Source: Magnetococcales bacterium (GTDB taxonomy: Bacteria; Pseudomonadota; Magnetococcia; Magnetococcales; Magnetaquicoccaceae). Taken from it: a stretch of 64,000 nucleotides of DNA. The notes beneath the pieces were generated by a model. It was not told the DNA's origin, did no database searches, and was given only the letters and a program-made list of their open reading frames with translations. The position numbers were made by a program, and so were the translations under genes. Shown here in pieces: positions 1-64,000 of this stretch. Location: NCBI GenBank assembly GCA_015231915.1, contig JADGAR010000003.1, positions 1 to 64,000 of the forward strand, in the 5' to 3' direction. Within the stretch, counting starts at the first letter, position 1; each line of letters opens with the position of its first letter.

Positions 1-1
1 C

Positions 2-1318
2 TCCACCACCTTCGAGGAGTTCCGGGGGGTCTTCGAAAAGGACAAGGCCCTGGCCCGTCGTTTCCAGAAGATCGACATCAACGAGCCTTCCCTGGACGAG
101 ACCATTCTGATTCTCAAGGGCCTGCAATCCCGTTACGAAGCGCACCACGGCATCCGTTACACCGCCCCTGCCATCCGGGTGGCTGCCGAGTTGTCGGGGC
201 GCTACATCCATGACCGCAAGCATCCTGATTCCGCCGTCGATGTGTTGGACGAGGCCGGGGCCGTGGCCCGCATCGCCCCTGCCGCCAAACGCAAGAAGCA
301 GATCGGCGTCCGCGAAATCGAAAGTGTGGTCGCTCGCATGGCGCGCATTCCGGCCCGCACCGTCTCCCACGACGACCGGGAGTTGTTGCGCAACCTGGAA
401 AGCAACATCCTTTTGAGTCTCTTCGGGCAGGACAGCGCCGTTTCCCTGGTGTGCAAGGCGATCAAGCTCTCCCGCGCGGGGCTTGCCAACCCGGAAAAGC
501 CCATCGGCTGTTTTCTCCTGGCCGGGCCGACCGGCGTCGGCAAGACCGAGTTGGCCAGGCTGCTGGCACGGGAAATGGCGGTTCCTCTGGTGCGTTTCGA
601 CATGAGCGAATACATGGAACGCCATGCCGTCTCCCGTCTCATCGGCGCCCCGCCCGGTTATGTGGGGTTCGAGCAGTCCGGGCTGCTCACCGAGGCGGTC
701 ACCAAGAATCCCCACTCCGTCATTCTGCTGGACGAGGTGGAAAAGGCCCATCCCGACATCTTCAACCTGCTTTTGCAGGTGATGGACCACGGCAGTCTGA
801 CGGACAACAACGGTCGTCGGGCCGATTTCCGCAATGCGGTCCTGATCATGACCACCAATGCAGGCGCTCAGGAGCTGGATCGCGCCTCCATGGGGTTCGT
901 GCGGCAGGAGCACGAGGGGGATGAGATGAAGGAGATCCGGCGGCTCTTTTCTCCCGAATTCCGCAACCGTCTGGATGCCATCGTGCCCTTCACCCATCTG
1001 GAGACGAAGGTGATCCTGCAAGTGACGGACAAGTTCCTGGGCGTGCTGGAGCGGGATCTTGCGGCCCGCAACGTCATCCTGGACGTGGAGGAGAGTGGTC
1101 GGCAATGGCTTGCCCAACGCGGTTACGACAAGAAAAACGGCGCGCGTCCCATGGAGCGGCTCATCAAGCAGAAGGTTCGCCAGCCGTTGGCCGACGAGTT
1201 GTTGTTCGGCAGGTTGCGGCTGGGGGGAACGGTCACGCTGCGGGAGGTGGAGGAGAGGCTGGACCTGCTGATCACCTCCGCATCCCCGGAAGAGCATCGA
1301 GAGGAGCACCAGGAATGA
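2..1318 (+). CDS. clpA: ATP-dependent Clp protease ATP-binding subunit ClpA (5' end outside window)
   Basis: C-terminal part of the AAA+ unfoldase that feeds proteins into the ClpP peptidase. The frame is open from base 2, well before the first internal start at 179, and reads family-typical text there (EPSLDETILILKGLQSRYE), so the gene is cut by the window edge. The second ATPase domain is complete: Walker A GPTGVGKT at 524-547, Walker B LLDEVEKAH near 727, and EFRNRLDAIV near 957. The ClpP-docking tripeptide, IGL in E. coli, is MGF here (SMGFVRQEH), which fits the loose family consensus. The stop overlaps the next start as ATGA. No clpS is visible; it would lie upstream of the window. Confidence 0.95.
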   Translation, partial: STTFEEFRGVFEKDKALARRFQKIDINEPSLDETILILKGLQSRYEAHHGIRYTAPAIRVAAELSGRYIHDRKHPDSAVDVLDEAGAVARIAPAAKRKKQIGVREIESVVARMARIPARTVSHDDRELLRNLESNILLSLFGQDSAVSLVCKAIKLSRAGLANPEKPIGCFLLAGPTGVGKTELARLLAREMAVPLVRFDMSEYMERHAVSRLIGAPPGYVGFEQSGLLTEAVTKNPHSVILLDEVEKAHPDIFNLLLQVMDHGSLTDNNGRRADFRNAVLIMTTNAGAQELDRASMGFVRQEHEGDEMKEIRRLFSPEFRNRLDAIVPFTHLETKVILQVTDKFLGVLERDLAARNVILDVEESGRQWLAQRGYDKKNGARPMERLIKQKVRQPLADELLFGRLRLGGTVTLREVEERLDLLITSASPEEHREEHQE

Positions 1319-1893
1319 TTGCCCGGATGCCACTGTTGCCACGGCTGGGCCTGTTGGCCGGTTTGCTGATCGTCCCCTTTTTCGGCCTGGGGGCTGCCGA
1401 GCCTGTCGATGCCGACAAGGGGAGCAAGACCCGTTATGGGGGCACGACCATGTTTCATGCCCCTCCGTCTCCAGCCGAGATCCTGGAGGCGCTGGGTGAG
1501 ACGCCGGCGGCCAATCCGCCTGCGGTCAAGCATCGCGGTACTGCCGAATCCTCCGTTGCGTTTCGCAAGGTGGCCTTTCCGATCTTCTTTGCGGACGGCT
1601 CCAGCAACCTGCCCCCCGGGGCCAGGGAGTATGTGGACCGCATGGCGGAAACCATGCGCAAGAGCACGTCGTTGCGTCTGGCGATCCTGGCCCATGCCGA
1701 CGGCACCAACGACGCGGCGGGGCAACGGCTCGCCCTGCGTCGCGCCGAGGCGATCCGCTATGACCTCATGAAGCGGCATGGCATCGACGGTGCCCGTCTG
1801 GCGGTGAGTGCGCAGGGCGTGGCCAATCCTGTGGATCCCGCCAAACCCGATGCCGAAGGGAACAGGCGCGTGGAGTTCGTGCGCGGTCGCTGA
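1315..1893 (+). CDS. OmpA-family envelope protein
   Basis: A 192-residue secreted protein. Residues 1-28 form a signal peptide (basic start, then LLAGLLIVPFFGLG). An OmpA/MotB-type peptidoglycan-binding domain follows from about residue 95, with the family pattern HADGTND, then QRLALRRAEAIRYDLM, and a closing GNRRVEFV near the C-terminus. There is no beta-barrel, so it is probably periplasmic or lipid-free and anchored to peptidoglycan. The start is the ATG that overlaps the clpA stop; the longer open frame upstream lies inside clpA. Placement in an operon with clpA is unusual and gives no clear functional clue. Confidence 0.85.
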   Translation: MIARMPLLPRLGLLAGLLIVPFFGLGAAEPVDADKGSKTRYGGTTMFHAPPSPAEILEALGETPAANPPAVKHRGTAESSVAFRKVAFPIFFADGSSNLPPGAREYVDRMAETMRKSTSLRLAILAHADGTNDAAGQRLALRRAEAIRYDLMKRHGIDGARLAVSAQGVANPVDPAKPDAEGNRRVEFVRGR

Positions 1894-1918
1894 CTCCTGT
1901 CGGGTCAACCGGGTCGGA

Positions 1919-3151
1919 TCAAACCGCTCCTGCGACCTTCCGTCTGTCCACCGGGCAGGTCACGGTGAACAGAAAACAACTGCCCTTGCCGACCTCGCTT
2001 TCCAGTTCGATCCCGCCCCCCATCAGTTTGACCAGGCCGTTGCAGATGGACAACCCCAGCCCTGTGCCGCCATATTTGCGGGTGGTGGAGTTGTCCGCCT
2101 GGACAAAGGGGGCGAACAGCCTGCTCCGCGCATCGGGGGGGATGCCGATCCCGGTGTCGGCCACGGAAAAGCGCAACGTCGCCGACTCTTCGTTCACCAT
2201 CAGGGGTTCCAGACCCAGGGTGATCTCCCCCTGCTCGGTGAATTTGACCGCATTGGCAATCAGGTTGTGCAGCACCTGCCGCAAACGATTCGGATCGCCG
2301 ATCAGCGACTCCGGCACGCCCGCCCCCGCATGCTGGTGGAGGACCAGGCCTTTCTGCTCCACGGCGCTCGAAAACAGACGTGCCGCCTTGTGCAGTTCGT
2401 CCACCGGGCTGAAGGGGATGGACTCCAGGGTGACCTTGTGGGCCTCGAGTTTGGAGAAATCCAGGATGTCGTTGATGATGGCCAGCAGGTTGCCGCCGGA
2501 ATCGACGATGGTCTTGACGTAGAGGGTCTGTTTTTCGGTCAACTCGGTACGGGCAAGCAGTTGGGCGAAGCCCAGAATGCCGTTCATCGGGGTGCGGATT
2601 TCATGGCTCATGGTGGCCAGGAAGCGGCTTTTGGCCAGATTGGCCTCCTCCGCGATACGGCGGGCCTCGATCAACTCCTGCTCCACCCGTTGTCTTTCCC
2701 GGATCTCCTCTTCCAGACGGGCATTGTGTTCGGCCAGTTGTGCCGCTTGCCGTTCATGGGCACGGCGATGATTGTACAGTTCCAGAAACACCCTCACCTT
2801 GGAGAGCAGGATGGTGCTCTCGATGGGCTTGAGGATGAAATCCACCGCCCCTGCATCATAGGCCTTGAGCAGATGGTCATGGCCCCCCATGAAGGCGGTC
2901 AGGAACAGAATGGGGATGGCGCGGGTCTGTGCCGAAGTGCGCAGGTGACGGCTCACCTCGTAGCCATCCATGACGGGCATTTGCACGTCCAGGAGAATCA
3001 GCGCGAAGTCGTGATAAAGGCACTGGGTCAACGCCTCGTTGCCGGATCCGGCCTCGATGATGTTCGCCTCGACATCATCGAGAACGACACGCAGGGCGAC
3101 CCGGTTGCTGGGCCTGTCATCCACCACGAGAATTTTGGGCAGTTCCTCCAT
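1919..3151 (-). CDS. Response regulator-histidine kinase hybrid (REC-coiled coil-HisKA-HATPase)
   Basis: A 410-residue soluble signalling kinase. The N-terminal receiver domain carries the phospho-acceptor Asp55 (LILLDVQMP) and the acidic pair in VVDDRPSN. A long coiled coil (about 120-175) leads to a HisKA box with His183 ([11 protein letters not shown]) and an ATPase domain with N box [12 protein letters not shown]1 DTGIGIP and G2 GGTGLGLSI. No membrane segment or PAS sensor is present, so its input is probably phosphoryl transfer to the receiver from another kinase. A purine-rich GAGGGGGC stretch precedes the ATG. It lies 34 bases downstream of cysC on the same strand. The output partner is not evident. 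Confidence 0.92.
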
Positions 3152-3185
3152 ATTTGCCCCCTCGCTGGAGATTCTGTTGGCAAAG

Positions 3186-3797
3186 TCAACGAGGCCGGGC
3201 AGGCCAGAACGGCAGCAGTTCCAACACCTTGTCCGCGCAGGCCGCGATGGAATCGGAACCGGTGTCGAGCACCAGTTCTGCGGCCTCCGGGGGTTCGTAG
3301 GGGGAGGAGATGCCGGTGAACTCCGGGATTTCGCCGGCCCTGGCCTTGCGGTAGAGTCCTTTCACATCCCGTTGCTCGCACACCTCGAGGGGGCAGTGAC
3401 AGAGGATCTCGACGAAATCACCGGCTCCGACCAGGGCGCGCACCCTTGCCCGATCGGCGCGAAAGGGAGAAATGAATCCGCACAGGACGATCAAGCCGGC
3501 GTCCACCATCAACTTGGCCACCTCGCCGATGCGACGGATGTTTTCCACCCGGTCGGCGTTGGAGAAGCCGAGGTCGCCGCACAGGCCGTGGCGCACGTTG
3601 TCGCCATCCAGGGACTGGGTGTGGTGACCTGCCCCATGCAAACGTTTTTCCACCGCGTGGATCATGGTGGATTTCCCCGAACCGGACAAGCCGGTAAACC
3701 AGAGAATGAGACCGGGGTGGCCGTTCAACCGCTCGCGATCCGCGCGGGTGACGGAGGTTGCCTGCCAAATGGCGTTGGGACTGGCGGGTCGATTCAT
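3186..3797 (-). CDS. cysC: Adenylylsulfate (APS) kinase
   Basis: Phosphorylates adenosine 5'-phosphosulfate to PAPS, the sulfonate donor for sulfate assimilation and for sulfation. The protein has the CysC hallmarks: lead-in [12 protein letters not shown], Walker A GLSGSGKS close to the N-terminus, [15 protein letters not shown], and the ISPFRADR segment holding the family's phosphorylatable serine. About 203 residues from the ATG at 3797, the family's usual length; an in-frame ATG at 3824 would add nine residues and neither has a clear ribosome site. No cysN, cysD or cysH is next to it, so it may serve sulfotransferases or work with distant genes. Confidence 0.95.
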
Positions 3798-3818
3798 GGA
3801 GGGGCGCGCCTTTGTGAT

Positions 3819-3847
3819 TTGCATGGAAAACAGTAAATTGATATTCT
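3819..3847 (+). promoter_or_regulatory. Predicted sigma-70 promoter for the 3899 gene
   Basis: TTGCAT at 3819-3824 and TATTCT at 3842-3847, separated by 17 bases, 52 bases before the ATG at 3899. The -10 lies inside an 11-base sequence GATATTCTATC that recurs at 4354-4364 in the same arrangement ahead of the next gene. Confidence 0.5.
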
Positions 3848-3898
3848 ATCATGAATTTTCGACCCAGAACAAGCCATGAATCGCCAGGGAGAACAAAA

Positions 3899-4318
3899 AT
3901 GGCCCAAAAAAGGATTCACGACTCCGCATCCAGCCGTGTCATGGCCTATCGCAAACGCCGCATGGAGGAGATGAAGCGCATCGAGATCTGGCTGCAAGAC
4001 GATGAACTCGCGCAACTGGATGCCGTGGCCAGCGAATACGGCATCAGTCGGGCCAGGGTGATCGGGCAACTGCTCGCCGAACGTCACGACCGATCTTCCC
4101 TCCCTGTCCCCCTTCCCGTCCCCGTCCCCGTGCCGGTCGCCGAGTTGCCCGTTGCCCCCGCGCCCTCCCTCCCCGCTCCTGCGCCTGCGCTCCCCGCACC
4201 CGATCCCGATCCCGCGCCCGCCGCACCGACGCGGCGTCCCTGGTCCACCGTGCGGCAGGGACAACAGGTCTTTCTGGCCTCCCTGCTCGCCCAGAAAAAT
4301 CGTGTTAATGAAACCTAA
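3899..4318 (+). CDS. Hypothetical protein with helix-turn-helix-like N-terminus and Val-Pro-rich tail
   Basis: A 139-residue protein of unknown function. Residues 1-65 are charged and read like a small ribbon-helix-helix DNA-binding unit (KRIEIWLQDDELAQLDAVAS, then GISRARVIGQLLAE). The middle is a low-complexity stretch of alternating Val-Pro, Ala-Pro and Asp-Pro pairs, followed by a basic-hydrophobic end (FLASLLAQKNR). The ATG at 3899 was chosen because AGGGAGAAC lies just upstream and the predicted promoter at 3819-3847 fits; an in-frame ATG at 3851 would sit next to the -10. A role as a small regulator with a flexible linker is plausible but unproven. Confidence 0.6.
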   Translation: MAQKRIHDSASSRVMAYRKRRMEEMKRIEIWLQDDELAQLDAVASEYGISRARVIGQLLAERHDRSSLPVPLPVPVPVPVAELPVAPAPSLPAPAPALPAPDPDPAPAAPTRRPWSTVRQGQQVFLASLLAQKNRVNET

Positions 4319-4332
4319 GCAGACGGAAACCA

Positions 4333-4361
4333 TTGCCCTGCAACCGGAGGGGGGATATTCT
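4333..4361 (+). promoter_or_regulatory. Predicted sigma-70 promoter for the 4422 kinase gene
   Basis: TTGCCC at 4333-4338 and TATTCT at 4356-4361 with a 17-base spacer. It shares GATATTCTATC with the promoter at 3819-3847. If it is used, the transcript starts near 4368, which rules out the in-frame ATG at 4308 and favours starts at 4398 or 4422. Confidence 0.45.
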
Positions 4362-4421
4362 ATCGAATCACATGTCAATCGCATTACCATAAGGAAGGTG
4401 AATCATGGGGGCTGGGCCGTC

Positions 4422-7400
4422 ATGAAATTCGCAACCAGCGAAACGAATGGATCGCCGGAATCGGAAAAATCCCCAACCGGCCTGGGGATTGTCCGGGAGA
4501 GCGGCGCCATCCATTCCACGGATACCTGGCTGTATCATCTGACCCGGCCCTGGGGTTCCCCGGAGGCATGGTGGGGACGGATTTCCGCCGGCTTCGCCTA
4601 TCCGGCCACCACGCGTTGTCCCCAATGCGGCCTCGGGCAGCGTCTCGGCTGGCGCGAACATGCCATCGAACTGCCGAACAGCACCGAAGAGGCCCTCTTT
4701 TCCATCGAATTCGTCGGCCACCCCCACGCCCTCTCCCCCACGATGACGGGTGATCTGATCCTGGTGCGCGATGTCACCGAGGAGCGCTCGCGCAACCGGG
4801 CCTTCAGCGAAAGGCTCGAGCAGTTCCACTCCATTTGCGACCACATGGAGGATGTTTACTATCGGATGGATGCCAACGGGGTCTTGCAGTTCGTCAGCCC
4901 TTCGGTGCAAAAACTCCTGAAACACCGCCCATCCGAAATCCAGGGACGCCCGCTGGCCCATTTCTGCGCCAATCCGGAGCATCTCCACGAGATGATGCAG
5001 ATTCTCAAAAGCAGCGACCGCGTGGAGGATTTCGACCTGGTGCTGCTCTGCCGGAGAGGCAAGCAGGCGCCGGTCTCCATCACCGCGCATGTCATCCGCA
5101 ACGAGGACGGACGGCTCGTCGCGGTACAGGGGATTTTCCGGGACGTGGTGGAGCGGACACGCATGGACGCGGTGTTGGCCGACCGGACCCGCCAGTTCCA
5201 GGAGATGATCACCCAACTGGACTATCAAAAGCGGGCCATGGACGAACAGTTCCTCATGAGCATCGCCGATCCCTATGGCACCATCACACGGGTCAACGAT
5301 CGTCTGATCCAGGTCAGCCAGTACTCCAGGGAGGAGATCCTGGGCAACAACCATACGCTGTTCGACTCCGGCTATCACCCGAAATCCTTCTTCAAGGAGA
5401 TGTGGCGTCTGTTGCAAAGTGGTCGCGTCTGGCATGGCGAAATCCGCAACCGCAAGAAAAACGGTGATTTCTTTTGGGTGGACTGCACCATCGTCCCGTT
5501 TCTGACCCCGATGGGTCGTCCGTTTCAATACATCACGGTCGGCTCGGAGATCACCTCGCGGGTGGCCACCGAGGAACGGCTGGAGGGGAATCTGGCCTTT
5601 TTCCGCCGGGTCATGGATGCCATGGGCGACGGGTTGTACGTCCTGGACAAAAAGGGGCAGGTGCAGGCCATCAACCGGGAAGCAGAAAGGCTGCTCGGTC
5701 TGCAGGAGGCGGACATACTGCACAAGAACCTGCATGAAATCATTCACTACCGCCGTCCGGACGGCACGCCGTTTCCCATCCGCGAGTGTCCGGCCCATCA
5801 GAGTCTGCTGGGCCGCTCCTACCGGGTGGAGGAGGATTATTTCATACGCAAGGATGGTACGCTGCTCCCGGTGGCCTACGTCACCACCCCGATCATGGAG
5901 GATACCGAGATCATCGGTTCCATGGCCGTGTTCCGGGACGCCACCATGGCGCTGGACGAGGTGCGCAAACTGAAGATGAGCCGGGACACCGCCCAGGACT
6001 CCTCGCGCATGAAATCGGCCTTTCTGGCCAACATGAGCCACGAGATTCGCACGCCGATGAACGCCATCGTCGGCATGAACGATCTGCTGATGGATACCCC
6101 GCTGAACGAAGAACAGCTGGAGTTCGCGCAAATCGTCAAGGAATCCTCCCGCTCCCTGCTGGCGCTGATCAACGACATCCTGGATTTTTCCAAGATCGAG
6201 GCGGGCAAGATCGACATCGAGCGGATCGACTTTTCCCTGCTGACGGTGGTGGAAGGGGCCGCCGAATTGCTGGCGCCCCAGGCCCACGACAAGGGGATTT
6301 CCCTGATGACCCATGTGTCCTCAAAAATCCCCGTCGCCCTGAAGGGCGATCCTGGCCGTCTGCGCCAGATGCTGCTCAACCTGTTGGGAAATGCCATCAA
6401 GTTCACCGAGGACGGCGAGGTGACCCTGCGGGCGATCCTGGAGGAGAACGTGCGGGATCGGGTGGTGGTCCATTTTTCGGTGGCCGACACCGGCATCGGC
6501 CTGGCAGCCGAGGAGGTGGAATCGAAACGGTTGTTCGAGCCGTTCACCCAGGCCGAGCGGGGCACGGCCCGCAAATTCGGGGGAACCGGTCTGGGTTTGG
6601 CCATCAGCAAACGGCTGGCCGAATTGATGGGGGGGGAGATCGGCGCGCAATGCCGTCCGCAGGGCGGGACCGTGTTCTGGTTCCGGATTCCGTTCCAGAC
6701 CTCGCGTCTGCCGGTGGAGGAGGACGACTCGCAAAGCATCGACCAGTTGAAGGGACTGCGCGTGTTGAGCGTTCTGGAAAACCCCACGGATCGGGAGATC
6801 CTGCACGACGGTTTCACCTCCTGGAACATGACGCATCATGGCGTCCTGAACGGCGATCAGGGGTTGATCGCCTACCGGGAGGCGGCTGCAAGCGGCAATG
6901 GCTATCAGGTGGCGGTGATTGCGGCATCCCTGGCGGACATGGATTGTCAGATCATGGCCGAACTGTTGCGCCGGGAACCCGGGGGACGCACCCTGAATCT
7001 GATCGCGCTGATGGATTGGGAGGACAAGGAGGAACGCGCCCAATTCCTGAAGGCGGGTTTCACCGCCACGCTGGTGAAGCCGGTGCGACGCGCGGAGTGG
7101 ATCCGGCTGCTGGCTGCGGAGCAGAGGGTGGCCGAGCCGATGCTGCCCGGCATGGAGATGATCGCCGCACCCGCCACCGGCAAGGACCCCCCCACGCCGG
7201 TGCCGGACCCGGACGCCTACGATGCCCTGGAGTCGGGCAATCTGCTTTTGTTGGTGGAAGACAATCCGGTCAACCAGAAGGTGGCCTTGTTGCAACTCAA
7301 AAAGCTGGGGTACGCGGTGCATGCGGTATCCAACGGGCAGGAGGCGGTGGAGGCGGTGAATCATCTCCCTTACGCCCTGATCCTGATGGATTGTCAGATG

Positions 7401-7946
7401 CCGGTGATGGACGGTTTCGAGGCGACCCACGCCATTCGCAAATCGGAACAGGCCGCTTCCCGGCACATTCCCATCATCGCGATGACCGCGCACGCCATGA
7501 AGGGGGATCGGGAGCGGTGTCTGGCCGCCGGGATGGACGACTACTTGAGCAAGCCGGTCGCACCCGAACTGCTGTTGCAGAAACTGCAACACTGGATCCC
7601 GAAGAGCATCGGTCCGCCGCCTCCGGTGGAGATCCACCAATTGCGGCAACTGTTCGGCGAGGACGACGATTTGATACGCGAGCTGTTGCTGCATTTTCAG
7701 CCTTCGGCAAGGGAACTCCTGGACAAGCTCGCCGATATGATCCAAAAAGAACAGGTCGATCCGATGCTGGAGGCCGCCCTGGAACTCAAGGAGGCATGCT
7801 CCAACATGGGGGTATCCGCCATGGCGCGGCTGGCCCAGGTCATGGAGGAGGCAGCCTTGCGCAAGGAGTGGAGCGAGGCGAGACGCACCAGTGAGCGCCT
7901 GGAAACGGCCTTCAGGCAAGTGGAAAAGTTTATCGAGACGTTCTAG
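4422..7946 (+). CDS. Multi-PAS hybrid sensor histidine kinase with degenerate HPt domain
   Basis: A cytoplasmic sensor kinase of about 1174 residues. Several PAS/PAC units come first (for example SICDHMEDVYYRMDANGVLQ and ITRVNDRLIQVSQYSREEIL), then HisKA with His540 ([11 protein letters not shown]), an ATPase domain ([17 protein letters not shown]), a receiver-like segment without an obvious phospho-site, and a true receiver with Asp990 (LILMDCQMP). The last 100 residues align with HPt domains, but the expected AHxLKG reads ALELKE: Leu1120 replaces the phosphorylated histidine. The start is uncertain. ATG 4422 is favoured by the promoter at 4333-4361; GTG 4398 and ATG 4308 are alternatives. 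The next gene supplies an intact HPt. Confidence 0.9.
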   Translation: MKFATSETNGSPESEKSPTGLGIVRESGAIHSTDTWLYHLTRPWGSPEAWWGRISAGFAYPATTRCPQCGLGQRLGWREHAIELPNSTEEALFSIEFVGHPHALSPTMTGDLILVRDVTEERSRNRAFSERLEQFHSICDHMEDVYYRMDANGVLQFVSPSVQKLLKHRPSEIQGRPLAHFCANPEHLHEMMQILKSSDRVEDFDLVLLCRRGKQAPVSITAHVIRNEDGRLVAVQGIFRDVVERTRMDAVLADRTRQFQEMITQLDYQKRAMDEQFLMSIADPYGTITRVNDRLIQVSQYSREEILGNNHTLFDSGYHPKSFFKEMWRLLQSGRVWHGEIRNRKKNGDFFWVDCTIVPFLTPMGRPFQYITVGSEITSRVATEERLEGNLAFFRRVMDAMGDGLYVLDKKGQVQAINREAERLLGLQEADILHKNLHEIIHYRRPDGTPFPIRECPAHQSLLGRSYRVEEDYFIRKDGTLLPVAYVTTPIMEDTEIIGSMAVFRDATMALDEVRKLKMSRDTAQDSSRMKSAFLANMSHEIRTPMNAIVGMNDLLMDTPLNEEQLEFAQIVKESSRSLLALINDILDFSKIEAGKIDIERIDFSLLTVVEGAAELLAPQAHDKGISLMTHVSSKIPVALKGDPGRLRQMLLNLLGNAIKFTEDGEVTLRAILEENVRDRVVVHFSVADTGIGLAAEEVESKRLFEPFTQAERGTARKFGGTGLGLAISKRLAELMGGEIGAQCRPQGGTVFWFRIPFQTSRLPVEEDDSQSIDQLKGLRVLSVLENPTDREILHDGFTSWNMTHHGVLNGDQGLIAYREAAASGNGYQVAVIAASLADMDCQIMAELLRREPGGRTLNLIALMDWEDKEERAQFLKAGFTATLVKPVRRAEWIRLLAAEQRVAEPMLPGMEMIAAPATGKDPPTPVPDPDAYDALESGNLLLLVEDNPVNQKVALLQLKKLGYAVHAVSNGQEAVEAVNHLPYALILMDCQMPVMDGFEATHAIRKSEQAASRHIPIIAMTAHAMKGDRERCLAAGMDDYLSKPVAPELLLQKLQHWIPKSIGPPPPVEIHQLRQLFGEDDDLIRELLLHFQPSARELLDKLADMIQKEQVDPMLEAALELKEACSNMGVSAMARLAQVMEEAALRKEWSEARRTSERLETAFRQVEKFIETF

Positions 7947-7971
7947 GGACGAGAAATGACAGAAAGGGATC

Positions 7972-8922
7972 ATGATGCAAAGTGACGACGCCTTGCAGGC
8001 GGCCAGGGAGATCCTGAAACATGTGGAGGTCTTGCTGGCGAACGCTTCCCCCGGAGAAGGCAAAGAACGACTGGAGTGCATCCGCCATGCTGCCATGAGC
8101 CTGACGGCAGTCTTGGATCCCGCACTCCCGGCAGGGCAGGAAGGGAAGCGGAGTGGACGCATCCTGCTGGTGGAGGACATTCCCTTCACCCAGAAGGTGA
8201 TGAGTCGTTTGTTGACCCAACAGGGATACGAAGTGACGCTGGCGCAAAACGGCGAGGAAGCCATTTCCTTGCTGAAAGGGGCCGGATTCGATCTGGCGCT
8301 GATGGATCTGCGCATGCCGGTGCTGGACGGGTATGCCGCGACGGCTGCCATCCGTAAACTGGAGCAGGAAAACCGCTCGGCGCGCATGCCGATCATCGCG
8401 GTGACGGCCTTTGCCGGGGAGCAGGAGCGGAAGCAGGCCATGGAGGCCGGCATGGACGGATTTCACGCCAAGCCGGTGCGTGCCACGGAGCTGTTCGAGG
8501 AGATGGATCGGCTCCTGTCCGGGTCGCGCCCCGGGGGCCAACCCGAGACCTTGACGCCAGAGGCGGTGCCGGTTGTGGACATGGCGCGTCTGCTCAAGAC
8601 CGTGGACGGGGACCATGACCTGCTCAAGGAGATCACCGATCTCTATTTCACCAATGCACCGCACCAGATGGCGCGGATTCGACGCGCCATTGCCATGGGT
8701 GAGGCCGACGAGGTGCGGGATGTGGCACACAGCCTGAAGGGCGCCACCGGGGCGTTCGGGCAGGTGGAGGTGTTTCATCTGGCCTTTGCCCTGGAGCAGG
8801 CCGGACGCAACCGGGACATGTCGCGCGCCGAGCAACTGTGGGACAAGCTGACGGAAGGGCTGCAAACCATGGAGCGCACCATTCGTCTGGAGATCAATCA
8901 ATTGCGGCGGAGCCACCAGTGA
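7972..8922 (+). CDS. Response regulator with C-terminal HPt domain
   Basis: A 316-residue phosphorelay protein. A short helical N-terminus precedes a receiver domain (ILLVEDIPFTQ, phospho-acceptor Asp112 in LALMDLRMP, Lys in HAKPV). A linker leads to an HPt domain with the phosphorylatable His253 in VAHSLKGATGAFG. AGAAAGGGA lies just before two tandem ATG codons (7972 and 7975). It starts 25 bases after the hybrid kinase whose own HPt has lost its histidine, so it probably completes that relay: kinase receiver Asp990 to His253, then to an unknown output. No DNA-binding or enzymatic output domain is present. Confidence 0.92.
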   Translation: MMQSDDALQAAREILKHVEVLLANASPGEGKERLECIRHAAMSLTAVLDPALPAGQEGKRSGRILLVEDIPFTQKVMSRLLTQQGYEVTLAQNGEEAISLLKGAGFDLALMDLRMPVLDGYAATAAIRKLEQENRSARMPIIAVTAFAGEQERKQAMEAGMDGFHAKPVRATELFEEMDRLLSGSRPGGQPETLTPEAVPVVDMARLLKTVDGDHDLLKEITDLYFTNAPHQMARIRRAIAMGEADEVRDVAHSLKGATGAFGQVEVFHLAFALEQAGRNRDMSRAEQLWDKLTEGLQTMERTIRLEINQLRRSHQ

Positions 8923-10133
8923 CCCTCATGCAACCTTTTCGCGCCTGGCGTCCCAAGCCGGGTTTGGAGCGGCGCGTGGCCGCACCCCCTTACGACGTGC
9001 TGGACAGCGCGGAAGCACGTGCCCTGGCTGCGGGAATCGAGGAGTCGTTCCTGTACGTCTCCAAGGCGGAGATCGCCCTGGAACCGGAAATCTCTGCACG
9101 TGATCCCAGGGTGTATGACGCTGCCAAGCGACGTTTTGCCGACATGTGCGCCCAGGGGATTCTCCTGCAGGATGCCACACCCTGCTTTTATCTTTATCGT
9201 CTGGAGATGAACGGCCACCGGCAGACCGGGGTTGCCGGGCTGGCATCGGTGGCGGCCTATCGGGAGGGGCGGATCAAAAAGCACGAGCACACCCGCCCGG
9301 ACAAGGAGGACGACCGCACCCGTCTGGCGGCCACGTTGCGGGCCAACAGCGGGCCGGTCTTCCTGATCCACCCCGAGCACCCCGGCATCGAGGCGCTGAC
9401 CGAACGACGGATCGCCGCATCCGCTCCGGTGTATGATTTTCTGGCCGAGGACGGCATCCGACACACCCTTTGGGTGATGGACCGGCCCGAGGAGATTCGG
9501 GAATTGGCCGTTGCCCTGGACCGTTTGCCGGCCATGTACATCGCCGACGGTCATCATCGCGCCGCTGCCGCTTCGCGGGTGGCCGATGACATGCCGGAGG
9601 CCGGAGCCGGTTTTCTGGCCGTGGTCTTTCCCACTTCCCAGGTGCGCATCATGGATTACAACCGGGTGGTGCGCGACCTGAACGGCATGGAGGAAACCGA
9701 ATTTTTGCACCGGGTTGGCGAGGCGTTCCGGCTCCGCCGGGCGGACGGGCCGGTGGCCCCGGATGCGCGGCATCGGTTCGGCATGTATCTGGCCGGTCGC
9801 TGGCATCACCTGGAGGCCGATTTGACGCCGGAACAGGCAGCGGACCCCCTGGCGTGCCTGGATGTTTCGATTCTGCAGGAGCGGTTGCTGGCACCGTTAT
9901 TGGGGATCGTCAATCCCCGCCAGGACATGCGCATCGATTTCGTCGGGGGGCGGCGTGGTTTGGAGGAACTGACGCGGCGTGTGGATTCCGGCGAAATGCG
10001 TGTGGCCTTTTCCCTGTTTCCCACCGGCATGGACGAACTGATGGCCGTTTCCGATGCCGGTTGCGTGATGCCCCCCAAATCCACTTGGTTCGAACCGAAA
10101 CTGCGGGATGGACTGGTCGTGCAAACCTTTTGA
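8919..10133 (+). CDS. DUF1015 family protein
   Basis: A 404-residue protein of the DUF1015 family, whose biochemical role I cannot state. Family features are visible: the opening PFRAWRPKPG followed by VAAPPYDVL, a central IKKHEHTRPDKEDDRT, the block YIADGHHRAAAAS, and a C-terminal DELMAVSDAGCVMPPKSTWFEP-like end, here cut short. The GTG at 8919 overlaps the upstream stop and has GGAG six bases before it; an ATG at 8928 would remove three residues. The overlap with the phosphorelay gene suggests co-transcription, but nothing in the sequence ties the two functions together. Confidence 0.85.
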   Translation: MTLMQPFRAWRPKPGLERRVAAPPYDVLDSAEARALAAGIEESFLYVSKAEIALEPEISARDPRVYDAAKRRFADMCAQGILLQDATPCFYLYRLEMNGHRQTGVAGLASVAAYREGRIKKHEHTRPDKEDDRTRLAATLRANSGPVFLIHPEHPGIEALTERRIAASAPVYDFLAEDGIRHTLWVMDRPEEIRELAVALDRLPAMYIADGHHRAAAASRVADDMPEAGAGFLAVVFPTSQVRIMDYNRVVRDLNGMEETEFLHRVGEAFRLRRADGPVAPDARHRFGMYLAGRWHHLEADLTPEQAADPLACLDVSILQERLLAPLLGIVNPRQDMRIDFVGGRRGLEELTRRVDSGEMRVAFSLFPTGMDELMAVSDAGCVMPPKSTWFEPKLRDGLVVQTF

Positions 10134-10152
10134 ACGGGAAAGACGTGCGAGG

Positions 10153-11079
10153 ATGGCAACCTGGCTGATCACTGGGGGATGCGGTTTCATCGGCTCGCAT
10201 CTGGCGGATGCATTGCTGGCACGGGGTGACCGGGTGCGCATCGTGGACAATCTTGCCACGGGCCGGCGGGAACAGGTGGACAAACGCTGCGAAATCATCG
10301 TGGCGGATATCACGGAAGATGGAGTGATGACCCGTGTCATGGAGGGAGTGGACGGGTGCTGGCATCTGGCGGCGGTCGTCTCGGTGCCGCTGTGCAACGA
10401 ACAGTGGGTCGCCAGCCATGCGATCAACATGACCGGGACCGTGCGGGTTTTAGATGCGGCCCGACGCGTGGGGGGCGTCAACCCGATTCCGGTGGTCTAT
10501 GCCTCGTCGGCGGCGGTCTACGGCGACAACCAGGCCGTACCCCTGGGCGAAACCAGCGCCACCCGCCCCATGACCCCCTACGGCGCCGACAAACTCGGCT
10601 CGGAACTCCACGCCCGGGTGGCGGGATTGGTGCACGGGATTCCGACCACCGGTCTGCGCTTCTTCAATGTCTACGGCCCTCGTCAAGACCCCTCCTCCCA
10701 CTATTCCGGGGTGATCTCGATTTTCATTCGCCGGATTCTCGACAACGCCCCCCTCACCGTATACGACGACGGCTCACAGACGCGGGATTTCGTGTATGTG
10801 GGAGACGTGGTGCGTTTTCTGATACGGGCCATGGAGTTGGCCACCACGCAAGCTCCGGTGTTCAATGTCTGCACCGGGCGGCAAATCACCATTCTCGACC
10901 TGGCCGCCACCCTGTTCCGGGTCTGTGGGGGCAAAGTGGAGATCCGGCATGCCCCGCCGCGCTCCGGGGATATCCGGCTTTCCCTGGGGGATCCGGAGGC
11001 GGCGGCCCACGCCCTGGGCCTGCGGACGCAAACCACCCTGGAGGAAGGGTTGCGACAGACCGTCGCCTTTCAAAAATAG
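10153..11079 (+). CDS. NAD-dependent sugar epimerase/dehydratase (extended SDR)
   Basis: A 308-residue extended short-chain dehydrogenase of the UDP-glucose 4-epimerase type. The Rossmann nucleotide-binding motif is TGGCGFIGS (residues 7-15), followed by an Asp-Asn pair (VDNLATG) typical of NAD use. Catalytic residues are Ser119 (YASSAAVYG) and Tyr143/Lys147 (PYGADK). The substrate is probably a UDP- or GDP-hexose(amine) for surface polysaccharide, but the exact sugar cannot be read from sequence. It follows the DUF1015 gene by 19 bases and ends 41 bases before the next gene, so it may be part of the same transcript. Confidence 0.9.
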   Translation: MATWLITGGCGFIGSHLADALLARGDRVRIVDNLATGRREQVDKRCEIIVADITEDGVMTRVMEGVDGCWHLAAVVSVPLCNEQWVASHAINMTGTVRVLDAARRVGGVNPIPVVYASSAAVYGDNQAVPLGETSATRPMTPYGADKLGSELHARVAGLVHGIPTTGLRFFNVYGPRQDPSSHYSGVISIFIRRILDNAPLTVYDDGSQTRDFVYVGDVVRFLIRAMELATTQAPVFNVCTGRQITILDLAATLFRVCGGKVEIRHAPPRSGDIRLSLGDPEAAAHALGLRTQTTLEEGLRQTVAFQK

Positions 11080-11120
11080 CCGTTTATCTTGCAACTTCCG
11101 GGCAAACAGGGAGAACCGCC

Positions 11121-11753
11121 ATGCCACAATCCACCACCGTCGATGATGTCTGGGAGATGATCCGGGAAACCACCCGCCAGATTCAGGAAGTTTCCAGGCA
11201 GATGCAGGAAACGGATCGCAAGATGCAGGAAACGGATCGCAGAATGCAGGAAACGGATCGCAAGATGCAGGAAACGGATCGTCAGATGCAGGAAACGGAT
11301 CGCAGGATGCGGGAGACCGACCGCAAACTGGATCGGCTTGGCGGTCGTCTGGGCGAATTTGTCGAGGGACTGGTGGCCCCGGCCTGCAAGACCCTGTTCG
11401 TGCAATGGGGGATCCCGGTGCATCAGGTCAGTCGGCGTGTGGAGGCCGATCTGCCGGGCGGTCGTCACATCGAAATCGACCTGTTCGTAGTCAACACCGA
11501 CGCGGTCGCCCTGGTGGAGGTCAAGAGCAAGCTCACGATTGACGACGTTCGGGAGCATCTGGAGCGTTTGGTTGTATTCAAGGAGTTTTTCCCCAGATAC
11601 GCCGATTGTCGTGTATTTGGTGCGGTCGCCGCCATGGTGATCGAGGAGAATGTCAGCCGTTTCGCCATCAGCCAGGGTTTGTTCGTGATCGAACAGGCCG
11701 GTGACACGCTACGCATGGCCAATACTGCGGACTTCACGCCGCGCAGTTGGTGA
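11121..11753 (+). CDS. Coiled-coil protein with PD-(D/E)XK nuclease-like domain
   Basis: A 210-residue protein. Residues 20-75 form a coiled coil of seven-residue units reading QMQETDR, KMQETDR and variants, encoded by six tandem 21-base DNA units. The C-terminal half resembles the PD-(D/E)XK nuclease fold: IEIDLFVVN provides the Asp, and LVEVKSKL provides the E-x-K about 18 residues later. Proteins of this shape are common in cyanobacteria and proteobacteria as uncharacterised coiled-coil nucleases. ATG 11121 follows GGGAGAA; the long open frame upstream is a shadow of the epimerase gene. No known defence partner is adjacent. Confidence 0.75.
   Translation: MPQSTTVDDVWEMIRETTRQIQEVSRQMQETDRKMQETDRRMQETDRKMQETDRQMQETDRRMRETDRKLDRLGGRLGEFVEGLVAPACKTLFVQWGIPVHQVSRRVEADLPGGRHIEIDLFVVNTDAVALVEVKSKLTIDDVREHLERLVVFKEFFPRYADCRVFGAVAAMVIEENVSRFAISQGLFVIEQAGDTLRMANTADFTPRSW
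11199..11324 (+). repeat. Six tandem 21-bp units encoding a heptad coiled coil
   Basis: Six in-frame units of 21 bases beginning at 11199, 11220, 11241, 11262, 11283 and 11304. The first five are nearly identical around ATGCAGGAAACGGATCG; the sixth has drifted. Each adds one heptad to the coiled coil, so slippage would change its length without a frameshift. Confidence 0.9.
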
Positions 11754-11769
11754 GCGGATTACGCTGCAT

Positions 11770-12066
11770 TCAGTTGGCAATCCGCGCCCTGCCGGTCTCC
11801 GCCGTCCCTTCCGCCGGGTTGCGGCGTTGCAGGACGCCTGCCTCGGTCAGTTTGTCCGCCATGCTTTGCATCGCCCCCAGGGAAAGCAGAAAGCCACGTA
11901 ACGACATCACCAGATGCTGCCGGGTTTCCGGCAAAGGATTGCCCTTGTCGTCCTTTTCCGTATGCGAAAGACTCACAAGATTCATCCGCACCATACCAAG
12001 ATGAAAACTGATATCGCCTATACCTTCCACGTAACTCTCCGGAATCATGCCGCCTTCTTTGCTCAT
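11770..12066 (-). CDS. Small hypothetical protein (weak DUF3467-like resemblance)
   Basis: A 98-residue soluble protein of unknown function. It contains YVEGIGDISFHLGMVRMNLV and, after a charged loop, QHLVMSLRGFLLSLGAMQSM, an arrangement reminiscent of small DUF3467-type proteins in which two strands are followed by a helix; this is a visual impression only. The start is ATG 12066, chosen because GGGAG sits six bases upstream; the longer open frame runs into unrelated sequence that holds a Fic-gene remnant. It converges with the coiled-coil nuclease gene, 16 bases apart. Confidence 0.55.
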   Translation of the reverse strand: MSKEGGMIPESYVEGIGDISFHLGMVRMNLVSLSHTEKDDKGNPLPETRQHLVMSLRGFLLSLGAMQSMADKLTEAGVLQRRNPAEGTAETGRARIAN

Positions 12067-12193
12067 ATTTTGCTCCCAGTATCGTCTGTGAATCATTGAT
12101 GTGGATTTGGAAGCGTCAAGAATAACCGCAATTCGCCTCGCTGGCAAGCCCGGATAAAAATGGCGCGCCAGCCATGACTTGAACTTGCGGTGA

Positions 12194-12316
12194 ATGCGTG
12201 CCATAATTGCCGCATCCGATACCGCGCTGCGAGATATCAACGAATTGAGCGCACTCGGCATGCTCCGCAAGACCGACAGTGGCGGGCGCAGCACGGCTTA
12301 CCGACTCGCCGATTGA
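12194..12316 (+). pseudogene. Remnant of a Fic-family gene (C-terminal winged-helix end)
   Basis: This frame ends with SDTALRDINELSALGMLRKT, then GGRSTAYRLAD and a TGA at 12314. That pattern (T-A-x-RD-x-x-L followed by G-I/M-L and GGGRST-x-Y) is the signature of the C-terminal helix-turn-helix of Fic/DUF4172-type proteins. Upstream, the same frame meets stop codons within about 40 bases and no Fic motif (HPFxxGNGR) is found, so only the last 40 codons survive. It is most likely the decayed tail of a larger gene that was lost or recombined away. Confidence 0.6.
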
Positions 12317-12381
12317 ACGCATCATCAACTAATTGATATTTAAAACATAATTATTTAAGCACCCTTGCCAGGGTATTTGTC

Positions 12382-12411
12382 TTGCACGTCAGTCATGCCA
12401 TCGTGTACACT
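12382..12411 (+). promoter_or_regulatory. Possible sigma-70 promoter for the 12449 gene
   Basis: TTGCAC at 12382-12387 and TACACT at 12406-12411 with an 18-base spacer; the predicted transcript would start near 12418, 31 bases before the chosen ATG. The region just upstream (12320-12360) is AT-rich. Confidence 0.35.
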
Positions 12412-12448
12412 GCAAGCATACCAATCCGCCCAGATACCGGCGCCAACC

Positions 12449-14323
12449 ATGATACCAGGCCACTCCACCCTCGCCCCCCTCCTCTCCCCCCGCGCCATGG
12501 TGATCGTGGGGGCCTCCCGACAAACGGAAAAATTCGGCCATGTCTTGCTCGCCAATTTTCTTTCCGGCAGCTTCGCGGGCAAACGATACCTCCTCCATCC
12601 CAGCGGTGAGGAGATTCTGGGGCAACCCGCGCTGACGAACTGGAACGCCCTCCCGCGCGGCGTGGATCTGGCGCTGCTCGCCGTCCCCGCCCCCCTGGTG
12701 GTGGAACAGGCCAGGCAGGCCGCCTTGCGCGGCTGCTCCGCCCTGGTGGTGATCAGCAATGGCTTTGCCGAGGACGACGAGGCCGGAAAACAACGCAAAA
12801 CCGCCCTGGTCAGGCTCTGCAAGGAGCGAGGCATGCTGCTGCTGGGACCTGCCTCCCCAGGCGTGATCCATCGCCAGGCGGGCATCAATGCCTCCCTGGC
12901 CCCGGTGCTCCCCCCGGAGGGAGGCATCTCTCTGCTGGCCGGCTCCGGCGAACTGTGCATCGCCACCCTGGCATGGATGGCCTCCCGCAACCTGGGACTC
13001 GCCAAAATGATCGGCCCAGGCAACGGAGCCGGTCTCAGCGACGCCCAGTGCCTCGCTTGGCTCGCCCACGACCCCGACACCAGGGTCATCGCCTGCCAAT
13101 TGCAGCGGCTCGGTGCCGGCCTGCTCAAGGCCGCCAGCGAGGCAGCGCAACTCAAACCCGTGGTGCTGCTGCCTCCGGATACAGGTTACGACCCGCAGGT
13201 GATCAACGCCGCCTGCGACCGCATGGGCGTCCTGCGCGCCCACGGGATCCAGGAGTGGTGGGATCTCCTGCTCGCCTGCGCCCGCAACACCACCCTGCCC
13301 GCCGGCAACCGGGTGATGATTCTGACCGACCACGACACCCTGGGACGGCATACCGCCGTCACCCTGGAACGACACGGCCTGACGGCAACCGACGAGACCC
13401 CAGGCGATGCCCTGCTGACGCTCGTGGCGCCCCCCAGGCACGACCTCGCCGAGACCGTCCGACCGGAACTCCCCCATCTGATGGTCCTGCCCGGAGCCGA
13501 GGAGCACGACGCGCACATGCAAGCTGCGGATCGCGCCGGAATCGCCGCCTATCCCACCCCGGAACGGGCCGCCGCCGTCCTGGCCAGCCTGGAAACGTTC
13601 ATACGCCAACGGCAACGTCCGGCCCGGGTCATCACGCCCCTGCCCGTCAATCCCACCCGGGCCGCTCGCCTCCTGCAACGCCATCCCCGTCAGGCCGAAC
13701 CGCACCCGCTGAGCGATGCGGAAGCCAAACCGATCCTCCAGGCCTACGGCCTGGCCGTTCCCGAAGGCGAAATCACCTCCAGCGAAGAAGGGGCGCTGGA
13801 AATCGCCGAACGGTTGGGCTACCCGGTCTCCCTGCACCTTCTCACCCCGGATGGACACCTGGTCCACGGCATGCCATTGCGTCACGACCGCCTGGCCGAT
13901 CCCCAGGCGGTGCGGGACGCCTTCGACCTGCTCACCCTGCGTTTCATGCGCCTGCTGCCGACAGGCCGGGTGGAAGGGGTGTTCGTGGAACAGGCCTGCG
14001 GCCAGGGCCGCCCCGTCCGGGTGACCATGCGCCGTGACCCTGCCCTCGGTCCCCTGCTGACCTTGGAAAACGGCGCCTGTCAACTCGCCCCGGTCACCGA
14101 GGAAGAGGCCATGGCCATGGCCCGCGCCGGCACCCCCGCCTCCGCGCGGGAAAACGATACCCGTGACCTGGCGGAAATCCTGCAACGTTTGGGACAACTG
14201 GCCGGCGACTTCCCGGAGATCGAACGGATCGAAATCGATCCGCTGGTCATCCGCCGGGCCGGTCAATCCCCGGTGGTGGCCACATGCGCCATTCTCCTGA
14301 ATGCCGGAGGCAAACCCCCATGA
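12449..14323 (+). CDS. NDP-forming acyl-CoA synthetase-like protein lacking catalytic residues
   Basis: A 624-residue protein with the layout of ADP-forming acyl-CoA synthetases: CoA-binding domain (LLSPRAMVIVGASRQ), two succinyl-CoA ligase-like domains, and an ATP-grasp domain (LSDAEAKPILQAYGLAVPEG). Key elements are missing. Active members have GRS...SHTGAL with the phosphorylated His after the KPVV strand; here KPVVLLPPDTGYD runs straight on. The ATP-grasp Lys and the HKTD block (usual form VLKxxSPDIxHKTD) are also changed (SLHLLTPDGHLVHG). It is probably a binding or regulatory pseudoenzyme, as in the large domain of Pat/YfiQ acetyltransferases. Its stop overlaps the next start by ATGA. 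Confidence 0.8.
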   Translation: MIPGHSTLAPLLSPRAMVIVGASRQTEKFGHVLLANFLSGSFAGKRYLLHPSGEEILGQPALTNWNALPRGVDLALLAVPAPLVVEQARQAALRGCSALVVISNGFAEDDEAGKQRKTALVRLCKERGMLLLGPASPGVIHRQAGINASLAPVLPPEGGISLLAGSGELCIATLAWMASRNLGLAKMIGPGNGAGLSDAQCLAWLAHDPDTRVIACQLQRLGAGLLKAASEAAQLKPVVLLPPDTGYDPQVINAACDRMGVLRAHGIQEWWDLLLACARNTTLPAGNRVMILTDHDTLGRHTAVTLERHGLTATDETPGDALLTLVAPPRHDLAETVRPELPHLMVLPGAEEHDAHMQAADRAGIAAYPTPERAAAVLASLETFIRQRQRPARVITPLPVNPTRAARLLQRHPRQAEPHPLSDAEAKPILQAYGLAVPEGEITSSEEGALEIAERLGYPVSLHLLTPDGHLVHGMPLRHDRLADPQAVRDAFDLLTLRFMRLLPTGRVEGVFVEQACGQGRPVRVTMRRDPALGPLLTLENGACQLAPVTEEEAMAMARAGTPASARENDTRDLAEILQRLGQLAGDFPEIERIEIDPLVIRRAGQSPVVATCAILLNAGGKPP

Positions 14324-16170
14324 CCCTCCCCCTCGGCACGCCGGATCCCGACTGGCAGACCCGCCATGCCAGCGCCATCGTCACCCCCGAGGTGGCGGTG
14401 CGCCGCATCAAGCCCGGACAGCGCATCTTTCTGGCCACCGGCGCCGGGGTGCCCAGCGCCCTGGTGCGTGCCTTGATCGAACAACGCTCCAGACTGGCGG
14501 ACATCGAGATCGTCACCCTGTTCGTGGCGGGTGAGGCCCCGTTCTGCACCAAGGAACTGGCCGAAATCTTCACCCTCAATACCTTTTTTATCGCCGACAA
14601 CGTGCGCGAGATGGTCCGCCAGGGCATGGCCGACCATACCCCCATTCACCTTGCCGACATCCCGCGCCTCTTCGGCAGCGGGCGCATGCCCCTGAATGTG
14701 GCCCTGATCTCCGCCTCCCCGCCCGATGCCGACGGCCATGTCAACCTGGGGATCGCCGTGGATGTGGTGCGTGCCGCCATCGAAAGCGCCCAACTGGTCA
14801 TTGCCCAGATCAATCCCCACATGCCCGTCACCCACGGGGACACCTCTCTGGCCGTCTGGGACATCGATCTGCTGGTCCCGGCAGCCACCCCCTTGCCGGA
14901 ACTCATTGCAGCCGAACCGGAAGAGACCCTGACACGCATCGGTCGCAACGTCGCCGCCCTGGTCCCCGACGGGGCCACCATCCAGATGGGCATCGGTCGG
15001 GTGGCCCAATCGATGATCCGCTTTCTGACCGGCAAGAAAAACCTCGCCGTGCATGGCGAGATGATCTCCGACACCATCCTGGCGCCCCTGGCTTCCGGAG
15101 CGCTCACCGGCCCGGTGGTCACCAGCTTCGCCCTGGGCAGTCGCAAACTGTACGACACGGTCCACGCCAATCCCCTTTTTTCCTTCCGGCGCACGGAGCA
15201 CGTCAACGACCCGCGCGTCCTGGCCCGGCTGCCGCGTTTGATGGCGATCAACAGCGCCCTGCAGATCGACCTGACCGGGCAGGTATGCGTGGACTCGCTG
15301 GGGGTGCGGCTCTATTCCGGACTGGGGGGGATTGCCGCCTTCAATGCTGGCGCGGCGGCCTGCGCCCAGGGCCGGGCGATCATCGCCATGCCCGCCACCG
15401 CACGCGGCGGCAAGGTGTCGCGCATCGTCGCCCGCCTCGCCCCCGGAGCCGGCGTGGCCCTGGATCGCGGCATGGTCCACTATGTGGTCAGCGAGTTCGG
15501 CATGGCCTATCTGTTCGGCAAGACCATCCAGGAACGGGCATTGGCCCTGATCGGCATCGCGCACCCCGACTTCCGCGCGGCCTTGATCAAACGGGCGGTC
15601 AAGTGGGGCTATGTGCGTCCGGAAGTCGGCGACGTGGATGGCCGCATCTGGGTGGGAGGACGGGAACTGCGTACCTCCATGTTGCTGGAGAGCGGGCGCA
15701 TGCTTCAGTTCCGCTCCTCCCGGCCCACGGATTGGCAGGCGGTGCGGGCGATGCTCTACTCCCTCTCCGAGGGGACGGTCTACCGGCGCTACATGAGCCA
15801 TGTCAAGCGGTTTCCCTTCAACCGCCTGAAAAACTTCACCTTCATCGATCAGCGCCGGGACGTGGTGGTGGTGGGAACCGTCATGGGCGGCAACCAGGAG
15901 GAGGTGGTGGCCATCGGCGGCTACAACGTGGACGATGCCACCAATCTGGCCGAGGTCGCCTTTCTGGTGCGGGACGACTGGCAGGGACAAGGGATCGGCA
16001 CCTTCATGATGCGCCATCTGGCCTACGTGGCCCGCAACGCCGGGGTGGCCGGTCTGACCGCCGAAACCCTCATGGAGAACCTCTCCATGCAGGCCGTTCT
16101 GAAAAAAAGCGACTTTCCCGTGCAGACCAGCAGCGACGGCGAGATCGTCCACTTCGAAATCCGCTTCTGA
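14320..16170 (+). CDS. Acetyl-CoA hydrolase/CoA-transferase fused to a GNAT acetyltransferase
   Basis: A 616-residue fusion. Residues 1-430 are a CoA-transferase of the 4-hydroxybutyrate CoA-transferase/acetyl-CoA hydrolase family, with catalytic-type Glu247 in AVHGEMISD and a C-terminal domain starting near LRLYSGLGG-like text (here VRLYSGLGGIAAF). Residues 460-616 are a GNAT domain with the acetyl-CoA loop VRDDWQGQGIG (550-560). That GNAT closely resembles the acetyltransferase end of Pat proteins (LSEGTVYRRYMSHV, then AEVAFLVRDDWQG). CCGGAGGC precedes the ATG, which overlaps the preceding stop. With that ligase-like neighbour it may form a split protein-acetylation system. Confidence 0.85.
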   Translation: MTLPLGTPDPDWQTRHASAIVTPEVAVRRIKPGQRIFLATGAGVPSALVRALIEQRSRLADIEIVTLFVAGEAPFCTKELAEIFTLNTFFIADNVREMVRQGMADHTPIHLADIPRLFGSGRMPLNVALISASPPDADGHVNLGIAVDVVRAAIESAQLVIAQINPHMPVTHGDTSLAVWDIDLLVPAATPLPELIAAEPEETLTRIGRNVAALVPDGATIQMGIGRVAQSMIRFLTGKKNLAVHGEMISDTILAPLASGALTGPVVTSFALGSRKLYDTVHANPLFSFRRTEHVNDPRVLARLPRLMAINSALQIDLTGQVCVDSLGVRLYSGLGGIAAFNAGAAACAQGRAIIAMPATARGGKVSRIVARLAPGAGVALDRGMVHYVVSEFGMAYLFGKTIQERALALIGIAHPDFRAALIKRAVKWGYVRPEVGDVDGRIWVGGRELRTSMLLESGRMLQFRSSRPTDWQAVRAMLYSLSEGTVYRRYMSHVKRFPFNRLKNFTFIDQRRDVVVVGTVMGGNQEEVVAIGGYNVDDATNLAEVAFLVRDDWQGQGIGTFMMRHLAYVARNAGVAGLTAETLMENLSMQAVLKKSDFPVQTSSDGEIVHFEIRF

Positions 16171-16183
16171 ACGCCCGGACGGA

Positions 16184-16873
16184 TCACCGGGCTGGCGTGG
16201 CAGGCGGTTCCGCCCATCCTTCGCGACCCACCAGCGGGACAAAGACACATCCAAAACGGGTCTCCATGGCCATCGACCCGTCAGCGCGCCGGCGCACCAG
16301 GCAAAGATGCTGCATAAAACGCTCGCCGACGGGAATGGTCATGCGTCCGGTTTCTTCGCGCAACTGCTGGAAAAGCGATCGGGGCACGCCTGGGGCCGCT
16401 GCGGTGACAGAAATGCCATCGAACGGGGCATGCTCCGGCACGCCCAGGGTGCCATCGCCCAGCATCCCGGTGATGTTGTCGAGTCCCAGGGCGTTCCAGC
16501 GCCCGATCGCCTGGTCGAGAAGTTCGGGAATCCGCTCCACGGCGATCACCCGGCGGGCCAGACAGGACAAAACCGCAGCCCCGTATCCGGAACCGGCCCC
16601 GACCTCCAGCACGGTCTCCTCGCCGGTGAGTTGCAGTTCTTCGGCCATCACCGCCACCATGTAGGGCTGGGAAATGGTCTGACCACAGCCGACGGGCAAC
16701 GGCCCGTCCCGGTAGGCCTCCGCAACCAGCGCCTCTGGCAAGAACCGCTCGCGCGGGATCAATGCCATGGCATGCAACACACGCGGGTCGCGGATGCCCC
16801 GTGGCACCAACTGCCCCGCGACCATGTCCCGGCGGGCGGCTCTGGTCGGTTCGGGATCGAGCATGGGCGCCAT
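16184..16873 (-). CDS. pcm: Protein-L-isoaspartate O-methyltransferase
   Basis: Repairs aged proteins by methylating L-isoaspartyl residues with S-adenosylmethionine. The 229-residue protein shows the family order: MVAGQLVPRGIRDPRVL near the N-terminus, RERFLPEAL, GQTISQPYMVAVM (64-76), SAM motif I VLEVGAGSGYG (88-98), and VTAAAPGVP in place of the usual TAAAP motif. It is the last gene of a minus-strand operon, four bases after the conserved unknown gene, and converges with the CoA-transferase gene 13 bases away. Confidence 0.95.
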   Translation of the reverse strand: MAPMLDPEPTRAARRDMVAGQLVPRGIRDPRVLHAMALIPRERFLPEALVAEAYRDGPLPVGCGQTISQPYMVAVMAEELQLTGEETVLEVGAGSGYGAAVLSCLARRVIAVERIPELLDQAIGRWNALGLDNITGMLGDGTLGVPEHAPFDGISVTAAAPGVPRSLFQQLREETGRMTIPVGERFMQHLCLVRRRADGSMAMETRFGCVFVPLVGREGWAEPPATPAR

Positions 16874-16876
16874 GCC

Positions 16877-17683
16877 TCAGGCGTGATCGGCGTTGTCGCG
16901 CAACGGATCGCGTCGCATGGATTCCAGCAGGTTCATCACTTTGTCCACGGCGGTGGGTTCTCCCCGCAAGGCCAGCACCAGCGCTCCCTCGCAGTCGTCC
17001 ACGCCGCCGGCGGCCACCGGGGTGGCCTGCACCTCCTCGTAGAGGATATGCACCGCCTCCACCTCGGTGATGAGGGTTGCCGATCCGGCCAGGATCGGCA
17101 TGCCGCCGACCGGCGATCCCATCACGCGGGTCAGCCGCCCCTGCCCCAGCAGCCCGCAGGCCGCCGGAACCGAAGGGATCAGCTTGGCCAGGGAGACCGG
17201 CACGATCAACTCCCCGCCTCTGGCCATCAGGATCGCCATGGCGGCCCCGATGGTTCCTCCGGCAGGCGAGGCCATCAGCACCATGGCGTTGCCCGCCGGA
17301 TCCAGGGCGTTGGCCCCCTTGATGTAGATGTCCCCGGCCTCGAACCGCTCCAGCAGCGCTCCCGGCCAGCCACGGCTCACCTCGCCGTTTTCGAACAGAA
17401 AGGGACCTGGACCGCGCCCCTCCCTTGGCGTCTCGCCCAGCGTTCCGTCGCGGATCCAGCCCACGGCAAAGGCGTTCCGGCCCGGGTCTTCGCCGAGCAG
17501 GGCCGTCACCACATGCCGGGTGGTGGTCCCGCCCACGATCACCATACGCCCGGAAGAGAGTTTTTCCCGTACTTTTGGCAGGGCTGCGACCGCCATGCCG
17601 ATCAACCGCCGCCCCTCGCCCGGACGCACCACCGCCAAAGCCGAGGCCAGCGTTTCGTCTCCAGCCTGCCAACGCTGCATCAT
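16877..17683 (-). CDS. Conserved protein of unknown function
   Basis: A 268-residue soluble protein that I recognise only as a conserved uncharacterised type. It is rich in glycine loops that could bind a nucleotide or sugar-phosphate: MVIVGGTTTRHVV, FEAGDIYIKGANALD, AGGTIGAAMAILMARGGEL, PVSLAKLIPSV, and VAAGGVDDCEGALVLAL. No signal peptide, membrane segment or metal motif is seen. The start is ATG 17683 (two tandem ATGs), overlapping the tcdA stop; the upstream open frame is a tcdA shadow. It sits between tcdA and pcm, two modification/repair enzymes, and may share that theme. Confidence 0.75.
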   Translation of the reverse strand: MMQRWQAGDETLASALAVVRPGEGRRLIGMAVAALPKVREKLSSGRMVIVGGTTTRHVVTALLGEDPGRNAFAVGWIRDGTLGETPREGRGPGPFLFENGEVSRGWPGALLERFEAGDIYIKGANALDPAGNAMVLMASPAGGTIGAAMAILMARGGELIVPVSLAKLIPSVPAACGLLGQGRLTRVMGSPVGGMPILAGSATLITEVEAVHILYEEVQATPVAAGGVDDCEGALVLALRGEPTAVDKVMNLLESMRRDPLRDNADHA

Positions 17684-18429
17684 GGTTGCTCCACCTCCCC
17701 AGTTGCCACAGACAAAAGATCGCGAATGACGATACCGGCCAAGGTCATGCCGAACAGGGCCGGCAGATAACTGATGGTGCCATTGACCGCGCGGGGTCTG
17801 CCTCTGGGGGTGGGTTCCGGTGCCAGGGGCGGCGCGGGCGGCTCGGTGGACCAGACCGCGACGATGCCCCGTCCGCAGCCGCGCCGATGCAGACGCCGAC
17901 GCACCTCCCGCGCCAGGGGACAGATGGTGGAATCCATCAGATCGCCCACCACCAGCCGGGTGGGATCGAGACGTCCTCCCGCCCCCATGCTGCTGGCGAT
18001 ACGCAGTTCCCGGTCCCGCGCCATGACCAGCAGGCCCACCTTGGAGTTGAGGCTGTCGATGGCGTCGATCACCCAGTCGGGCCGGGTTGTGTCCAGGAGT
18101 TCCGGGATCGACGACGGGGTGAGGAATTGATCCACGAGTTCCAGCCGGCACTCCGGGTTGATGGCGGCCAGACGCTGACCGATGACCGAGAGTTTTTTCT
18201 GTTCCAGGGTATTGCCGGTGGCCGCCAGTTGCCGGTTGAGATCGGAAGGAGAGACCACGTCGTGGTCCACCAGGGTCAACCGACCGATGCCCGCGCGGCC
18301 CAAGGCCTCTGCCGCGAAGCCGCCCACCCCTCCCAGGCCCGCCAGCAGGACGTGGGCGTGGCGCAGACGTTCGACGCCTTCCGCGCCGATCAGAATTTCC
18401 GTGCGCGTGAACAGGCCCAATGCAGTCAT
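17680..18429 (-). CDS. tcdA: tRNA threonylcarbamoyladenosine dehydratase TcdA
   Basis: An E1-like ATP-dependent enzyme that cyclises t6A to ct6A at position 37 of tRNAs. The 249-residue protein has the adenylation loop AGLGGVGGFAAE (30-41), VDHDVVSPSDLNRQ, and the DAIDSLNSKVGLL block. AAAAGGGATCCC precedes ATG 18429. The same ATG overlaps the stop codon of a fragment matching the 3' end of tatD (18444-18512 region), showing that tatD once ran directly into tcdA. Its stop overlaps the start of the conserved unknown gene, keeping this part of the operon coupled. It now lies downstream of an inserted restriction-modification cassette. Confidence 0.92.
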   Translation of the reverse strand: MTALGLFTRTEILIGAEGVERLRHAHVLLAGLGGVGGFAAEALGRAGIGRLTLVDHDVVSPSDLNRQLAATGNTLEQKKLSVIGQRLAAINPECRLELVDQFLTPSSIPELLDTTRPDWVIDAIDSLNSKVGLLVMARDRELRIASSMGAGGRLDPTRLVVGDLMDSTICPLAREVRRRLHRRGCGRGIVAVWSTEPPAPPLAPEPTPRGRPRAVNGTISYLPALFGMTLAGIVIRDLLSVATGEVEQP

Positions 18430-18443
18430 GGGATCCCTTTTGG

Positions 18444-18512
18444 AAGTTGCAAGACGGTTGTGGCATTTTTCGTGGTTTGTTCGATGATACACGCCGGATC
18501 GACCCCGCGCAA
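18444..18512 (-). repeat. 69-bp direct repeat, copy A (orphaned 3' end of tatD)
   Basis: Sixty-nine bases matching 20486-20554 at all but six positions, in the same orientation. Read on the minus strand it encodes a TatD C-terminus (TTKNATTVLQL), then continues as PKGIP and stops within the tcdA start codon. It marks one boundary of the restriction-modification cassette and looks like the original tatD end. Confidence 0.9.
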
Positions 18513-18581
18513 AGGCACCAAATCATGCTCGGGCACAAAAATTTCCTTGCGCTCCGGGAGTGGTCAATTGCTCATAGCTGC

Positions 18582-18613
18582 CATTGTGTCAGCGGGTCAT
18601 ATACGACACAATG
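18582..18613. promoter_or_regulatory. 9-bp inverted repeat upstream of the endonuclease gene
   Basis: CATTGTGTC (18582-18590) and GACACAATG (18605-18613) are perfect inverted copies separated by 14 bases, about 90 bases before the endonuclease ATG. It could be an operator or a transcript hairpin controlling the endonuclease; no controller gene is present in the cassette. Confidence 0.45.
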
Positions 18614-18700
18614 TACCTTCATGGGAGGAACGAATTCGGCCTGTTACAGAGCAAGGCATGCACACCGGACCAGCCATCTCTTTCTTTTGAGTATGCAATA

Positions 18701-19603
18701 ATGACCAACGATAGCGATATCCCACCTGGACAACCGCTTGCAGAAGTCTTTGGATTCCCTGTTAATAATTATTCTCCAGAGGCAGAGAGGCACCGCCATG
18801 CCAAGCTTTGCCCGTTCAATAACAAGGTTCCAAATTGCACAAAAGACAAAGCCATTGACCCTTTGGGCGTTTGTTCCATTTTTGACGCTCCAGGCGAGGC
18901 CACGATTATTTGTCCTGTGCGATTTCGTGAAAAATGGATCATTGCCGAGGATGCTGCGGCATTCTTCTTTCCAAACAATGCTTCGTGGACGTCATTAACA
19001 GAAATTCGCCTTAAAGACGGTAATGGCCTGTCGGCGGGCAATATCGACCTGGTTCTTGTTTCTTATGATGATCGCGGGAGACTTGTTGATTTTGGCTCTT
19101 TGGAAGTACAGGCCGTGTACATTTCCGGCAATGTGCGAAATCCGTTCAATCATTACATGAGCAATATTAAAGATCACGCTTTGCAGCCGTGGAAAGGAAT
19201 TAATTACCCACGATCTGATTATCTTTCATCGTCACGCAAGAGACTTGCACCCCAACTACTTTACAAAGGAGGCATATTCCAGAACTGGAAGAAGAAACAA
19301 GCTGTGGCGCTGCACAAATCTTTCTATGCTACCTTGCCTGCACTACCAGAAGTAAATCCATCCGAAGCGGATATCGCATGGTTCCTCTATAGTTTAGAGT
19401 ATGATTATAAAACTAATAATTTCAATCTGACACGGTATAAAACAATTTACACAGCATTTGAACCTGCCTTGCTCAAAATCACAACCGCCCCAGCCGGACC
19501 TATTGAGGAATTTATCGCGCATCTTCAAGACAGGCTGGATGATCGCCTTACGCCGCCTGATGCCCCGACGTTACAGGATATTCTGGGCGGGAGAAACCAG
19601 TAA
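18701..19603 (+). CDS. NotI-family type II restriction endonuclease
   Basis: A 300-residue protein resembling the rare-cutter NotI. The N-terminal region contains PLAEVFGFPVNN and four cysteines (37, 46, 58, 71) placed like the structural iron-binding cysteines known in NotI. The catalytic core is a PD-(D/E)XK variant: Asp116 in NIDLVLV and Glu135-x-Gln137 in SLEVQAVY, matching the E-x-Q arrangement of NotI rather than E-x-K. ATG 18701 is preferred over longer in-frame extensions that overlap the inverted repeat. Its 3' end overlaps the methyltransferase gene by 56 bases. The target site is unknown; AT-rich codon use suggests recent transfer. Confidence 0.8.
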   Translation: MTNDSDIPPGQPLAEVFGFPVNNYSPEAERHRHAKLCPFNNKVPNCTKDKAIDPLGVCSIFDAPGEATIICPVRFREKWIIAEDAAAFFFPNNASWTSLTEIRLKDGNGLSAGNIDLVLVSYDDRGRLVDFGSLEVQAVYISGNVRNPFNHYMSNIKDHALQPWKGINYPRSDYLSSSRKRLAPQLLYKGGIFQNWKKKQAVALHKSFYATLPALPEVNPSEADIAWFLYSLEYDYKTNNFNLTRYKTIYTAFEPALLKITTAPAGPIEEFIAHLQDRLDDRLTPPDAPTLQDILGGRNQ

Positions 19604-20465
19604 AGATCAACAATTCAAACATTTTCGCGTGATGGGTGTTTTTCATGGGAACACGCTCAATATGAAACCCGCGCTGTTTTGCCATGTCGCACACAGATTC
19701 ATTATCATCATAAGTCATCATAAAATCACCTTCCGCCATCTTGCATAAAGAAAACAGATTATCATGGTCAATTTCTGAATAACTGTACAATCTTCGTCCT
19801 GCACGCTTCCCCGGAGCAGTATACGGAGGATCAATAAAGTATACAACATCTCCACGGCAGAGTGTTTCATTCAAATGGATCATCCCATCTCCTTCAATGA
19901 AGGTAATACGCTCCCGAAGCGTAAACAGCCTTCGAATACGCTTTGCCAAAGTATCGGCATACCATCGGGACGCAATACCCTTACCGTTTTCTCCATGCTT
20001 CAGAACACCACTGCCGGGAGCCAGAATCCCCCCGTGATTCGTCCGGTTCCTCAAGATGGTTTGAAAAGCATGATCCCTAACGGATTCCGCCGTAAGCGCC
20101 AGCGTGGCCTGTACATTGTCAATTGTCAGTTCAAAGTCCAGTATCATCTCGGCCAACCACTCAGCATCGTTGCTAAAAATCGTGTGCCATACGGCGGCAA
20201 CGTCCGGATCAAGTTCGATCATAGTGACATGATCGGCCAACTGCTCATTCGCGACAGTTAGACTAACAATCCCTCCCCCTGCAAAAGGCTCAATTAATTC
20301 TGATGGTCTGGTTTTTTTACTGGAAAGCCATTTACGGATTTCCGGAACAAGCCATGTTTTTCCACCGGGATAACGGAAAGGGCTTAACTGTGGAACCGAT
20401 GCAACATTGACGATGCGCCTATTGTAAGGCGGCTGATCCTCTTCAAATAATGATAATTGTTTCAT
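19548..20465 (-). CDS. D12-class N6-adenine DNA methyltransferase
   Basis: A 305-residue Dam-like methyltransferase that would protect the host from the adjacent endonuclease. Motifs run in the D12/alpha order: SPFRYPGGK (motif X, 28-36), IEPFAGGG (motif I, 58-65) and IDPPY (motif IV, 211-215), the DPPY form typical of adenine-N6 enzymes. The region between motifs I and IV probably contacts the target. Its ATG lies five bases after the tatD stop on the same strand, so it can be transcribed from the host operon, whereas the endonuclease is on the opposite strand. It overlaps the endonuclease 3' end. Confidence 0.92.
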   Translation of the reverse strand: MKQLSLFEEDQPPYNRRIVNVASVPQLSPFRYPGGKTWLVPEIRKWLSSKKTRPSELIEPFAGGGIVSLTVANEQLADHVTMIELDPDVAAVWHTIFSNDAEWLAEMILDFELTIDNVQATLALTAESVRDHAFQTILRNRTNHGGILAPGSGVLKHGENGKGIASRWYADTLAKRIRRLFTLRERITFIEGDGMIHLNETLCRGDVVYFIDPPYTAPGKRAGRRLYSYSEIDHDNLFSLCKMAEGDFMMTYDDNESVCDMAKQRGFHIERVPMKNTHHAKMFELLIFTGFSRPEYPVTSGHQAA

Positions 20466-20470
20466 GTTCG

Positions 20471-21235
20471 TTAGGCGGGTCGGATAAGTTGCAAGACAGT
20501 TGTGGCATTTTGTGTGGTTTGTTCGATGATACACCCCGGCTCCACCCCGCGCAAGCCGGCCAGGGTCGCGACCACCATGGCCAGATGGGCCGGTTCGTTG
20601 CGTTCTCCGGTGTGACCGGCGGGCGGGAGGTCCGGGGCATCGGTCTCCAGGACCAGGGCGTGGTCCGGCAAGGCGGCGGCCACCCGCCGGACCCGTTGGG
20701 CACGGTCATGGGTGACCACCCCGCCGAAGCCGAGGCGAAACCCCAGATCGAGATAGGCATGGGCCTGTTGCAGACTGCCGTTGAAGGCGTGGACGATGCC
20801 CCCGCACGTGAAGGCATGTTTTCTCAACTGGGAGCAGACCGTGTCGTGCGCCCCCCGGACATGCAGCAGGAGCGGCAGTTTGTGACGTTTGGCCAACAGC
20901 AGTTGATCGATGAAGAGGATCTGTTGTGCGGCATGGCTTTCGGGGGGGACCTTGTGATCCAGCCCCATTTCGCCGATGGCCACCGGTCGGCATCGGGCCA
21001 GCCACCCTTCCAGGCGGCTCACGGCATCGGCGGGATGGTCGGGCAGATACCAGGGGTGCAGTCCCAGGGCGATGGGGAATTGCGGGCTGGCCATGGCCGC
21101 CACCTTGGCGAAACCGGCCACTCGGATGGCCGGAATGACGCATTGCCGCACCCCGACCCGCCGCGCCCTTTCCCACACCGCGTCCCGGTCATGATCGAAC
21201 ACGGGGAGGTCCAGATGGCAGTGGGTATCGATCAT
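20471..21235 (-). CDS. tatD: TatD-family metal-dependent hydrolase
   Basis: A 254-residue TIM-barrel hydrolase of the TatD DNase/RNase family. Metal ligands are recognisable: IDTHCHLD (2-9), AIGEMGLDH, LLHVRGAHD, IVHAFNG and LETDAPDLPP. GGAGG lies just before ATG 21235, one base after the SEL1 gene stop. The last residues read VLQLIRPA, whereas the orphaned copy next to tcdA reads VLQLPKGIP, so cassette insertion replaced its final codons. It belongs to a minus-strand operon running from the GGDEF-EAL gene to pcm. Family members act in DNA repair or quality control; the exact role is uncertain. Confidence 0.93.
   Translation of the reverse strand: MIDTHCHLDLPVFDHDRDAVWERARRVGVRQCVIPAIRVAGFAKVAAMASPQFPIALGLHPWYLPDHPADAVSRLEGWLARCRPVAIGEMGLDHKVPPESHAAQQILFIDQLLLAKRHKLPLLLHVRGAHDTVCSQLRKHAFTCGGIVHAFNGSLQQAHAYLDLGFRLGFGGVVTHDRAQRVRRVAAALPDHALVLETDAPDLPPAGHTGERNEPAHLAMVVATLAGLRGVEPGCIIEQTTQNATTVLQLIRPA
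20486..20554 (-). repeat. 69-bp direct repeat, copy B (3' end of intact tatD)
   Basis: Second copy of the repeat at 18444-18512, with six mismatches. It encodes the C-terminal TTQNATTVLQL of the intact TatD and then diverges into LIRPA and a TAA, five bases before the methyltransferase start. It marks the other boundary of the cassette. Confidence 0.9.
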
Positions 21236-21236
21236 C

Positions 21237-21749
21237 TCAATCCTCCGCGCCGGGGTGCGGGATGCGCTTTTTGGCCTGACGCAGGTCGTCGGGATCGAGT
21301 TGGTCCTCCAGTTGGCGAATCCGCTCCCGCAAGGGGCGCAGAAATTCATCCGGGATGCCAGGCAGGGCGCGGCTCAACCAGAGGTAGGCCCGCAGCGGAT
21401 CCCGGTCCAACTCCTTGCCGTCGGCATGGAGCATGCCCAACGCATGGGCGGATCTGGGGTCGCCCTGGAGCGCGGCCTTGCGGAACCAGGCGGCGGCTTG
21501 CGCGGGATCCTTCTCCATGCCGATCCCTTGCAGGCACATGACGCCCAGATTGTGCTGGGCGTGCGGGTCGCCCTGGAGCGCGGCCCTTTCGAACCATGCG
21601 GCGGCGGCGACCGGATCCCGTTCCACGCCCAACCCCTTGAGAAGCATCCCCCCGAGGTTGTGTTGCGCCTTGGGGTTGCCCCCCTCGGCCAAGGCGCGCA
21701 GCAGGGCGAGATAGCGTTGCGGATCGATATCGTCAGTTGGGGGCAGCAT
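21237..21749 (-). CDS. SEL1-repeat protein
   Basis: A 170-residue protein made of TPR-like SEL1 repeats of 36 residues: AQHNLGGMLLKGLGVERDP, then AQHNLGVMCLQGIGMEKDP, then a third, weaker copy (AHALGMLHADGKELDRDP), followed by a charged C-terminal helix. No signal peptide is present, so it is probably a cytoplasmic scaffold for protein contacts. It overlaps the 3' end of the SpoU methyltransferase gene by 17 bases and ends one base before tatD, so it is part of the same operon. The binding partner is unknown. Confidence 0.85.
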   Translation of the reverse strand: MLPPTDDIDPQRYLALLRALAEGGNPKAQHNLGGMLLKGLGVERDPVAAAAWFERAALQGDPHAQHNLGVMCLQGIGMEKDPAQAAAWFRKAALQGDPRSAHALGMLHADGKELDRDPLRAYLWLSRALPGIPDEFLRPLRERIRQLEDQLDPDDLRQAKKRIPHPGAED

Positions 21750-22560
21750 CGCGGATCCTCATGAACTCGTACAAAAACAGGGTGGCGGCCATGGCCACGT
21801 TCAGGGAATCCATGCCATTGGCCATGGGCAGGACCAGTCGGTCGTCGCACAGGGGGAGCAGCGCGGGATCGAGGCCATCGTACTCGTTGCCGAGCAGCAG
21901 GAGGTAGCGGTGTTCGCCAGAGGCGGGAGGCACGAAGCGCTGCAGCGGTTGGGCTTCGGCATCGAGCACCGCCGCCGCGATGCGAAAGCCGACCTGCTTT
22001 AAGCGGGTCAACTCCCGGACAAAATCGGTGGTGCGGACCATGGGCAGGACAAACACCGCGCCCATGGAGGCCCGCACCGCCTGATGGTGGAACGGGTCGG
22101 CGCACTCCGGGCCAAGGATCGCCCCGTTCGCGCCGAGGGCCGCTGCCGAGCGCAACACCGCGCCCACGTTGCCGGGCATGGTCAAACGCGGCAAGGCCAG
22201 CAACAGCGTCGGGCCATACGGGGCCTGCCACGCCTCCGGCACGAACGGGCGGCGTGCCCGGGCGTAGACGCCGTTTTTATACCCTCTGCCTGCCACCTCG
22301 GGCAGCAACGAATCGGGGATGACGTAGACCGGGACCTCGTCCGGCACCCCGGCGGGAATCCTTGCCAGCCGGCGACTGGTCACCATCAGTGAGTCCACCT
22401 CGAAGCGGCTGGCCAGCAGCCGTTCCACGAGGGTGATCCCCTCGCACAGAAAAAAATGGCTGTCCACCTCCCTGCCCTCGCCGCGCAGGGCATGATAGGG
22501 ACGGATGCGCGGGTCGTCCGGCTGCTCGATCCCGATACGGCGCACGGCGCCATCAGGCAT
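21733..22560 (-). CDS. SpoU/TrmH-family RNA 2'-O-ribose methyltransferase
   Basis: A 275-residue member of the knotted SPOUT family that methylates ribose in tRNA or rRNA using S-adenosylmethionine. Motif 1 is PGNVGAVLRSAAALGA, motif 2 is LLLLGNEYDGL, and motif 3 is LPMANGMDSLNVAMAATLFL. An N-terminal substrate-binding-like segment (SHFFLCEGITLVERLL) is present. It overlaps the GGDEF-EAL gene by eight bases and the SEL1 gene by 17, indicating one transcript. The target RNA cannot be told from sequence. Confidence 0.9.
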   Translation of the reverse strand: MPDGAVRRIGIEQPDDPRIRPYHALRGEGREVDSHFFLCEGITLVERLLASRFEVDSLMVTSRRLARIPAGVPDEVPVYVIPDSLLPEVAGRGYKNGVYARARRPFVPEAWQAPYGPTLLLALPRLTMPGNVGAVLRSAAALGANGAILGPECADPFHHQAVRASMGAVFVLPMVRTTDFVRELTRLKQVGFRIAAAVLDAEAQPLQRFVPPASGEHRYLLLLGNEYDGLDPALLPLCDDRLVLPMANGMDSLNVAMAATLFLYEFMRIRDAAPN

Positions 22561-25500
22561 GGCCCTGCTCCTGGACGAACCTGGCGAACGCCTCCCCCGG
22601 CATCGGTTTGGCCAGGAAAAAGCCCTGAATCAAATCGCAGCCGTTTTCGCGCAAAAAGTCGAGCTGATGGGCATTTTCCACCCCCTCGGCCACCACCTTC
22701 AGGTGCAGCGCCCTGGCCAGGCCGATGATCGCCAAAACGATGGAGGCGTCGCTGGAATCGGCGCGCAACTCCCGCACGAAGGACTGATCGATCTTGAGGG
22801 TGTTGACGGGAAATTTTTTCAGATAATTCAATGACGAATAACCAGTGCCGAAGTCGTCCATCGCCAGGCTGATCCCCAACTCCCGCAGCCGCTTCATGAT
22901 GGCCACCGACTCCTCCACGTTGCCCATCAACATGCTTTCGGTGATTTCCAACTCCAGACAGGCGGGTGGCAGGCCGGTCTGTTCCAGCACGCTTCGCACC
23001 ATTCCGATCAGGTTGGGTTGCTGGAACTGCCGGGCCGACAGATTGACCGCCACCTGCAAGGGGCACTGGTCGCCTTGACGCCATTCCAGGGATTGACGGC
23101 AGGAGCGCTCCAGGATCCACTCGCCGATGGGCAGGATCAGACCCGTCTCCTCGGCCAGGGGGATGAATTTGGCGGGCGAAACCAGCCCCTGACCCGGCTT
23201 CTGCCAGCGCACCAGCGACTCCATCCCCACCACGCGCCGGGTTTGGGCGTCGAACTTGGGCTGATAGTGCAGCAACAACTCCTGGTTTTCCAGCGCCTTG
23301 CCCAGATCGCTCTCCATGGAGATCCGTTCCAGGATGCGGGTTTGCAACTCCTTGGCGAAGAACTGAAAATTGTTGCGCCCCCGCTCCTTGGCCAGGTACA
23401 TGGCCATGTCCGCGTGTTTGGTGAGGGTCTCGAAGTCCTCCCCGTCATCGGGATAGAGCGCGATGCCGATGCTCCCGCCGATGCTGACCTCCTGATTGTG
23501 GATCGTCATGGGGAGTTGCAGGGATTCGATCATCTTGCGGGCAATGGGCGAGACCTGTTCCGCACGGGTCAGGTCGGTCAGGATGACGGTGAACTCGTCC
23601 CCGCCCAGACGGGCGATGGTATCGTTGCGGCGCACCTGGGCCAGCAGGCGGTCGGCCACGATCCGCAACAGTTCGTCGCCAGCGGCATGCCCCATGGTGT
23701 CGTTGACGAACTTGAAACGGTCCAGGTCGATGAAAAAGAGCGCCACGCCGCTTTGATGTCGCGCGGCAATTTCGATGGAGTGCTCCAGCCGCTCCCGGAA
23801 CAGGACCCGGTTGGGCAGGTTGGTCAGGGGATCGTAATAGGCCAGTTTTTCCAGCTTCTCTTCGGCTTCCTTCTGCTGGCTGATGTCCGAGAACAGCCCG
23901 ACATAGTGGAGCACCTGCCCGGTACCGTCCTTGAGGGCACTGATGGAAAGCCATTTGGGGAAGACTTCGCCGTTCTTGCGTCGGTCCCAGATCTCCCCGG
24001 ACCAGTTTCCCTGCTCGGCCAGGTCGCTCCACATCTTGCGATAGAACGCCTCGTCGTGACGACCCGACTTGGTGACATTGGACGGACGACCGATCACCTC
24101 ATCGACGCTCCACCCGGTGACCTGCTCGAAGGCGCGGTTGACGAAGGTGAAGCGACCGCGCGCGTCGGTGATGACGATGGCCTCGCTGGTATTTTCGATC
24201 ACCTTGTGCGCCAAAAGCAAACGCGCCTGATCCTGCTTGCGTCGGGTGATGTCCACCCCGACGCCCAGAAAGCCGTTGATGGCCCCATCCGGATCCCGCA
24301 TTGCGGTGACGGTCAAAGAGACCGGAAAACAGGTGCCATCCTTGCGGATATAGCTCCACTCGTGTTCGTCCGGAAGTCCCCGTCTCGCCTTGGCCACGAA
24401 CACCTCGAAACCGGGGGGGACCTGCTCGCCGAATTCCTGGCTGAGAAGTGCGGCGCGTCGTTCCACCTCGGCGGCATCGTGCAGGATGGCGGGGGTTTGC
24501 AGGCCGATCAGTTCCTCGGGGGCATAACCGAGTTGTTGCACTGCCGCATTATTGAAAGATTGGATCCGGCCATCGACATCGGTGGAGATGATGGTGGAGT
24601 GGGCGCTGTCGAGAATGGCCCGCTGCAGGGAGGCGGTGGCGGTCAGGGCGCGTTGGGTGCGTTCCAGGTCCAGGGTGCGTTGCCGCACCAGGTTGTTGGT
24701 ATGGATGTCGCGGCTTACGGTCAACAGGAGAAAGCCTTCCAGGAGGGCGGTCAGAAACAGTCCGCCCACCAGGGTGATCCAGGCGGACCAGGCGGAACCG
24801 GTGGGATTCAGGCGGAAAGAGAGCCGCCAGAGGCGATCCGCCACCCGGATTTCCTGAACGAACGCCTGGCCCTTGGCCTGGGAGAATTCGGGGGTGCGAA
24901 ACAGGAGATTATCCTCCGGGGTCGTATCGATCACCTGGATTTCGAAGGCCAGGGGGTTTTCCTTCCAGCGTGCCAGGGTGGCCGCGACCAGATCCTCGAT
25001 GCGAATCCCACCCAACGCGAAGCCGAGCAGGTCGGTGCGCCGTTCCTCCAGGGTGGTTGGGGGGGTGACGGAACGGTAGTAGGGGGCGAGCAACAGGATG
25101 CCGATCTTTTGCACCTTGTCCTGCACCAGAGTGACCCGCGCGGTGGCGCTGGCCTGACCCGAATCGCGGGCGGCCTCGATGGCGGCAAGACGGGCGGGGT
25201 TGGAGCCGAGATCGAACCCCACAGCCTGATTATTGCCTGGCAGCGGTTCCACCAGGGTCACCGGATAGTAAAACGCACGGGAGGCGGCGTCGATCCAGGC
25301 ACCGGAGGAGTTGCGTTCGGTAATGCGAAAATCGGGATACCAAAGACGGGCGCGCGCCTCCAGGCGAGGTCGTTCCTCGGCGGACAGGCGCGGGATCCAT
25401 TCCACGGCGGCGATGCCGGGATAGCGTTCCAGGATGCGGCGGGTGAAATCCCGGAATCGTTCCGCGTCCACATCCGGGGTCAGGCGCAGAAATCCGGCCA

Positions 25501-26263
25501 CGGCGTGCAGCGCCTCCTCGACTACCTGGAAGCTGGTTTTCAGGTCATCGGTGAAGCGTTCGGCCTCTTGCCGCTGGACGGCATGGATGCGCTGCCGTTC
25601 CAGCCGGTTGACATGGATCAGAAGCGAGGTCACCAGGAGCAGGACGATGAGCAATCCGCCGCTCATGAACTTGCGGGGCTGCTGCCACTCTTTTCCCAGG
25701 GCGGGAGACCAGATCAAAAGCAAAGGAGCGATGACCAGCACGCCGATGGTATCGCCCAACCACCAGGTGAAGATGTTGAACGTCAGGTTTTCCGGGGTGA
25801 TGATGCCGCTGCCGAGCAGGGTGAGGGGGCCGACCAGGGCGCTCACCAGGCAACTGACCGGCCCGCCCAGCAGCAGGGTGAAAAGAATTTTTCTTCCGGA
25901 AAAAAAGATCCGTTCCGCGCCGACAAGACGCAGGATCAGCCAGCCACCCAGCCAGGCGGCCATGGTGGAGCCGGCGGCGATGAGGGCGGCGTTGAGCAGG
26001 GCGCTCCCAGCCAGCCAATCGCCATCCAGGGTGACGCCGATGCGGTAGAGATTGGCGGCCATGGCCCCCAGCCAGATGCCGGGCCAGTTGCGGAGTCCCA
26101 GCAGGAGCAGACCCGCCAGGGCGACGCCTGCCGGGGGCCAGATGGCGGAGGCGTAATCCGGCACCAGGGGTTGCCACTGGCCGAGGAGTGCCGCCAGAAA
26201 ATAGCCTCCGGCCAGCCAGGGCCAGAGGCGCAATTGTGCGTTCGGGACATTGAAGGAGCGCAT
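22553..26263 (-). CDS. MASE1-CHASE-PAS-GGDEF-EAL cyclic di-GMP protein
   Basis: A 1236-residue membrane protein for cyclic di-GMP turnover. The N-terminal third is a MASE1-type multi-helix sensor, followed by a CHASE extracellular domain (ERYPGIAAVEWIPRLS) and a membrane helix. Two PAS units precede a GGDEF domain with intact RLGGDEF (887-891) and an inhibitory I-site RRND (878-881). The EAL domain has Glu1015 in ESLVRW, LEITES and DDFGTGYSSLNYL, so both synthesis and breakdown could be active. The ATG at 26263 has AAGGGA six bases upstream; the slightly longer frame would begin with TTG. It is the first gene of the operon that reaches pcm. Confidence 0.92.
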   Translation of the reverse strand: MRSFNVPNAQLRLWPWLAGGYFLAALLGQWQPLVPDYASAIWPPAGVALAGLLLLGLRNWPGIWLGAMAANLYRIGVTLDGDWLAGSALLNAALIAAGSTMAAWLGGWLILRLVGAERIFFSGRKILFTLLLGGPVSCLVSALVGPLTLLGSGIITPENLTFNIFTWWLGDTIGVLVIAPLLLIWSPALGKEWQQPRKFMSGGLLIVLLLVTSLLIHVNRLERQRIHAVQRQEAERFTDDLKTSFQVVEEALHAVAGFLRLTPDVDAERFRDFTRRILERYPGIAAVEWIPRLSAEERPRLEARARLWYPDFRITERNSSGAWIDAASRAFYYPVTLVEPLPGNNQAVGFDLGSNPARLAAIEAARDSGQASATARVTLVQDKVQKIGILLLAPYYRSVTPPTTLEERRTDLLGFALGGIRIEDLVAATLARWKENPLAFEIQVIDTTPEDNLLFRTPEFSQAKGQAFVQEIRVADRLWRLSFRLNPTGSAWSAWITLVGGLFLTALLEGFLLLTVSRDIHTNNLVRQRTLDLERTQRALTATASLQRAILDSAHSTIISTDVDGRIQSFNNAAVQQLGYAPEELIGLQTPAILHDAAEVERRAALLSQEFGEQVPPGFEVFVAKARRGLPDEHEWSYIRKDGTCFPVSLTVTAMRDPDGAINGFLGVGVDITRRKQDQARLLLAHKVIENTSEAIVITDARGRFTFVNRAFEQVTGWSVDEVIGRPSNVTKSGRHDEAFYRKMWSDLAEQGNWSGEIWDRRKNGEVFPKWLSISALKDGTGQVLHYVGLFSDISQQKEAEEKLEKLAYYDPLTNLPNRVLFRERLEHSIEIAARHQSGVALFFIDLDRFKFVNDTMGHAAGDELLRIVADRLLAQVRRNDTIARLGGDEFTVILTDLTRAEQVSPIARKMIESLQLPMTIHNQEVSIGGSIGIALYPDDGEDFETLTKHADMAMYLAKERGRNNFQFFAKELQTRILERISMESDLGKALENQELLLHYQPKFDAQTRRVVGMESLVRWQKPGQGLVSPAKFIPLAEETGLILPIGEWILERSCRQSLEWRQGDQCPLQVAVNLSARQFQQPNLIGMVRSVLEQTGLPPACLELEITESMLMGNVEESVAIMKRLRELGISLAMDDFGTGYSSLNYLKKFPVNTLKIDQSFVRELRADSSDASIVLAIIGLARALHLKVVAEGVENAHQLDFLRENGCDLIQGFFLAKPMPGEAFARFVQEQGHA

Positions 26264-26395
26264 GCCGGATCCCTTGTCCAATCACCATGCCGATGTGTCG
26301 AATTCCCCCACATTGTCGATGGTACACCAATCCGCCTGGCGTTGCCACCGCAAATCGGGGCGCATGCTTTCAATAATAAAATTGCAATATTTTCC

Positions 26396-26423
26396 TTGCT
26401 TTCGCCCTGTATGGAGCCATAAT
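26396..26423 (+). promoter_or_regulatory. Predicted sigma-70 promoter for the 26470 gene
   Basis: TTGCTT at 26396-26401 and CATAAT at 26418-26423 with a 16-base spacer, 46 bases before the ATG. Confidence 0.45.
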
Positions 26424-26469
26424 GGAGCACCAGGGAAGGAGGTCTTGCATACTATGGAAGGAGGCAGAC

Positions 26470-26736
26470 ATGGAACATAAAACAACTCCGTTGGTTGGCA
26501 GTTTTCCACTGATCGTCCTGGGGGGCTTTTGCATCATGGGAGTCACCCTGAACGGCATTTTCGACAATCCTGGAGAGCTGATTCGCCACGATCTGGTGTT
26601 TGGTCCCATCATCGCCACATGTCGCATTGTCATTCCGCTGTTTCTGACCCTGGGCGTCGTTTATTGGCTGGCCACCATCAAGAAGTGCCACACCTGTGGA
26701 AAGATTCTGTTCTGGAAAAAGAGCAACAGGACGTAA
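26470..26736 (+). CDS. Small inner-membrane protein with C-terminal CxxC motif
   Basis: An 88-residue protein with two predicted membrane helices (FPLIVLGGFCIMGVTL and IIATCRIVIPLFLTLGVVYWL) and a short basic tail KKCHTCGKILFWKK whose two cysteines could bind metal or form a disulfide. A strong AGGAGG ribosome site lies seven bases before the ATG and an intrinsic terminator follows, so it appears to be a single-gene transcript. I do not recognise its family. Confidence 0.7.
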   Translation: MEHKTTPLVGSFPLIVLGGFCIMGVTLNGIFDNPGELIRHDLVFGPIIATCRIVIPLFLTLGVVYWLATIKKCHTCGKILFWKKSNRT

Positions 26737-26763
26737 ATCACACCAAGCAAGACCCTCATCCCG

Positions 26764-26802
26764 CCGGAGACCCTGGCCTTGTCGGGGTTTCCGGTTTTTT
26801 TT
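26764..26802 (+). terminator. Intrinsic terminator
   Basis: CCGGAGACCC (26764-26773) pairs with GGGTTTCCGG ending at 26794 (10 base pairs, one G-T), followed by eight T. It ends the transcript of the small membrane protein gene and lies only 25 bases before the next start. Confidence 0.85.
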
Positions 26803-26826
26803 CATACCCAATTGATGGAGCCTGCC

Positions 26827-27045
26827 ATGCAACGTCTTGCCGCTGTGCGCACCGGGTCACGGGAACCGGGAATGGTCATCGGTTATGCCAAATCCATCGG
26901 CATGGAGGCGGAAACCTGCGAGGAGTGTGGCGGAACCGGGCAACAGATCATGCTGGACGAGAGTGACCGGCGGGTTGCGTGTCACTGGTGTCATGGTCAG
27001 GGGGTGCTTACGGCGGGGTTCGGCATGCCGGCGCTGGGAGAGTGA
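26827..27045 (+). CDS. Small DnaJ-type zinc-finger protein
   Basis: A 72-residue protein dominated by two CxxCxGxG motifs, CEECGGTG and CHWCHGQG, separated by about 16 residues. This is the zinc-binding repeat of the DnaJ/Hsp40 cysteine-rich domain, but there is no J domain. Such mini proteins usually bind one zinc and act in protein contacts. GGAG lies six bases before ATG 26827; an in-frame ATG at 26815 would remove that site. It sits just after an intrinsic terminator, so it needs read-through or its own promoter, which I cannot point to with confidence. Confidence 0.7.
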   Translation: MQRLAAVRTGSREPGMVIGYAKSIGMEAETCEECGGTGQQIMLDESDRRVACHWCHGQGVLTAGFGMPALGE

Positions 27046-27055
27046 AAATTATCGC

Positions 27056-27084
27056 TTGACGTGTGCGACAAGGCTTTGTAATCT
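27056..27084 (+). promoter_or_regulatory. Predicted sigma-70 promoter for the pseudokinase gene
   Basis: TTGACG at 27056-27061 and TAATCT at 27079-27084, 17 bases apart. It would give an untranslated leader of about 165 bases before the ATG at 27258; I see no known riboswitch in that leader. Confidence 0.5.
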
Positions 27085-27257
27085 AAGAACATTAACGAGA
27101 ACGGTTCATGCGCGCGCACAAGGCTGGATGCTTTCGATAATGGATTTTGAAACGTAGAGTCGGGACCAAAACAAACTTTTTTGTATCTTTCTGGGGGGAT
27201 GCAGGTTAGTATTGGTTGTGATTTGGCGGGAACACTCGAACAATGGTAAGGAGTGGG

Positions 27258-29105
27258 ATGGCCCCAACCCTGCACATCGGTGAAGTCTACCTCAACCGTT
27301 ATCAGGTCCGTTCGGAACTGAAGCAGGACCCCTTTTGCTCCACCTGTCTGGCCACTGACCGCACCACCGGGTTGCCGGTGCAACTGGTGGCCATTCCGAC
27401 GCAAATCACGGAAAACGAACGAGATTTTATCAATTTCAAGCGCAATTTCACCTTTCTGTCCCACCTGAACCACCCCAACATCGCCCGTGTTTTCTCCCTG
27501 GAGAAGGATCCCGAGACCGATACGATGTTCTATGTGATGGAACACGTGGAGGGGACCGATCTGCGCACCCTGCGCATGACACGCAAAAAAGAGGCGTTCA
27601 CGGTGCCGGAGGCGTTGAAGATCTGCCGTCAGATTGCCTCGGCCCTCGACTTTGCCCATCAGTACCTGCTGCACCGCAATTTGCGACCGCAAAACATCCT
27701 GATCACCCAAGACAACGTGGTGAAGGTGACCGGTTTCGACCTGCTGCCGGAAAAACGCAGCATGGAGTTGCGTGTCTCCCATCTCAAGCGTCACCCGGAA
27801 GACGCCTTGTTGTTGCAAAACTATCTGGCCCCGGAGATGTTTTTCGATTTCATCGTGCCGACCTCGACGGTGGACCATTATGCCCTGGCGGCCATTTTCT
27901 ACGAGTTGACCACCGGGCAGTTGCCCTTTGACATGACCGACAACCGGGAACTGATGTTCGCGATCTGCAATTCGACGCCTCGGATGGCCAAGTCGTTGAG
28001 CAAAAAGGCGAATCAGGCCGTTCTACAATGCATGTCCAAGGATCCCGGCAACCGCTATCCCACGGCAATGGAATTCATGCAAGCGGTGGGCCAAACCGGG
28101 AGCCTGCCGGTGCCTACCAGGCAGATGACGGTTGGGGCCGGGATGCTGGCCTCGTTCGGGCTGATCTGGGTGGCGGTGACCTCGTTGCCGGTGTTTGCGC
28201 CCTTCTTGTTGAAATCGGATCCCACCACCACGGTATCGGAGGTGACCAAGGTTCCGGCCACGGCACGGGATGCCACAATGGTGCCGCCGGTGGATGTGGC
28301 GATTCCGGAGGCCTCCCTGGAGCAGGGTGCGACGCGCGCCACGGCGCGTCCCCGTGACGAGGCGGTCAGGCGGCTCTTGTTGCGGGTGGAGAGCCGGCCC
28401 CAGGGGGCCACGTTGATCCTGGATGGCAAGCGACTGGGGACCACGCCCTTCAACGCGGGTTGGGTCAAGGCGGGGGCGCATCAACTGCGACTGGAGAAGG
28501 AACGTTATGCCCCGGTGGAGATGGAGGTGGACCTGACCAAGGACACGGTGGTGGATTTGACCCTGGATCGGCAGCCCAACTCGATGATGTCGGAGACCGA
28601 CGAGAAGATCAAGCGCGCCGAGCTTTTCTCCAAAAGCCAGGTGGAGCAGGCCAAAAAGCGGGAACGGGAGGTCGAATCCCTCTTGAAACAGGCCAACCGC
28701 GCCTTTGACAACGAGCGTCTCACCCGCCCCAGGGGCGAGAGCGCCGTGGATTTGTATCGCAAGGTCCTGGACGTGGACCCGGAGAATCAGCCCGCCCGGC
28801 AGGGATTGGACCGGGTGATCGAGCGTCTGCTGGCCATGGGTCTGGAGGATCTGGAGAACTGGCGTCTGGTGCATCCCCCGGATCAGAACGCCCTGACCAA
28901 ATTCCGCACCGTGCTGGCCGTGGACGCCCACAACGCCAGCGCCAAGGCCGGCCTGGAGGGCATCGTGGACCGCCTGATGAGCCTCGCCCAGCGCTACACC
29001 CAAGAACCGGACAAGGCCCTCTCCTATCTCAACCAGGCGGAAAAGGTCCTCCCCGGCCTCCCGAGAATCGCAGAAGCGAGGGCTGCGGTTTCCAGAAAGA
29101 ATTGA
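27258..29105 (+). CDS. Serine/threonine pseudokinase with transmembrane segment and PEGA domain
   Basis: A 615-residue protein. Residues 15-280 align with eukaryote-like Ser/Thr kinases (FYVMEHVEGTDLRTL, LHRNLRPQNIL, LAPEMF), but every catalytic residue is replaced: the VAIK lysine is Pro47 (LVAIP), HRD is HRN (139-141) and DFG is GFD (159-161). A membrane helix follows (291-318), then a PEGA domain (about 369-435: RPQGATLILDGKRLGTTPF), a coiled coil and helical repeats at the C-terminus. It is probably a membrane-anchored scaffold that senses the envelope. TAAGGAG precedes ATG 27258; ATG 27243 would be upstream of it. It converges with the STAND gene. Confidence 0.88.
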   Translation: MAPTLHIGEVYLNRYQVRSELKQDPFCSTCLATDRTTGLPVQLVAIPTQITENERDFINFKRNFTFLSHLNHPNIARVFSLEKDPETDTMFYVMEHVEGTDLRTLRMTRKKEAFTVPEALKICRQIASALDFAHQYLLHRNLRPQNILITQDNVVKVTGFDLLPEKRSMELRVSHLKRHPEDALLLQNYLAPEMFFDFIVPTSTVDHYALAAIFYELTTGQLPFDMTDNRELMFAICNSTPRMAKSLSKKANQAVLQCMSKDPGNRYPTAMEFMQAVGQTGSLPVPTRQMTVGAGMLASFGLIWVAVTSLPVFAPFLLKSDPTTTVSEVTKVPATARDATMVPPVDVAIPEASLEQGATRATARPRDEAVRRLLLRVESRPQGATLILDGKRLGTTPFNAGWVKAGAHQLRLEKERYAPVEMEVDLTKDTVVDLTLDRQPNSMMSETDEKIKRAELFSKSQVEQAKKREREVESLLKQANRAFDNERLTRPRGESAVDLYRKVLDVDPENQPARQGLDRVIERLLAMGLEDLENWRLVHPPDQNALTKFRTVLAVDAHNASAKAGLEGIVDRLMSLAQRYTQEPDKALSYLNQAEKVLPGLPRIAEARAAVSRKN

Positions 29106-29145
29106 TTGATTCTATTGCTTCTCATTTGCTCTTGCCTGCTTTGGT

Positions 29146-32100
29146 TTATTGCAGCAAGGCGTTCAGGCGACTTTTGGGGAAATCCAGATTGAACTGAAAA
29201 GGCTTCTGGTCAGGAAATTTCGCATAAGCCTTCTCCACGATCTCGATTGCCCGGCGAAAATGGTCGATGGCCTCCTGGCGATTGCCTTGCACCTCGCTCA
29301 CCAGACCCATTCTTTCATGACCGATGGCCAAGTCGCGCTGCCACCCGGCATTGCCGGGATCCAGCGCAGCCAGACGCTTTATGATCTCCATCCCTGCCCG
29401 ATAGGCGGACAAGGCGCCGGACAGATCTCCCTGTGCACGAAGCATGTCCCCGATCTTGTTGTGGCTCGCCCAAAGATCGCGCTGCCATTCGGTATTGCCG
29501 GGATCCTGCGCGGTCAGACGCTGTATGATCTCCATCCCTGCCCGATAGGTGGACAAAGCACCGGACAGATCTCCCTGGGCACTCAACAGATTCCCGACCT
29601 TTTCGTGGCTCATCGAAAGGTCGCGCTGCCACCCGGCCTTTCCGGGATCCTGAACTGCCAGACACTGTATGATCTTCATCCCTGACCGATAGGCGGACAA
29701 AGCCCTAAACAGATCTCCCTGGACACTCAACACATCTCCGAGCTTTACGTGGCTTACCGAAAGATCGCGCTGCCACTCGGCATTGCCGGGATCCCGCGCG
29801 GTCAGACGCTGTCTGATTTCCATCCCCGTCCGATAGGCGGACAAGGCGCCGGCCTGATCTCCCTGGGCATAAAGCACGTCCCCGATCTTTTCGTGGCTCA
29901 CCGAAAGGTCACTCTGATAAGTGGTGTTGCCTGGATCCTGCTCAACCAGTCCACGCGCAATCTCCATGGCCTTGCGATACCCCGCCAAGGCTTCTTGCAG
30001 GTTGCCTTGCGCCTGCAACACATCGCCAACCGAATTCAAAGATACCGTCAAATTTCTTTGCTGATCCATTGACAACTGGGAAACATCCCCCAACTGCTCA
30101 AAATAGGCCAGGGCCTTGCGCGCCGTCTGTTCCAGCAGATCCAGGCGACCAAAGGGTTGCAGGCGATCCTGCAGGTCGAAAATGATGAAATCCACCAATT
30201 CTTCTGCCTGGGATCTGGCCAACTCCGCTCTCTGCGTGGCAAGCCGCAATTCCTGATCTTGAAGCTGCTTCTGCTGCTGCGCCATTGCAGCTTTCTGCAA
30301 TGATGCTTCAATGAATTGTTGCATTGTGTCGGACAATTCTTCACGACGGGACAAGAGGGTCCGGCCATCGGTCAAACGAATTTCACCGGCCAACAGCAAC
30401 TCTTCGTGGCGATCCTGTCGTTCCCACTCCTCACAAGCGCTTGCCAATCGATCCCGCGCCAGCAGAAAGTCGCTGTCTTCCGCGATGACCTTTTTCAGAT
30501 GTGACCACTCCTTGAGCAGGGTTTCGTGGGCCAGACGGACGGTGGCATTGTTGTCGTCGCCACCGGTGACCAACAACCGCCCCGCCACCAATCCCTCCAG
30601 CACACTCATGCGTTCTGGTGTGGTGGCGATCTCCCGTTTCTTGGCGACACGGGCCACAACAGTTCTATCAGTGGGATGGATGGTCACCAACTGCCGCAAT
30701 AACGATGGCAGCGCGGCAAGATCCGGCTGCTTCATCTTCCAGCAAATCGCCTCGGCCTGGCGTGCGATGGCGCCTTGCAAGCCCCCCAGAGCGCGATAAC
30801 TTGCCAGCGTCAACGTCCCTCCCCTGCCAGCCTTTGCGTCCTTGCGGTAGAGTTCATCCAGCAGAAACTCCAGCATCGGCAGACAACCCGGCGAGCCAGC
30901 CACCTCATCCAGCAACAGCTCATCCACCCGCTTTTTTTGCCCTTCGTCCCACCCGAACGCGATACCGGCCATTTCGGCGGGACGCAGAATCATCTGCCGG
31001 TACTCCTCCTGGTTGGGCGGTGCGAGAAAATAGTGCCCCTCCCCGTCCGCCAAGGCCCGCAGTTGCGGGATCTCCAGGGCGCGGTGATAAAAATCGCTGC
31101 GCATGGTCGCCATCATCCAGACCACCTCGGAGCGGACCCAGGCATCCAGCAACGCACACCACTCCTCCCGCTCCTGGGCCGTGATGGCCGTCATGGTGAA
31201 CAACTCCTCCATCTGGTCGATGACCAGCAGCAGGAACTCATAGCTTGTATTGCCCTGCAAGGCCTGGCTGAGCAATGACGCCCCATAATCCGACGACTTT
31301 TTCCACAACTCACCCAGCCCTTTCGCGTCCTGGCCGATTTGCCGCAACTGCGGCATAGCAGCCAGCACCACGCTGGCCAGGCCGGCCCACAGGTTGCCGC
31401 CCGCCTCTGCAGGACGGAACGTGGCGTGATGCCAGGCACTCACCCCGTACACCACGCCGGGGGTGGTTAACTGCGGCACGAACCCGGCCTGTATCAGGGA
31501 AGACTTGCCCGCGCCACTCGGCCCCAGCACCAGCAAAAAGGGCGAATCGGCCTCCAACCGCCGGGCGAAACGTTCGAACACCTCCTTTTTCGCCTGCTCG
31601 CGCCCGAAAAAGAGCTCCGCATGTTCAATCCCAAAGGCTTGCAACCCCAAAAACGGGGATCCCCCATACCATGCCACTTGCCCGGCAGTTCCTGCCGAAA
31701 TTCTGCGGCGAATCAACTCCCGCAGATGCTCTTCAAGCTGCTTTTCGAACGCATCAAGTTGCACGAACCGGTTGAAAGCCCGAACGAACGCCCCGGTGGG
31801 GGTCTGGAAATGACGCTCCCAAAAAGCGTTCAATGCCTCCCACTGCCGCTTGATCCCGTCAAGCTCCGGCGAATTTTTAAAAGTCACCACCGGGTTCACA
31901 TCCTTGCGGTAGACCAGAATGTCGGGTTTGTCCCCCGACTTCTGCCTGGCCAGCAAGGCATCCTCGAACTCCCACTCGGTCCCGGTCACTGGGTAACGTT
32001 CATCCATGCCCTGGTAGCGATCCGGCAGCAAAGTCCCCAGTCGGGCCCAGAGGATCACCACCACGATGTCGGTTGCGGAAGGTCTGGTAATGATATCCTG

Positions 32101-32268
32101 GAAATGACCGGAAGCCGGCATCGGCTCGTATTCCCAAAGGATCGGCTCAATGATGAAATCTTGGGAAAACTCACTCTGCAAACGATTGATGACACAGGTC
32201 GCACGCTGTCTTTCGTCCGCCACGTCGCCGGGCGAGGAGATGAAAATTTTAAAAGGGGTTGCAGACAT
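29146..32268 (-). CDS. DUF4062-nSTAND1 NTPase-TPR protein, possible defence protein
   Basis: A 1040-residue multidomain protein. An N-terminal DUF4062 domain (KIFISSPGDVADERQ) is followed by a STAND-type AAA+ NTPase with Walker A GPSGAGKS (249-256) and Walker-B-like LLLVIDQMEEL, then helical regions and six TPR-like units of 48 residues (about 720-1030) ending near the stop. The domain order effector-STAND-repeats is that of ligand-triggered conflict proteins: repeats sense, the NTPase oligomerises, the N-terminus acts. The ATG at 32268 is used; an in-frame TTG lies six bases earlier. It is monocistronic, facing the pseudokinase gene. No phage defence gene adjoins it, so the role is inferred. 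Confidence 0.85.
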   Translation of the reverse strand: MSATPFKIFISSPGDVADERQRATCVINRLQSEFSQDFIIEPILWEYEPMPASGHFQDIITRPSATDIVVVILWARLGTLLPDRYQGMDERYPVTGTEWEFEDALLARQKSGDKPDILVYRKDVNPVVTFKNSPELDGIKRQWEALNAFWERHFQTPTGAFVRAFNRFVQLDAFEKQLEEHLRELIRRRISAGTAGQVAWYGGSPFLGLQAFGIEHAELFFGREQAKKEVFERFARRLEADSPFLLVLGPSGAGKSSLIQAGFVPQLTTPGVVYGVSAWHHATFRPAEAGGNLWAGLASVVLAAMPQLRQIGQDAKGLGELWKKSSDYGASLLSQALQGNTSYEFLLLVIDQMEELFTMTAITAQEREEWCALLDAWVRSEVVWMMATMRSDFYHRALEIPQLRALADGEGHYFLAPPNQEEYRQMILRPAEMAGIAFGWDEGQKKRVDELLLDEVAGSPGCLPMLEFLLDELYRKDAKAGRGGTLTLASYRALGGLQGAIARQAEAICWKMKQPDLAALPSLLRQLVTIHPTDRTVVARVAKKREIATTPERMSVLEGLVAGRLLVTGGDDNNATVRLAHETLLKEWSHLKKVIAEDSDFLLARDRLASACEEWERQDRHEELLLAGEIRLTDGRTLLSRREELSDTMQQFIEASLQKAAMAQQQKQLQDQELRLATQRAELARSQAEELVDFIIFDLQDRLQPFGRLDLLEQTARKALAYFEQLGDVSQLSMDQQRNLTVSLNSVGDVLQAQGNLQEALAGYRKAMEIARGLVEQDPGNTTYQSDLSVSHEKIGDVLYAQGDQAGALSAYRTGMEIRQRLTARDPGNAEWQRDLSVSHVKLGDVLSVQGDLFRALSAYRSGMKIIQCLAVQDPGKAGWQRDLSMSHEKVGNLLSAQGDLSGALSTYRAGMEIIQRLTAQDPGNTEWQRDLWASHNKIGDMLRAQGDLSGALSAYRAGMEIIKRLAALDPGNAGWQRDLAIGHERMGLVSEVQGNRQEAIDHFRRAIEIVEKAYAKFPDQKPFQFNLDFPKSRLNALLQ
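29182..30045 (-). repeat. Six tandem 144-bp units encoding TPR-like repeats
   Basis: Six 48-codon units at the 3' end of the STAND gene, each centred on QGDLSGALSAYRAGMEI-like text and DPGN. The middle units are nearly identical at the DNA level (for example GGACAGATCTCCCTG recurs), which implies recent duplication or gene conversion in the putative sensor. Confidence 0.8.
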
Positions 32269-32350
32269 GGGCAAAATACTCGACTGAAGATGAGAGAGCC
32301 ATCATTCTTATCCAGCCGCCGCCGATTGTCAAACCTCCATGCGTCATGAA

Positions 32351-33658
32351 CTAGCGCCGCCCGCCCGCCTCAGCCACCACCAGTTTCTTCTCCACCCCCA
32401 GATACCAGATCACCAACCCGATGGCGATCATGATGCAAAACAGGTGCAGCATCCCCCCCAGACCGAACATGCCGATGGCCATGGACGACAGGAGCGCAAT
32501 GGCCAACTGGCTGTAGCCAATGCCGCTCACCGGGTCCACCAGATTGCGAATGCGCCAGGCCCGCGCCACGCTCAGCCACAACAGCCCCATCAGCGGCAGC
32601 AGGGTCTGCACCCCTCCCTCGATCCAGATGAATAAATAAATGTTGTGCGGACGCGGGTTTTCGTTCGACCAGGTGCCATACCCGGCAAACGTGGTGGGCA
32701 GTTGCCGCAGATATTCGATGCTCCCCATGCCATAACCGAACGGATTGACCGTGGCCAGGTCGAAATAGGCCTGCCAGATGCCGGAACGGGAGTCGTTGCG
32801 CTCGTTGATCTCGAACGTGGCGCGATCCTTGTTGGCGCTCAGGGCCACTTCCAGCAACTCATCGGGCGCGGCCACCTGCAAGAAGATCGTGATGGTCAGA
32901 AAGGCCAGCACCGCACGCATGACCTTGCCCTGCAGACTCGTCAGCACCAGCACCCCGGCGGCGACCCCCGCCCAGGTGGTGCGGGAGAAGGAGAGCAGCA
33001 AACCCAGGACCAGGATTACGGTCATCGCCACCGAGCGCCAATAGCGCCACTTCGAACCCCGTTTCCCGACCCCGCTCAACACCTGGTGCAAGGTGATCAG
33101 AAAGGCCGGCATGATCGACAAGCCGAAATAGGTGGGGTCGGTGAGCAGACCGGTCATGCGCATGGCGTTCGGGTCCTTGCCGGTGGGCAACCCCATGGAA
33201 AGCAGCATCCCGCCGACGGCGTTCAAACCCGGAATCATGAACAGCAAGCCGTACAGGCTGGAAATCACCCCGTACCAGACGAACACCCGCAAAAAAAACT
33301 CCAGATCCGGCACGCTGCGAATCGTCAACACCAACGCCATCCCGATCCCGACGATACGCACCAGATTGACGACCCCCTCCCACAGACCAGGGGGAACCGG
33401 GCCAAGCACGCTGCTGGCGGTATAAAAGAAACTGAAAATAATGAACAATTGTGCAGGCTTGCGAATCCAGGCATAGGGCCGCCCCTGTTTCAGGGCCACG
33501 GCGATCATCAATGCGCCCACCACCAGAGGGAAACGGGAGGGCAGGCTTCCCACCGGGAAAAAATTGACGGTCAACGGCCAAACCGCGTAGGCCAGAAAAA
33601 AATAAAAGCTCGCAAAGCGGACCCCCAGGCTCAGGGTGGTTCTAGTGGCGGTGGCCAT
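32351..33658 (-). CDS. O-antigen ligase/polymerase family membrane protein
   Basis: A 435-residue integral membrane protein with about ten helices and a large periplasmic loop near the C-terminal half (NDSRSGIWQAYFDLATVNPFG), matching the Wzy_C/O-antigen ligase family that polymerises or ligates lipid-linked glycans outside the inner membrane. GGGAGAA lies six bases before ATG 33658, which overlaps the 3' end of the glycosyltransferase gene; a longer frame starting at 33682 has no such site. It is the last gene of the polysaccharide operon. Polymerase versus ligase cannot be separated by sequence alone. Confidence 0.85.
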   Translation of the reverse strand: MATATRTTLSLGVRFASFYFFLAYAVWPLTVNFFPVGSLPSRFPLVVGALMIAVALKQGRPYAWIRKPAQLFIIFSFFYTASSVLGPVPPGLWEGVVNLVRIVGIGMALVLTIRSVPDLEFFLRVFVWYGVISSLYGLLFMIPGLNAVGGMLLSMGLPTGKDPNAMRMTGLLTDPTYFGLSIMPAFLITLHQVLSGVGKRGSKWRYWRSVAMTVILVLGLLLSFSRTTWAGVAAGVLVLTSLQGKVMRAVLAFLTITIFLQVAAPDELLEVALSANKDRATFEINERNDSRSGIWQAYFDLATVNPFGYGMGSIEYLRQLPTTFAGYGTWSNENPRPHNIYLFIWIEGGVQTLLPLMGLLWLSVARAWRIRNLVDPVSGIGYSQLAIALLSSMAIGMFGLGGMLHLFCIMIAIGLVIWYLGVEKKLVVAEAGGRR

Positions 33659-34748
33659 CGTCTTCTCCCGGCGTGGCGGCAAAGCCGAGCGCCTGCAGAT
33701 AGCGATTGATCAATTGATTGATGTCATTATTCTCTTCTGCTCGCAAGCGTGCCTGGCGCCGAAAATGGGCGAGGTTTGCCAGGATGGTGGTGATGGCTTC
33801 GGCCATGCCGTTGCGCAAGGGTTCGCCGTAGAGCATTGCGGGGTCGTCCACCGCGATCCCGCCGGCCCCGATCAGTTCGGCGGTCCCTCCTTCCAGGGGG
33901 CAGACCACGGGCACCCCGCAGGCCAGGGCCTCCACCACCACGTTGGGGCAGGAGTCGCCGATCACGGGATGGACCAGGCAGTCCATCTCCTGGTAGTAGC
34001 GGACCAACCGATCCGGGGCAACGGAAGGAACGTAGCGGATGGCGTCCCGCCAGTACGGGTCGGCCAATGCCTTTTCCAGAGTCGCCTGGCAGTGGTGATC
34101 GAGCGCCCCCACCACCAGCAGCGTGGGCCGCGTGGCGAGGCGGCGGGCCACGTCGAAAAAGACCTCCAGGCGGGGACGGCTGCGCAAAAAGCCCACCGTG
34201 CCCAGCACGGGAGGGCGCGCTCCGGGCGGGTTGGCAGCACTGGCCGGGACGAACCCATCCAGCGACACGGCGTTGGGAATCACCTCCCAGGTGCCCGCTG
34301 GCCGCTGATGCAGGGTATCGAGGGCGCGTTTGCTCCAGGCGCTTTGATAGATGACGAAATCGGAACGGATCAATGCCTCTTTCACCCGTTGATTGGCCTC
34401 GACATATTCGGGCCGGAACGAGCGGTCGCCGAAGGCCTCGCCGAAGCGACGGAAATGTTCCTCGATGTACATGCCCGCCACGCGGTAGACCAGTCGGCGT
34501 GGCGATGCGAGAAAATGTTTGCGGCGGGGTTGTCCGATGAACAGGCAGGGTCGATCCTGGGGGAGGAACCAGTCGTGCCAGACCCGGAAGCCCCGTTGCC
34601 GGGCGCCGGTGATGAAACGGCGCAGCATCACCTGCGGCCCTCCCCGGGCGCGCGGCCAGGGCAGGACGGTGAACGAGGGGGGATCGATCAGGGAACGCAG
34701 CCTCGCAATGGTGAGCATGTCGTGCATGTTACGCATTTTTTCACCCAT
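33642..34748 (-). CDS. Glycosyltransferase (GT4-like)
   Basis: A 368-residue GT-B fold glycosyltransferase. The donor-binding half carries the retaining GT4 pattern: GTVGFLRSRPRLEVFF, LLVVGALDHH, and CPNVVVEALACGVPVVCPLEG, where the E-x7-E spacing is partly kept. It would transfer a sugar from a nucleotide donor to a lipid-linked acceptor on the cytoplasmic face. The start is ATG 34748, nine bases after the flippase stop; an in-frame ATG at 34736 is possible. It overlaps the next gene of the operon by 17 bases. The sugar is unknown. Confidence 0.88.
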   Translation of the reverse strand: MGEKMRNMHDMLTIARLRSLIDPPSFTVLPWPRARGGPQVMLRRFITGARQRGFRVWHDWFLPQDRPCLFIGQPRRKHFLASPRRLVYRVAGMYIEEHFRRFGEAFGDRSFRPEYVEANQRVKEALIRSDFVIYQSAWSKRALDTLHQRPAGTWEVIPNAVSLDGFVPASAANPPGARPPVLGTVGFLRSRPRLEVFFDVARRLATRPTLLVVGALDHHCQATLEKALADPYWRDAIRYVPSVAPDRLVRYYQEMDCLVHPVIGDSCPNVVVEALACGVPVVCPLEGGTAELIGAGGIAVDDPAMLYGEPLRNGMAEAITTILANLAHFRRQARLRAEENNDINQLINRYLQALGFAATPGEDDGHRH

Positions 34749-34757
34749 TCGCCACGC

Positions 34758-35990
34758 CTATCGCAACCCCTCTGTCCGGCGCAGGATCATCCCCTGCGCC
34801 ACCCCGAACTGACACCCCTCCAGCACCACCCAGGCCCAGCAAACCCCCGGAATGCCCCCCAGCACCGCCCCGGCGACAATCGACCCAATCCGCGCCACCA
34901 GCACGCTCCAGGTGACCCGGTGATACCAGAGATGATTTTCGGGACGGGCCAACAGCCAGCTCATGCCCAGACTGTTGGCCCAGGTGAAGGGCATCTGCAA
35001 CAGCAAAATTTCGATCAACGCAATGGCATCGAGATAGGCGGGCAGAATCAAGGGCACCAGCCAGCGGATCAGTTGCACCAGCACCAGATACCCCGCCCCG
35101 CCCAGTCCGAACAGGATCCACATCCCCCACCGCACCTGCGCCGGAGTCACCGCCACCTCCCGATTGGCCAGCCGGCTGACCACAATGCGATCCACCAGCC
35201 GCCCCATGCCAACCGGCAGTTGCGCGGCCAGGGCCAGGTTGTAGGCGGCCATGGCCTCGAAACCCACCAGACCCGCCAACAAGGGACGCTCCATGTTGTA
35301 ACCGATGGCGTTGCCGATCGACTGCAGGGAAAAACGGCGACTCAAGGCGGAAAAATCGTCCGGAAGCAGGGTATTGCGTCGATATTGCAACAGATTTTTG
35401 AACAACAGCAAGCTGACCAGCCAGCCGCCGCCATACAGGATCAAACCGCAAACCCACAAGGAACCGGTCATGGCGGCCCCGATCCAGATGGCCAGGGCAA
35501 TGCTCCCTTGCGCGATCAGACGCCGCCAGAAGAGCGCGCGAAACCGACCCTGCCCGGTCAAAAACGGCTCCACGCTGTCGAAGGCCATCTGGGAGGGAAG
35601 AAACAGCCCGGCCAGCAACAGCAAACCCGCTGCCTGTCGCTCCCCGGTGTAAAGATGCGCTCCGGCCATGCCGAAAAGCGCCAGACTGGAGAGCAGCCCG
35701 AACTTCAGACGCACTTTCACCCCGGCCCACAACACCCCGTCCATCCCGCGGGCCGCGCCATAGGTGATGACCTGTCCCATGCCCGGCAGGGTGAACACCG
35801 TGACGATGCCCGCCAGGGCCGCACAATAACCCCAAATGCCATACCCCTCGCGGGGCAGATGATCGGCCAGCGCCCAGACCTGCAAGGTGCCCAGCAACGC
35901 CTGCATCACCATCTGCATGCCGACATAGGCCCCGCTTTGCCAAAGATAGGGAGAACGCCACAGCCGCAACAACAAAGATTTATGGTCCAT
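34758..35990 (-). CDS. Polysaccharide flippase (Wzx/MATE-like)
   Basis: A protein of about 410 residues with twelve or more hydrophobic helices and no soluble domain, fitting the oligosaccharide flippase family that moves lipid-linked repeat units across the inner membrane. Repeated features include LWQSGAYVGMQMVMQALL near the start and a long run of helices with GxGG turns. ATG 35990 follows a GGGGTGG stretch and overlaps the deacetylase gene end; ATG 36014 is an alternative. The gene order flippase, glycosyltransferase, ligase supports a Wzx/Wzy-type export path. Confidence 0.85.
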   Translation of the reverse strand: MDHKSLLLRLWRSPYLWQSGAYVGMQMVMQALLGTLQVWALADHLPREGYGIWGYCAALAGIVTVFTLPGMGQVITYGAARGMDGVLWAGVKVRLKFGLLSSLALFGMAGAHLYTGERQAAGLLLLAGLFLPSQMAFDSVEPFLTGQGRFRALFWRRLIAQGSIALAIWIGAAMTGSLWVCGLILYGGGWLVSLLLFKNLLQYRRNTLLPDDFSALSRRFSLQSIGNAIGYNMERPLLAGLVGFEAMAAYNLALAAQLPVGMGRLVDRIVVSRLANREVAVTPAQVRWGMWILFGLGGAGYLVLVQLIRWLVPLILPAYLDAIALIEILLLQMPFTWANSLGMSWLLARPENHLWYHRVTWSVLVARIGSIVAGAVLGGIPGVCWAWVVLEGCQFGVAQGMILRRTEGLR

Positions 35991-36975
35991 GCCCACCCCG
36001 GAGTTGGCTGGCATGGAATTCCGTCAGGGTCTGTCCGACGAAATGGCGGGCGGCAAAGGCGAACAGGCGCTCCAGATCCAGGTAAAGCCGTTCGATGGCG
36101 GCCTCGTCGGCAAAGGTGGGACTGCCGCCGGGCATCAGTTCCGAGGAGTGGAGCATGAATTCCGCATAAGGTTCGCCGGCGGCCAGAATCTCTTGCAGCA
36201 CGGTCAACATCGCCCTGGAACCGCGTCCAATGGGGCGCAGCCAGCGCAGTTCGGGAAACAGTCGCCAGACGATACGCATGCAAAACGGGCAAAGATGCGG
36301 CAAATGCCGGTGCAGCGGGGCAAAAACCGTCTTGCGAATGGAGACCGGCACCTCCAGCAAAGGGGAGACCCCTGGCCGGTGGATGGCGTCGAGGTCCATG
36401 AAATAACACCCTTGCGGAAAGGCGCTAAAATCGCTCCCCCCCTGCCCCGCCGGATCGCCCGGAGTGGCCTGCCAGGAGACGTGGGGCGTGACCGAGCAGT
36501 CCACCCGATACCCCCGCCGGGCGAGCAGCCGGGCATAGGTGGCGTTGAAGGCCCAGCGACCGGCGCGGTGACTCACCATGGGCAGACCGAACACCGTTTC
36601 CAGAAGATCGGTCAGAAAATGGATCTTGTCCGCCATCACCGCTTCGGGATAGTCGATCAGATAGGGACGATGCCGCCAGTCGTCGCCGGTCAGGTTGCAG
36701 GTCAAGGGGGGGGAATTCCAGGCGTGCAGATGCATGCCCACCTCGCCGGCGTTGCGCGCCAGCAGGTCGCGGGCAAACTCCCGAAAAAGCGGATCCATGG
36801 CCATCTCGTAGTTGACGAGCCAGGTGGGGCGCAGGTTCAGACGTTCGCACAGGGCCTGGAAACGGGGCAACCAGCGGGCGTTATGGGTGGTGATTTCCCT
36901 TGGTCCTCCCCAAAGATGATCCCCCTCGGTGTCGATGGTGATCAGAAAGGCGGGTCTGGCGGGGGCGGTGGCCAT
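35980..36975 (-). CDS. Polysaccharide deacetylase (NodB-like)
   Basis: A 331-residue carbohydrate esterase-4 family protein that removes N-acetyl groups from amino sugars. The metal and catalytic motifs are present: FLITIDTEGDH with Asp15, GMHLHAWNSPP with His82 and His84, and SHRAGRW. No signal peptide is visible, so it may act on a cytoplasmic or membrane-linked precursor, as in several exopolysaccharide clusters. It lies three bases after the acyltransferase gene and overlaps the flippase gene, so it is translated as part of the operon. Confidence 0.9.
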   Translation of the reverse strand: MATAPARPAFLITIDTEGDHLWGGPREITTHNARWLPRFQALCERLNLRPTWLVNYEMAMDPLFREFARDLLARNAGEVGMHLHAWNSPPLTCNLTGDDWRHRPYLIDYPEAVMADKIHFLTDLLETVFGLPMVSHRAGRWAFNATYARLLARRGYRVDCSVTPHVSWQATPGDPAGQGGSDFSAFPQGCYFMDLDAIHRPGVSPLLEVPVSIRKTVFAPLHRHLPHLCPFCMRIVWRLFPELRWLRPIGRGSRAMLTVLQEILAAGEPYAEFMLHSSELMPGGSPTFADEAAIERLYLDLERLFAFAARHFVGQTLTEFHASQLRGGHGP

Positions 36976-36978
36976 GAC

Positions 36979-37986
36979 TCACTCGTCCAGAAAGGGGCTG
37001 CGCAAGCCGTTGTCGTTCCAGTCGAAATTGACCAGCCAGGTCCGGGTGTCGTTCTCCATCTCGCTGGGCTGGCGCATGCCGCCGATCACCAGTGGCCGTG
37101 TCAGCCGCCAGTCGATGAAGCCGAATTGCAAAAAGAGCGCACGCATGGCCTCATGGGCGGTATACAGGCACAACTCGCGGGGATGCGGGTCGTCTGCCGT
37201 GACCTCGGCAAGGGCCAGCAGCACCCCGCAGGCCAACAGCCTGGCGTCGGTGCCGTCGCACTGGCTCACCCAGACCTGATCCGGGGTCTCCTTCAAGACC
37301 ACGTAGCCAAGGCAGGCGTTGCCGTCTTCGATGGCGAACAGCCGGTAGCGGATGAACGGCAGACCGGTGGCATAGCGCCAGCGCAGGTAGGCAAGAGACG
37401 GCGCGAAACGAAAACGGAACGGCGAGGTGGCAGGCAGCATCTCCTCCCGGAAGTCGCTTTCCTCCCGCACCGTCAGGTGGGTGGGAAGCCCCCGCCGGCG
37501 GGAGGCGAGCCGCACGGAAGGCAAGAGCCAACCGAGCGCCCGCTTGGCCAGGGAGCGCCAGGCCGGATCCCCTGCCAGTTTGCCGAAACGCCGGTTGGCC
37601 AGCAGCAAAGGCACGGGGGGGAAATAGCGCCAGCCATTCCTGCGCATGACTTCATGGGTGTCTTCGCTGCCGCCGAAGACCAGGGCGTGGGGGGCGGCCT
37701 TCATCCAGTAGAGAAACTGCAGGCCGCCGATGCCGGGAAGAAAGGCGACGTGATTGTTGGCCGCCGCCAGGCGCATGGGCCGGTCGTCGTAGCGGAAATC
37801 CATGATGTCCAGGCCGATGATCCCGGCCAGTTCCCCATGGTCCACGAAGAGATGCAGGCGGCAATGACCGGAGGCGTAGTACCAGTTCACGAACCCCCGA
37901 TGCCCCAGGGCGGAGGGAAATCTCGGGTCCTCCCGCTTTTGCATGAGGAGTGGGTAATGGTCGGGATTGTAGGTGAGAAATTCCAT
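36979..37986 (-). CDS. GNAT-type N-acyltransferase in polysaccharide operon
   Basis: A 335-residue protein that reads like two GNAT-fold halves ([19 protein letters not shown] early; [21 protein letters not shown] late), similar to proteins that decorate polysaccharides or sugars with acyl or aminoacyl groups. I cannot identify the donor or acceptor. GGGGAG lies seven bases before ATG 37986; the longer frame begins five codons upstream without support. It is the first gene of the five-gene minus-strand operon, with deacetylase, flippase, glycosyltransferase and ligase following. Confidence 0.75.
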
Positions 37987-38103
37987 CCGCGCGCTCCCCA
38001 CTGCCTGTGGCCGATGTCGAGCCGTGCCTGTGTCGCCTGCCTGCCTTGAAAAATAGATTCATACCACGTTGCCGTCAACCCGAAAATGCCAGACATGCGG
38101 CCC

Positions 38104-38133
38104 TTGACAGGCGAGAACCACCCCATGTAGTTT
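38104..38133 (+). promoter_or_regulatory. Predicted sigma-70 promoter for the 38175 kinase
   Basis: Consensus TTGACA at 38104-38109 and TAGTTT at 38128-38133, 18 bases apart, 41 bases before the chosen GTG start. The intergenic stretch 37987-38174 also serves the divergent polysaccharide operon. Confidence 0.5.
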
Positions 38134-38174
38134 GCACCCATCATGCTCTCCTGGATCGGGGGAATGTTGCAAAA

Positions 38175-41100
38175 GTGTGGCAACTCAAGCTGTTCGGCTG
38201 GCAACTGATGGGCCTGCTGTCGTGGTGCCTGCTGATGGGGATGGCCTGGGCAGCGGATCCGGTGGCGTTTCCCTTGACCCTGACGGCCCATCTCGACGGG
38301 GTGCGCATCACCCCTCATCTGGAAATTCTGGAGGACCCCTCCCGCAACCTCACCCTGGAGGCGGTGCGCGCCCCGACGCATGCCAGCCGCTTCCACCCCG
38401 TGGGACGCATCTCCAGTCAGGGACTTTCCACCTCGGCCTGGTGGGTGCGGCTGCCGGTGGCCAATCCCGGCGCACACCCCATCACCTGGTATCTCCAGGC
38501 CATCAATCCGACCCTGGATTTTCTCGATCTCTTTCAGATACGCGAGGACGGGGTGGTGCGGGAATGGCATCTCGGCGACCACCGCCCCTTTGCCGACCGT
38601 CCCGTTCCCTACGAAACGCCCATCATCGCGGTGGAGACCCCGCCTCGCGCCCAGGAGTGGATCTACGCCCGCTACGTCTTCGAGGAGGTGGGGTTCGTCG
38701 ATCCCGATCAGGTGGCATGGACCCCGCAAGCCTTCGCGGAACACCGGGACCGGCAGGGCATTCTGCTGGGCTGTTATCTGGGCGGCCTCGGCTTCATGGT
38801 GTTGTACAATCTTTTCATCTATTTTTCCACCCGCATGCGGGAGTATCTCTGGTATGTCCTGTATATCGGCGTGTTCGCCCTGGCGACGGCTGCGACCATC
38901 GGGGTGGGCCACCGCTATGTCTACACCGATTCCCCCTGGCTGACCGAATTCGCTCCCACCCTGGCATTGCTGTTTTCTCTGGTGCTGGCTTTGCAGTTCT
39001 GCCGCGTCTTTCTGGATCTGCCCACCTTGCTGCCCGGCGTGGACCGCCTGTTCCGGGGGATCATGCTGGCCTTGAGCGGTACCGGAGTGCTCGCCGTATT
39101 CGGTTACAAACACCTGGGGATCCGCCTGTTTCTGTTGATCGTCCTGGTCACGATTCCCTTGCTGCCTGCGGTGGGGGGTTGGCTGATCCGGCGCGGTAAC
39201 CGCAAGGCCCGTTTTGTGACGGTGGCCTGGGGCATCATGATGTGCGGCGCCTTGATCAGTTGGGGACGCTGGGCGGGCTACGTCCCCTCCATGGCCTGGA
39301 CGAACTGGGCCGGACGGATCGGCCTGTGGCTGGAAGCGGCCCTGCTCTCCTTCGCCCTGGCGGATCATATCAAGACCTTGCGGCAGGAAAAGGAACAGGC
39401 CCTGCTGCGCAAAAACGAGGCGATCCGTCAGGCCAAAAACGAACTGGAGCACAAGGTCCTGGAACGGACCAGGGATTTGCAGCTCGCCAAAAAGCAGGCC
39501 GACGATGCGAATCAGGCCAAAAGCGACTTTCTGGCCAATATCAGTCATGAAATCCGCACCCCCATGCACGCCATCATCGGCACCGCGCATCTGATCCACA
39601 AGACCCCTTTGACGGCAAAGCAGCATCGGCACATGGACACGATTCAGGTCGCCGCCCAAACCCTGCTGAAAATCATCGACGAAATCCTGGATTTCTCCAA
39701 AATCGAGGCGGGCGAACTGCGCATCGAACGGATTCCTTTCGACCTGCGTGCGCTGATCGATGAACTTGCCAGGCTCATGACCGCCAAGGCGGAGGAAAAA
39801 AAACTCTCTTTGCAATCCGCCTGTCTCGTTCCCAGCGACATCCTCCTGAAAGGGGATCCGTTGCGGGTGCGGCAGGTGCTGCTCAATCTGTTGGGCAATG
39901 CCATCAAATTCACCCATCTGGGCACCATCAAAATCACTGCGGAGATGGTACAGATTATCGAAAATACGGTACAAGTACGCTTCCTGGTGGCCGATTCCGG
40001 CATCGGCATGAACGAGGCACAGCTGGCGGCGCTCTTTCAGCCCTTCATGCAGGGCGACATCGCCACGGCCCGGCGGTATGGGGGCACGGGGCTGGGCCTG
40101 GCCATCAGCAAGCGACTGGTGACAACAATGCAAGGCGAAATTGCCGTGGTCAGCACACCGGGGATCGGCACGACCTTCACCGTCACCCTCCCGTTCGAGC
40201 GCGCCACGCCGGAGGAGTGGCAGGCACAACTGCGCGACGAGTCGCAAAAAGCGGTCGGGAACCTGGTTGTGCCGCCAGGGGGCCGGGTGCTGGTGGTGGA
40301 TGATGTCCCCATCAATCGGGAGGTCACCAGGGCGTTTCTGGAGGGACAGGGGGTGCTCGTCACCCAGGCCGCAAGCGGTCCCGAGGCCATCGAGGCCGTG
40401 ACGCGGCAGACCTTCGACCTGGTGTTGATGGACCTGAGGATGCCGGAGATGGATGGCTACCAAACCACGCAACACATCCGGGCCTTGCCGGCAGGGGCAT
40501 CCCTGCCCATCATCGCCATGAGCGCCGATTTGCAAGACGCCGACCGGCAGCGCTGCCTGGAGGCTGGCATGAACGATCACCTCGTCAAGCCATTCGACCC
40601 GGAACGGTTGTGCGGGTTGCTGGCCCGCTGGATGCCGCGTCCGGACGAGACACCGGCACAAAACAGCGCTCCCTCCCTCCTGCCGGAATCCCTGCCGGGC
40701 GTCGATCTGGAGCGTGCCCTGCGCCTGGTGCATGGCAACTCCGGCGTACTGCGTCACTCCCTGGAGGCCTTTTCCAGGGATTACACCCAGGTTGCCACGC
40801 AGATCGACGCGTTCCTCGCAATCGGCCAATCGGCACAGGCCATGGATCTGGCCCATACCCTCAAGGGGTTGGCGGGCAATCTGGGCATGGAGACGTTGCA
40901 CGAGTGGGCGGATCGCCTGCATGCGGCGCTGCGTCGCGGGGAAAAACCCGAACCGTTGCTGACCGGGCTGGCAACGGAAATGAACCGCATTCTGTCGGGC
41001 ATCAACGCCTGGAAGCCGCTTGCCATGCCCATGGCCGTGCCGTCCGACGTTCCGGACGGGCTGCGGTTCGAGTCGGTGTGCCGGGTGCTGGAGGCGAAGC

Positions 41101-41306
41101 TGTCGCAAGGGGAATTTGCCGCATTGGACTCCCTGCCGGCGTTGGAGCAAGCCTTGAAGGGCCATGAACCGGCACGTTTCGCCAGACTGGCATCCCAGAT
41201 CATGGCCTTCGAGGCCGAGGCGGCCCTGGAGACCCTCGCCGGTCTGCGCAAGGCCATCGCGAACCGCAGCGAAAACCCATCCGTCGGGCCAGGGAGCGCA
41301 TCATGA
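38175..41306 (+). CDS. 7TMR-DISM hybrid sensor histidine kinase with receiver and HPt
   Basis: A membrane sensor kinase of about 1043 residues. A signal-peptide-like start ([16 protein letters not shown]) precedes a periplasmic 7TMR-DISMED2 carbohydrate-binding-like domain, then seven membrane helices (7TMR-DISM), a coiled coil, HisKA with His458 ([11 protein letters not shown]), an ATPase domain ([17 protein letters not shown]), a receiver with Asp753 (LVLMDLRMP) and an HPt with His894 ([13 protein letters not shown]). GTG 38175 was chosen because it gives the full signal peptide and fits the promoter at 38104-38133; an internal ATG lies at 38208. The stop overlaps the next kinase start by ATGA. 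Confidence 0.9.
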
Positions 41307-42847
41307 ACCAGGAACATCCGCCAACCATCCTGATCGTGGATGACGAGCATCACAACATTCATGTGCTGGGAGGCGCCCTGAGGCCGTTCTACCGCATCCA
41401 GGTCGCCACTTCCGGAGAACAGGCGCAAGCCCGGCTCGCCACGCAGCCGCTTCCCGACATGGTTTTGCTGGACATCGTGATGCCGGGCAAGGACGGCTTC
41501 GAGGTGTGCCTCTGGATGAAGGAAAATCCGGCGACCTCCGGCATCCCCGTCATTTTCATCACCGCCCGTGATTCCGAGGAAGACGAAATCAAGGGTCTGG
41601 GACTCGGGGCTGTGGATTTCATTGCCAAGCCGATCCGACCCGCCATCGTGCGGGCCAGGGTGCAGGCTCATCTGCAACTGGTACGCGCTCGCGAGGAGGC
41701 GCTGGCGGCCAACCGGGGAAAGAGCACCTTCCTGGCCACCATGAGCCATGAAATCCGCACGCCGCTCAACGGAATTCTGGGCATGGCGGAACTGTTGGTC
41801 GAACTCGAACTGCCCATGGCCGGGAGGGAATATGCCGGGGCCATCCTGAACGCAGGCCGCGGGCTGCTCGGCATCATCAACGACGTGCTGGATTACGCCA
41901 AGATCGAAGCGGCCAAGATGACCCTGGAGAGCATTCCGTTCGCGCCGCGACCGATGTTGAGCGATATTGCCGTGATGTTCCGGAGTCTGGCCGAGCGTAA
42001 AGGGATCGGTTTCGCCTTGCGGGTGGCGGACTCGGTGCCGGAATGGACCCTTGGGGATCCGAACCGTTTGCGTCAGGTGCTGGTCAATCTGTTGTCCAAT
42101 GCGGTCAAGTTCACCCACCAGGGCGAGGTGGGTCTGGATGTCCAGGTCGCGGACGGAGGCATTGCCTGCGAGGTGCGGGATACCGGCGTGGGGATCCGAC
42201 CGGAGCAGTTCGACAAGCTCTTTTGTTGCTTTGAACAGGCCTCCAGCGCCGTTGCTAGGCAGTACGGGGGAACGGGGCTGGGGCTGGCGATCTGTCGGCA
42301 GCTCGTGCAGTTGATGGGCGGGCGCATCGAAGTGGAAAGCACGCCTGGGGTGGGCAGCCTGTTCCGGGTATGGCTTCCCTTGGCGGGTCACGCGGGGTCC
42401 GGGGAAGCGGACGGGCGGCTTGCGGATGCGGATCCCGGCGCGCCGGGACCGCGCCAGGGCGCCCGTGTGCTGGTGGTGGACGACGATCCCATCAACCAGA
42501 CCCTCTTGCGGATGATGATGAAGCGCTATGCCTTGCGCATCGAAGTGGCCAACAATGGTCGTCAGGCGGTGGATCTGGTCACCTCTCGCGGCTTCGATCT
42601 GGTCTTCATGGATTGCCAGATGCCGGAAATGGACGGTTACGCGGCGACCCGTCTGATTCGCAAGCTGGAACCAGCCGACAAGCGCCGCACCCCGATCGTG
42701 GCCCTGACCGGCAATGCGGCCCCCGGCGAACGGGAGAAATGTTTGGCGGCAGGCATGGACGAACATCTGGTGAAACCCGTCTCCGTCCAGGCGCTGCGAC
42801 TGGCATTGCGGCATTGGCTCATGGTCGCCGGGGAGGATGGCAGTTGA
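41303..42847 (+). CDS. Hybrid kinase REC-HisKA-HATPase-REC
   Basis: A 514-residue soluble kinase with receivers at both ends. The N-terminal receiver has Asp57 (MVLLDIVMP), HisKA has His149 ([11 protein letters not shown]), the ATPase has DTGVGIR and [10 protein letters not shown], and the C-terminal receiver has Asp437 (LVFMDCQMP). AGGGAGCG lies five bases before the ATG, which overlaps the upstream kinase stop, so equal expression is likely. The N-terminal receiver can accept phosphate from the HPt of the upstream kinase (His894), giving a two-kinase relay. There is no output domain. Confidence 0.92.
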
Positions 42848-42886
42848 CGAAAATCCATGAACAGGCGGTGAATCGTTGTCACATAC

Positions 42887-43461
42887 TCAAGTCATCAGCA
42901 ATCCGGCCAGCCACCGTTCCCAAGCCAGGGCGCGGTTGGACCAGGTGTGCCTGCTGCCCACTGCCGACACCTGCGCCTGCAGGCTCTCCTCGAATACGGC
43001 GGGATGGGCGGCCAGGTTTTGCAGCACATGAATGACCCGCCCCGCGAAACGGCGTGCGTGCTCGCGGGGATCGGACGGCACATTGCCGAAAAAGACATGA
43101 CCAGCCCCCACTTCCGGCAGCGCCCCCAGATTGCTGGTCACCACCAGACAACCGGCGGCCATCGCCTCTACCATGGTGATACAGTACCCTTCGGGAAAGG
43201 TGCATCCACCGCCTCTCCCGCCAATCCCTGGTAACGACCGCTCGCCAGAGTCGTTCTGGCGTCGAGCAGCCGGTCGCAGCGGATCATGACCTCGATGCAG
43301 TCCAGCCAACAGGCCTCCACCCTGCCATCGGCCTCCAGAATGGCGCGGTACAGGGCTTCCGCCGCCGCCGCGTTGCCGGCCTGAAAGAGGGCATTGGCTT
43401 CCTGGAGCGCCTGATCCGCCGTCAGGATGGAAGAGGGGGTCGATTCTGGATGCATTGTCAT
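42887..43461 (-). pseudogene. Decayed TPR-glycosyltransferase gene (internal deletion and frameshift)
   Basis: The N-terminal frame, from ATG 43461 with GGAG just upstream, encodes a TPR segment (LQEANALFQAGNAAAAEALY). Near 43200 the frame shifts and the other frame continues as the C-terminal half of a GT4-type glycosyltransferase: FPEGYCITMVEAMAAGCLVV, TSNLGALPEV, then a helical end. Full-length proteins of the type TPR plus glycosyltransferase are several times longer, so a large internal piece has been lost and the reading frame broken. The remaining product would be truncated at 43168. It lies 19 bases downstream of cbiA on the same strand. Confidence 0.75.
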
Positions 43462-43480
43462 TGGTCTCCGGGAAGGCCTG

Positions 43481-44764
43481 TCAAGACGCCCCGAACCAGG
43501 CGGCACAGGTCGCGGGCTGGGAAGGAAAATACCAGTGAATGTAGGAGGCGCGCAGGTTGTGCATGCGTACCCCGGCATCCCCGGATTCCGGCTGGAAGGC
43601 GGGTGGCAGGGGCGAGGGATCGCGCACGGAGTGATGGAATTCGTGACCGCGCACGCCGGAGCGATCCCGTCGATAGCCCAGACCGGCAAGACGCGGGGTC
43701 ATGCGGGTGTGGATGGGAAGGATATCGGCCATGGGCCAGGAGACGCCATCGAGCAGGGTCAAGGAGCTGCCCAGGGCCATCATGCCGCCGCACTCCGCCA
43801 GGATGGGCAGATCCTGCGCGACGGCCCGGCGCACATCCCTCCAGGTCGGCGATGCCGAGAGCTGCGCGGCATGGAGTTCCGGGTATCCCCCCGGCAGCCA
43901 GGCAGCATCGCACGCCGGCAGGGGATCGCCCGCCAGTGGCGAAAAAAAGACGATCCGCGCCCCCATCTCCTCCAGCCACGCCAGGTTGGCGGGATACAGG
44001 AAGCAGTGGGCCAGGTCCCTGGCCACGGCAATGGTTCTGCCCGTCAACAAGCGGGGCGATGAGCCGCAAGCAGGCGTCGGAATGACGGGCCGGGCCAGGA
44101 AAAGGAGTCCATCCCGATCCAGGGTCAGCGCCCGGCACAGATCCGACGCGGCGGGGGGGGCCTGATCCTCCGGGAGGAGCAGCCCCAGATGACGTTCCCC
44201 CAGACCGATGGAGGGGGTATTGCCCAACCAGCCCAGCAAAGGGGGCAGACCCGCCTCCTGCAGCGCACCGGCGAGCATTTCGGCATGGCGGGGCGACCCC
44301 ACCCGGTTGGCCAGGACTCCCGCCAGGGTGAATCCCCTGGCGAAACCGGCGAAACCGGCCACCAGGGGGGCAATGGAGCCGGCCATGCCCCTGGCGTCCA
44401 CCACCAGGATCACCGGCAGACCCAACACCCTGGCCAGATCCGCCGTGGAACCGGTTGCGCCGATGCCGCCCTTGCCGTCGTACAACCCCATCACCCCTTC
44501 CACCACCACCACGGATCCTTGCGGCGCTCGGGTGGCGACCAGGGCGCGGCACTCCTCCTCGCCCACCATGCAGGTGTCGAGATTCCAGGAAGGAAGGCCG
44601 CAGAAAGCGGCATGCCACATGGGATCGATGAAATCCGGTCCCGCCTTGAACGGCACGACGCGCCGCCCCGCCTCCCGCAGCGCGGCCATCACGGCCAAAG
44701 TCAGGGTGGTCTTGCCGGCGTGGGAATGGGTGGCAGCGATGATGAATCCGGGTGTCAATTCCAT
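43481..44764 (-). CDS. cbiA: Cobyrinate a,c-diamide synthase (CbiA/CobB)
   Basis: A 427-residue ATP- and glutamine-dependent enzyme that amidates side chains a and c of (cobalt-)cobyrinate. It has the modified P-loop ATHSHAGKTT (11-20), PFKAGPDFIDPMWH, EGVMGLYDGKGG, and a class I-like glutamine amidotransferase domain with Cys325 (LAECGGMMAL). The C-terminal end contains GHEFHHS. The ATG at 44764 faces cbiB across 78 bases; that gap shows no cobalamin riboswitch. It is separated from the main corrin operon by about 7 kb. Confidence 0.95.
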   Translation of the reverse strand: MELTPGFIIAATHSHAGKTTLTLAVMAALREAGRRVVPFKAGPDFIDPMWHAAFCGLPSWNLDTCMVGEEECRALVATRAPQGSVVVVEGVMGLYDGKGGIGATGSTADLARVLGLPVILVVDARGMAGSIAPLVAGFAGFARGFTLAGVLANRVGSPRHAEMLAGALQEAGLPPLLGWLGNTPSIGLGERHLGLLLPEDQAPPAASDLCRALTLDRDGLLFLARPVIPTPACGSSPRLLTGRTIAVARDLAHCFLYPANLAWLEEMGARIVFFSPLAGDPLPACDAAWLPGGYPELHAAQLSASPTWRDVRRAVAQDLPILAECGGMMALGSSLTLLDGVSWPMADILPIHTRMTPRLAGLGYRRDRSGVRGHEFHHSVRDPSPLPPAFQPESGDAGVRMHNLRASYIHWYFPSQPATCAAWFGAS

Positions 44765-44842
44765 GGGTGCATGTTACACTGCGAAAAAAAATTGGGAAAC
44801 ATCGGTGGGCAAGATAGCACACCCCCCGGCGGACGAACATGG

Positions 44843-45793
44843 ATGGCGTGGATGGAAATGGTGACGACGCAAACGGTTGCGGCCATGCTGCTGGCGCTGC
44901 TGCTGGACGGCTGGCTGGGCGAACCGCAGCGCTGGCATCCCCTGGTGGGATTCGGGCAGTTGGCCGCATGGCTGGAGGCGCGGCTCAATCCGCAAGCGGG
45001 CGCCAGGGGGTGGCTGACGGCCCGTGGCGCGGGATGCGCGGGGTGGTGCATGCTGGTTTTGCTCCCGTCGGGTCTGGTCGCCTGGGGATTGCCGCAAGGC
45101 GGGCCTTTCTGGCTGGCGGAGGCCGTATTGCTCTATCTGACCGTGGGCGGCAGGAGCCTGATCCAGCACGGCGAGGCGGTACGGGTCGCATTGGCGCGCC
45201 AGGATTGGGAGCAGGCGCGTTTGCGGGTTGGATATCTGGTCAGCCGGGAGACCGCAGCCCTGGAACCCGGTCCCATGGCGGGGGCCACCATCGAATCCCT
45301 GCTGGAAAACGGCTGCGACGCCCTGTTCGGGGCGTTGTTCTGGTTTCTGGTGGCGGGCGCGCCAGGGGCAGTGGCTTATCGGCTGGCCAACACTTTGGAT
45401 GCGATGTGGGGCTACAGGACGCCGCGTTTTCTGCATTTCGGCTGGGGGGCCGCCCGTGCCGACGACCTGCTCAACCTGGTTCCGGCGCGCCTGACGGCGT
45501 TGTGCTATGCCCTGGCGGGCCGCAGCGGGCCGGCATGGCGCTGCTGGCGTCGTCAGGGCGGGGGGTGGAAGAGTCCCAATGCCGGCGTGGTGATGGCCAG
45601 CGGCGCCGGCGCCCTGGGGGTGACCCTGGGCGGCCCGGCCCGTTATCACGGCATCGACACCATGCGTCCCGCGCTGGGCGAGGGTGACCCGCCGGGGGGC
45701 GAGGATATCGCCCGCGCCATCGGATTGCTGCGCCGCGCCTTGTGGATCTGGGGAATGGTCGTGTTGACGGCATGGGGGATCGGCCATGCTTGA
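44843..45793 (+). CDS. cbiB: Adenosylcobinamide-phosphate synthase (CbiB/CobD)
   Basis: A 316-residue membrane protein that attaches aminopropanol (phosphate) to adenosylcobyric acid. Family signatures are LLDGWLGEPQRWHPLVGFG near the N-terminus, TVGGRSLIQHG, LVSRETAALEPG, ANTLDAMWGYRT and the C-terminal SPNAGVVMASGAGALG. Hydrophobic helices at both ends fit membrane anchoring. The start is uncertain among ATGs at 44843, 44852 and 44858; 44843 has GGCGGAC eight bases upstream. The gene overlaps the next one by eight bases. Confidence 0.93.
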   Translation: MAWMEMVTTQTVAAMLLALLLDGWLGEPQRWHPLVGFGQLAAWLEARLNPQAGARGWLTARGAGCAGWCMLVLLPSGLVAWGLPQGGPFWLAEAVLLYLTVGGRSLIQHGEAVRVALARQDWEQARLRVGYLVSRETAALEPGPMAGATIESLLENGCDALFGALFWFLVAGAPGAVAYRLANTLDAMWGYRTPRFLHFGWGAARADDLLNLVPARLTALCYALAGRSGPAWRCWRRQGGGWKSPNAGVVMASGAGALGVTLGGPARYHGIDTMRPALGEGDPPGGEDIARAIGLLRRALWIWGMVVLTAWGIGHA

Positions 45794-46763
45794 GCACGGC
45801 GGCGGGGTGCGCAAGGCGGCGCTCCGGTTCGGCATTCCCCTGGAGGCGTGGCTGGATCTTTCCACTGGGATCAATCCCCTCCCCCGTCCGCCGAAGCCGC
45901 TCCCTGTCGCGTGCTGGCAACGCCTGCCGGAGGACGGGGACGGCCTGGAGGAGGCGGCTGCAGCCTGTTATGGCACCACGCGCCTGTTGCCCCTGGCCGG
46001 TTCGCAGGCCGCCATTCAACTCCTGCCCCGTCTGCGTCCCGCCGGGCGCGTGGCCGTGCTCCACCCCACCTATGCCGAACACGCCCATGCCTGGCGCATG
46101 GCCGGACATCGGGTGGAACGCGTCACCCCTGCGGGCCTGGATGCCGCTTCCGAACCCCATGATGCCGTGGTGGTGGTCAATCCCAACAATCCCACCGGAG
46201 CGTGTCTTTCCAATGACCGGCTGCTGGCGTGGCATGCCCGCCTGCAAGAAAACGGCGGCTGGCTGGTGGTGGACGAGGCCTTCATGGATGCCACCCCGGA
46301 GGCGAGCCTCAGCCCCTTGGTCGGCCTGCCGGGGTTGATCGTCCTGCGTTCCCTGGGCAAGTTCTTCGGTCTGGCAGGGGCGCGGGTCGGTTTTCTTCTG
46401 GCGGATGCCCCCCTGCTGGAGATGGCCAGGGAGCGGCTCGGCCCCTGGAGCGTGAGCGGTCCTGCCCGTCACGTCGCCCGTTTGGCCCTGGCGGATCGCC
46501 CCTGGCAGGAAGAGACCCGCCGGCGGCTTCATGAAGCCTCGAGCCGGCTGGCAACCCTGCTTGACGCCCACCATCTGACCCCGGCGGGGGGGACCGCGCT
46601 CTTTCAGTGGGTGCCCGGCCCGGAGGCGGCTTGTCGATGGGAGCGCCTGGCCGAACAGGGGATCCTCACCCGCCGCTTCGATGACCCTCCGGGCCTGCGT
46701 TTCGGCCTGCCGGGGGCGCCCGGCGAGTGGGAGCGGCTGGCCCTGGCGCTGGCAAGGGCATAG
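45786..46763 (+). CDS. cobC: L-threonine-O-3-phosphate decarboxylase (CobC/CobD type)
   Basis: A 325-residue PLP-dependent aminotransferase-fold enzyme that makes aminopropanol phosphate for the cobalamin side chain. It opens with MLEHGGGVRKAALRFGIPLE and LDLSTGINPLP, typical of this group, and has VVNPNNPTG, DEAFMD, and the PLP lysine Lys192 in SLGKFFGLAGARVG. Overlap with cbiB, which uses its product, gives strong context. The name is cobD in Salmonella and cobC in Pseudomonas. Confidence 0.93.
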   Translation: MLEHGGGVRKAALRFGIPLEAWLDLSTGINPLPRPPKPLPVACWQRLPEDGDGLEEAAAACYGTTRLLPLAGSQAAIQLLPRLRPAGRVAVLHPTYAEHAHAWRMAGHRVERVTPAGLDAASEPHDAVVVVNPNNPTGACLSNDRLLAWHARLQENGGWLVVDEAFMDATPEASLSPLVGLPGLIVLRSLGKFFGLAGARVGFLLADAPLLEMARERLGPWSVSGPARHVARLALADRPWQEETRRRLHEASSRLATLLDAHHLTPAGGTALFQWVPGPEAACRWERLAEQGILTRRFDDPPGLRFGLPGAPGEWERLALALARA

Positions 46764-47078
46764 GATAGCGTTTTTTCACTTGCACCCATTGCTTCTGTAA
46801 AAAAAATCAATTGGTCGTTAACATTTTGTTTTGCATACATTTTTTTATGTTTTACGCTCACTGACTCATTTCGTGTCCACGAAATCGACCAAAATTTTGC
46901 ACCACTCATCAAGAACAGAATATCATCTTTTTCTTTAATTTATTGATTTTTATAAATTTTTACAACACGTTCACAACCAGAAAAACTGGTACGTTTTGTG
47001 ATTATAAGTGAATCGAAGTCGAAGGAATGCGAGACCGGAACCATCCATTTTCACTCCAATTATCCAAGGAAAAGGACC
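46764..47078. other. AT-rich non-coding region upstream of the TetR gene
   Basis: A 315-base stretch with no convincing gene and strikingly high A+T. It contains the near-perfect palindrome ATTTCGTG-TC-CACGAAAT (46868-46885) and a shorter inverted repeat ACCAG-AAAAA-CTGGT (46976-46990). These could be operators for the downstream regulator; I do not see a convincing -35/-10 pair. Confidence 0.5.
46868..46885. promoter_or_regulatory. 18-bp palindrome, possible operator
   Basis: ATTTCGTG and CACGAAAT are perfect inverted copies around a two-base centre, about 195 bases before the TetR-family start. The size and symmetry suit a dimeric TetR-type repressor, possibly acting on its own promoter. 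Confidence 0.4.
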
Positions 47079-47729
47079 ATGCTGACCGAAACCGATACCA
47101 ACCCTGCCCCTACCCCAACGGAAGAGAACCAGAAAATCGACCGCCGCCGCCGTCCGGAAAGACGGGTGGAAATTCTTCAGGCGGTCATGACCCTGCTGGA
47201 GAAAGGCAACCGCCGGGTAACCACCGCCGATCTGGCCACCGAAGTCGGGGTGTCCGAAGCGGCCCTGTACCGCCACTTCAGCGGCAAGAACGCCATCTTT
47301 CACTCCTTGACCGAATATTTGCAGGATCACCTCTTGAAACCGGTGCGCCAGCTCGGGGAGAGCGGGCCATACCTGCTGCAATTGCGGCGTCTGTTCGAAT
47401 ACCACCTGCGCTTCTTCTCCGATCATCCGGGGCTGTGCCGGATCTTTCTGGTGGAAGGGGTGATGACCCGCACGGAGAGCCAGTTCATGGCGAGTGTCAT
47501 CGCCACCTACGGCAAGGAAGTGCAGAAAATCCTGGCCGATGCCCAGCAGGCCGGAGAGATCGGCAAGGATCTCAACCTGGAACAGACGGCCAATTATTTC
47601 GTGGGCCTGATCCAGTCGGCGACGCTGCGGTTTGTCATCGGCGGATTCACCACGCCCCCCACCAGCGAGATTCCGGTGTTGTGGAACTTCTTCTGTCACG
47701 GCATCGGGGTGGAAAACAAGGACGCCTGA
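47079..47729 (+). CDS. TetR/SlmA-like transcriptional regulator
   Basis: A 216-residue DNA-binding protein. The N-terminal helix-turn-helix reads RVEILQAVMTLLEKG, VTTADLATEVGVSEAALYRH and FSGKNAIFHSL, very close to the SlmA nucleoid-occlusion factor, a TetR relative; the C-terminal ligand domain is TetR-like. AAGGAAAAGGACC precedes ATG 47079. The gene overlaps the 3' end of the formate dehydrogenase-like gene by 34 bases, tail to tail. It could be the SlmA ortholog or a ligand-responsive repressor; sequence alone does not decide. Confidence 0.8.
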   Translation: MLTETDTNPAPTPTEENQKIDRRRRPERRVEILQAVMTLLEKGNRRVTTADLATEVGVSEAALYRHFSGKNAIFHSLTEYLQDHLLKPVRQLGESGPYLLQLRRLFEYHLRFFSDHPGLCRIFLVEGVMTRTESQFMASVIATYGKEVQKILADAQQAGEIGKDLNLEQTANYFVGLIQSATLRFVIGGFTTPPTSEIPVLWNFFCHGIGVENKDA

Positions 47730-50410
47730 CCCAGACGCTCCAAGCGGACGGGGGTGACCTTGTATTCGGGGCAGCGGGTGTAGGTGTCGCTGCCCTGCCC
47801 CACCAACAGATTGGTGCGGGTGGCGGGAAAATGGAACGTCAGAAAGACCACGCCGGGCCGGGTCTCTGCCACGACCTCGGCGTGGAGTTCGATGGAACCT
47901 TGGGGCGAATGGATGGCCACCCGGTCGCCGGTACGAATGCCCAGGGCAGCGGCATCGTCCGGATGGATGCGCACCCGTTCCTGGCGGGCGGCGGCCAGGG
48001 TGGCGATGGCGCTACGACGGGTCATGGAGCCGACGTTGTAATGATACAGGGTGCGCCCGGTGGTCAACAGCAGAGAAAACGCCTCGTCGCGGGTCGCAGA
48101 CGGGGGTTGCCACGGAGTCGGCGTCAACCGGGCGCGCCCGCGCAAGAAACGGCCATCCGCGTGCAAAAACGGCGTCCCTGGATGGTCGGGATGGGGACAG
48201 GGCCACTGCAAAAATCCCTGCTGGTCGATTCTTTCTTGGCGAATGCCACCCCAGTTGGGTGAAAGCCGGGCGATCTCTTTCAAAATATTATTATAAAAAT
48301 CATAACCCATGCGCCGCGCCAGCTCCAAAACGATCTCCCCGTCGGGCCGGGCCGCTCCGGGGGGCGGGATCACCCGATTGACCGGTTGCACCCGCCGGTC
48401 GCTGTTGACGAAGGTGCCACTCTTTTCGAAAAAGCAGGCCCCTGGCAGGATCACGTGGGCATGACGGGAGGAGGCGCCGGGAAAGATCTCCTGGACCACG
48501 AGGAACTCCAGATTGCCCAACGCCTCGTCCACGGCGCGGGAATCGGGATCGGACTGGGCCGGATCCTGCGCCACCAGATAGAGGCCGCGCAAGCTTCCGG
48601 CGCGGGCGGCAGCGAGCATTTCCGGGAGTTTCATGCCGGGGGTGGCAGGGGGTTCGACGCCCCACACCTCCCGGTAGCGGGCGCGCACCGTGGGGTTGGT
48701 CACCGGCTGGTAGTCCGTGAGGACATTGGGCAGGGCGCCCATGTCGCAGGCGCCCTGGACATTGTTCTGGCCGCGAATCGGCGCAGCCCCGGTGCCGGGA
48801 CGACCGATCTGGCCGGTGAGCAGGGCCAGATTGATCAGCCCGAAGGCGGCCAGCGAGCCGTGGCACGCCTCGGTGATCCCCAGCCCCCAGAGGATTTGAC
48901 CCCGTTCGGCCTCCGCCAGCCAGCGGGCGGCCAGACGGATGGCGTCCGCCGGGATGCCGGCCACCCCGGCGGCCCACTCCGGGGTACAGGTTGACAAGAC
49001 CGGCCAGAGGGTTTCGAACCCTTCGGTGTAGCGATTGATATAATCTTTATTATATAAACCTTCGGTCAACAAAAAAAACTGCATGGCATTGATCACCGCG
49101 ACGTTGCTGCCTGGCAGCAAGGGGAGATGAAGGTGGGCCATGCGGGCCAGTTCGGTGCGGCGCGGGTCGATGACGATCAGCCGACAGCCGCGCCGCACCG
49201 CGCGTTTGATGCGCGCGCCGAGCACCGGGTGGGATTCGGTGGGGTTGGCGCCGACGATCATCAGGAGAGTGGATTGGTCGATATCCTCGAAACGGCTGGA
49301 GCCGGCACCGGTGCCCAGGGCCTCGCCCAGGGCGAAGGCGGACGGGGAGTGGCAGACTCTGGCGCAGTTGTCGATGTTGTTGGTGCCGAGGGCCAGGCGG
49401 GCGAATTTTTGCAGCAGGTAGTTCTCTTCGTTGGTGCAGCGGGCGGAACTGACGACACCCAGCGCCTGGGGGCCATGGGTGGCGCGCAGCGTGGCGAATC
49501 GTTCGGCCACCAGGGACAAGGCGGTCTCCCAGTCGGCGGGTTGCAGATGACCATGGGCATCGCGGATCAGAGGGGTGGTCAGGCGGTCCGGGGCGTGGAC
49601 GAATCCGTGGCCGAAGCGCCCCTTGACGCAGGCGTGGCCGTGATTGACCGAACCTGCGGGGTCGGCTTCCACGCGCAGGATGCGGCCCTGGCTGGGGGTG
49701 ACCAGCAGGCGGCACCCCACGGCGCAGTAGCCGCAGGTGGTGGGGACGGGGTTTTCTCCCTGTTCTTTGGCCAACGGGTCGGGTTCCCTGATGGCCCCGG
49801 TGGGACAAACGGCGAGACAGGCGCCGCAGGAGACGCAGCCCGCCGACTCCAGGGAATCGGCGTGGGGGGTGGCGATGGGCAGGTCGCGTCCCGGACGGCC
49901 CAGCACGTTGGCCCCTTGCTGTTCGCGGCAGGCGGATAGACACAATCCGCAGCGGATGCACAGGGCCGCTTCCCGATGGATCAAGGGGTGGCGGGCATCG
50001 ATGGCGCTTCGTTGCGCGCCGGGCGGTTGGGCAGGCTGGAATCCCAGTTCCATGGCCAACCGTTGCAGACGGCAGCGTCCCTCGACCGGGCAACCGGGGC
50101 ATGTCAGGGGGTGGCCGCGCAGGATCAGACGCATGGCCCACCGCCGGGCGTCGTCCACCGCCGGGGAGCGGCTCCGGTAGTGAGCGCCGGGTGTGACGCG
50201 GGTCTGGCAGGCGTGCCTGAGACCCACGCCCTGCTCCTCGACCAGGCACAGGCCGCAACGGCCTTGAATATATGGCAGGTGATCCGCGTGGCAGAGGGTT
50301 GGAATCGTCTTGCCCGCCTCCCGCATGGCCTGCAGCAGGGTATCGGTCTCCTCGACCCGGCGGGTTTGACCGTCAATGGTGATGGATGGTTGCGACTCAG
50401 TGAAAGACAT
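47696..50410 (-). CDS. fdhA: Formate dehydrogenase-like molybdopterin subunit with N-terminal iron-sulfur domains
   Basis: A 904-residue cytoplasmic-type subunit. An N-terminal 2Fe-2S ferredoxin-like domain (GRCGLCLVEEQG) is followed by His-Cys and two 4Fe-4S clusters (CIRCGLCLSACRE; CVSCGACLAVCPTGA), then the molybdopterin enzyme with its own 4Fe-4S motif (CGYCAVGCRL). The active-site position is Cys353 (ARVCHSPS) rather than selenocysteine. No signal peptide is present. Partner NADH-binding subunits (FdsB/FdsG type) or an FdhD are not in the window, so electron acceptor and substrate (formate is most likely) are inferred. It overlaps the Rpn-type gene by 14 bases. Confidence 0.85.
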   Translation of the reverse strand: MSFTESQPSITIDGQTRRVEETDTLLQAMREAGKTIPTLCHADHLPYIQGRCGLCLVEEQGVGLRHACQTRVTPGAHYRSRSPAVDDARRWAMRLILRGHPLTCPGCPVEGRCRLQRLAMELGFQPAQPPGAQRSAIDARHPLIHREAALCIRCGLCLSACREQQGANVLGRPGRDLPIATPHADSLESAGCVSCGACLAVCPTGAIREPDPLAKEQGENPVPTTCGYCAVGCRLLVTPSQGRILRVEADPAGSVNHGHACVKGRFGHGFVHAPDRLTTPLIRDAHGHLQPADWETALSLVAERFATLRATHGPQALGVVSSARCTNEENYLLQKFARLALGTNNIDNCARVCHSPSAFALGEALGTGAGSSRFEDIDQSTLLMIVGANPTESHPVLGARIKRAVRRGCRLIVIDPRRTELARMAHLHLPLLPGSNVAVINAMQFFLLTEGLYNKDYINRYTEGFETLWPVLSTCTPEWAAGVAGIPADAIRLAARWLAEAERGQILWGLGITEACHGSLAAFGLINLALLTGQIGRPGTGAAPIRGQNNVQGACDMGALPNVLTDYQPVTNPTVRARYREVWGVEPPATPGMKLPEMLAAARAGSLRGLYLVAQDPAQSDPDSRAVDEALGNLEFLVVQEIFPGASSRHAHVILPGACFFEKSGTFVNSDRRVQPVNRVIPPPGAARPDGEIVLELARRMGYDFYNNILKEIARLSPNWGGIRQERIDQQGFLQWPCPHPDHPGTPFLHADGRFLRGRARLTPTPWQPPSATRDEAFSLLLTTGRTLYHYNVGSMTRRSAIATLAAARQERVRIHPDDAAALGIRTGDRVAIHSPQGSIELHAEVVAETRPGVVFLTFHFPATRTNLLVGQGSDTYTRCPEYKVTPVRLERLGQASLFSTPMP

Positions 50411-51356
50411 CGTGCAGCGAGCCGGCCTGGAAGATGTTGCCGATCCATGCCGTCAACGCGTCCGGATCGGCAGCGGTCACCTTTTGCCGGATGGCTTCCG
50501 GCACCTCTCCGAAACGTGCTTGCAGCAACAGGATCAGCGTATCCGCCCTGGCTTTCTGCTCGCCCCTCTGTATGCCGATTTGGATGCCTTTCTGCTCCCC
50601 CTTCTTTTCCCCCTCGATCAACCCTGCGCCATAGGTGGATTCCACCATGCTCGCCTGAAAGTGCAAATCGTCCTGATAGCGTTCGTAAGCCTGCCGTTCC
50701 GCCTCAGGCAGATTCAGGATATCGAACAATGCCTTCGCCTTGAGCAATCCCCGCGCCGAGAACTCGTCCCGGATCTCGCCCGTCTTGAGAAAATAGATCC
50801 ATTCGTCCAGGCTGGTGCGCGCCACTTCATCGAAGCGGTTCACTTTGATCAGATAGTATTCCGGAAAGATTTCCTGAACCGCCTGACGATGAAACAGACT
50901 TTTTTGGCCTTCGTTGAGTTGCAGTTCGTCCTGGGTATGCAGCCCCCGGAACGAGGTGGTGCCGTGGTAGATATAATCCCTGCCTTGGCCGAGATCGAAG
51001 TACAAGATGCTGATTGATATGATCTTTGGAATTTTTACATAGGCATCGCCTGCCTGCAAATGTTCCGTGACGGCCCTGGAGGAGGCATAGACCAGGCGTT
51101 GCAGGTAGTCGTGTTCCCGTTCGAATTGCAGTTCGATCAGAATCAGTTCGCCCTGGCTGTTTTTGACCTTCATGTCCACGCGGTTGTACTTGTCGAGGGG
51201 GCTGTCCCGGTTGCTTTCGCCATCGAGGAGTTCGATGATCTTCACATCGGTCATGAGCAGTTCGCTCAGCAGCCCCTCCAGCACGTCAAAATTGGTCTTG
51301 CTGCGCAGGAGTCGCTTCAAGGCCCAGTCGAAGGTGATCAGGCGACGAGGTTTCAT
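50397..51356 (-). CDS. Rpn-family (YhgA-like) putative nuclease/transposase
   Basis: A 319-residue protein of the recombination-promoting nuclease group. It starts KPRRLITFDWALKRLLRSK and has the PD-(D/E)XK-type core Asp61 (NRVDMKV) and Glu75-x-Gln77 (LIELQFE), then family text such as FPEYYLIKVNRFDEV. The C-terminus has the glycine-glutamate-lysine repeats EGEKKGEQKGIQIG found in many members. ATG 51356 was chosen because the family begins there and longer frames run through the riboswitch region on the other strand. Members promote DNA exchange; whether it is active or a domesticated gene is unknown. Confidence 0.88.
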   Translation of the reverse strand: MKPRRLITFDWALKRLLRSKTNFDVLEGLLSELLMTDVKIIELLDGESNRDSPLDKYNRVDMKVKNSQGELILIELQFEREHDYLQRLVYASSRAVTEHLQAGDAYVKIPKIISISILYFDLGQGRDYIYHGTTSFRGLHTQDELQLNEGQKSLFHRQAVQEIFPEYYLIKVNRFDEVARTSLDEWIYFLKTGEIRDEFSARGLLKAKALFDILNLPEAERQAYERYQDDLHFQASMVESTYGAGLIEGEKKGEQKGIQIGIQRGEQKARADTLILLLQARFGEVPEAIRQKVTAADPDALTAWIGNIFQAGSLHDVFH

Positions 51357-51484
51357 CTCTTCCATCCGCATGGCATTGAGCAAAGGTGGGCGTTGCAAGT
51401 CACGATAGCTGTTTCCTGCAGGCCAGTCAACCAGGCCACTTGACATCGCCGCATCGTTGACGGCAGAATGAAGAGTGATATCCC

Positions 51485-51690
51485 TCCATGGGTGGTTCCG
51501 GCCTTGTCGGTCGGGACTGAAACGGGAAGTCCGGTCAGCCCTCTGTGGGCGATTCCGGCGCTGCCCCTGCAACGGTAGGTGCGTCGCGATCCGCGTTTTA
51601 CCACTGGTTCTTTCGTTTCAGGAACTGGGAAGGTGTCGGATCCGGGAGTCATCGTGACTCGCCACGCACAAGCCCGGAGACCGGCCCGTG
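51485..51690 (+). ncRNA. Cobalamin (B12) riboswitch
   Basis: Conserved blocks of the cobalamin aptamer occur in order: GGGAAGTCCGGT (51524-51535 region), CTGCCCCTGCAACGGTA (B12 box, 51561-51577), CCACTGG (51601), GGGAAGGTG (51627-51635) and AGCCCGGAGACCGGCC (51671-51686). It sits upstream of ten cobalamin genes and is followed by an intrinsic terminator at 51730-51760, so it most likely stops transcription when adenosylcobalamin is bound. Confidence 0.92.
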
Positions 51691-51729
51691 GAATGGCCTG
51701 AACGTGTTGCGGTGGGCGACGCGGGCGAG

Positions 51730-51760
51730 CGCCGGGATGATGCCGTCCGGCGTTTTTTTT
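51730..51760 (+). terminator. Intrinsic terminator of the cobalamin riboswitch
   Basis: CGCCGG (51730-51735) pairs with CCGGCG (51747-51752), loop of 11 bases, followed by eight T (51753-51760). It lies between the aptamer and the first gene, in the position expected for a riboswitch expression platform. Confidence 0.85.
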
Positions 51761-51845
51761 CTGGCTCCTCGCGCGCATCGTTTCCGCTCTTCCTGCCTTT
51801 CGTTCCCCGCATCGTCAATCCTGTCGCCAACCTTAAGGAACCCGC

Positions 51846-52625
51846 ATGGGAAAAGTGTGGTTTGTGGGCGCTGGTCCTGGTGCCGTGGACATGATCACCG
51901 TGCGCGGGCGGGAGTTGCTCGCCCGTGCCGGGGCGATCCTGTATGCCGGATCCCTGGTCTCCCCGCGTCATCTCGATTTTGCCCCGGAAGGGTGCGTGTG
52001 TGCCGACTCCAGCGCCATGACACTGGACGAGATGGTGGCCTGGCTGGTGGAACAGGCGGGTCGCCACACCACGGTCATTCGCCTGCAAACCGGGGATCCG
52101 TCCCTGTATGGCGCGCTCCCGGAGATGGTGCGTCCCTTGACACGAGCCGGGGTGCAGGTGGAGGTGGTGGCCGGGGTGCCTTCCTTTGCCGCAGCGGCGG
52201 CGGCAGCCATGGAAAGCTTGACCCTGCCGGAATCGGTGCAGACCGTGATCCTGACCCGCGCCCCCGGTCGCACGCCCATGCCGGACGGGGAGCGCCTGCG
52301 GGAATTGGCGCGACATGGGACGACGTTGTGTTTGCATCTTTCCATCACCTTGTGGCCAGTGATTCGCGAGGAGTTGTTCGCCGCCGGGTGGCCCGCCAGC
52401 GCCCCGGTGGTGGTGGTGGGCAAGGCCACCTGGCCGCAAGAAGAGCGGATCGTGCGCGGCGCCCTGGCGGATATCGAAGAAGCTTGCCGGCAGGCGGACG
52501 TGCGCAGTCAGGCCATGATTCTGCTCGGTCCCGCTTTGGGGGCCTGCCAGGTGGATGCCGCCCCCCACTCCCGGTTGTATGCTCCCGAGTTCGGCCACGG
52601 TTTTCGTTCCAGCAGGGAAACATGA
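51846..52625 (+). CDS. cbiF: Cobalt-precorrin-4/precorrin-4 C11-methyltransferase (CbiF/CobM)
   Basis: A 259-residue SAM-dependent enzyme that methylates C11 of the corrin precursor. It has the tetrapyrrole methylase pattern: FVGAGPGAVDMITVRG (GxGxG loop near the N-terminus), LQTGDPSLYGALPEM, VVAGVPSFAAAAA, and GTTLCLHLSI. It is the first gene after the riboswitch and terminator, with GGAACCC-type purines before the ATG. It ends one base before the next gene. Confidence 0.95.
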   Translation: MGKVWFVGAGPGAVDMITVRGRELLARAGAILYAGSLVSPRHLDFAPEGCVCADSSAMTLDEMVAWLVEQAGRHTTVIRLQTGDPSLYGALPEMVRPLTRAGVQVEVVAGVPSFAAAAAAAMESLTLPESVQTVILTRAPGRTPMPDGERLRELARHGTTLCLHLSITLWPVIREELFAAGWPASAPVVVVGKATWPQEERIVRGALADIEEACRQADVRSQAMILLGPALGACQVDAAPHSRLYAPEFGHGFRSSRET

Positions 52626-52626
52626 C

Positions 52627-53454
52627 ATGACAGACACCATTCTCATCATCGCCCACGGCTCACGGGACCAGGACGGCAACCAGGAAGTCCTCGACTTCGT
52701 GGAACGCTGGCGGACGCGGCATACGGAAGAAAAGATCGAGGTCTGCTTCATCGAATTCGCCTCGCCCCTCGTGGCAACCGGACTGGCGCAGGCAGCGCAA
52801 GGCAGTTCCCGCGTCATTGCCCTGCCCCTGATCCTCAACGCGGCAGGCCACGTCAAACTGGAAATCCCCGGCCTCATCCGCCAGGCGCGCGCCAAATTCC
52901 CGCAAACGGAATTCCTCTATGGCCGTCACTTCGGCTGCGAGGAGACCATCCTGAAACTGCTGCGCATGCGCCTGCACAGCGCCATGGTCTCCCTCGACCT
53001 GCCCGATCCACGCAACACCGGCATCCTGCTGCTCGGACGCGGGGCTTCGGACATGGCCGCCAACGGCGAAGTCGCCAAAATGGCCCGCTGGATCCAGGAG
53101 TCCACCCGCCACGACACCGTGGAATACGCCTTCACCGGCATCACCCAGCCACGCCTGGAAGGCAAGGTGCAACAAATGGTGAAACTGGGCATGATGCAGA
53201 TTATCGTACTGCCCTATTATCTCTTTACCGGCAGATTGATCAAACGCATCGCCCGGCAGTTGCAACGGTTGCGCCTGCAATATCCCCAGGTGGCCTTTGC
53301 CCAGGCCAACTATCTTGGTATCGACGAAACCCTGCTCGGTCTGCTCGACGAACGCCTGGAAGAAACCCGCGGCAAACGCGAAAAGTCCATGATGGAATGC
53401 GATTGCTGCAAATTCAGCCTGCTCGCCGAATCCCACGGGGGGCACGAGGCATGA
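52627..53454 (+). CDS. cbiX: Sirohydrochlorin cobaltochelatase (long CbiX)
   Basis: Inserts cobalt into sirohydrochlorin, starting the cobalt-early route. The 275-residue protein is the long form with two chelatase halves: LIIAHGSRDQDGNQEV with His10, and a second half with VLPYYLFTGRLIKRI. The C-terminal tail is MECDCC (256-261), which fits the M-x-C-x-x-C iron-sulfur motif described in long CbiX proteins. ATG 52627 follows the cbiF stop by one base. Its presence together with cbiD and cbiG marks the oxygen-independent pathway. Confidence 0.93.
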   Translation: MTDTILIIAHGSRDQDGNQEVLDFVERWRTRHTEEKIEVCFIEFASPLVATGLAQAAQGSSRVIALPLILNAAGHVKLEIPGLIRQARAKFPQTEFLYGRHFGCEETILKLLRMRLHSAMVSLDLPDPRNTGILLLGRGASDMAANGEVAKMARWIQESTRHDTVEYAFTGITQPRLEGKVQQMVKLGMMQIIVLPYYLFTGRLIKRIARQLQRLRLQYPQVAFAQANYLGIDETLLGLLDERLEETRGKREKSMMECDCCKFSLLAESHGGHEA

Positions 53455-54104
53455 CCCCCTCCCCTCCCCCCATCGTGGCGGCGGGTGCGGCCATCGAAAG
53501 CGCCTCCTTCCGGATCATCGATGCCCAGGCCGGCAATCACGAAGCCTACGATGCCGCGCAGTGGGGCGTGGTGCGCCGCATGATCCATACCAGCGGCGAC
53601 TTCGCTTTCAATGGTCTCACCTGTTTTCACCCCTTGGCCATCGAACAGGCCATCGCCGCCTTGCGCCGGCAACCCCGTCTCACCGTGGACGTGGCCATGA
53701 TCCACGCCGGGTTGGCAGCCCGCAGGTTGACCCGCCTGGGGGTCACCGTCCATCAATTCAACAGCGATCCGCAGGTGATCTCCCGCGCCCAGGCCAATGG
53801 CACCACCCGCTCCTGCGAAGCCATGCGCGAGGCCTGGCGGCTGGGTCTGCTGGAAAACGGCATCGTGGCCATCGGCAACGCCCCCACTGCCTTGCTGGAG
53901 GTGATCCGCCTGATCCGGGAGGAACAGGTTCGCCCGGCCCTGGTGATTGGGGTTCCCGTGGGGTTTATCCGTGCCGAGGAGTCCAAGGAGGAACTGATGA
54001 CAATGCACGATACCCCATGGATCGCCATTCGCGGCACCAAGGGCGGCTCCACGCTGGCCGTGGCGATCCTGCATGCCCTGATGGACCTGACGGATACGGC
54101 ATGA
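53451..54104 (+). CDS. cbiC: Precorrin-8X methylmutase (CbiC/CobH)
   Basis: Moves a methyl group from C11 to C12 to form (cobalt-)cobyrinate. The 217-residue protein shows IESASFRIIDAQAG, VRRMIHTSGDFAF with the His implicated in catalysis, and VIGVPVGFIRAEESKEEL. The ATG overlaps the cbiX stop. Its stop in turn overlaps the cbiD start by four bases, a pattern that repeats through the operon. Confidence 0.95.
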   Translation: MTPSPPPIVAAGAAIESASFRIIDAQAGNHEAYDAAQWGVVRRMIHTSGDFAFNGLTCFHPLAIEQAIAALRRQPRLTVDVAMIHAGLAARRLTRLGVTVHQFNSDPQVISRAQANGTTRSCEAMREAWRLGLLENGIVAIGNAPTALLEVIRLIREEQVRPALVIGVPVGFIRAEESKEELMTMHDTPWIAIRGTKGGSTLAVAILHALMDLTDTA

Positions 54105-55189
54105 CGCGCACACGCGGGCGGCTTCGCACCGGTTACACCACCGGGGCCTGTTGCGCGGCAGCGGCCAGGGCGGCCACGCTGGGAGTGCTCACTGGCGAAA
54201 TCCCCACCCACGTCGCGACGTTGCTTCCCGACGGCTCGGAGGTCGTTTTTCCGGTGGCAAGGGATGGGGCGGCCCAGGCAAGCGTGATCAAGGACGCCGG
54301 CGACGATCCGGACGTGACCCACGGCGCCCGCCTGACTGCCAGCGCACGGCAACTGCCCTTGCTCGCAGGCGAAATCCGCCTGCTGGGAGGCAACGGGGTC
54401 GGACGGGTGACCCGCCCGGGGGTGGGACTGCCGGTTGGCGAGGCGGCCATCAATCCCGTTCCCCGCGCCAACATCATCGCCAATGTGCGGGCTGCGGCAG
54501 GCGAGTGGCTGAATGAGCACGGTCTGGAGATCACCCTCTCGGTGCCGGGCGGGGCGGAAATGGCGCTGCGCACCTTGAATCCCAGGCTCGGCATCGTGGG
54601 AGGCATCTCGATCCTGGGGACCACCGGCATCGTGCATCCCTACTCCACGGCGGCCTTCAAGGCGGCCTTGCGGCAGTCCATCGAGGCTGCGGCCTTGCTG
54701 GGAGAACCGCGCATCCTGCTGACCACCGGCAGACGCACGGAACGGTTCGCCATGGAACTCTGTCCGGATCTGCCGGAACAGGCCGTGGTGCAGATGGGGG
54801 ATTTTATCGGTGCCGCCCTGGCCGCCGTGGCGTCTGGTCGATTTGCCCACTTGATTCTGGCGGTGATGCCGGGCAAATTGGCCAAGATCGCCCAGGGCCT
54901 GGACAACACCCACGCCGGCAAGGGCAGCGTCGCCATGGATGCGGTGGCCGAAGCGGTACGCGCGGCAGGAGGGGACGAAGCGATGATTCTTCAGGCACGC
55001 ACCGGCCCCACCGTGCGTCACGCCGCCGAGTTGCTGGAGGACGCCGCACGGCAGGAAGCCTTTGGCAGGACGTTGCTTGCCAGGGCCATGCCGCAAGTGC
55101 GCGCCCGCCTGCCCGAGGCCATGCGGGTGACGATTTTGCTGTTTGATTTTCAAGGCCGGTTGATCGCCAGCCAGGAGAGCGGACCATGA
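54101..55189 (+). CDS. cbiD: Cobalt-precorrin-5B C1-methyltransferase (CbiD)
   Basis: A 362-residue SAM-dependent methyltransferase unique to the cobalt-early pathway. Family motifs are RTGYTTGACCAAAARAA at the N-terminus, NPVPRANI, SILGTTGIVHPYS, and MGDFIGAALAA. The ATG overlaps the cbiC stop; longer open frames upstream are shadows of that gene. Its stop overlaps the next start by ATGA. Confidence 0.96.
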   Translation: MTRTRGRLRTGYTTGACCAAAARAATLGVLTGEIPTHVATLLPDGSEVVFPVARDGAAQASVIKDAGDDPDVTHGARLTASARQLPLLAGEIRLLGGNGVGRVTRPGVGLPVGEAAINPVPRANIIANVRAAAGEWLNEHGLEITLSVPGGAEMALRTLNPRLGIVGGISILGTTGIVHPYSTAAFKAALRQSIEAAALLGEPRILLTTGRRTERFAMELCPDLPEQAVVQMGDFIGAALAAVASGRFAHLILAVMPGKLAKIAQGLDNTHAGKGSVAMDAVAEAVRAAGGDEAMILQARTGPTVRHAAELLEDAARQEAFGRTLLARAMPQVRARLPEAMRVTILLFDFQGRLIASQESGP

Positions 55190-56475
55190 CCTTGGAGCCA
55201 TGTTGGATCATCGGCGTACTCGACGCCGGCCCGGATGCCCTGACCCCGGAAGCCGCCCGCCTGCTGGGTCAGGCGGACCTGATCATCGGCGAGACACGTT
55301 TTCTGGAACGGTTTTCCCAATGTCTGCCCGCCGGGGCCGAGCAACGTCCGGCCAAAGGCCAACACAAGGCATTGCCGGGCTGGATCGAAGAGGGGCGCAC
55401 TACCGGTAAACGGGTGGTGGTGCTGGCCACCGGGGATCCGTTGTTGTCCGGGCTGGCGGGACATCTGCGCCACCGCTTGCCCGAGGAGGCCCTGCGGGTG
55501 CTGCCCGCCCCTTCCACCATGCAACTGGCCTTCGCCCGGCTCAAGCTGCCCTGGAGCGGAGCGCGTCTTTTGTCCGTGCATGCCGTGGATGGCGGGGAGT
55601 GGGAGTGGGACGCCCCCTCCGATCACCCGTTTGCGCCATTGTTGCGGTTGCTGGAGGAGGCGGACCTCATCGGGCTGTTCACCAGTCCTGCCAACTCCCC
55701 GGCGCGCATCGCCAGAATGCTTGTGGCATCAGGCTATGACCGGGAGTTTCTGCTCAGTGTGGCCGCCGCCCTGGGCACCCCGGAAGAACGGGTCGTGGCG
55801 GATCGCAACGCGGATTGGATCGCGGGCGAAACCTTTGCCGCGCCCAATGTGGTGATCCTGCGTCGGGTCGCAGACTGCCCCCGACCCCTGCCGCGCGTCG
55901 GGCTGGCGGATGGGGAATTTTGCCACGAGGGGGGATTGATCACCAAACGGGCAGTGCGGATGATGGTGCTGGCTGAGCTTGGTCTGCATGGCGAAAGCGT
56001 GGTGTGGGATGTGGGGGCCGGTTCCGGCAGTGTCGGACTGGAGGCGGCCCGCCTGGCGCGCCGGGGATGGGTGTGGGCCGTCGAACGCAACGGAGCGCGC
56101 GCGCAACAGATACGGCAGAATCGTCAACGGCTGCGTGTGTTCAATTATTCTTTGACCGAGGGGTGCGCCCCCGAAGCATTGGCAAAATGGCCGGATCCGG
56201 ACGCGGTGTTCATCGGCGGGTCCGGCGGCCAATTGTCGGCAATCATGACCGCATGTCAGGCACGCCTGCGTCCAGGGGGACGTTTGGTGCTCACCCTGGC
56301 CACCCTGGAGCATCTGGCAGCGGTCATGGATCACCTCGAGGCGAGTGGCTGGGAGTGGTCCGTGACCCAGACCCAGATCAGCCACTCCCGGCCCATCGCG
56401 GATCAGCACCGTCTGGTCCCGGATGCGCCGGTCTGGATCGTCACCATAACCAACCCATCAAAAAGCAATGAATAA
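55186..56475 (+). CDS. cobL: Fused precorrin-6Y methyltransferase/decarboxylase (CbiE-CbiT, CobL)
   Basis: A 429-residue fusion. The N-terminal half is the CbiE tetrapyrrole methylase for C5 (LGQADLIIGETRFLE, VVVLATGDPLLSGL), and the C-terminal half is CbiT, which methylates C15 and decarboxylates the C12 acetate (VVWDVGAGSGSVGLEAA is its SAM-binding loop). The CbiE loop is VLDAGPDAL, slightly atypical of the usual GxGxDG. The ATG overlaps the cbiD stop and the 3' end overlaps the next gene by eight bases. Confidence 0.94.
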   Translation: MTLEPCWIIGVLDAGPDALTPEAARLLGQADLIIGETRFLERFSQCLPAGAEQRPAKGQHKALPGWIEEGRTTGKRVVVLATGDPLLSGLAGHLRHRLPEEALRVLPAPSTMQLAFARLKLPWSGARLLSVHAVDGGEWEWDAPSDHPFAPLLRLLEEADLIGLFTSPANSPARIARMLVASGYDREFLLSVAAALGTPEERVVADRNADWIAGETFAAPNVVILRRVADCPRPLPRVGLADGEFCHEGGLITKRAVRMMVLAELGLHGESVVWDVGAGSGSVGLEAARLARRGWVWAVERNGARAQQIRQNRQRLRVFNYSLTEGCAPEALAKWPDPDAVFIGGSGGQLSAIMTACQARLRPGGRLVLTLATLEHLAAVMDHLEASGWEWSVTQTQISHSRPIADQHRLVPDAPVWIVTITNPSKSNE

Positions 56476-57223
56476 AAACCATCTCACGACCGGCACCCTC
56501 ATCGCCGCCTCCCTGGGACCGGGTGATCCCGGTCTGATCACCCGCGCCGCCTGGCACGCCCTGGAGACCACCCCCTGCTGGGCCTGGCCGGAGAGCCGCC
56601 AGGAAGGTGGAGGCTACGCCATCTCCATTGCCCAACGGGCGGGCCTGACCCCGCCGGAACAGACCTTGACGCTCCATTTTCCGATGACGCGCAACGCAAA
56701 ACTGCTGACCGAACAGTGGTCCGTGGCGGCGCGACAGGTCCTGGAGGTGCTGCATGCCGGCCAGGACGTGGTCTTTCTGGTGGAAGGGGATGCCTCGTTC
56801 TACTCCACCTTCGGCCACCTGCAACGCACCATCCTGGACCTGGATCCCGCCATTCGGGTGCGGATCATCCCCGGCGTCGCATCCCCCATGGCCGGGGCGG
56901 CCCTGGACCGGCAAGGGCTGTGCGAAGGCGACCAGACCGTGGCCATGGTCCCGGCCACCATCGGCATGGAGCGCATCGCCCATCTCCTCGACACCTTCGA
57001 AACCGTGGTCCTGCTCAAGGTGCGTCCGGTGCTGGATGAGTTGATCCCCCTCCTGGAACAGCGCCATCTGCTGGACAAAAGCATCTTCGTGGAACGGGCC
57101 GGAGCGCCGGAAGAACGGGTGATCCACGACATCCGCAGCCTCGCGGGGAGTCAGGTGCATTATCTTTCCCTGATGATCGTCCACTGCAACGACGGCGAAG
57201 CCACCCTGGGGAACCGGACGTGA
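56468..57223 (+). CDS. cbiL: Precorrin-2 C20-methyltransferase (CbiL/CobI)
   Basis: A 251-residue SAM-dependent methylase that adds the C20 methyl to (cobalt-)precorrin-2. It has ASLGPGDPGLITRAAW (GxGPGD loop), VVFLVEGDASFYSTFGHL, and IIPGVASPMAGAAL. In the cobalt-early route its substrate is cobalt-factor II from CbiX. The gene overlaps cobL at its start and cbiG at its end (GTGA). The conserved SFYST block is characteristic of this member among the corrin methylases. Confidence 0.95.
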   Translation: MNKNHLTTGTLIAASLGPGDPGLITRAAWHALETTPCWAWPESRQEGGGYAISIAQRAGLTPPEQTLTLHFPMTRNAKLLTEQWSVAARQVLEVLHAGQDVVFLVEGDASFYSTFGHLQRTILDLDPAIRVRIIPGVASPMAGAALDRQGLCEGDQTVAMVPATIGMERIAHLLDTFETVVLLKVRPVLDELIPLLEQRHLLDKSIFVERAGAPEERVIHDIRSLAGSQVHYLSLMIVHCNDGEATLGNRT

Positions 57224-58302
57224 CACGCCAACCCGCCCTGGTGGCCATCGGCAAACGCGGCGCCGGGCATGCCCGGCAACTGGCCTCCTCCTGGCCTGGG
57301 GCGACACTCTACGTCCTGGAACCCTGGGCCACCCCCGATGCCACTCCCCTGCCCCGCCCCTTGCGTGATCATGTTGCCCGTCTTATGGAACAACACGATC
57401 CGGTCTGCTTTTTTTGCGCCCTGGGGGCCACGGTGCGCCTGATCGCCCCCCATCTGCGTTCCAAACGGCAGGATCCGGCGGTGGTGTGTGTGGACGAAAC
57501 CGCCCGCTTCGTCATTCCGGTGGTCTCCGGCCATCTGGGGGGCGCCAACCACCACGCCCGCGTCATCGCCGGAGTGCTTGCCGCCCTGCCGGTGATCACC
57601 ACCGCCTCCGACAACCTCGACCTGCCGGCGGTGGACCTGCTGGGCCGCGAACTGGGCTGGCGCATCGAGGCGGAAGGCGACGCCCTCACCCGCTGCGCCG
57701 CCGCCCTGGTCAACGATCAGCCCATGGCCCTGCTGCAAGAGTGCTCGGCGCGTCTTTTTTCCCTGCCCAACCACCTGGAGGAGATCCCGGATCTTGCCGA
57801 TGCCGATCCCGCACGCCATTGCGGGCTTTTGTGGATCACCCACCGCCCCGATGCGCGGGAACTGGCCAACCATCACTGGCCCCACCCCTGCGTGATCTAT
57901 CGCCCACCCCACCTGACCGTTGGCATGGGCTGCGACCGGGGGACCTCCCTTGCGACCCTGCGGGCGGCCCTGGATCTGGCGCTGGCTCGCCTGGGGATTC
58001 CTGCCGGCGCCCTCACCGGAATTGCCACCATCGACCGCAAGCAAGACGAAACCGGGCTGCTGGAACTGGCGCGGCAACTCGGTCTTGCCTGCCATTTTTT
58101 TGCCGCAGAGCAATTGAAGACCATCCCGACGCCCCACCCCTCGGCTCTGGTCGAGGCGCACATGGGCACCCCGTCGGTCGCCGAGGCCGCTGCCCTGCTC
58201 GCCTGCCCTGGCGCGGAGCTGATCCTGTCCAAAACCCGCCACCGGGGCACGGATGGCAAAAACGTCACCATCGCCATCGCCCGCAAGGAGTTCACCCCAT
58301 GA
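57220..58302 (+). CDS. cbiG: Cobalt-precorrin-5A hydrolase (CbiG)
   Basis: Opens the delta-lactone ring of cobalt-precorrin-5A with loss of acetaldehyde, a step found only in the cobalt-early route. The 360-residue protein has the central CFFCALGATVRLIAPHL, VVSGHLGGANHHARV, and a C-terminal CbiG domain GMGCDRGTS, ATIDRKQDE. The GTG start overlaps the cbiL stop. It ends overlapping the cbiH start by four bases. Confidence 0.95.
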   Translation: MTRQPALVAIGKRGAGHARQLASSWPGATLYVLEPWATPDATPLPRPLRDHVARLMEQHDPVCFFCALGATVRLIAPHLRSKRQDPAVVCVDETARFVIPVVSGHLGGANHHARVIAGVLAALPVITTASDNLDLPAVDLLGRELGWRIEAEGDALTRCAAALVNDQPMALLQECSARLFSLPNHLEEIPDLADADPARHCGLLWITHRPDARELANHHWPHPCVIYRPPHLTVGMGCDRGTSLATLRAALDLALARLGIPAGALTGIATIDRKQDETGLLELARQLGLACHFFAAEQLKTIPTPHPSALVEAHMGTPSVAEAAALLACPGAELILSKTRHRGTDGKNVTIAIARKEFTP

Positions 58303-59099
58303 ACACCCCCCCTGCCCCCGGCAGACTGCTTCTGGTCAGCATCGGTCCGGGCCATCCCGATCACCTCACCCAACGCGCCATGCTGGCCCTGCGCCAGGCG
58401 GACGCGGTGATCGGCTACAAACACTATATTGCCCAGATTGCCCAACTGCTCGCTGCCCATCAGGAGATCATCGGCAGCGGCATGCGCCAGGAGCTGGAGC
58501 GCTGCGCCACGGCCTGGAAATTGGCCCAGGCAGGCCGAACCGTCGCCCTGATCTCCTCCGGGGACGTGGGGATCTACGGCATGGCCGGCCCGGCCTTCGA
58601 GGTGCTGCTGGCCGCCGGCTGGAGTCCGGACTCGGGGGTGGTGGTGGAGGTGATTCCGGGGGTGAGCGCGGTCAATGCCTGCGCCGCCCTGGTGGGCGCA
58701 CCCCTCACCCATGACTTTTGCACCATCTCCTTGTCCGACCTGCTCACCCCCTGGCCGGTGATCGTCAAACGCCTGGAGGCCGCAGCCAGCGCCGACTTCG
58801 TCACCGCCCTCTACAACCCCAAGAGCAGCAAACGCACCACCCAGATCGAGGAGGCACGCAGGATTTTTCTCGCCCATCGCCCGCCTGCAACGCCGGTGGC
58901 GGTGGTCATGGCGGCCTGCCGCGAGGGGGAATCGATCACCTTGACCGACCTGGCCAACATGCTCCACTGCCCCATCGACATGGAGACCACCGTGCTGATC
59001 GGCAATACTGCCAGTTTCATCGGACAGGGCCGCATGGTGACGCCGCGCGGCTATACCGGCAAGTACGACCTGGAGAGGGTCCTTCATGGTGCGAGCTGA
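58299..59099 (+). CDS. cbiH: Precorrin-3B C17-methyltransferase (CbiH/CobJ)
   Basis: Methylates C17 and drives ring contraction. The 266-residue tetrapyrrole methylase has [50 protein letters not shown], and [11 protein letters not shown]. It has the standard length without extra domains. The ATG overlaps the cbiG stop, and its 3' end overlaps cbiP by 14 bases. Together with cbiD, cbiF and cbiG it gives the middle of the corrin pathway. Confidence 0.95.
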
Positions 59100-60570
59100 C
59101 CGTCCCGCCCGCGTCCTGATGATCCAGGGCACCTCGTCGGACGCGGGCAAGAGCCTGCTGGTCACCGCCTTGTGCCGGCTGTTGCATCGCCACGGCATCC
59201 GGGTGGCCCCCTTCAAGCCGCAGAACATGGCCCTCAACAGCGCCGTCACCGTGGACGGCGGCGAAATCGGTCGCGCCCAGGCCATCCAGGCCGCTGCCTG
59301 CGGTCTTGCCCCCCACACCGACATGAATCCCATCCTGCTCAAACCCAACTCGGAGACCGGCGCGCAGGTGATCGTTCAGGGACGCCACATGGCCAATCTC
59401 TCCGCGCGGGAGTACCTGCACTTCAAGCCGACTGCCCTGAACCATGCCCTGGAATCGTTCCGGCGTCTGGCGGCCAGTCATCAGGTCGTGCTGGTGGAAG
59501 GGGCGGGCAGCCCGGCGGAGGTCAATCTGCGCGCCAGCGACATCGCCAACATGGGGTTCGCCGAGGCGGTGGATTGCCCGGTGGTCATCGTCGGGGATAT
59601 CGACCGGGGGGGGGTGTTCGCCCAGTTCGTGGGCACGCGGGAGATTCTGTCACCCGTGGAACGCAAACGGGTGGGCGGCTGGATTGTCAACAAGTTCCGG
59701 GGCGATCCCGCCTTGTTGCAACCCGGCATCGACTGGCTGGAAGCCAAAACCGGCATCCCGACCCTGGGGATCCTGCCCTTTCTGCCCGATCTCCATTTGC
59801 CCGCAGAGGACAGCTTTTTTCCGGTTTCCCTGCCAGACAAACCGAAAGCCGGCCTGCAAGTGATCGTGCCGCGCCTGCCGCGCATCAGCAATCATACCGA
59901 CCTGGATCCACTGAGGCTGCATCCCGGGGTGCAATTGACCTGGGTGCAGGCCGGGGAACCGATCCCCCCAGGGGATCTGATCGTCCTGCCCGGCAGCAAG
60001 AGCGTCTGCGCGGATTTGGCCTGGTTGCGTCAGTGGGGTTGGGAGGAGGCGATCCAGCGTCACGTTCGCTATGGGGGCAAGGTGTTGGGCATTTGCGGCG
60101 GTTTTCAGATGCTGGGGGAGTGGCTGGACGACTCCCTGGGGGTCGAGGGTCCGCCGCGCCGGGATCCCGGCCTGGGGCTGTTGGCCATGACCACCACCTT
60201 CATGCGGGAAAAGACGCTCCTGAATGTGCGGGGCCGCCTGATTTTCGGGGACGTTCCGGTGCAGGGCTACGAGATCCACATGGGGGTGAGTTCCGGCCCG
60301 GCCCTGGCGCGTCCCGGTTTCTTTCTGGCGGAAAAACCCCATGGCGCCCTGTCCGGGGATAGCCGGATTCTGGGGGGGTATCTGCATGGGCTTTTCGACC
60401 TGCCCGAGGCCTGTTCCGCCCTGCTCGGCTGGGCCGGGATGCGGGAGGCGCACGGGGTGGACATGGCCTGGCAACGGGAGGCCTCCTTCGAACGCATGGC
60501 CGACTGGGCTGAGGCGCATCTGGATCTGGCCAGATTGATGGCCATGATCGACATGGCGTGGCCGTCATGA
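59086..60570 (+). CDS. cbiP: Cobyric acid synthase (CbiP/CobQ)
   Basis: A 494-residue glutamine-dependent ligase that amidates side chains b, d, e and g of adenosylcobyrinate diamide. The N-terminal half has the P-loop-like [15 protein letters not shown] and [11 protein letters not shown]; the C-terminal half is a glutamine amidotransferase with Cys337 in [12 protein letters not shown] and GYEIHMGVS. It overlaps cbiH at the start and the adenosyltransferase gene at the end (ATGA). Confidence 0.96.
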
Positions 60571-61097
60571 ACAAGAATCGGCGTGGTCTGGTGGTGGTGT
60601 TGACCGGGGATGGCAAGGGGAAATCCACCAGCGCCTTCGGCATGGTGATGCGCGCCGTCGGTTGGGAGCAGCGGGTATGCGTGTTGCAATTCATCAAGAG
60701 CGCCAAACGCCGCACCGGCGAACAGATGGCAGCCTTGCGTCTGAACGTGGAGTGGCATGCCCTGGGCGACGGTTTCACCTGGAAAAATCCCGATCCTGTG
60801 GCCAATCTCGCCACCGCACGCCGCGCCTGGGCCGTTTGCCGGGAAAAACTGGCGAGCGGGGCCTATGACATGATCGTCTGGGACGAGATTCACCACGCCA
60901 TCACCCAAGGCTGGCTGACCGCCGCCGAAGTGGCCGAGGCCATCCGGCTGGAAAAACCCCCCGCGACCCACCTGATTCTCACCGGTCGCAACGCCCCGCC
61001 CGAACTGATCGCCATCGCCGACACGGCAAGCGAGATCGTCTCCATCAAACACGCCTTTGCAGCCGGCATCCCGGCGGCAAAGGGGATCGAGTTTTGA
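60567..61097 (+). CDS. cobO: Corrinoid adenosyltransferase (CobO/BtuR type)
   Basis: Transfers the adenosyl group from ATP to cobalt, giving the coenzyme form. The 176-residue protein has [16 protein letters not shown] (P-loop, 10-25), [12 protein letters not shown], and [14 protein letters not shown], all typical of the CobA/CobO/BtuR family. ATG 60567 overlaps the cbiP stop; an in-frame GTG lies three codons upstream. Its product feeds CbiP. Confidence 0.95.
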
Positions 61098-61098
61098 C

Positions 61099-61662
61099 AT
61101 GCTCCTCACCCTGATCGTCACCCGCGCCACCCTGCCGGATCCCGCCTGGGAAACGGCCATCACCAATCGTCTGGGCGCCACGTGGCGCGCCCAGATTTTT
61201 TTTCTGGATCAGGGGGTCCGACAAGTGGCGGATGCCCGCTGGAGCACCCTGCAGCCCGGCGGGGAGCGCATCTATTGCGCCCATGACCATGCCCAACACC
61301 ATGGCCCGCCTCCGGCGCCAGGCATCCTGCCGGGTGGACTGGCCAACCTGGGGCGGATGATCCGCGAGAGCGATTATTCATTGACTCTGCCGAAAATGCA
61401 CTGGCCCGCACAACCCGGCAAACAGGGCGTCAAGCCCGTCGTCATCCTCCTGGCCGCCGATGACCCCCAGAACCGGCTGACGGAGGCGGCCCGCCTGGCG
61501 GCGGGACTGGCCGGCTGCGGCCATCACGTGACCCTGCACTCCCCCGTCACCCCTGGCCCACTGTTTTCCCTGGCCGCCGCCCCCTACCTGGAGGCCTTGC
61601 AGGCCCTCGGCGGTGCCATCGCCCCCACTTCTCCGGAGGCGCCGGTCATTCTCCGGTTGTGA
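61099..61662 (+). CDS. DsrE/TusD-like protein at the end of the cobalamin operon
   Basis: A 187-residue protein without a recognised function. Two halves each resemble the small alpha/beta DsrE-family fold: the first has AQIFFLDQGVRQVADARW, a His-rich AHDHAQHHGPP, and GGLANLGRMIRESDYSLTLP; the second has VVILLAADDPQNRLTEAARL and GGAIAPTSPEAP. The cysteine used by sulfur-relay members may be Cys near GERIYCAHDH, but this is not certain. It starts one base after cobO and is clearly co-transcribed, so a cobalamin-related role (metal delivery, redox or a missing step) is possible but unproven. It converges with comEC, overlapping by 17 bases. Confidence 0.6.
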   Translation: MLLTLIVTRATLPDPAWETAITNRLGATWRAQIFFLDQGVRQVADARWSTLQPGGERIYCAHDHAQHHGPPPAPGILPGGLANLGRMIRESDYSLTLPKMHWPAQPGKQGVKPVVILLAADDPQNRLTEAARLAAGLAGCGHHVTLHSPVTPGPLFSLAAAPYLEALQALGGAIAPTSPEAPVILRL

Positions 61663-64000
61663 TCGTCAACGTTTCGCCATCACTGGCAAACATCACCGCA
61701 CCGTCCCGGTCGGTGCGCCACAACCGGGCGCCCACCGCCTCCCAGCGCCGTGTCACTGCCTCCTTGGGAAAACCCCATGGATTGTCCCGACCCACGCTGA
61801 CCACCGCATGTTCCGGTCGCACCATGCCCACGAAGGCCGGCGTGGAGGAGGTCAGGCTGCCGTGATGGGGAACCAGCGCCATGGTCACCGGCGCCAGGGC
61901 GTTTTGGGCCAGCAGCCAGGACTCCTCCCGGCTCTCCATGTCGCCGGTCAGCAGAAACCGGTGTTTGCCATGCCGCAGTTCCACCACCAGGGAGCGGTCG
62001 TTGAGCTTCGCCTTGTTGCCCTCCGGCATGGGCGGCAGGACGAGGATCTCGCCTTTGCCGTCCGTGAAGCGTGCCGGGGCATCGAAAAAGCGTACCGGCA
62101 CCCGTTCCTGCTGCGCGGCCAACAGCAGGCCATGCACCGAATGATCGAGCATCTCCTCCGTGGTGACCCGCGCCATCCACAAGCCACCCACCGGAAAATT
62201 CCTCAGGATGGCGGCCACCCCGGACATGTGATCCCGCTGCGGATGACTGACCACCACCCGCTCCAGCCGCTCGACCCCGTAATGCCACAAGGCCGTGGAG
62301 GTCACCCCTTCGCCGATGTTGAAACGGGAACTGACCACCCCGCCCGAGTCCACCACCATCCACCCCCCATGGGGCATCTTCACCACCATGGAGAGCGCCT
62401 GCCCCACGTCCAGGACGATCAGCCGCAACAGGGCTTCGGCCCGGAAATCCTTTGGCCACCAGAGGGCGGCAACCGCCATGCCGAGCAGCATGGCCCGTTT
62501 CCAGTGCCAGGGTCCGGGTCGGCGCAGGGCGAGCGCCACCCAGCCTGCGGCCAGATAGAGCGCCACCCCTGGCAGGGGCGGCCCGGAAAAACGGCTCCAT
62601 GCCCCAGGCAAGGTGGCGGTCCATTCGATCAGCCAGCGATACCACTCCAGGGTCCATCCCATGGCCAGCAGCAGACCATCCGCGCCTTGTGGCCAGAATG
62701 GCCGTATCACCAGGGCCAGCAGCCCCAGCGGAGTGGAAAGTTCTCCCACGAGGGGAATGGCGACGGGATTGGCCAGGATGCCGTAAGGCGAGAGGCGATG
62801 AAAGCTGTAGAGGGCGATCGGGGCGGTGACCAGTTCCACGGCGAGGGTGGATCCCAGGCTCCAGAGCACCTTTTCCCACCACGTCCTGGCCGGAAAAAGG
62901 TCAATCAGGTAGAGGATGACCGCCACGCACAGAAAGGAGAGTTGACACCCGGCGTTGGTCAACTGCCCAGGCTGCCAGGTGAGGACCGCAATGGCCGAAA
63001 AGGTGAGCACCCGCCAGGATTGCCGCCGCCTTTGCCAGGCCACGGCGAGCAGGAACAGCCCCACCATGATGAAGGAGCGTTGCACGGGCACCGTCCAGCC
63101 GGCCAGTTGGGCGTAGGCCGTCAGCGGGATGAAGGTCAGCAGGGCTGCGGGCCGTTTCATGTCCCAGCGCCGCGCCAGGGGCAGGATCGTCACCAGGGCG
63201 AGCCGAAACAGAAAAAACAGCGATCCCCCCACCAGGGAGAGATGCAGCCCGGAGATGGAGATCAGGTGATAGGTTCCGGAGACGAACAGGGCCTCCTGCA
63301 GGGAGGCATCGATGTGGCCGCGCTTGCCCACCAGCAGGGCCTCGGCCAGCCCGAGCCGCGACGCGGGCAGGGTGGCGGCGAGCCATTCGCTGATCTGCTG
63401 CCGCCAGCGGTTCCACTGCCACTCTCCGGTTGCGGCGATCCAGACTGCGGGTCCGGTCGCGCTGCCACTGGCGATCACCCCCTGTTCCAGCAGGTAGGCC
63501 CGATAATCGAAACCGCCGGGATTGCGGAAGGAGGCGAGCTGGTGCAGTCGCGCCGGGACCTCGATCCGGTCGCCGGGGAGCACGTCCGGCAGGGGGACTT
63601 TGGGGTTCTTTTTGTTGAAGGTAACGCGCACCTTGCCGGAGGCATGCCACTCCCCGGCGGAGACCTGGTCCAGGAGCAGGAGGGTGGAGTCGTCCCGGTC
63701 TTCCCGATCCGCCACCACGGCCTGGAGCACCGTTTTGGCCCCGGAGAGCGCCTCGGGGAGGTTGGGCGTGACGAGGGGTTGCAACCGCACCACGCACAGC
63801 CCCCAGAGCAGACCGGCCAGGGCCAGGGGCCAGGGATTGGCGCCGGCGGTCCAGCGCGACCGGCAGGCGGCCAGGGCGGGAATGGCGGCGATGGCGAGCA
63901 GTTCCGCACGCTGGCTGGCCAGATCGGGCAGGAGCGCGATCAGGCCGATCAGCATCCAGGCCAGAAACAGGGCCGGGTTGGCGACAGGTCTGTCCGGGGG
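61646..64000 (-). CDS. comEC: ComEC/Rec2-family DNA uptake protein (5' end outside window)
   Basis: A large membrane protein that forms the inner-membrane channel for DNA uptake during natural transformation. An N-terminal soluble domain (DUF4131-like, PGDRIEVPARLHQLASF, NPGGFDYRAYLLEQGV) is followed by the multi-helix competence domain (LISISGLHLSLVGG, a family hallmark) and a C-terminal metallo-beta-lactamase-like domain with VVSHPQRDHMSGV and VPHHGSLTSSTP. The frame stays open through 64000, beyond the first in-frame ATG at 63955, so the true start lies outside the window. Confidence 0.93.
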   Translation of the reverse strand, partial: PPDRPVANPALFLAWMLIGLIALLPDLASQRAELLAIAAIPALAACRSRWTAGANPWPLALAGLLWGLCVVRLQPLVTPNLPEALSGAKTVLQAVVADREDRDDSTLLLLDQVSAGEWHASGKVRVTFNKKNPKVPLPDVLPGDRIEVPARLHQLASFRNPGGFDYRAYLLEQGVIASGSATGPAVWIAATGEWQWNRWRQQISEWLAATLPASRLGLAEALLVGKRGHIDASLQEALFVSGTYHLISISGLHLSLVGGSLFFLFRLALVTILPLARRWDMKRPAALLTFIPLTAYAQLAGWTVPVQRSFIMVGLFLLAVAWQRRRQSWRVLTFSAIAVLTWQPGQLTNAGCQLSFLCVAVILYLIDLFPARTWWEKVLWSLGSTLAVELVTAPIALYSFHRLSPYGILANPVAIPLVGELSTPLGLLALVIRPFWPQGADGLLLAMGWTLEWYRWLIEWTATLPGAWSRFSGPPLPGVALYLAAGWVALALRRPGPWHWKRAMLLGMAVAALWWPKDFRAEALLRLIVLDVGQALSMVVKMPHGGWMVVDSGGVVSSRFNIGEGVTSTALWHYGVERLERVVVSHPQRDHMSGVAAILRNFPVGGLWMARVTTEEMLDHSVHGLLLAAQQERVPVRFFDAPARFTDGKGEILVLPPMPEGNKAKLNDRSLVVELRHGKHRFLLTGDMESREESWLLAQNALAPVTMALVPHHGSLTSSTPAFVGMVRPEHAVVSVGRDNPWGFPKEAVTRRWEAVGARLWRTDRDGAVMFASDGETLTITTGE

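Follow-up and report, generated by a model that had tools for sequence, protein, structure and literature searches.

Two genes read from the forward strand occupy positions 12449-16170 of the window, that is, the whole 64-kb stretch of DNA analyzed, which is part of the 107-kb contig C67 of a Magnetococcales draft genome (4.02 Mb, 133 contigs; G000 below). The first ORF matched the Pfam families CoA_binding_2, Succ_CoA_lig and ATP-grasp_5, and the second matched AcetylCoA_hydro, AcetylCoA_hyd_C and Acetyltransf_1 (Table 1). An earlier note on this DNA had described a dead-ligase gene overlapping a GNAT-carrying gene, and both ORFs were recovered where it had placed them. The gene for the CoA-transferase-GNAT fusion probably starts at the ATG at 14320: its relatives begin at the same position, and the overlap is therefore the four-base ATGA. 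Most Magnetococcales relatives having both genes together show the same overlap in the same frame, and an ATGA overlap was also found in roughly one in four of 56 pairs from GTDB. Since the frames are open, the gene order is conserved and dN/dS is below 1 (see below), chance ORFs are excluded. The closest relative (G001) and Magnetococcales bacterium WMHbin3 (L092) have fusions that share 94% identity with the one in the window.

Table 1. Features of the gene pair, in positions of the window.
Feature	Position	Strand	Basis
Acyl-CoA synthetase (NDP-forming)-like protein, predicted pseudoenzyme, 624 aa	12449..14323	+	Pfam, AF2 model, fold match
CoA-binding Rossmann domain, best preserved part	12494..12871	+	Pfam, column counts
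Deletion site of the phospho-histidine (SHTG) loop	13184..13187	+	Alignment of pair ligases
ATP-grasp domain; HKSD replaced at 13844-13888; GLGG segment deleted at about 14060-14080	13703..14263	+	Pfam, alignment
CoA-transferase-GNAT fusion protein, 616 aa	14320..16170	+	Start ATG 14320; alternative upstream ATG 14284
ATGA stop/start overlap of both genes	14320..14323	+	Sequence
4-hydroxybutyrate-type CoA-transferase domain	14407..15597	+	41% to 2oas, TM 0.93
CoA-transferase catalytic Glu codon, E247	15058..15060	+	Invariant in 30 members
Pat-like GNAT domain	15685..16113	+	NCBIfam NF058543 8e-21; PDB search
GNAT beta-4 Glu, E545, presumed position of the Pat catalytic Glu	15952..15954	+	Invariant in 30 members

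The ligase-like protein has the domain set and the fold of ADP-forming acyl-CoA synthetases (ACD, 4HB-CoA synthetase), from which it differs in lacking the phospho-histidine loop (SHTG) and HKSD; the best fold matches of its AF2 model (pLDDT 86.8) were PatZ, at the top, and 4HB-CoA synthetase. Alignment with 50 pair ligases from other phyla showed that the SHTG loop, HKSD and the GLGG part of ATP-grasp are all absent. The SHTGAL histidine is missing because the entire loop has been deleted; the CDRMG sequence at 13214 was considered as a remnant of SHTGAL and rejected, as the alignment pairs it with the later xRxGV motif. The description of a dead ligase with no SHTGAL histidine and a changed ATP-grasp motif was therefore confirmed: the alignment shows these catalytic residues to be absent, and by motif the window ligase is catalytically dead. 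Of 25 near-invariant columns in the Rossmann domain, 16 are kept in the window ligase and 19-20 in the other members of its family f1; these f1 relatives keep 51-52 of 90 such columns in ATP-grasp.

The same genome carries a second pseudo-ligase gene (L052; C42, 3104-4741), an N-terminally truncated paralogue of the window ligase without the CoA-binding domain, with a dN/dS of 0.51. Such a gene stands near acs in G000 and also in G001. In G000 about 2.6 kb separate it from acs, the intervening gene encodes a hybrid histidine kinase, and an AcrB-type transporter gene follows the pseudo-ligase.

The fusion protein shares with the 4-hydroxybutyrate CoA-transferases (AbfT family) the fold and the catalytic glutamate, and is distinguished from them by its C-terminal GNAT domain and by altered active-site loops: the proline of GxGxxP is lost, GGQVDF reads GGIAAF and eight residues are deleted, leaving neither GxGxxP nor GGQxDF intact. 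The AF2 model (pLDDT 81.5) matched the 4HB CoA-transferase fold, with a poorly modeled GNAT loop at residues 480-512. Glu247 (numbered from the ATG at 14320; E259 from that at 14284) had been reported as intact; it is indeed present and, like Glu545, invariant in an alignment of 30 members. In G021 the Glu position is occupied by Asp. In the GNAT domain E545, Q555 and G560 are invariant in this alignment, corresponding to the conserved Glu and the acetyl-CoA loop of Pat-type GNATs; we take the position of E545 to be that of the catalytic Glu in Pat. The top NCBIfam GNAT match for the fusion was Pat, and the best eight matches in a PDB search were PatZ, SlPat and mycobacterial Pat (E 7e-12 to 7e-9), all of them protein acetyltransferases, the first unrelated-type GNAT appearing only at E 1e-3.

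A second CoA-transferase-GNAT paralogue (L053; C45, 103124-104863) is 38% identical and has an intact GGQVDF loop. No plasmid-borne copy was found when matches had to span 80% of the fusion. No description of a CoA-transferase-GNAT acetyltransferase was found in the open-access literature, nor in two AcuB papers of 2026.

Scanning GTDB yielded at least 80 loci, a lower bound, at 57 of which the ligase and fusion genes are adjacent on one strand. Among the matches listed, pairs occur in Desulfobulbales, Myxococcota, Actinomycetota, Hydrogenedentota, Planctomycetota, Lentisphaerota, Fibrobacterota, Nitrospinota, Delongbacteria and Magnetococcales; read from this distribution, the pair is evidently an ancient two-gene module of about ten phyla. 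In several Magnetococcales, and in other bacteria too, the fusion occurs with no ligase partner, and the ligase is therefore not essential to it. Pair ligases of other phyla keep SHTG and HKSD with few exceptions (L099 and L096, for example, are altered). Within Magnetococcales, the ligases of G018, G021, G024 and G025 keep HTG and have lost HKSD, those of family f1 have lost both motifs, and those of the window and G001 additionally have the loop deletion. It follows from this stepwise loss that the dead ligase is a pseudoenzyme specific to the lineage, which resembles Pat by convergence.

The genes surrounding the pair were compared among relatives. The gene for AMP-forming acetyl-CoA synthetase, acs, is a neighbor of the pair genes at locus L101 and in several families of Magnetococcales: in G011, G014, G015 and G026 it is divergent from ligase-CoAT-GNAT, in G025 it is next to the ligase, and in G013 and G030 it is next to the fusion. 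In G024 the apparent order is acs-actP-ligase-fusion, on a contig with only the C-terminal end of acs. In L149, L153 and L155 acs lies within about 1.7 kb of the fusion. Apart from the partial acs of G024, the Acs proteins encoded at these loci carry the acetylatable PKTRSGK lysine motif. The probability of this linkage by chance was about 5e-16 in a crude independence model that ignores kinship and is indicative only. In Magnetococcales, DUF485 and SSF genes come after acs, the same gene set as in acs-yjcH-actP of E. coli.

Among the GTDB matches listed, an HDAC-type gene flanks 21 of 57 pairs and a gene for a CBS protein is near 19, both being present at 17. Solved AcuB structures match the CBS protein along its entire length (residues 2-208), and HDAC-flanked pairs mostly have this AcuB-like gene in between, giving the order acuC-acuB-ligase-CoAT-GNAT; Desulfobulbales show the succession HDAC, CBS protein, ligase, fusion. 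An HDAC gene is also found 3' of the pair in L136 and L115, and after the fusion at six loci of the second fusion clade (L083, L164, L167-L170), the named ones being gammaproteobacterial. In the clade of L053, the gene following the fusion encodes an HDAC in Alteromonas, Idiomarina, Colwellia and Alkalimonas. The flanks were also examined for a conserved metabolic pathway, an idea that was rejected: the scanned flanking genes were mostly unrelated to one another, and just HDAC, CBS and acs recur. Locus L101 has acs, HDAC, ligase and CoA-transferase-GNAT genes all together, which makes it a good candidate for experiments.

The window pair itself shows no linkage to acs or to a deacetylase gene in this genome; acs (C42), HDAC (C45) and Sir2 (C100) genes are present and unlinked to it. 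The search for a deacetylase that the earlier note had proposed thus turned up both a Sir2 and an HDAC gene. In B. subtilis, acsA is divergent from acuABC, an arrangement reported for Firmicutes (PMC13121692). Relatives of the window pair resemble the Bacillus acuABC/acsA system in having acs near acetyltransferase, AcuB-like CBS and HDAC-type genes (PMC13121692, PMC13039410); they differ in that AcuA is a lone GNAT, here replaced by a ligase and a CoA-transferase-GNAT. The window copy itself is unlinked.

On these sequence data we consider it fairly likely that the pair is a lysine acetyltransferase module restraining Acs, with the ligase-like and CoA-transferase parts sensing acyl-CoA. It would do for Acs what Pat or AcuA does elsewhere, and is probably an undescribed design of the acetylation switch that turns Acs on and off. 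The Pat-like GNAT would move acetyl from acetyl-CoA onto the active-site lysine of Acs, and a Zn-dependent HDAC-type or Sir2 enzyme would take the mark off again. We infer that the two proteins form a complex, in which the fused CoA-transferase domain and the translationally coupled ligase-like partner would act as binders of CoA esters that adjust the GNAT to the acyl-CoA supply. The ligase appears to be catalytically intact in most phyla; the pseudoenzyme of Magnetococcales may have been retained for binding, in convergence with Pat and its dead synthetase domain. The earlier suggestion that the pair senses or supplies acyl-CoA and acetylates proteins thus survives in part: sensing and acetylation fit the strong gene context, but supply by the window ligase does not stand, its catalytic residues being gone. 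Acyl-CoA could be supplied by intact ligases elsewhere or by the CoA-transferase domain. A bolder reading, which we offer as a possibility somewhat short of even, is a new class of protein-lysine acetyltransferase in about ten phyla, a hetero-oligomer of CoA-transferase-GNAT and acyl-CoA synthetase: the synthetase could make the acetyl donor beside the GNAT, the CoA-transferase could read or exchange acyl groups, and in Magnetococcales the synthetase would have been reduced, step by step, to sensing alone, in a replay of how Pat evolved.

The pair had originally been read as a possible split Pat, that is, as a Pat gene divided in two in the window lineage. The likeness to Type I Pat/PatZ (YfiQ), the class I-alpha lysine acetyltransferases, is evident in a synthetase fold without the catalytic histidine, for which PatZ is the closest fold match, adjoining a Pat-type GNAT. 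However, in the ligase tree the pair ligases, including those of Magnetococcales, form one clade (99/100), a family of free-standing ligases, and the synthetase domains of classic Pat proteins, E. coli PatZ among them, form a separate one (99/97), in which L087 has a very long branch. The GNAT phylogeny against Pat that the earlier note had called for gave a similar picture: CoA-transferase-GNAT and Pat are separated (100/100) from seven further GNATs encoded in the genome, in agreement with a Pat-like GNAT, yet the classic Pat GNATs form their own clade (100/100) with the window GNAT outside; outgroups in this tree were long-branched and included no characterized small-molecule GNAT. Moreover, CoA-transferase-GNAT is itself an old and widespread protein, and elsewhere the catalytic motifs are still present in most of the pair ligases. 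Fission of a Pat gene is therefore rejected within the sequences sampled, and we regard it as hardly credible; trees, profile and PDB searches together point to an independent two-gene module with a Pat-like GNAT. Relative to the single-chain Type I/II Pat, the module consists of two genes with an ATGA overlap and a GNAT fused to a CoA-transferase, its ligase and GNAT each fall outside the Pat clades (supports 99-100), and the window ligase has, relative to Type I, lost HKSD too. Classic one-chain Pat and the fusion occur together in one genome (G037) against 8.9 expected (p 2e-6; 61 genomes), an indicative value that ignores kinship. Several classic Pat-like proteins of relatives (L086, L087, L088, L090) keep (S/T)HTGAL/M and HKSD/HKSE, so that not all Pat-type synthetase domains look dead.

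A mainly metabolic role, in which CoA-transferase and ADP-forming synthetase interconvert acyl-CoA and acetate and the GNAT is a minor self-regulating appendage acetylating these enzymes and not Acs, would suit the invariant CoA-transferase Glu, the SHTG and HKSD motifs kept in pair ligases outside Magnetococcales, and the acs and actP neighbors, which equally fit an acetate metabolism cluster. We judge it improbable, since the HDAC and AcuB-like neighbors are regulatory and not catabolic, the Magnetococcales pair is under purifying selection even after the ligase lost its motifs, and the GNAT Glu is invariant; family members with intact motifs could nevertheless be plain acyl-CoA enzymes. Action of the GNAT on a small molecule, with an acetylpolyamine amidohydrolase as the HDAC-type neighbor, appears very improbable: polyamine deacetylases do occur among HDAC-fold enzymes, and an NCBIfam search gave no name to the neighboring HDACs, but the affinity of the GNAT in the PDB search is to protein acetyltransferases, and the AcuB-like partner and acs linkage also argue against it. 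Acetylation of Acs as the preferred reading of the fusion is compatible with a further alternative that concerns the window lineage only, so that the confidences attached to the readings do not sum to one: the ligase there may be a decaying relic, with CoA-transferase-GNAT working alone. Between G000 and G001, dN/dS was 0.117 (0.08-0.16) for the fusion and 0.336 (0.25-0.44) for the ligase, against 0.07-0.11 for ligases of other f1 pairs, which also miss the motifs. These values indicate a pseudoenzyme well maintained in f1 and relaxed in the window lineage, where faster evolution and greater loss of the fold, through several deletions, suggest that it may be decaying; the second, truncated copy, evolving faster still, points the same way. 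We nonetheless hold a relic to be rather unlikely, as the frame is open and alignable with two gap columns in 624 codons at a dS of 0.28, the upper confidence limit of dN/dS is 0.44, the AF2 fold is confident and the gene overlap is retained.

The published scheme of bacterial lysine acetyltransferases (types I-V) is without a ligase plus CoA-transferase-GNAT arrangement (PMC6456759), and the module would add this architecture to it and carry acu-type control of acetate activation beyond Firmicutes. The ligases provide living intermediates on the way from enzyme to regulator (intact, without HKSD, without either motif, and with the loop deleted), which bear on the origin of the dead synthetase domain of Pat. 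All parts of the module are small enough for expression and assay.

Other features were observed in the window and the genome. At 11331-11750 the N-terminal part of a predicted protein, with no Pfam match, contains heptad-like repeats of the type RKMQETDRRMQETD. A NotI-type restriction enzyme gene adjoins a D12-class methyltransferase gene at 18584-20534, flanked by a 69-nt direct repeat (91%) at 18444-18512 and 20486-20554, which suggests an inserted restriction-modification island. On contig C45 (20864-22934), an HDAC-family gene (22062-22934) is clustered with an HDAC fragment (20864-21049) and a lone GNAT (21221-21436).
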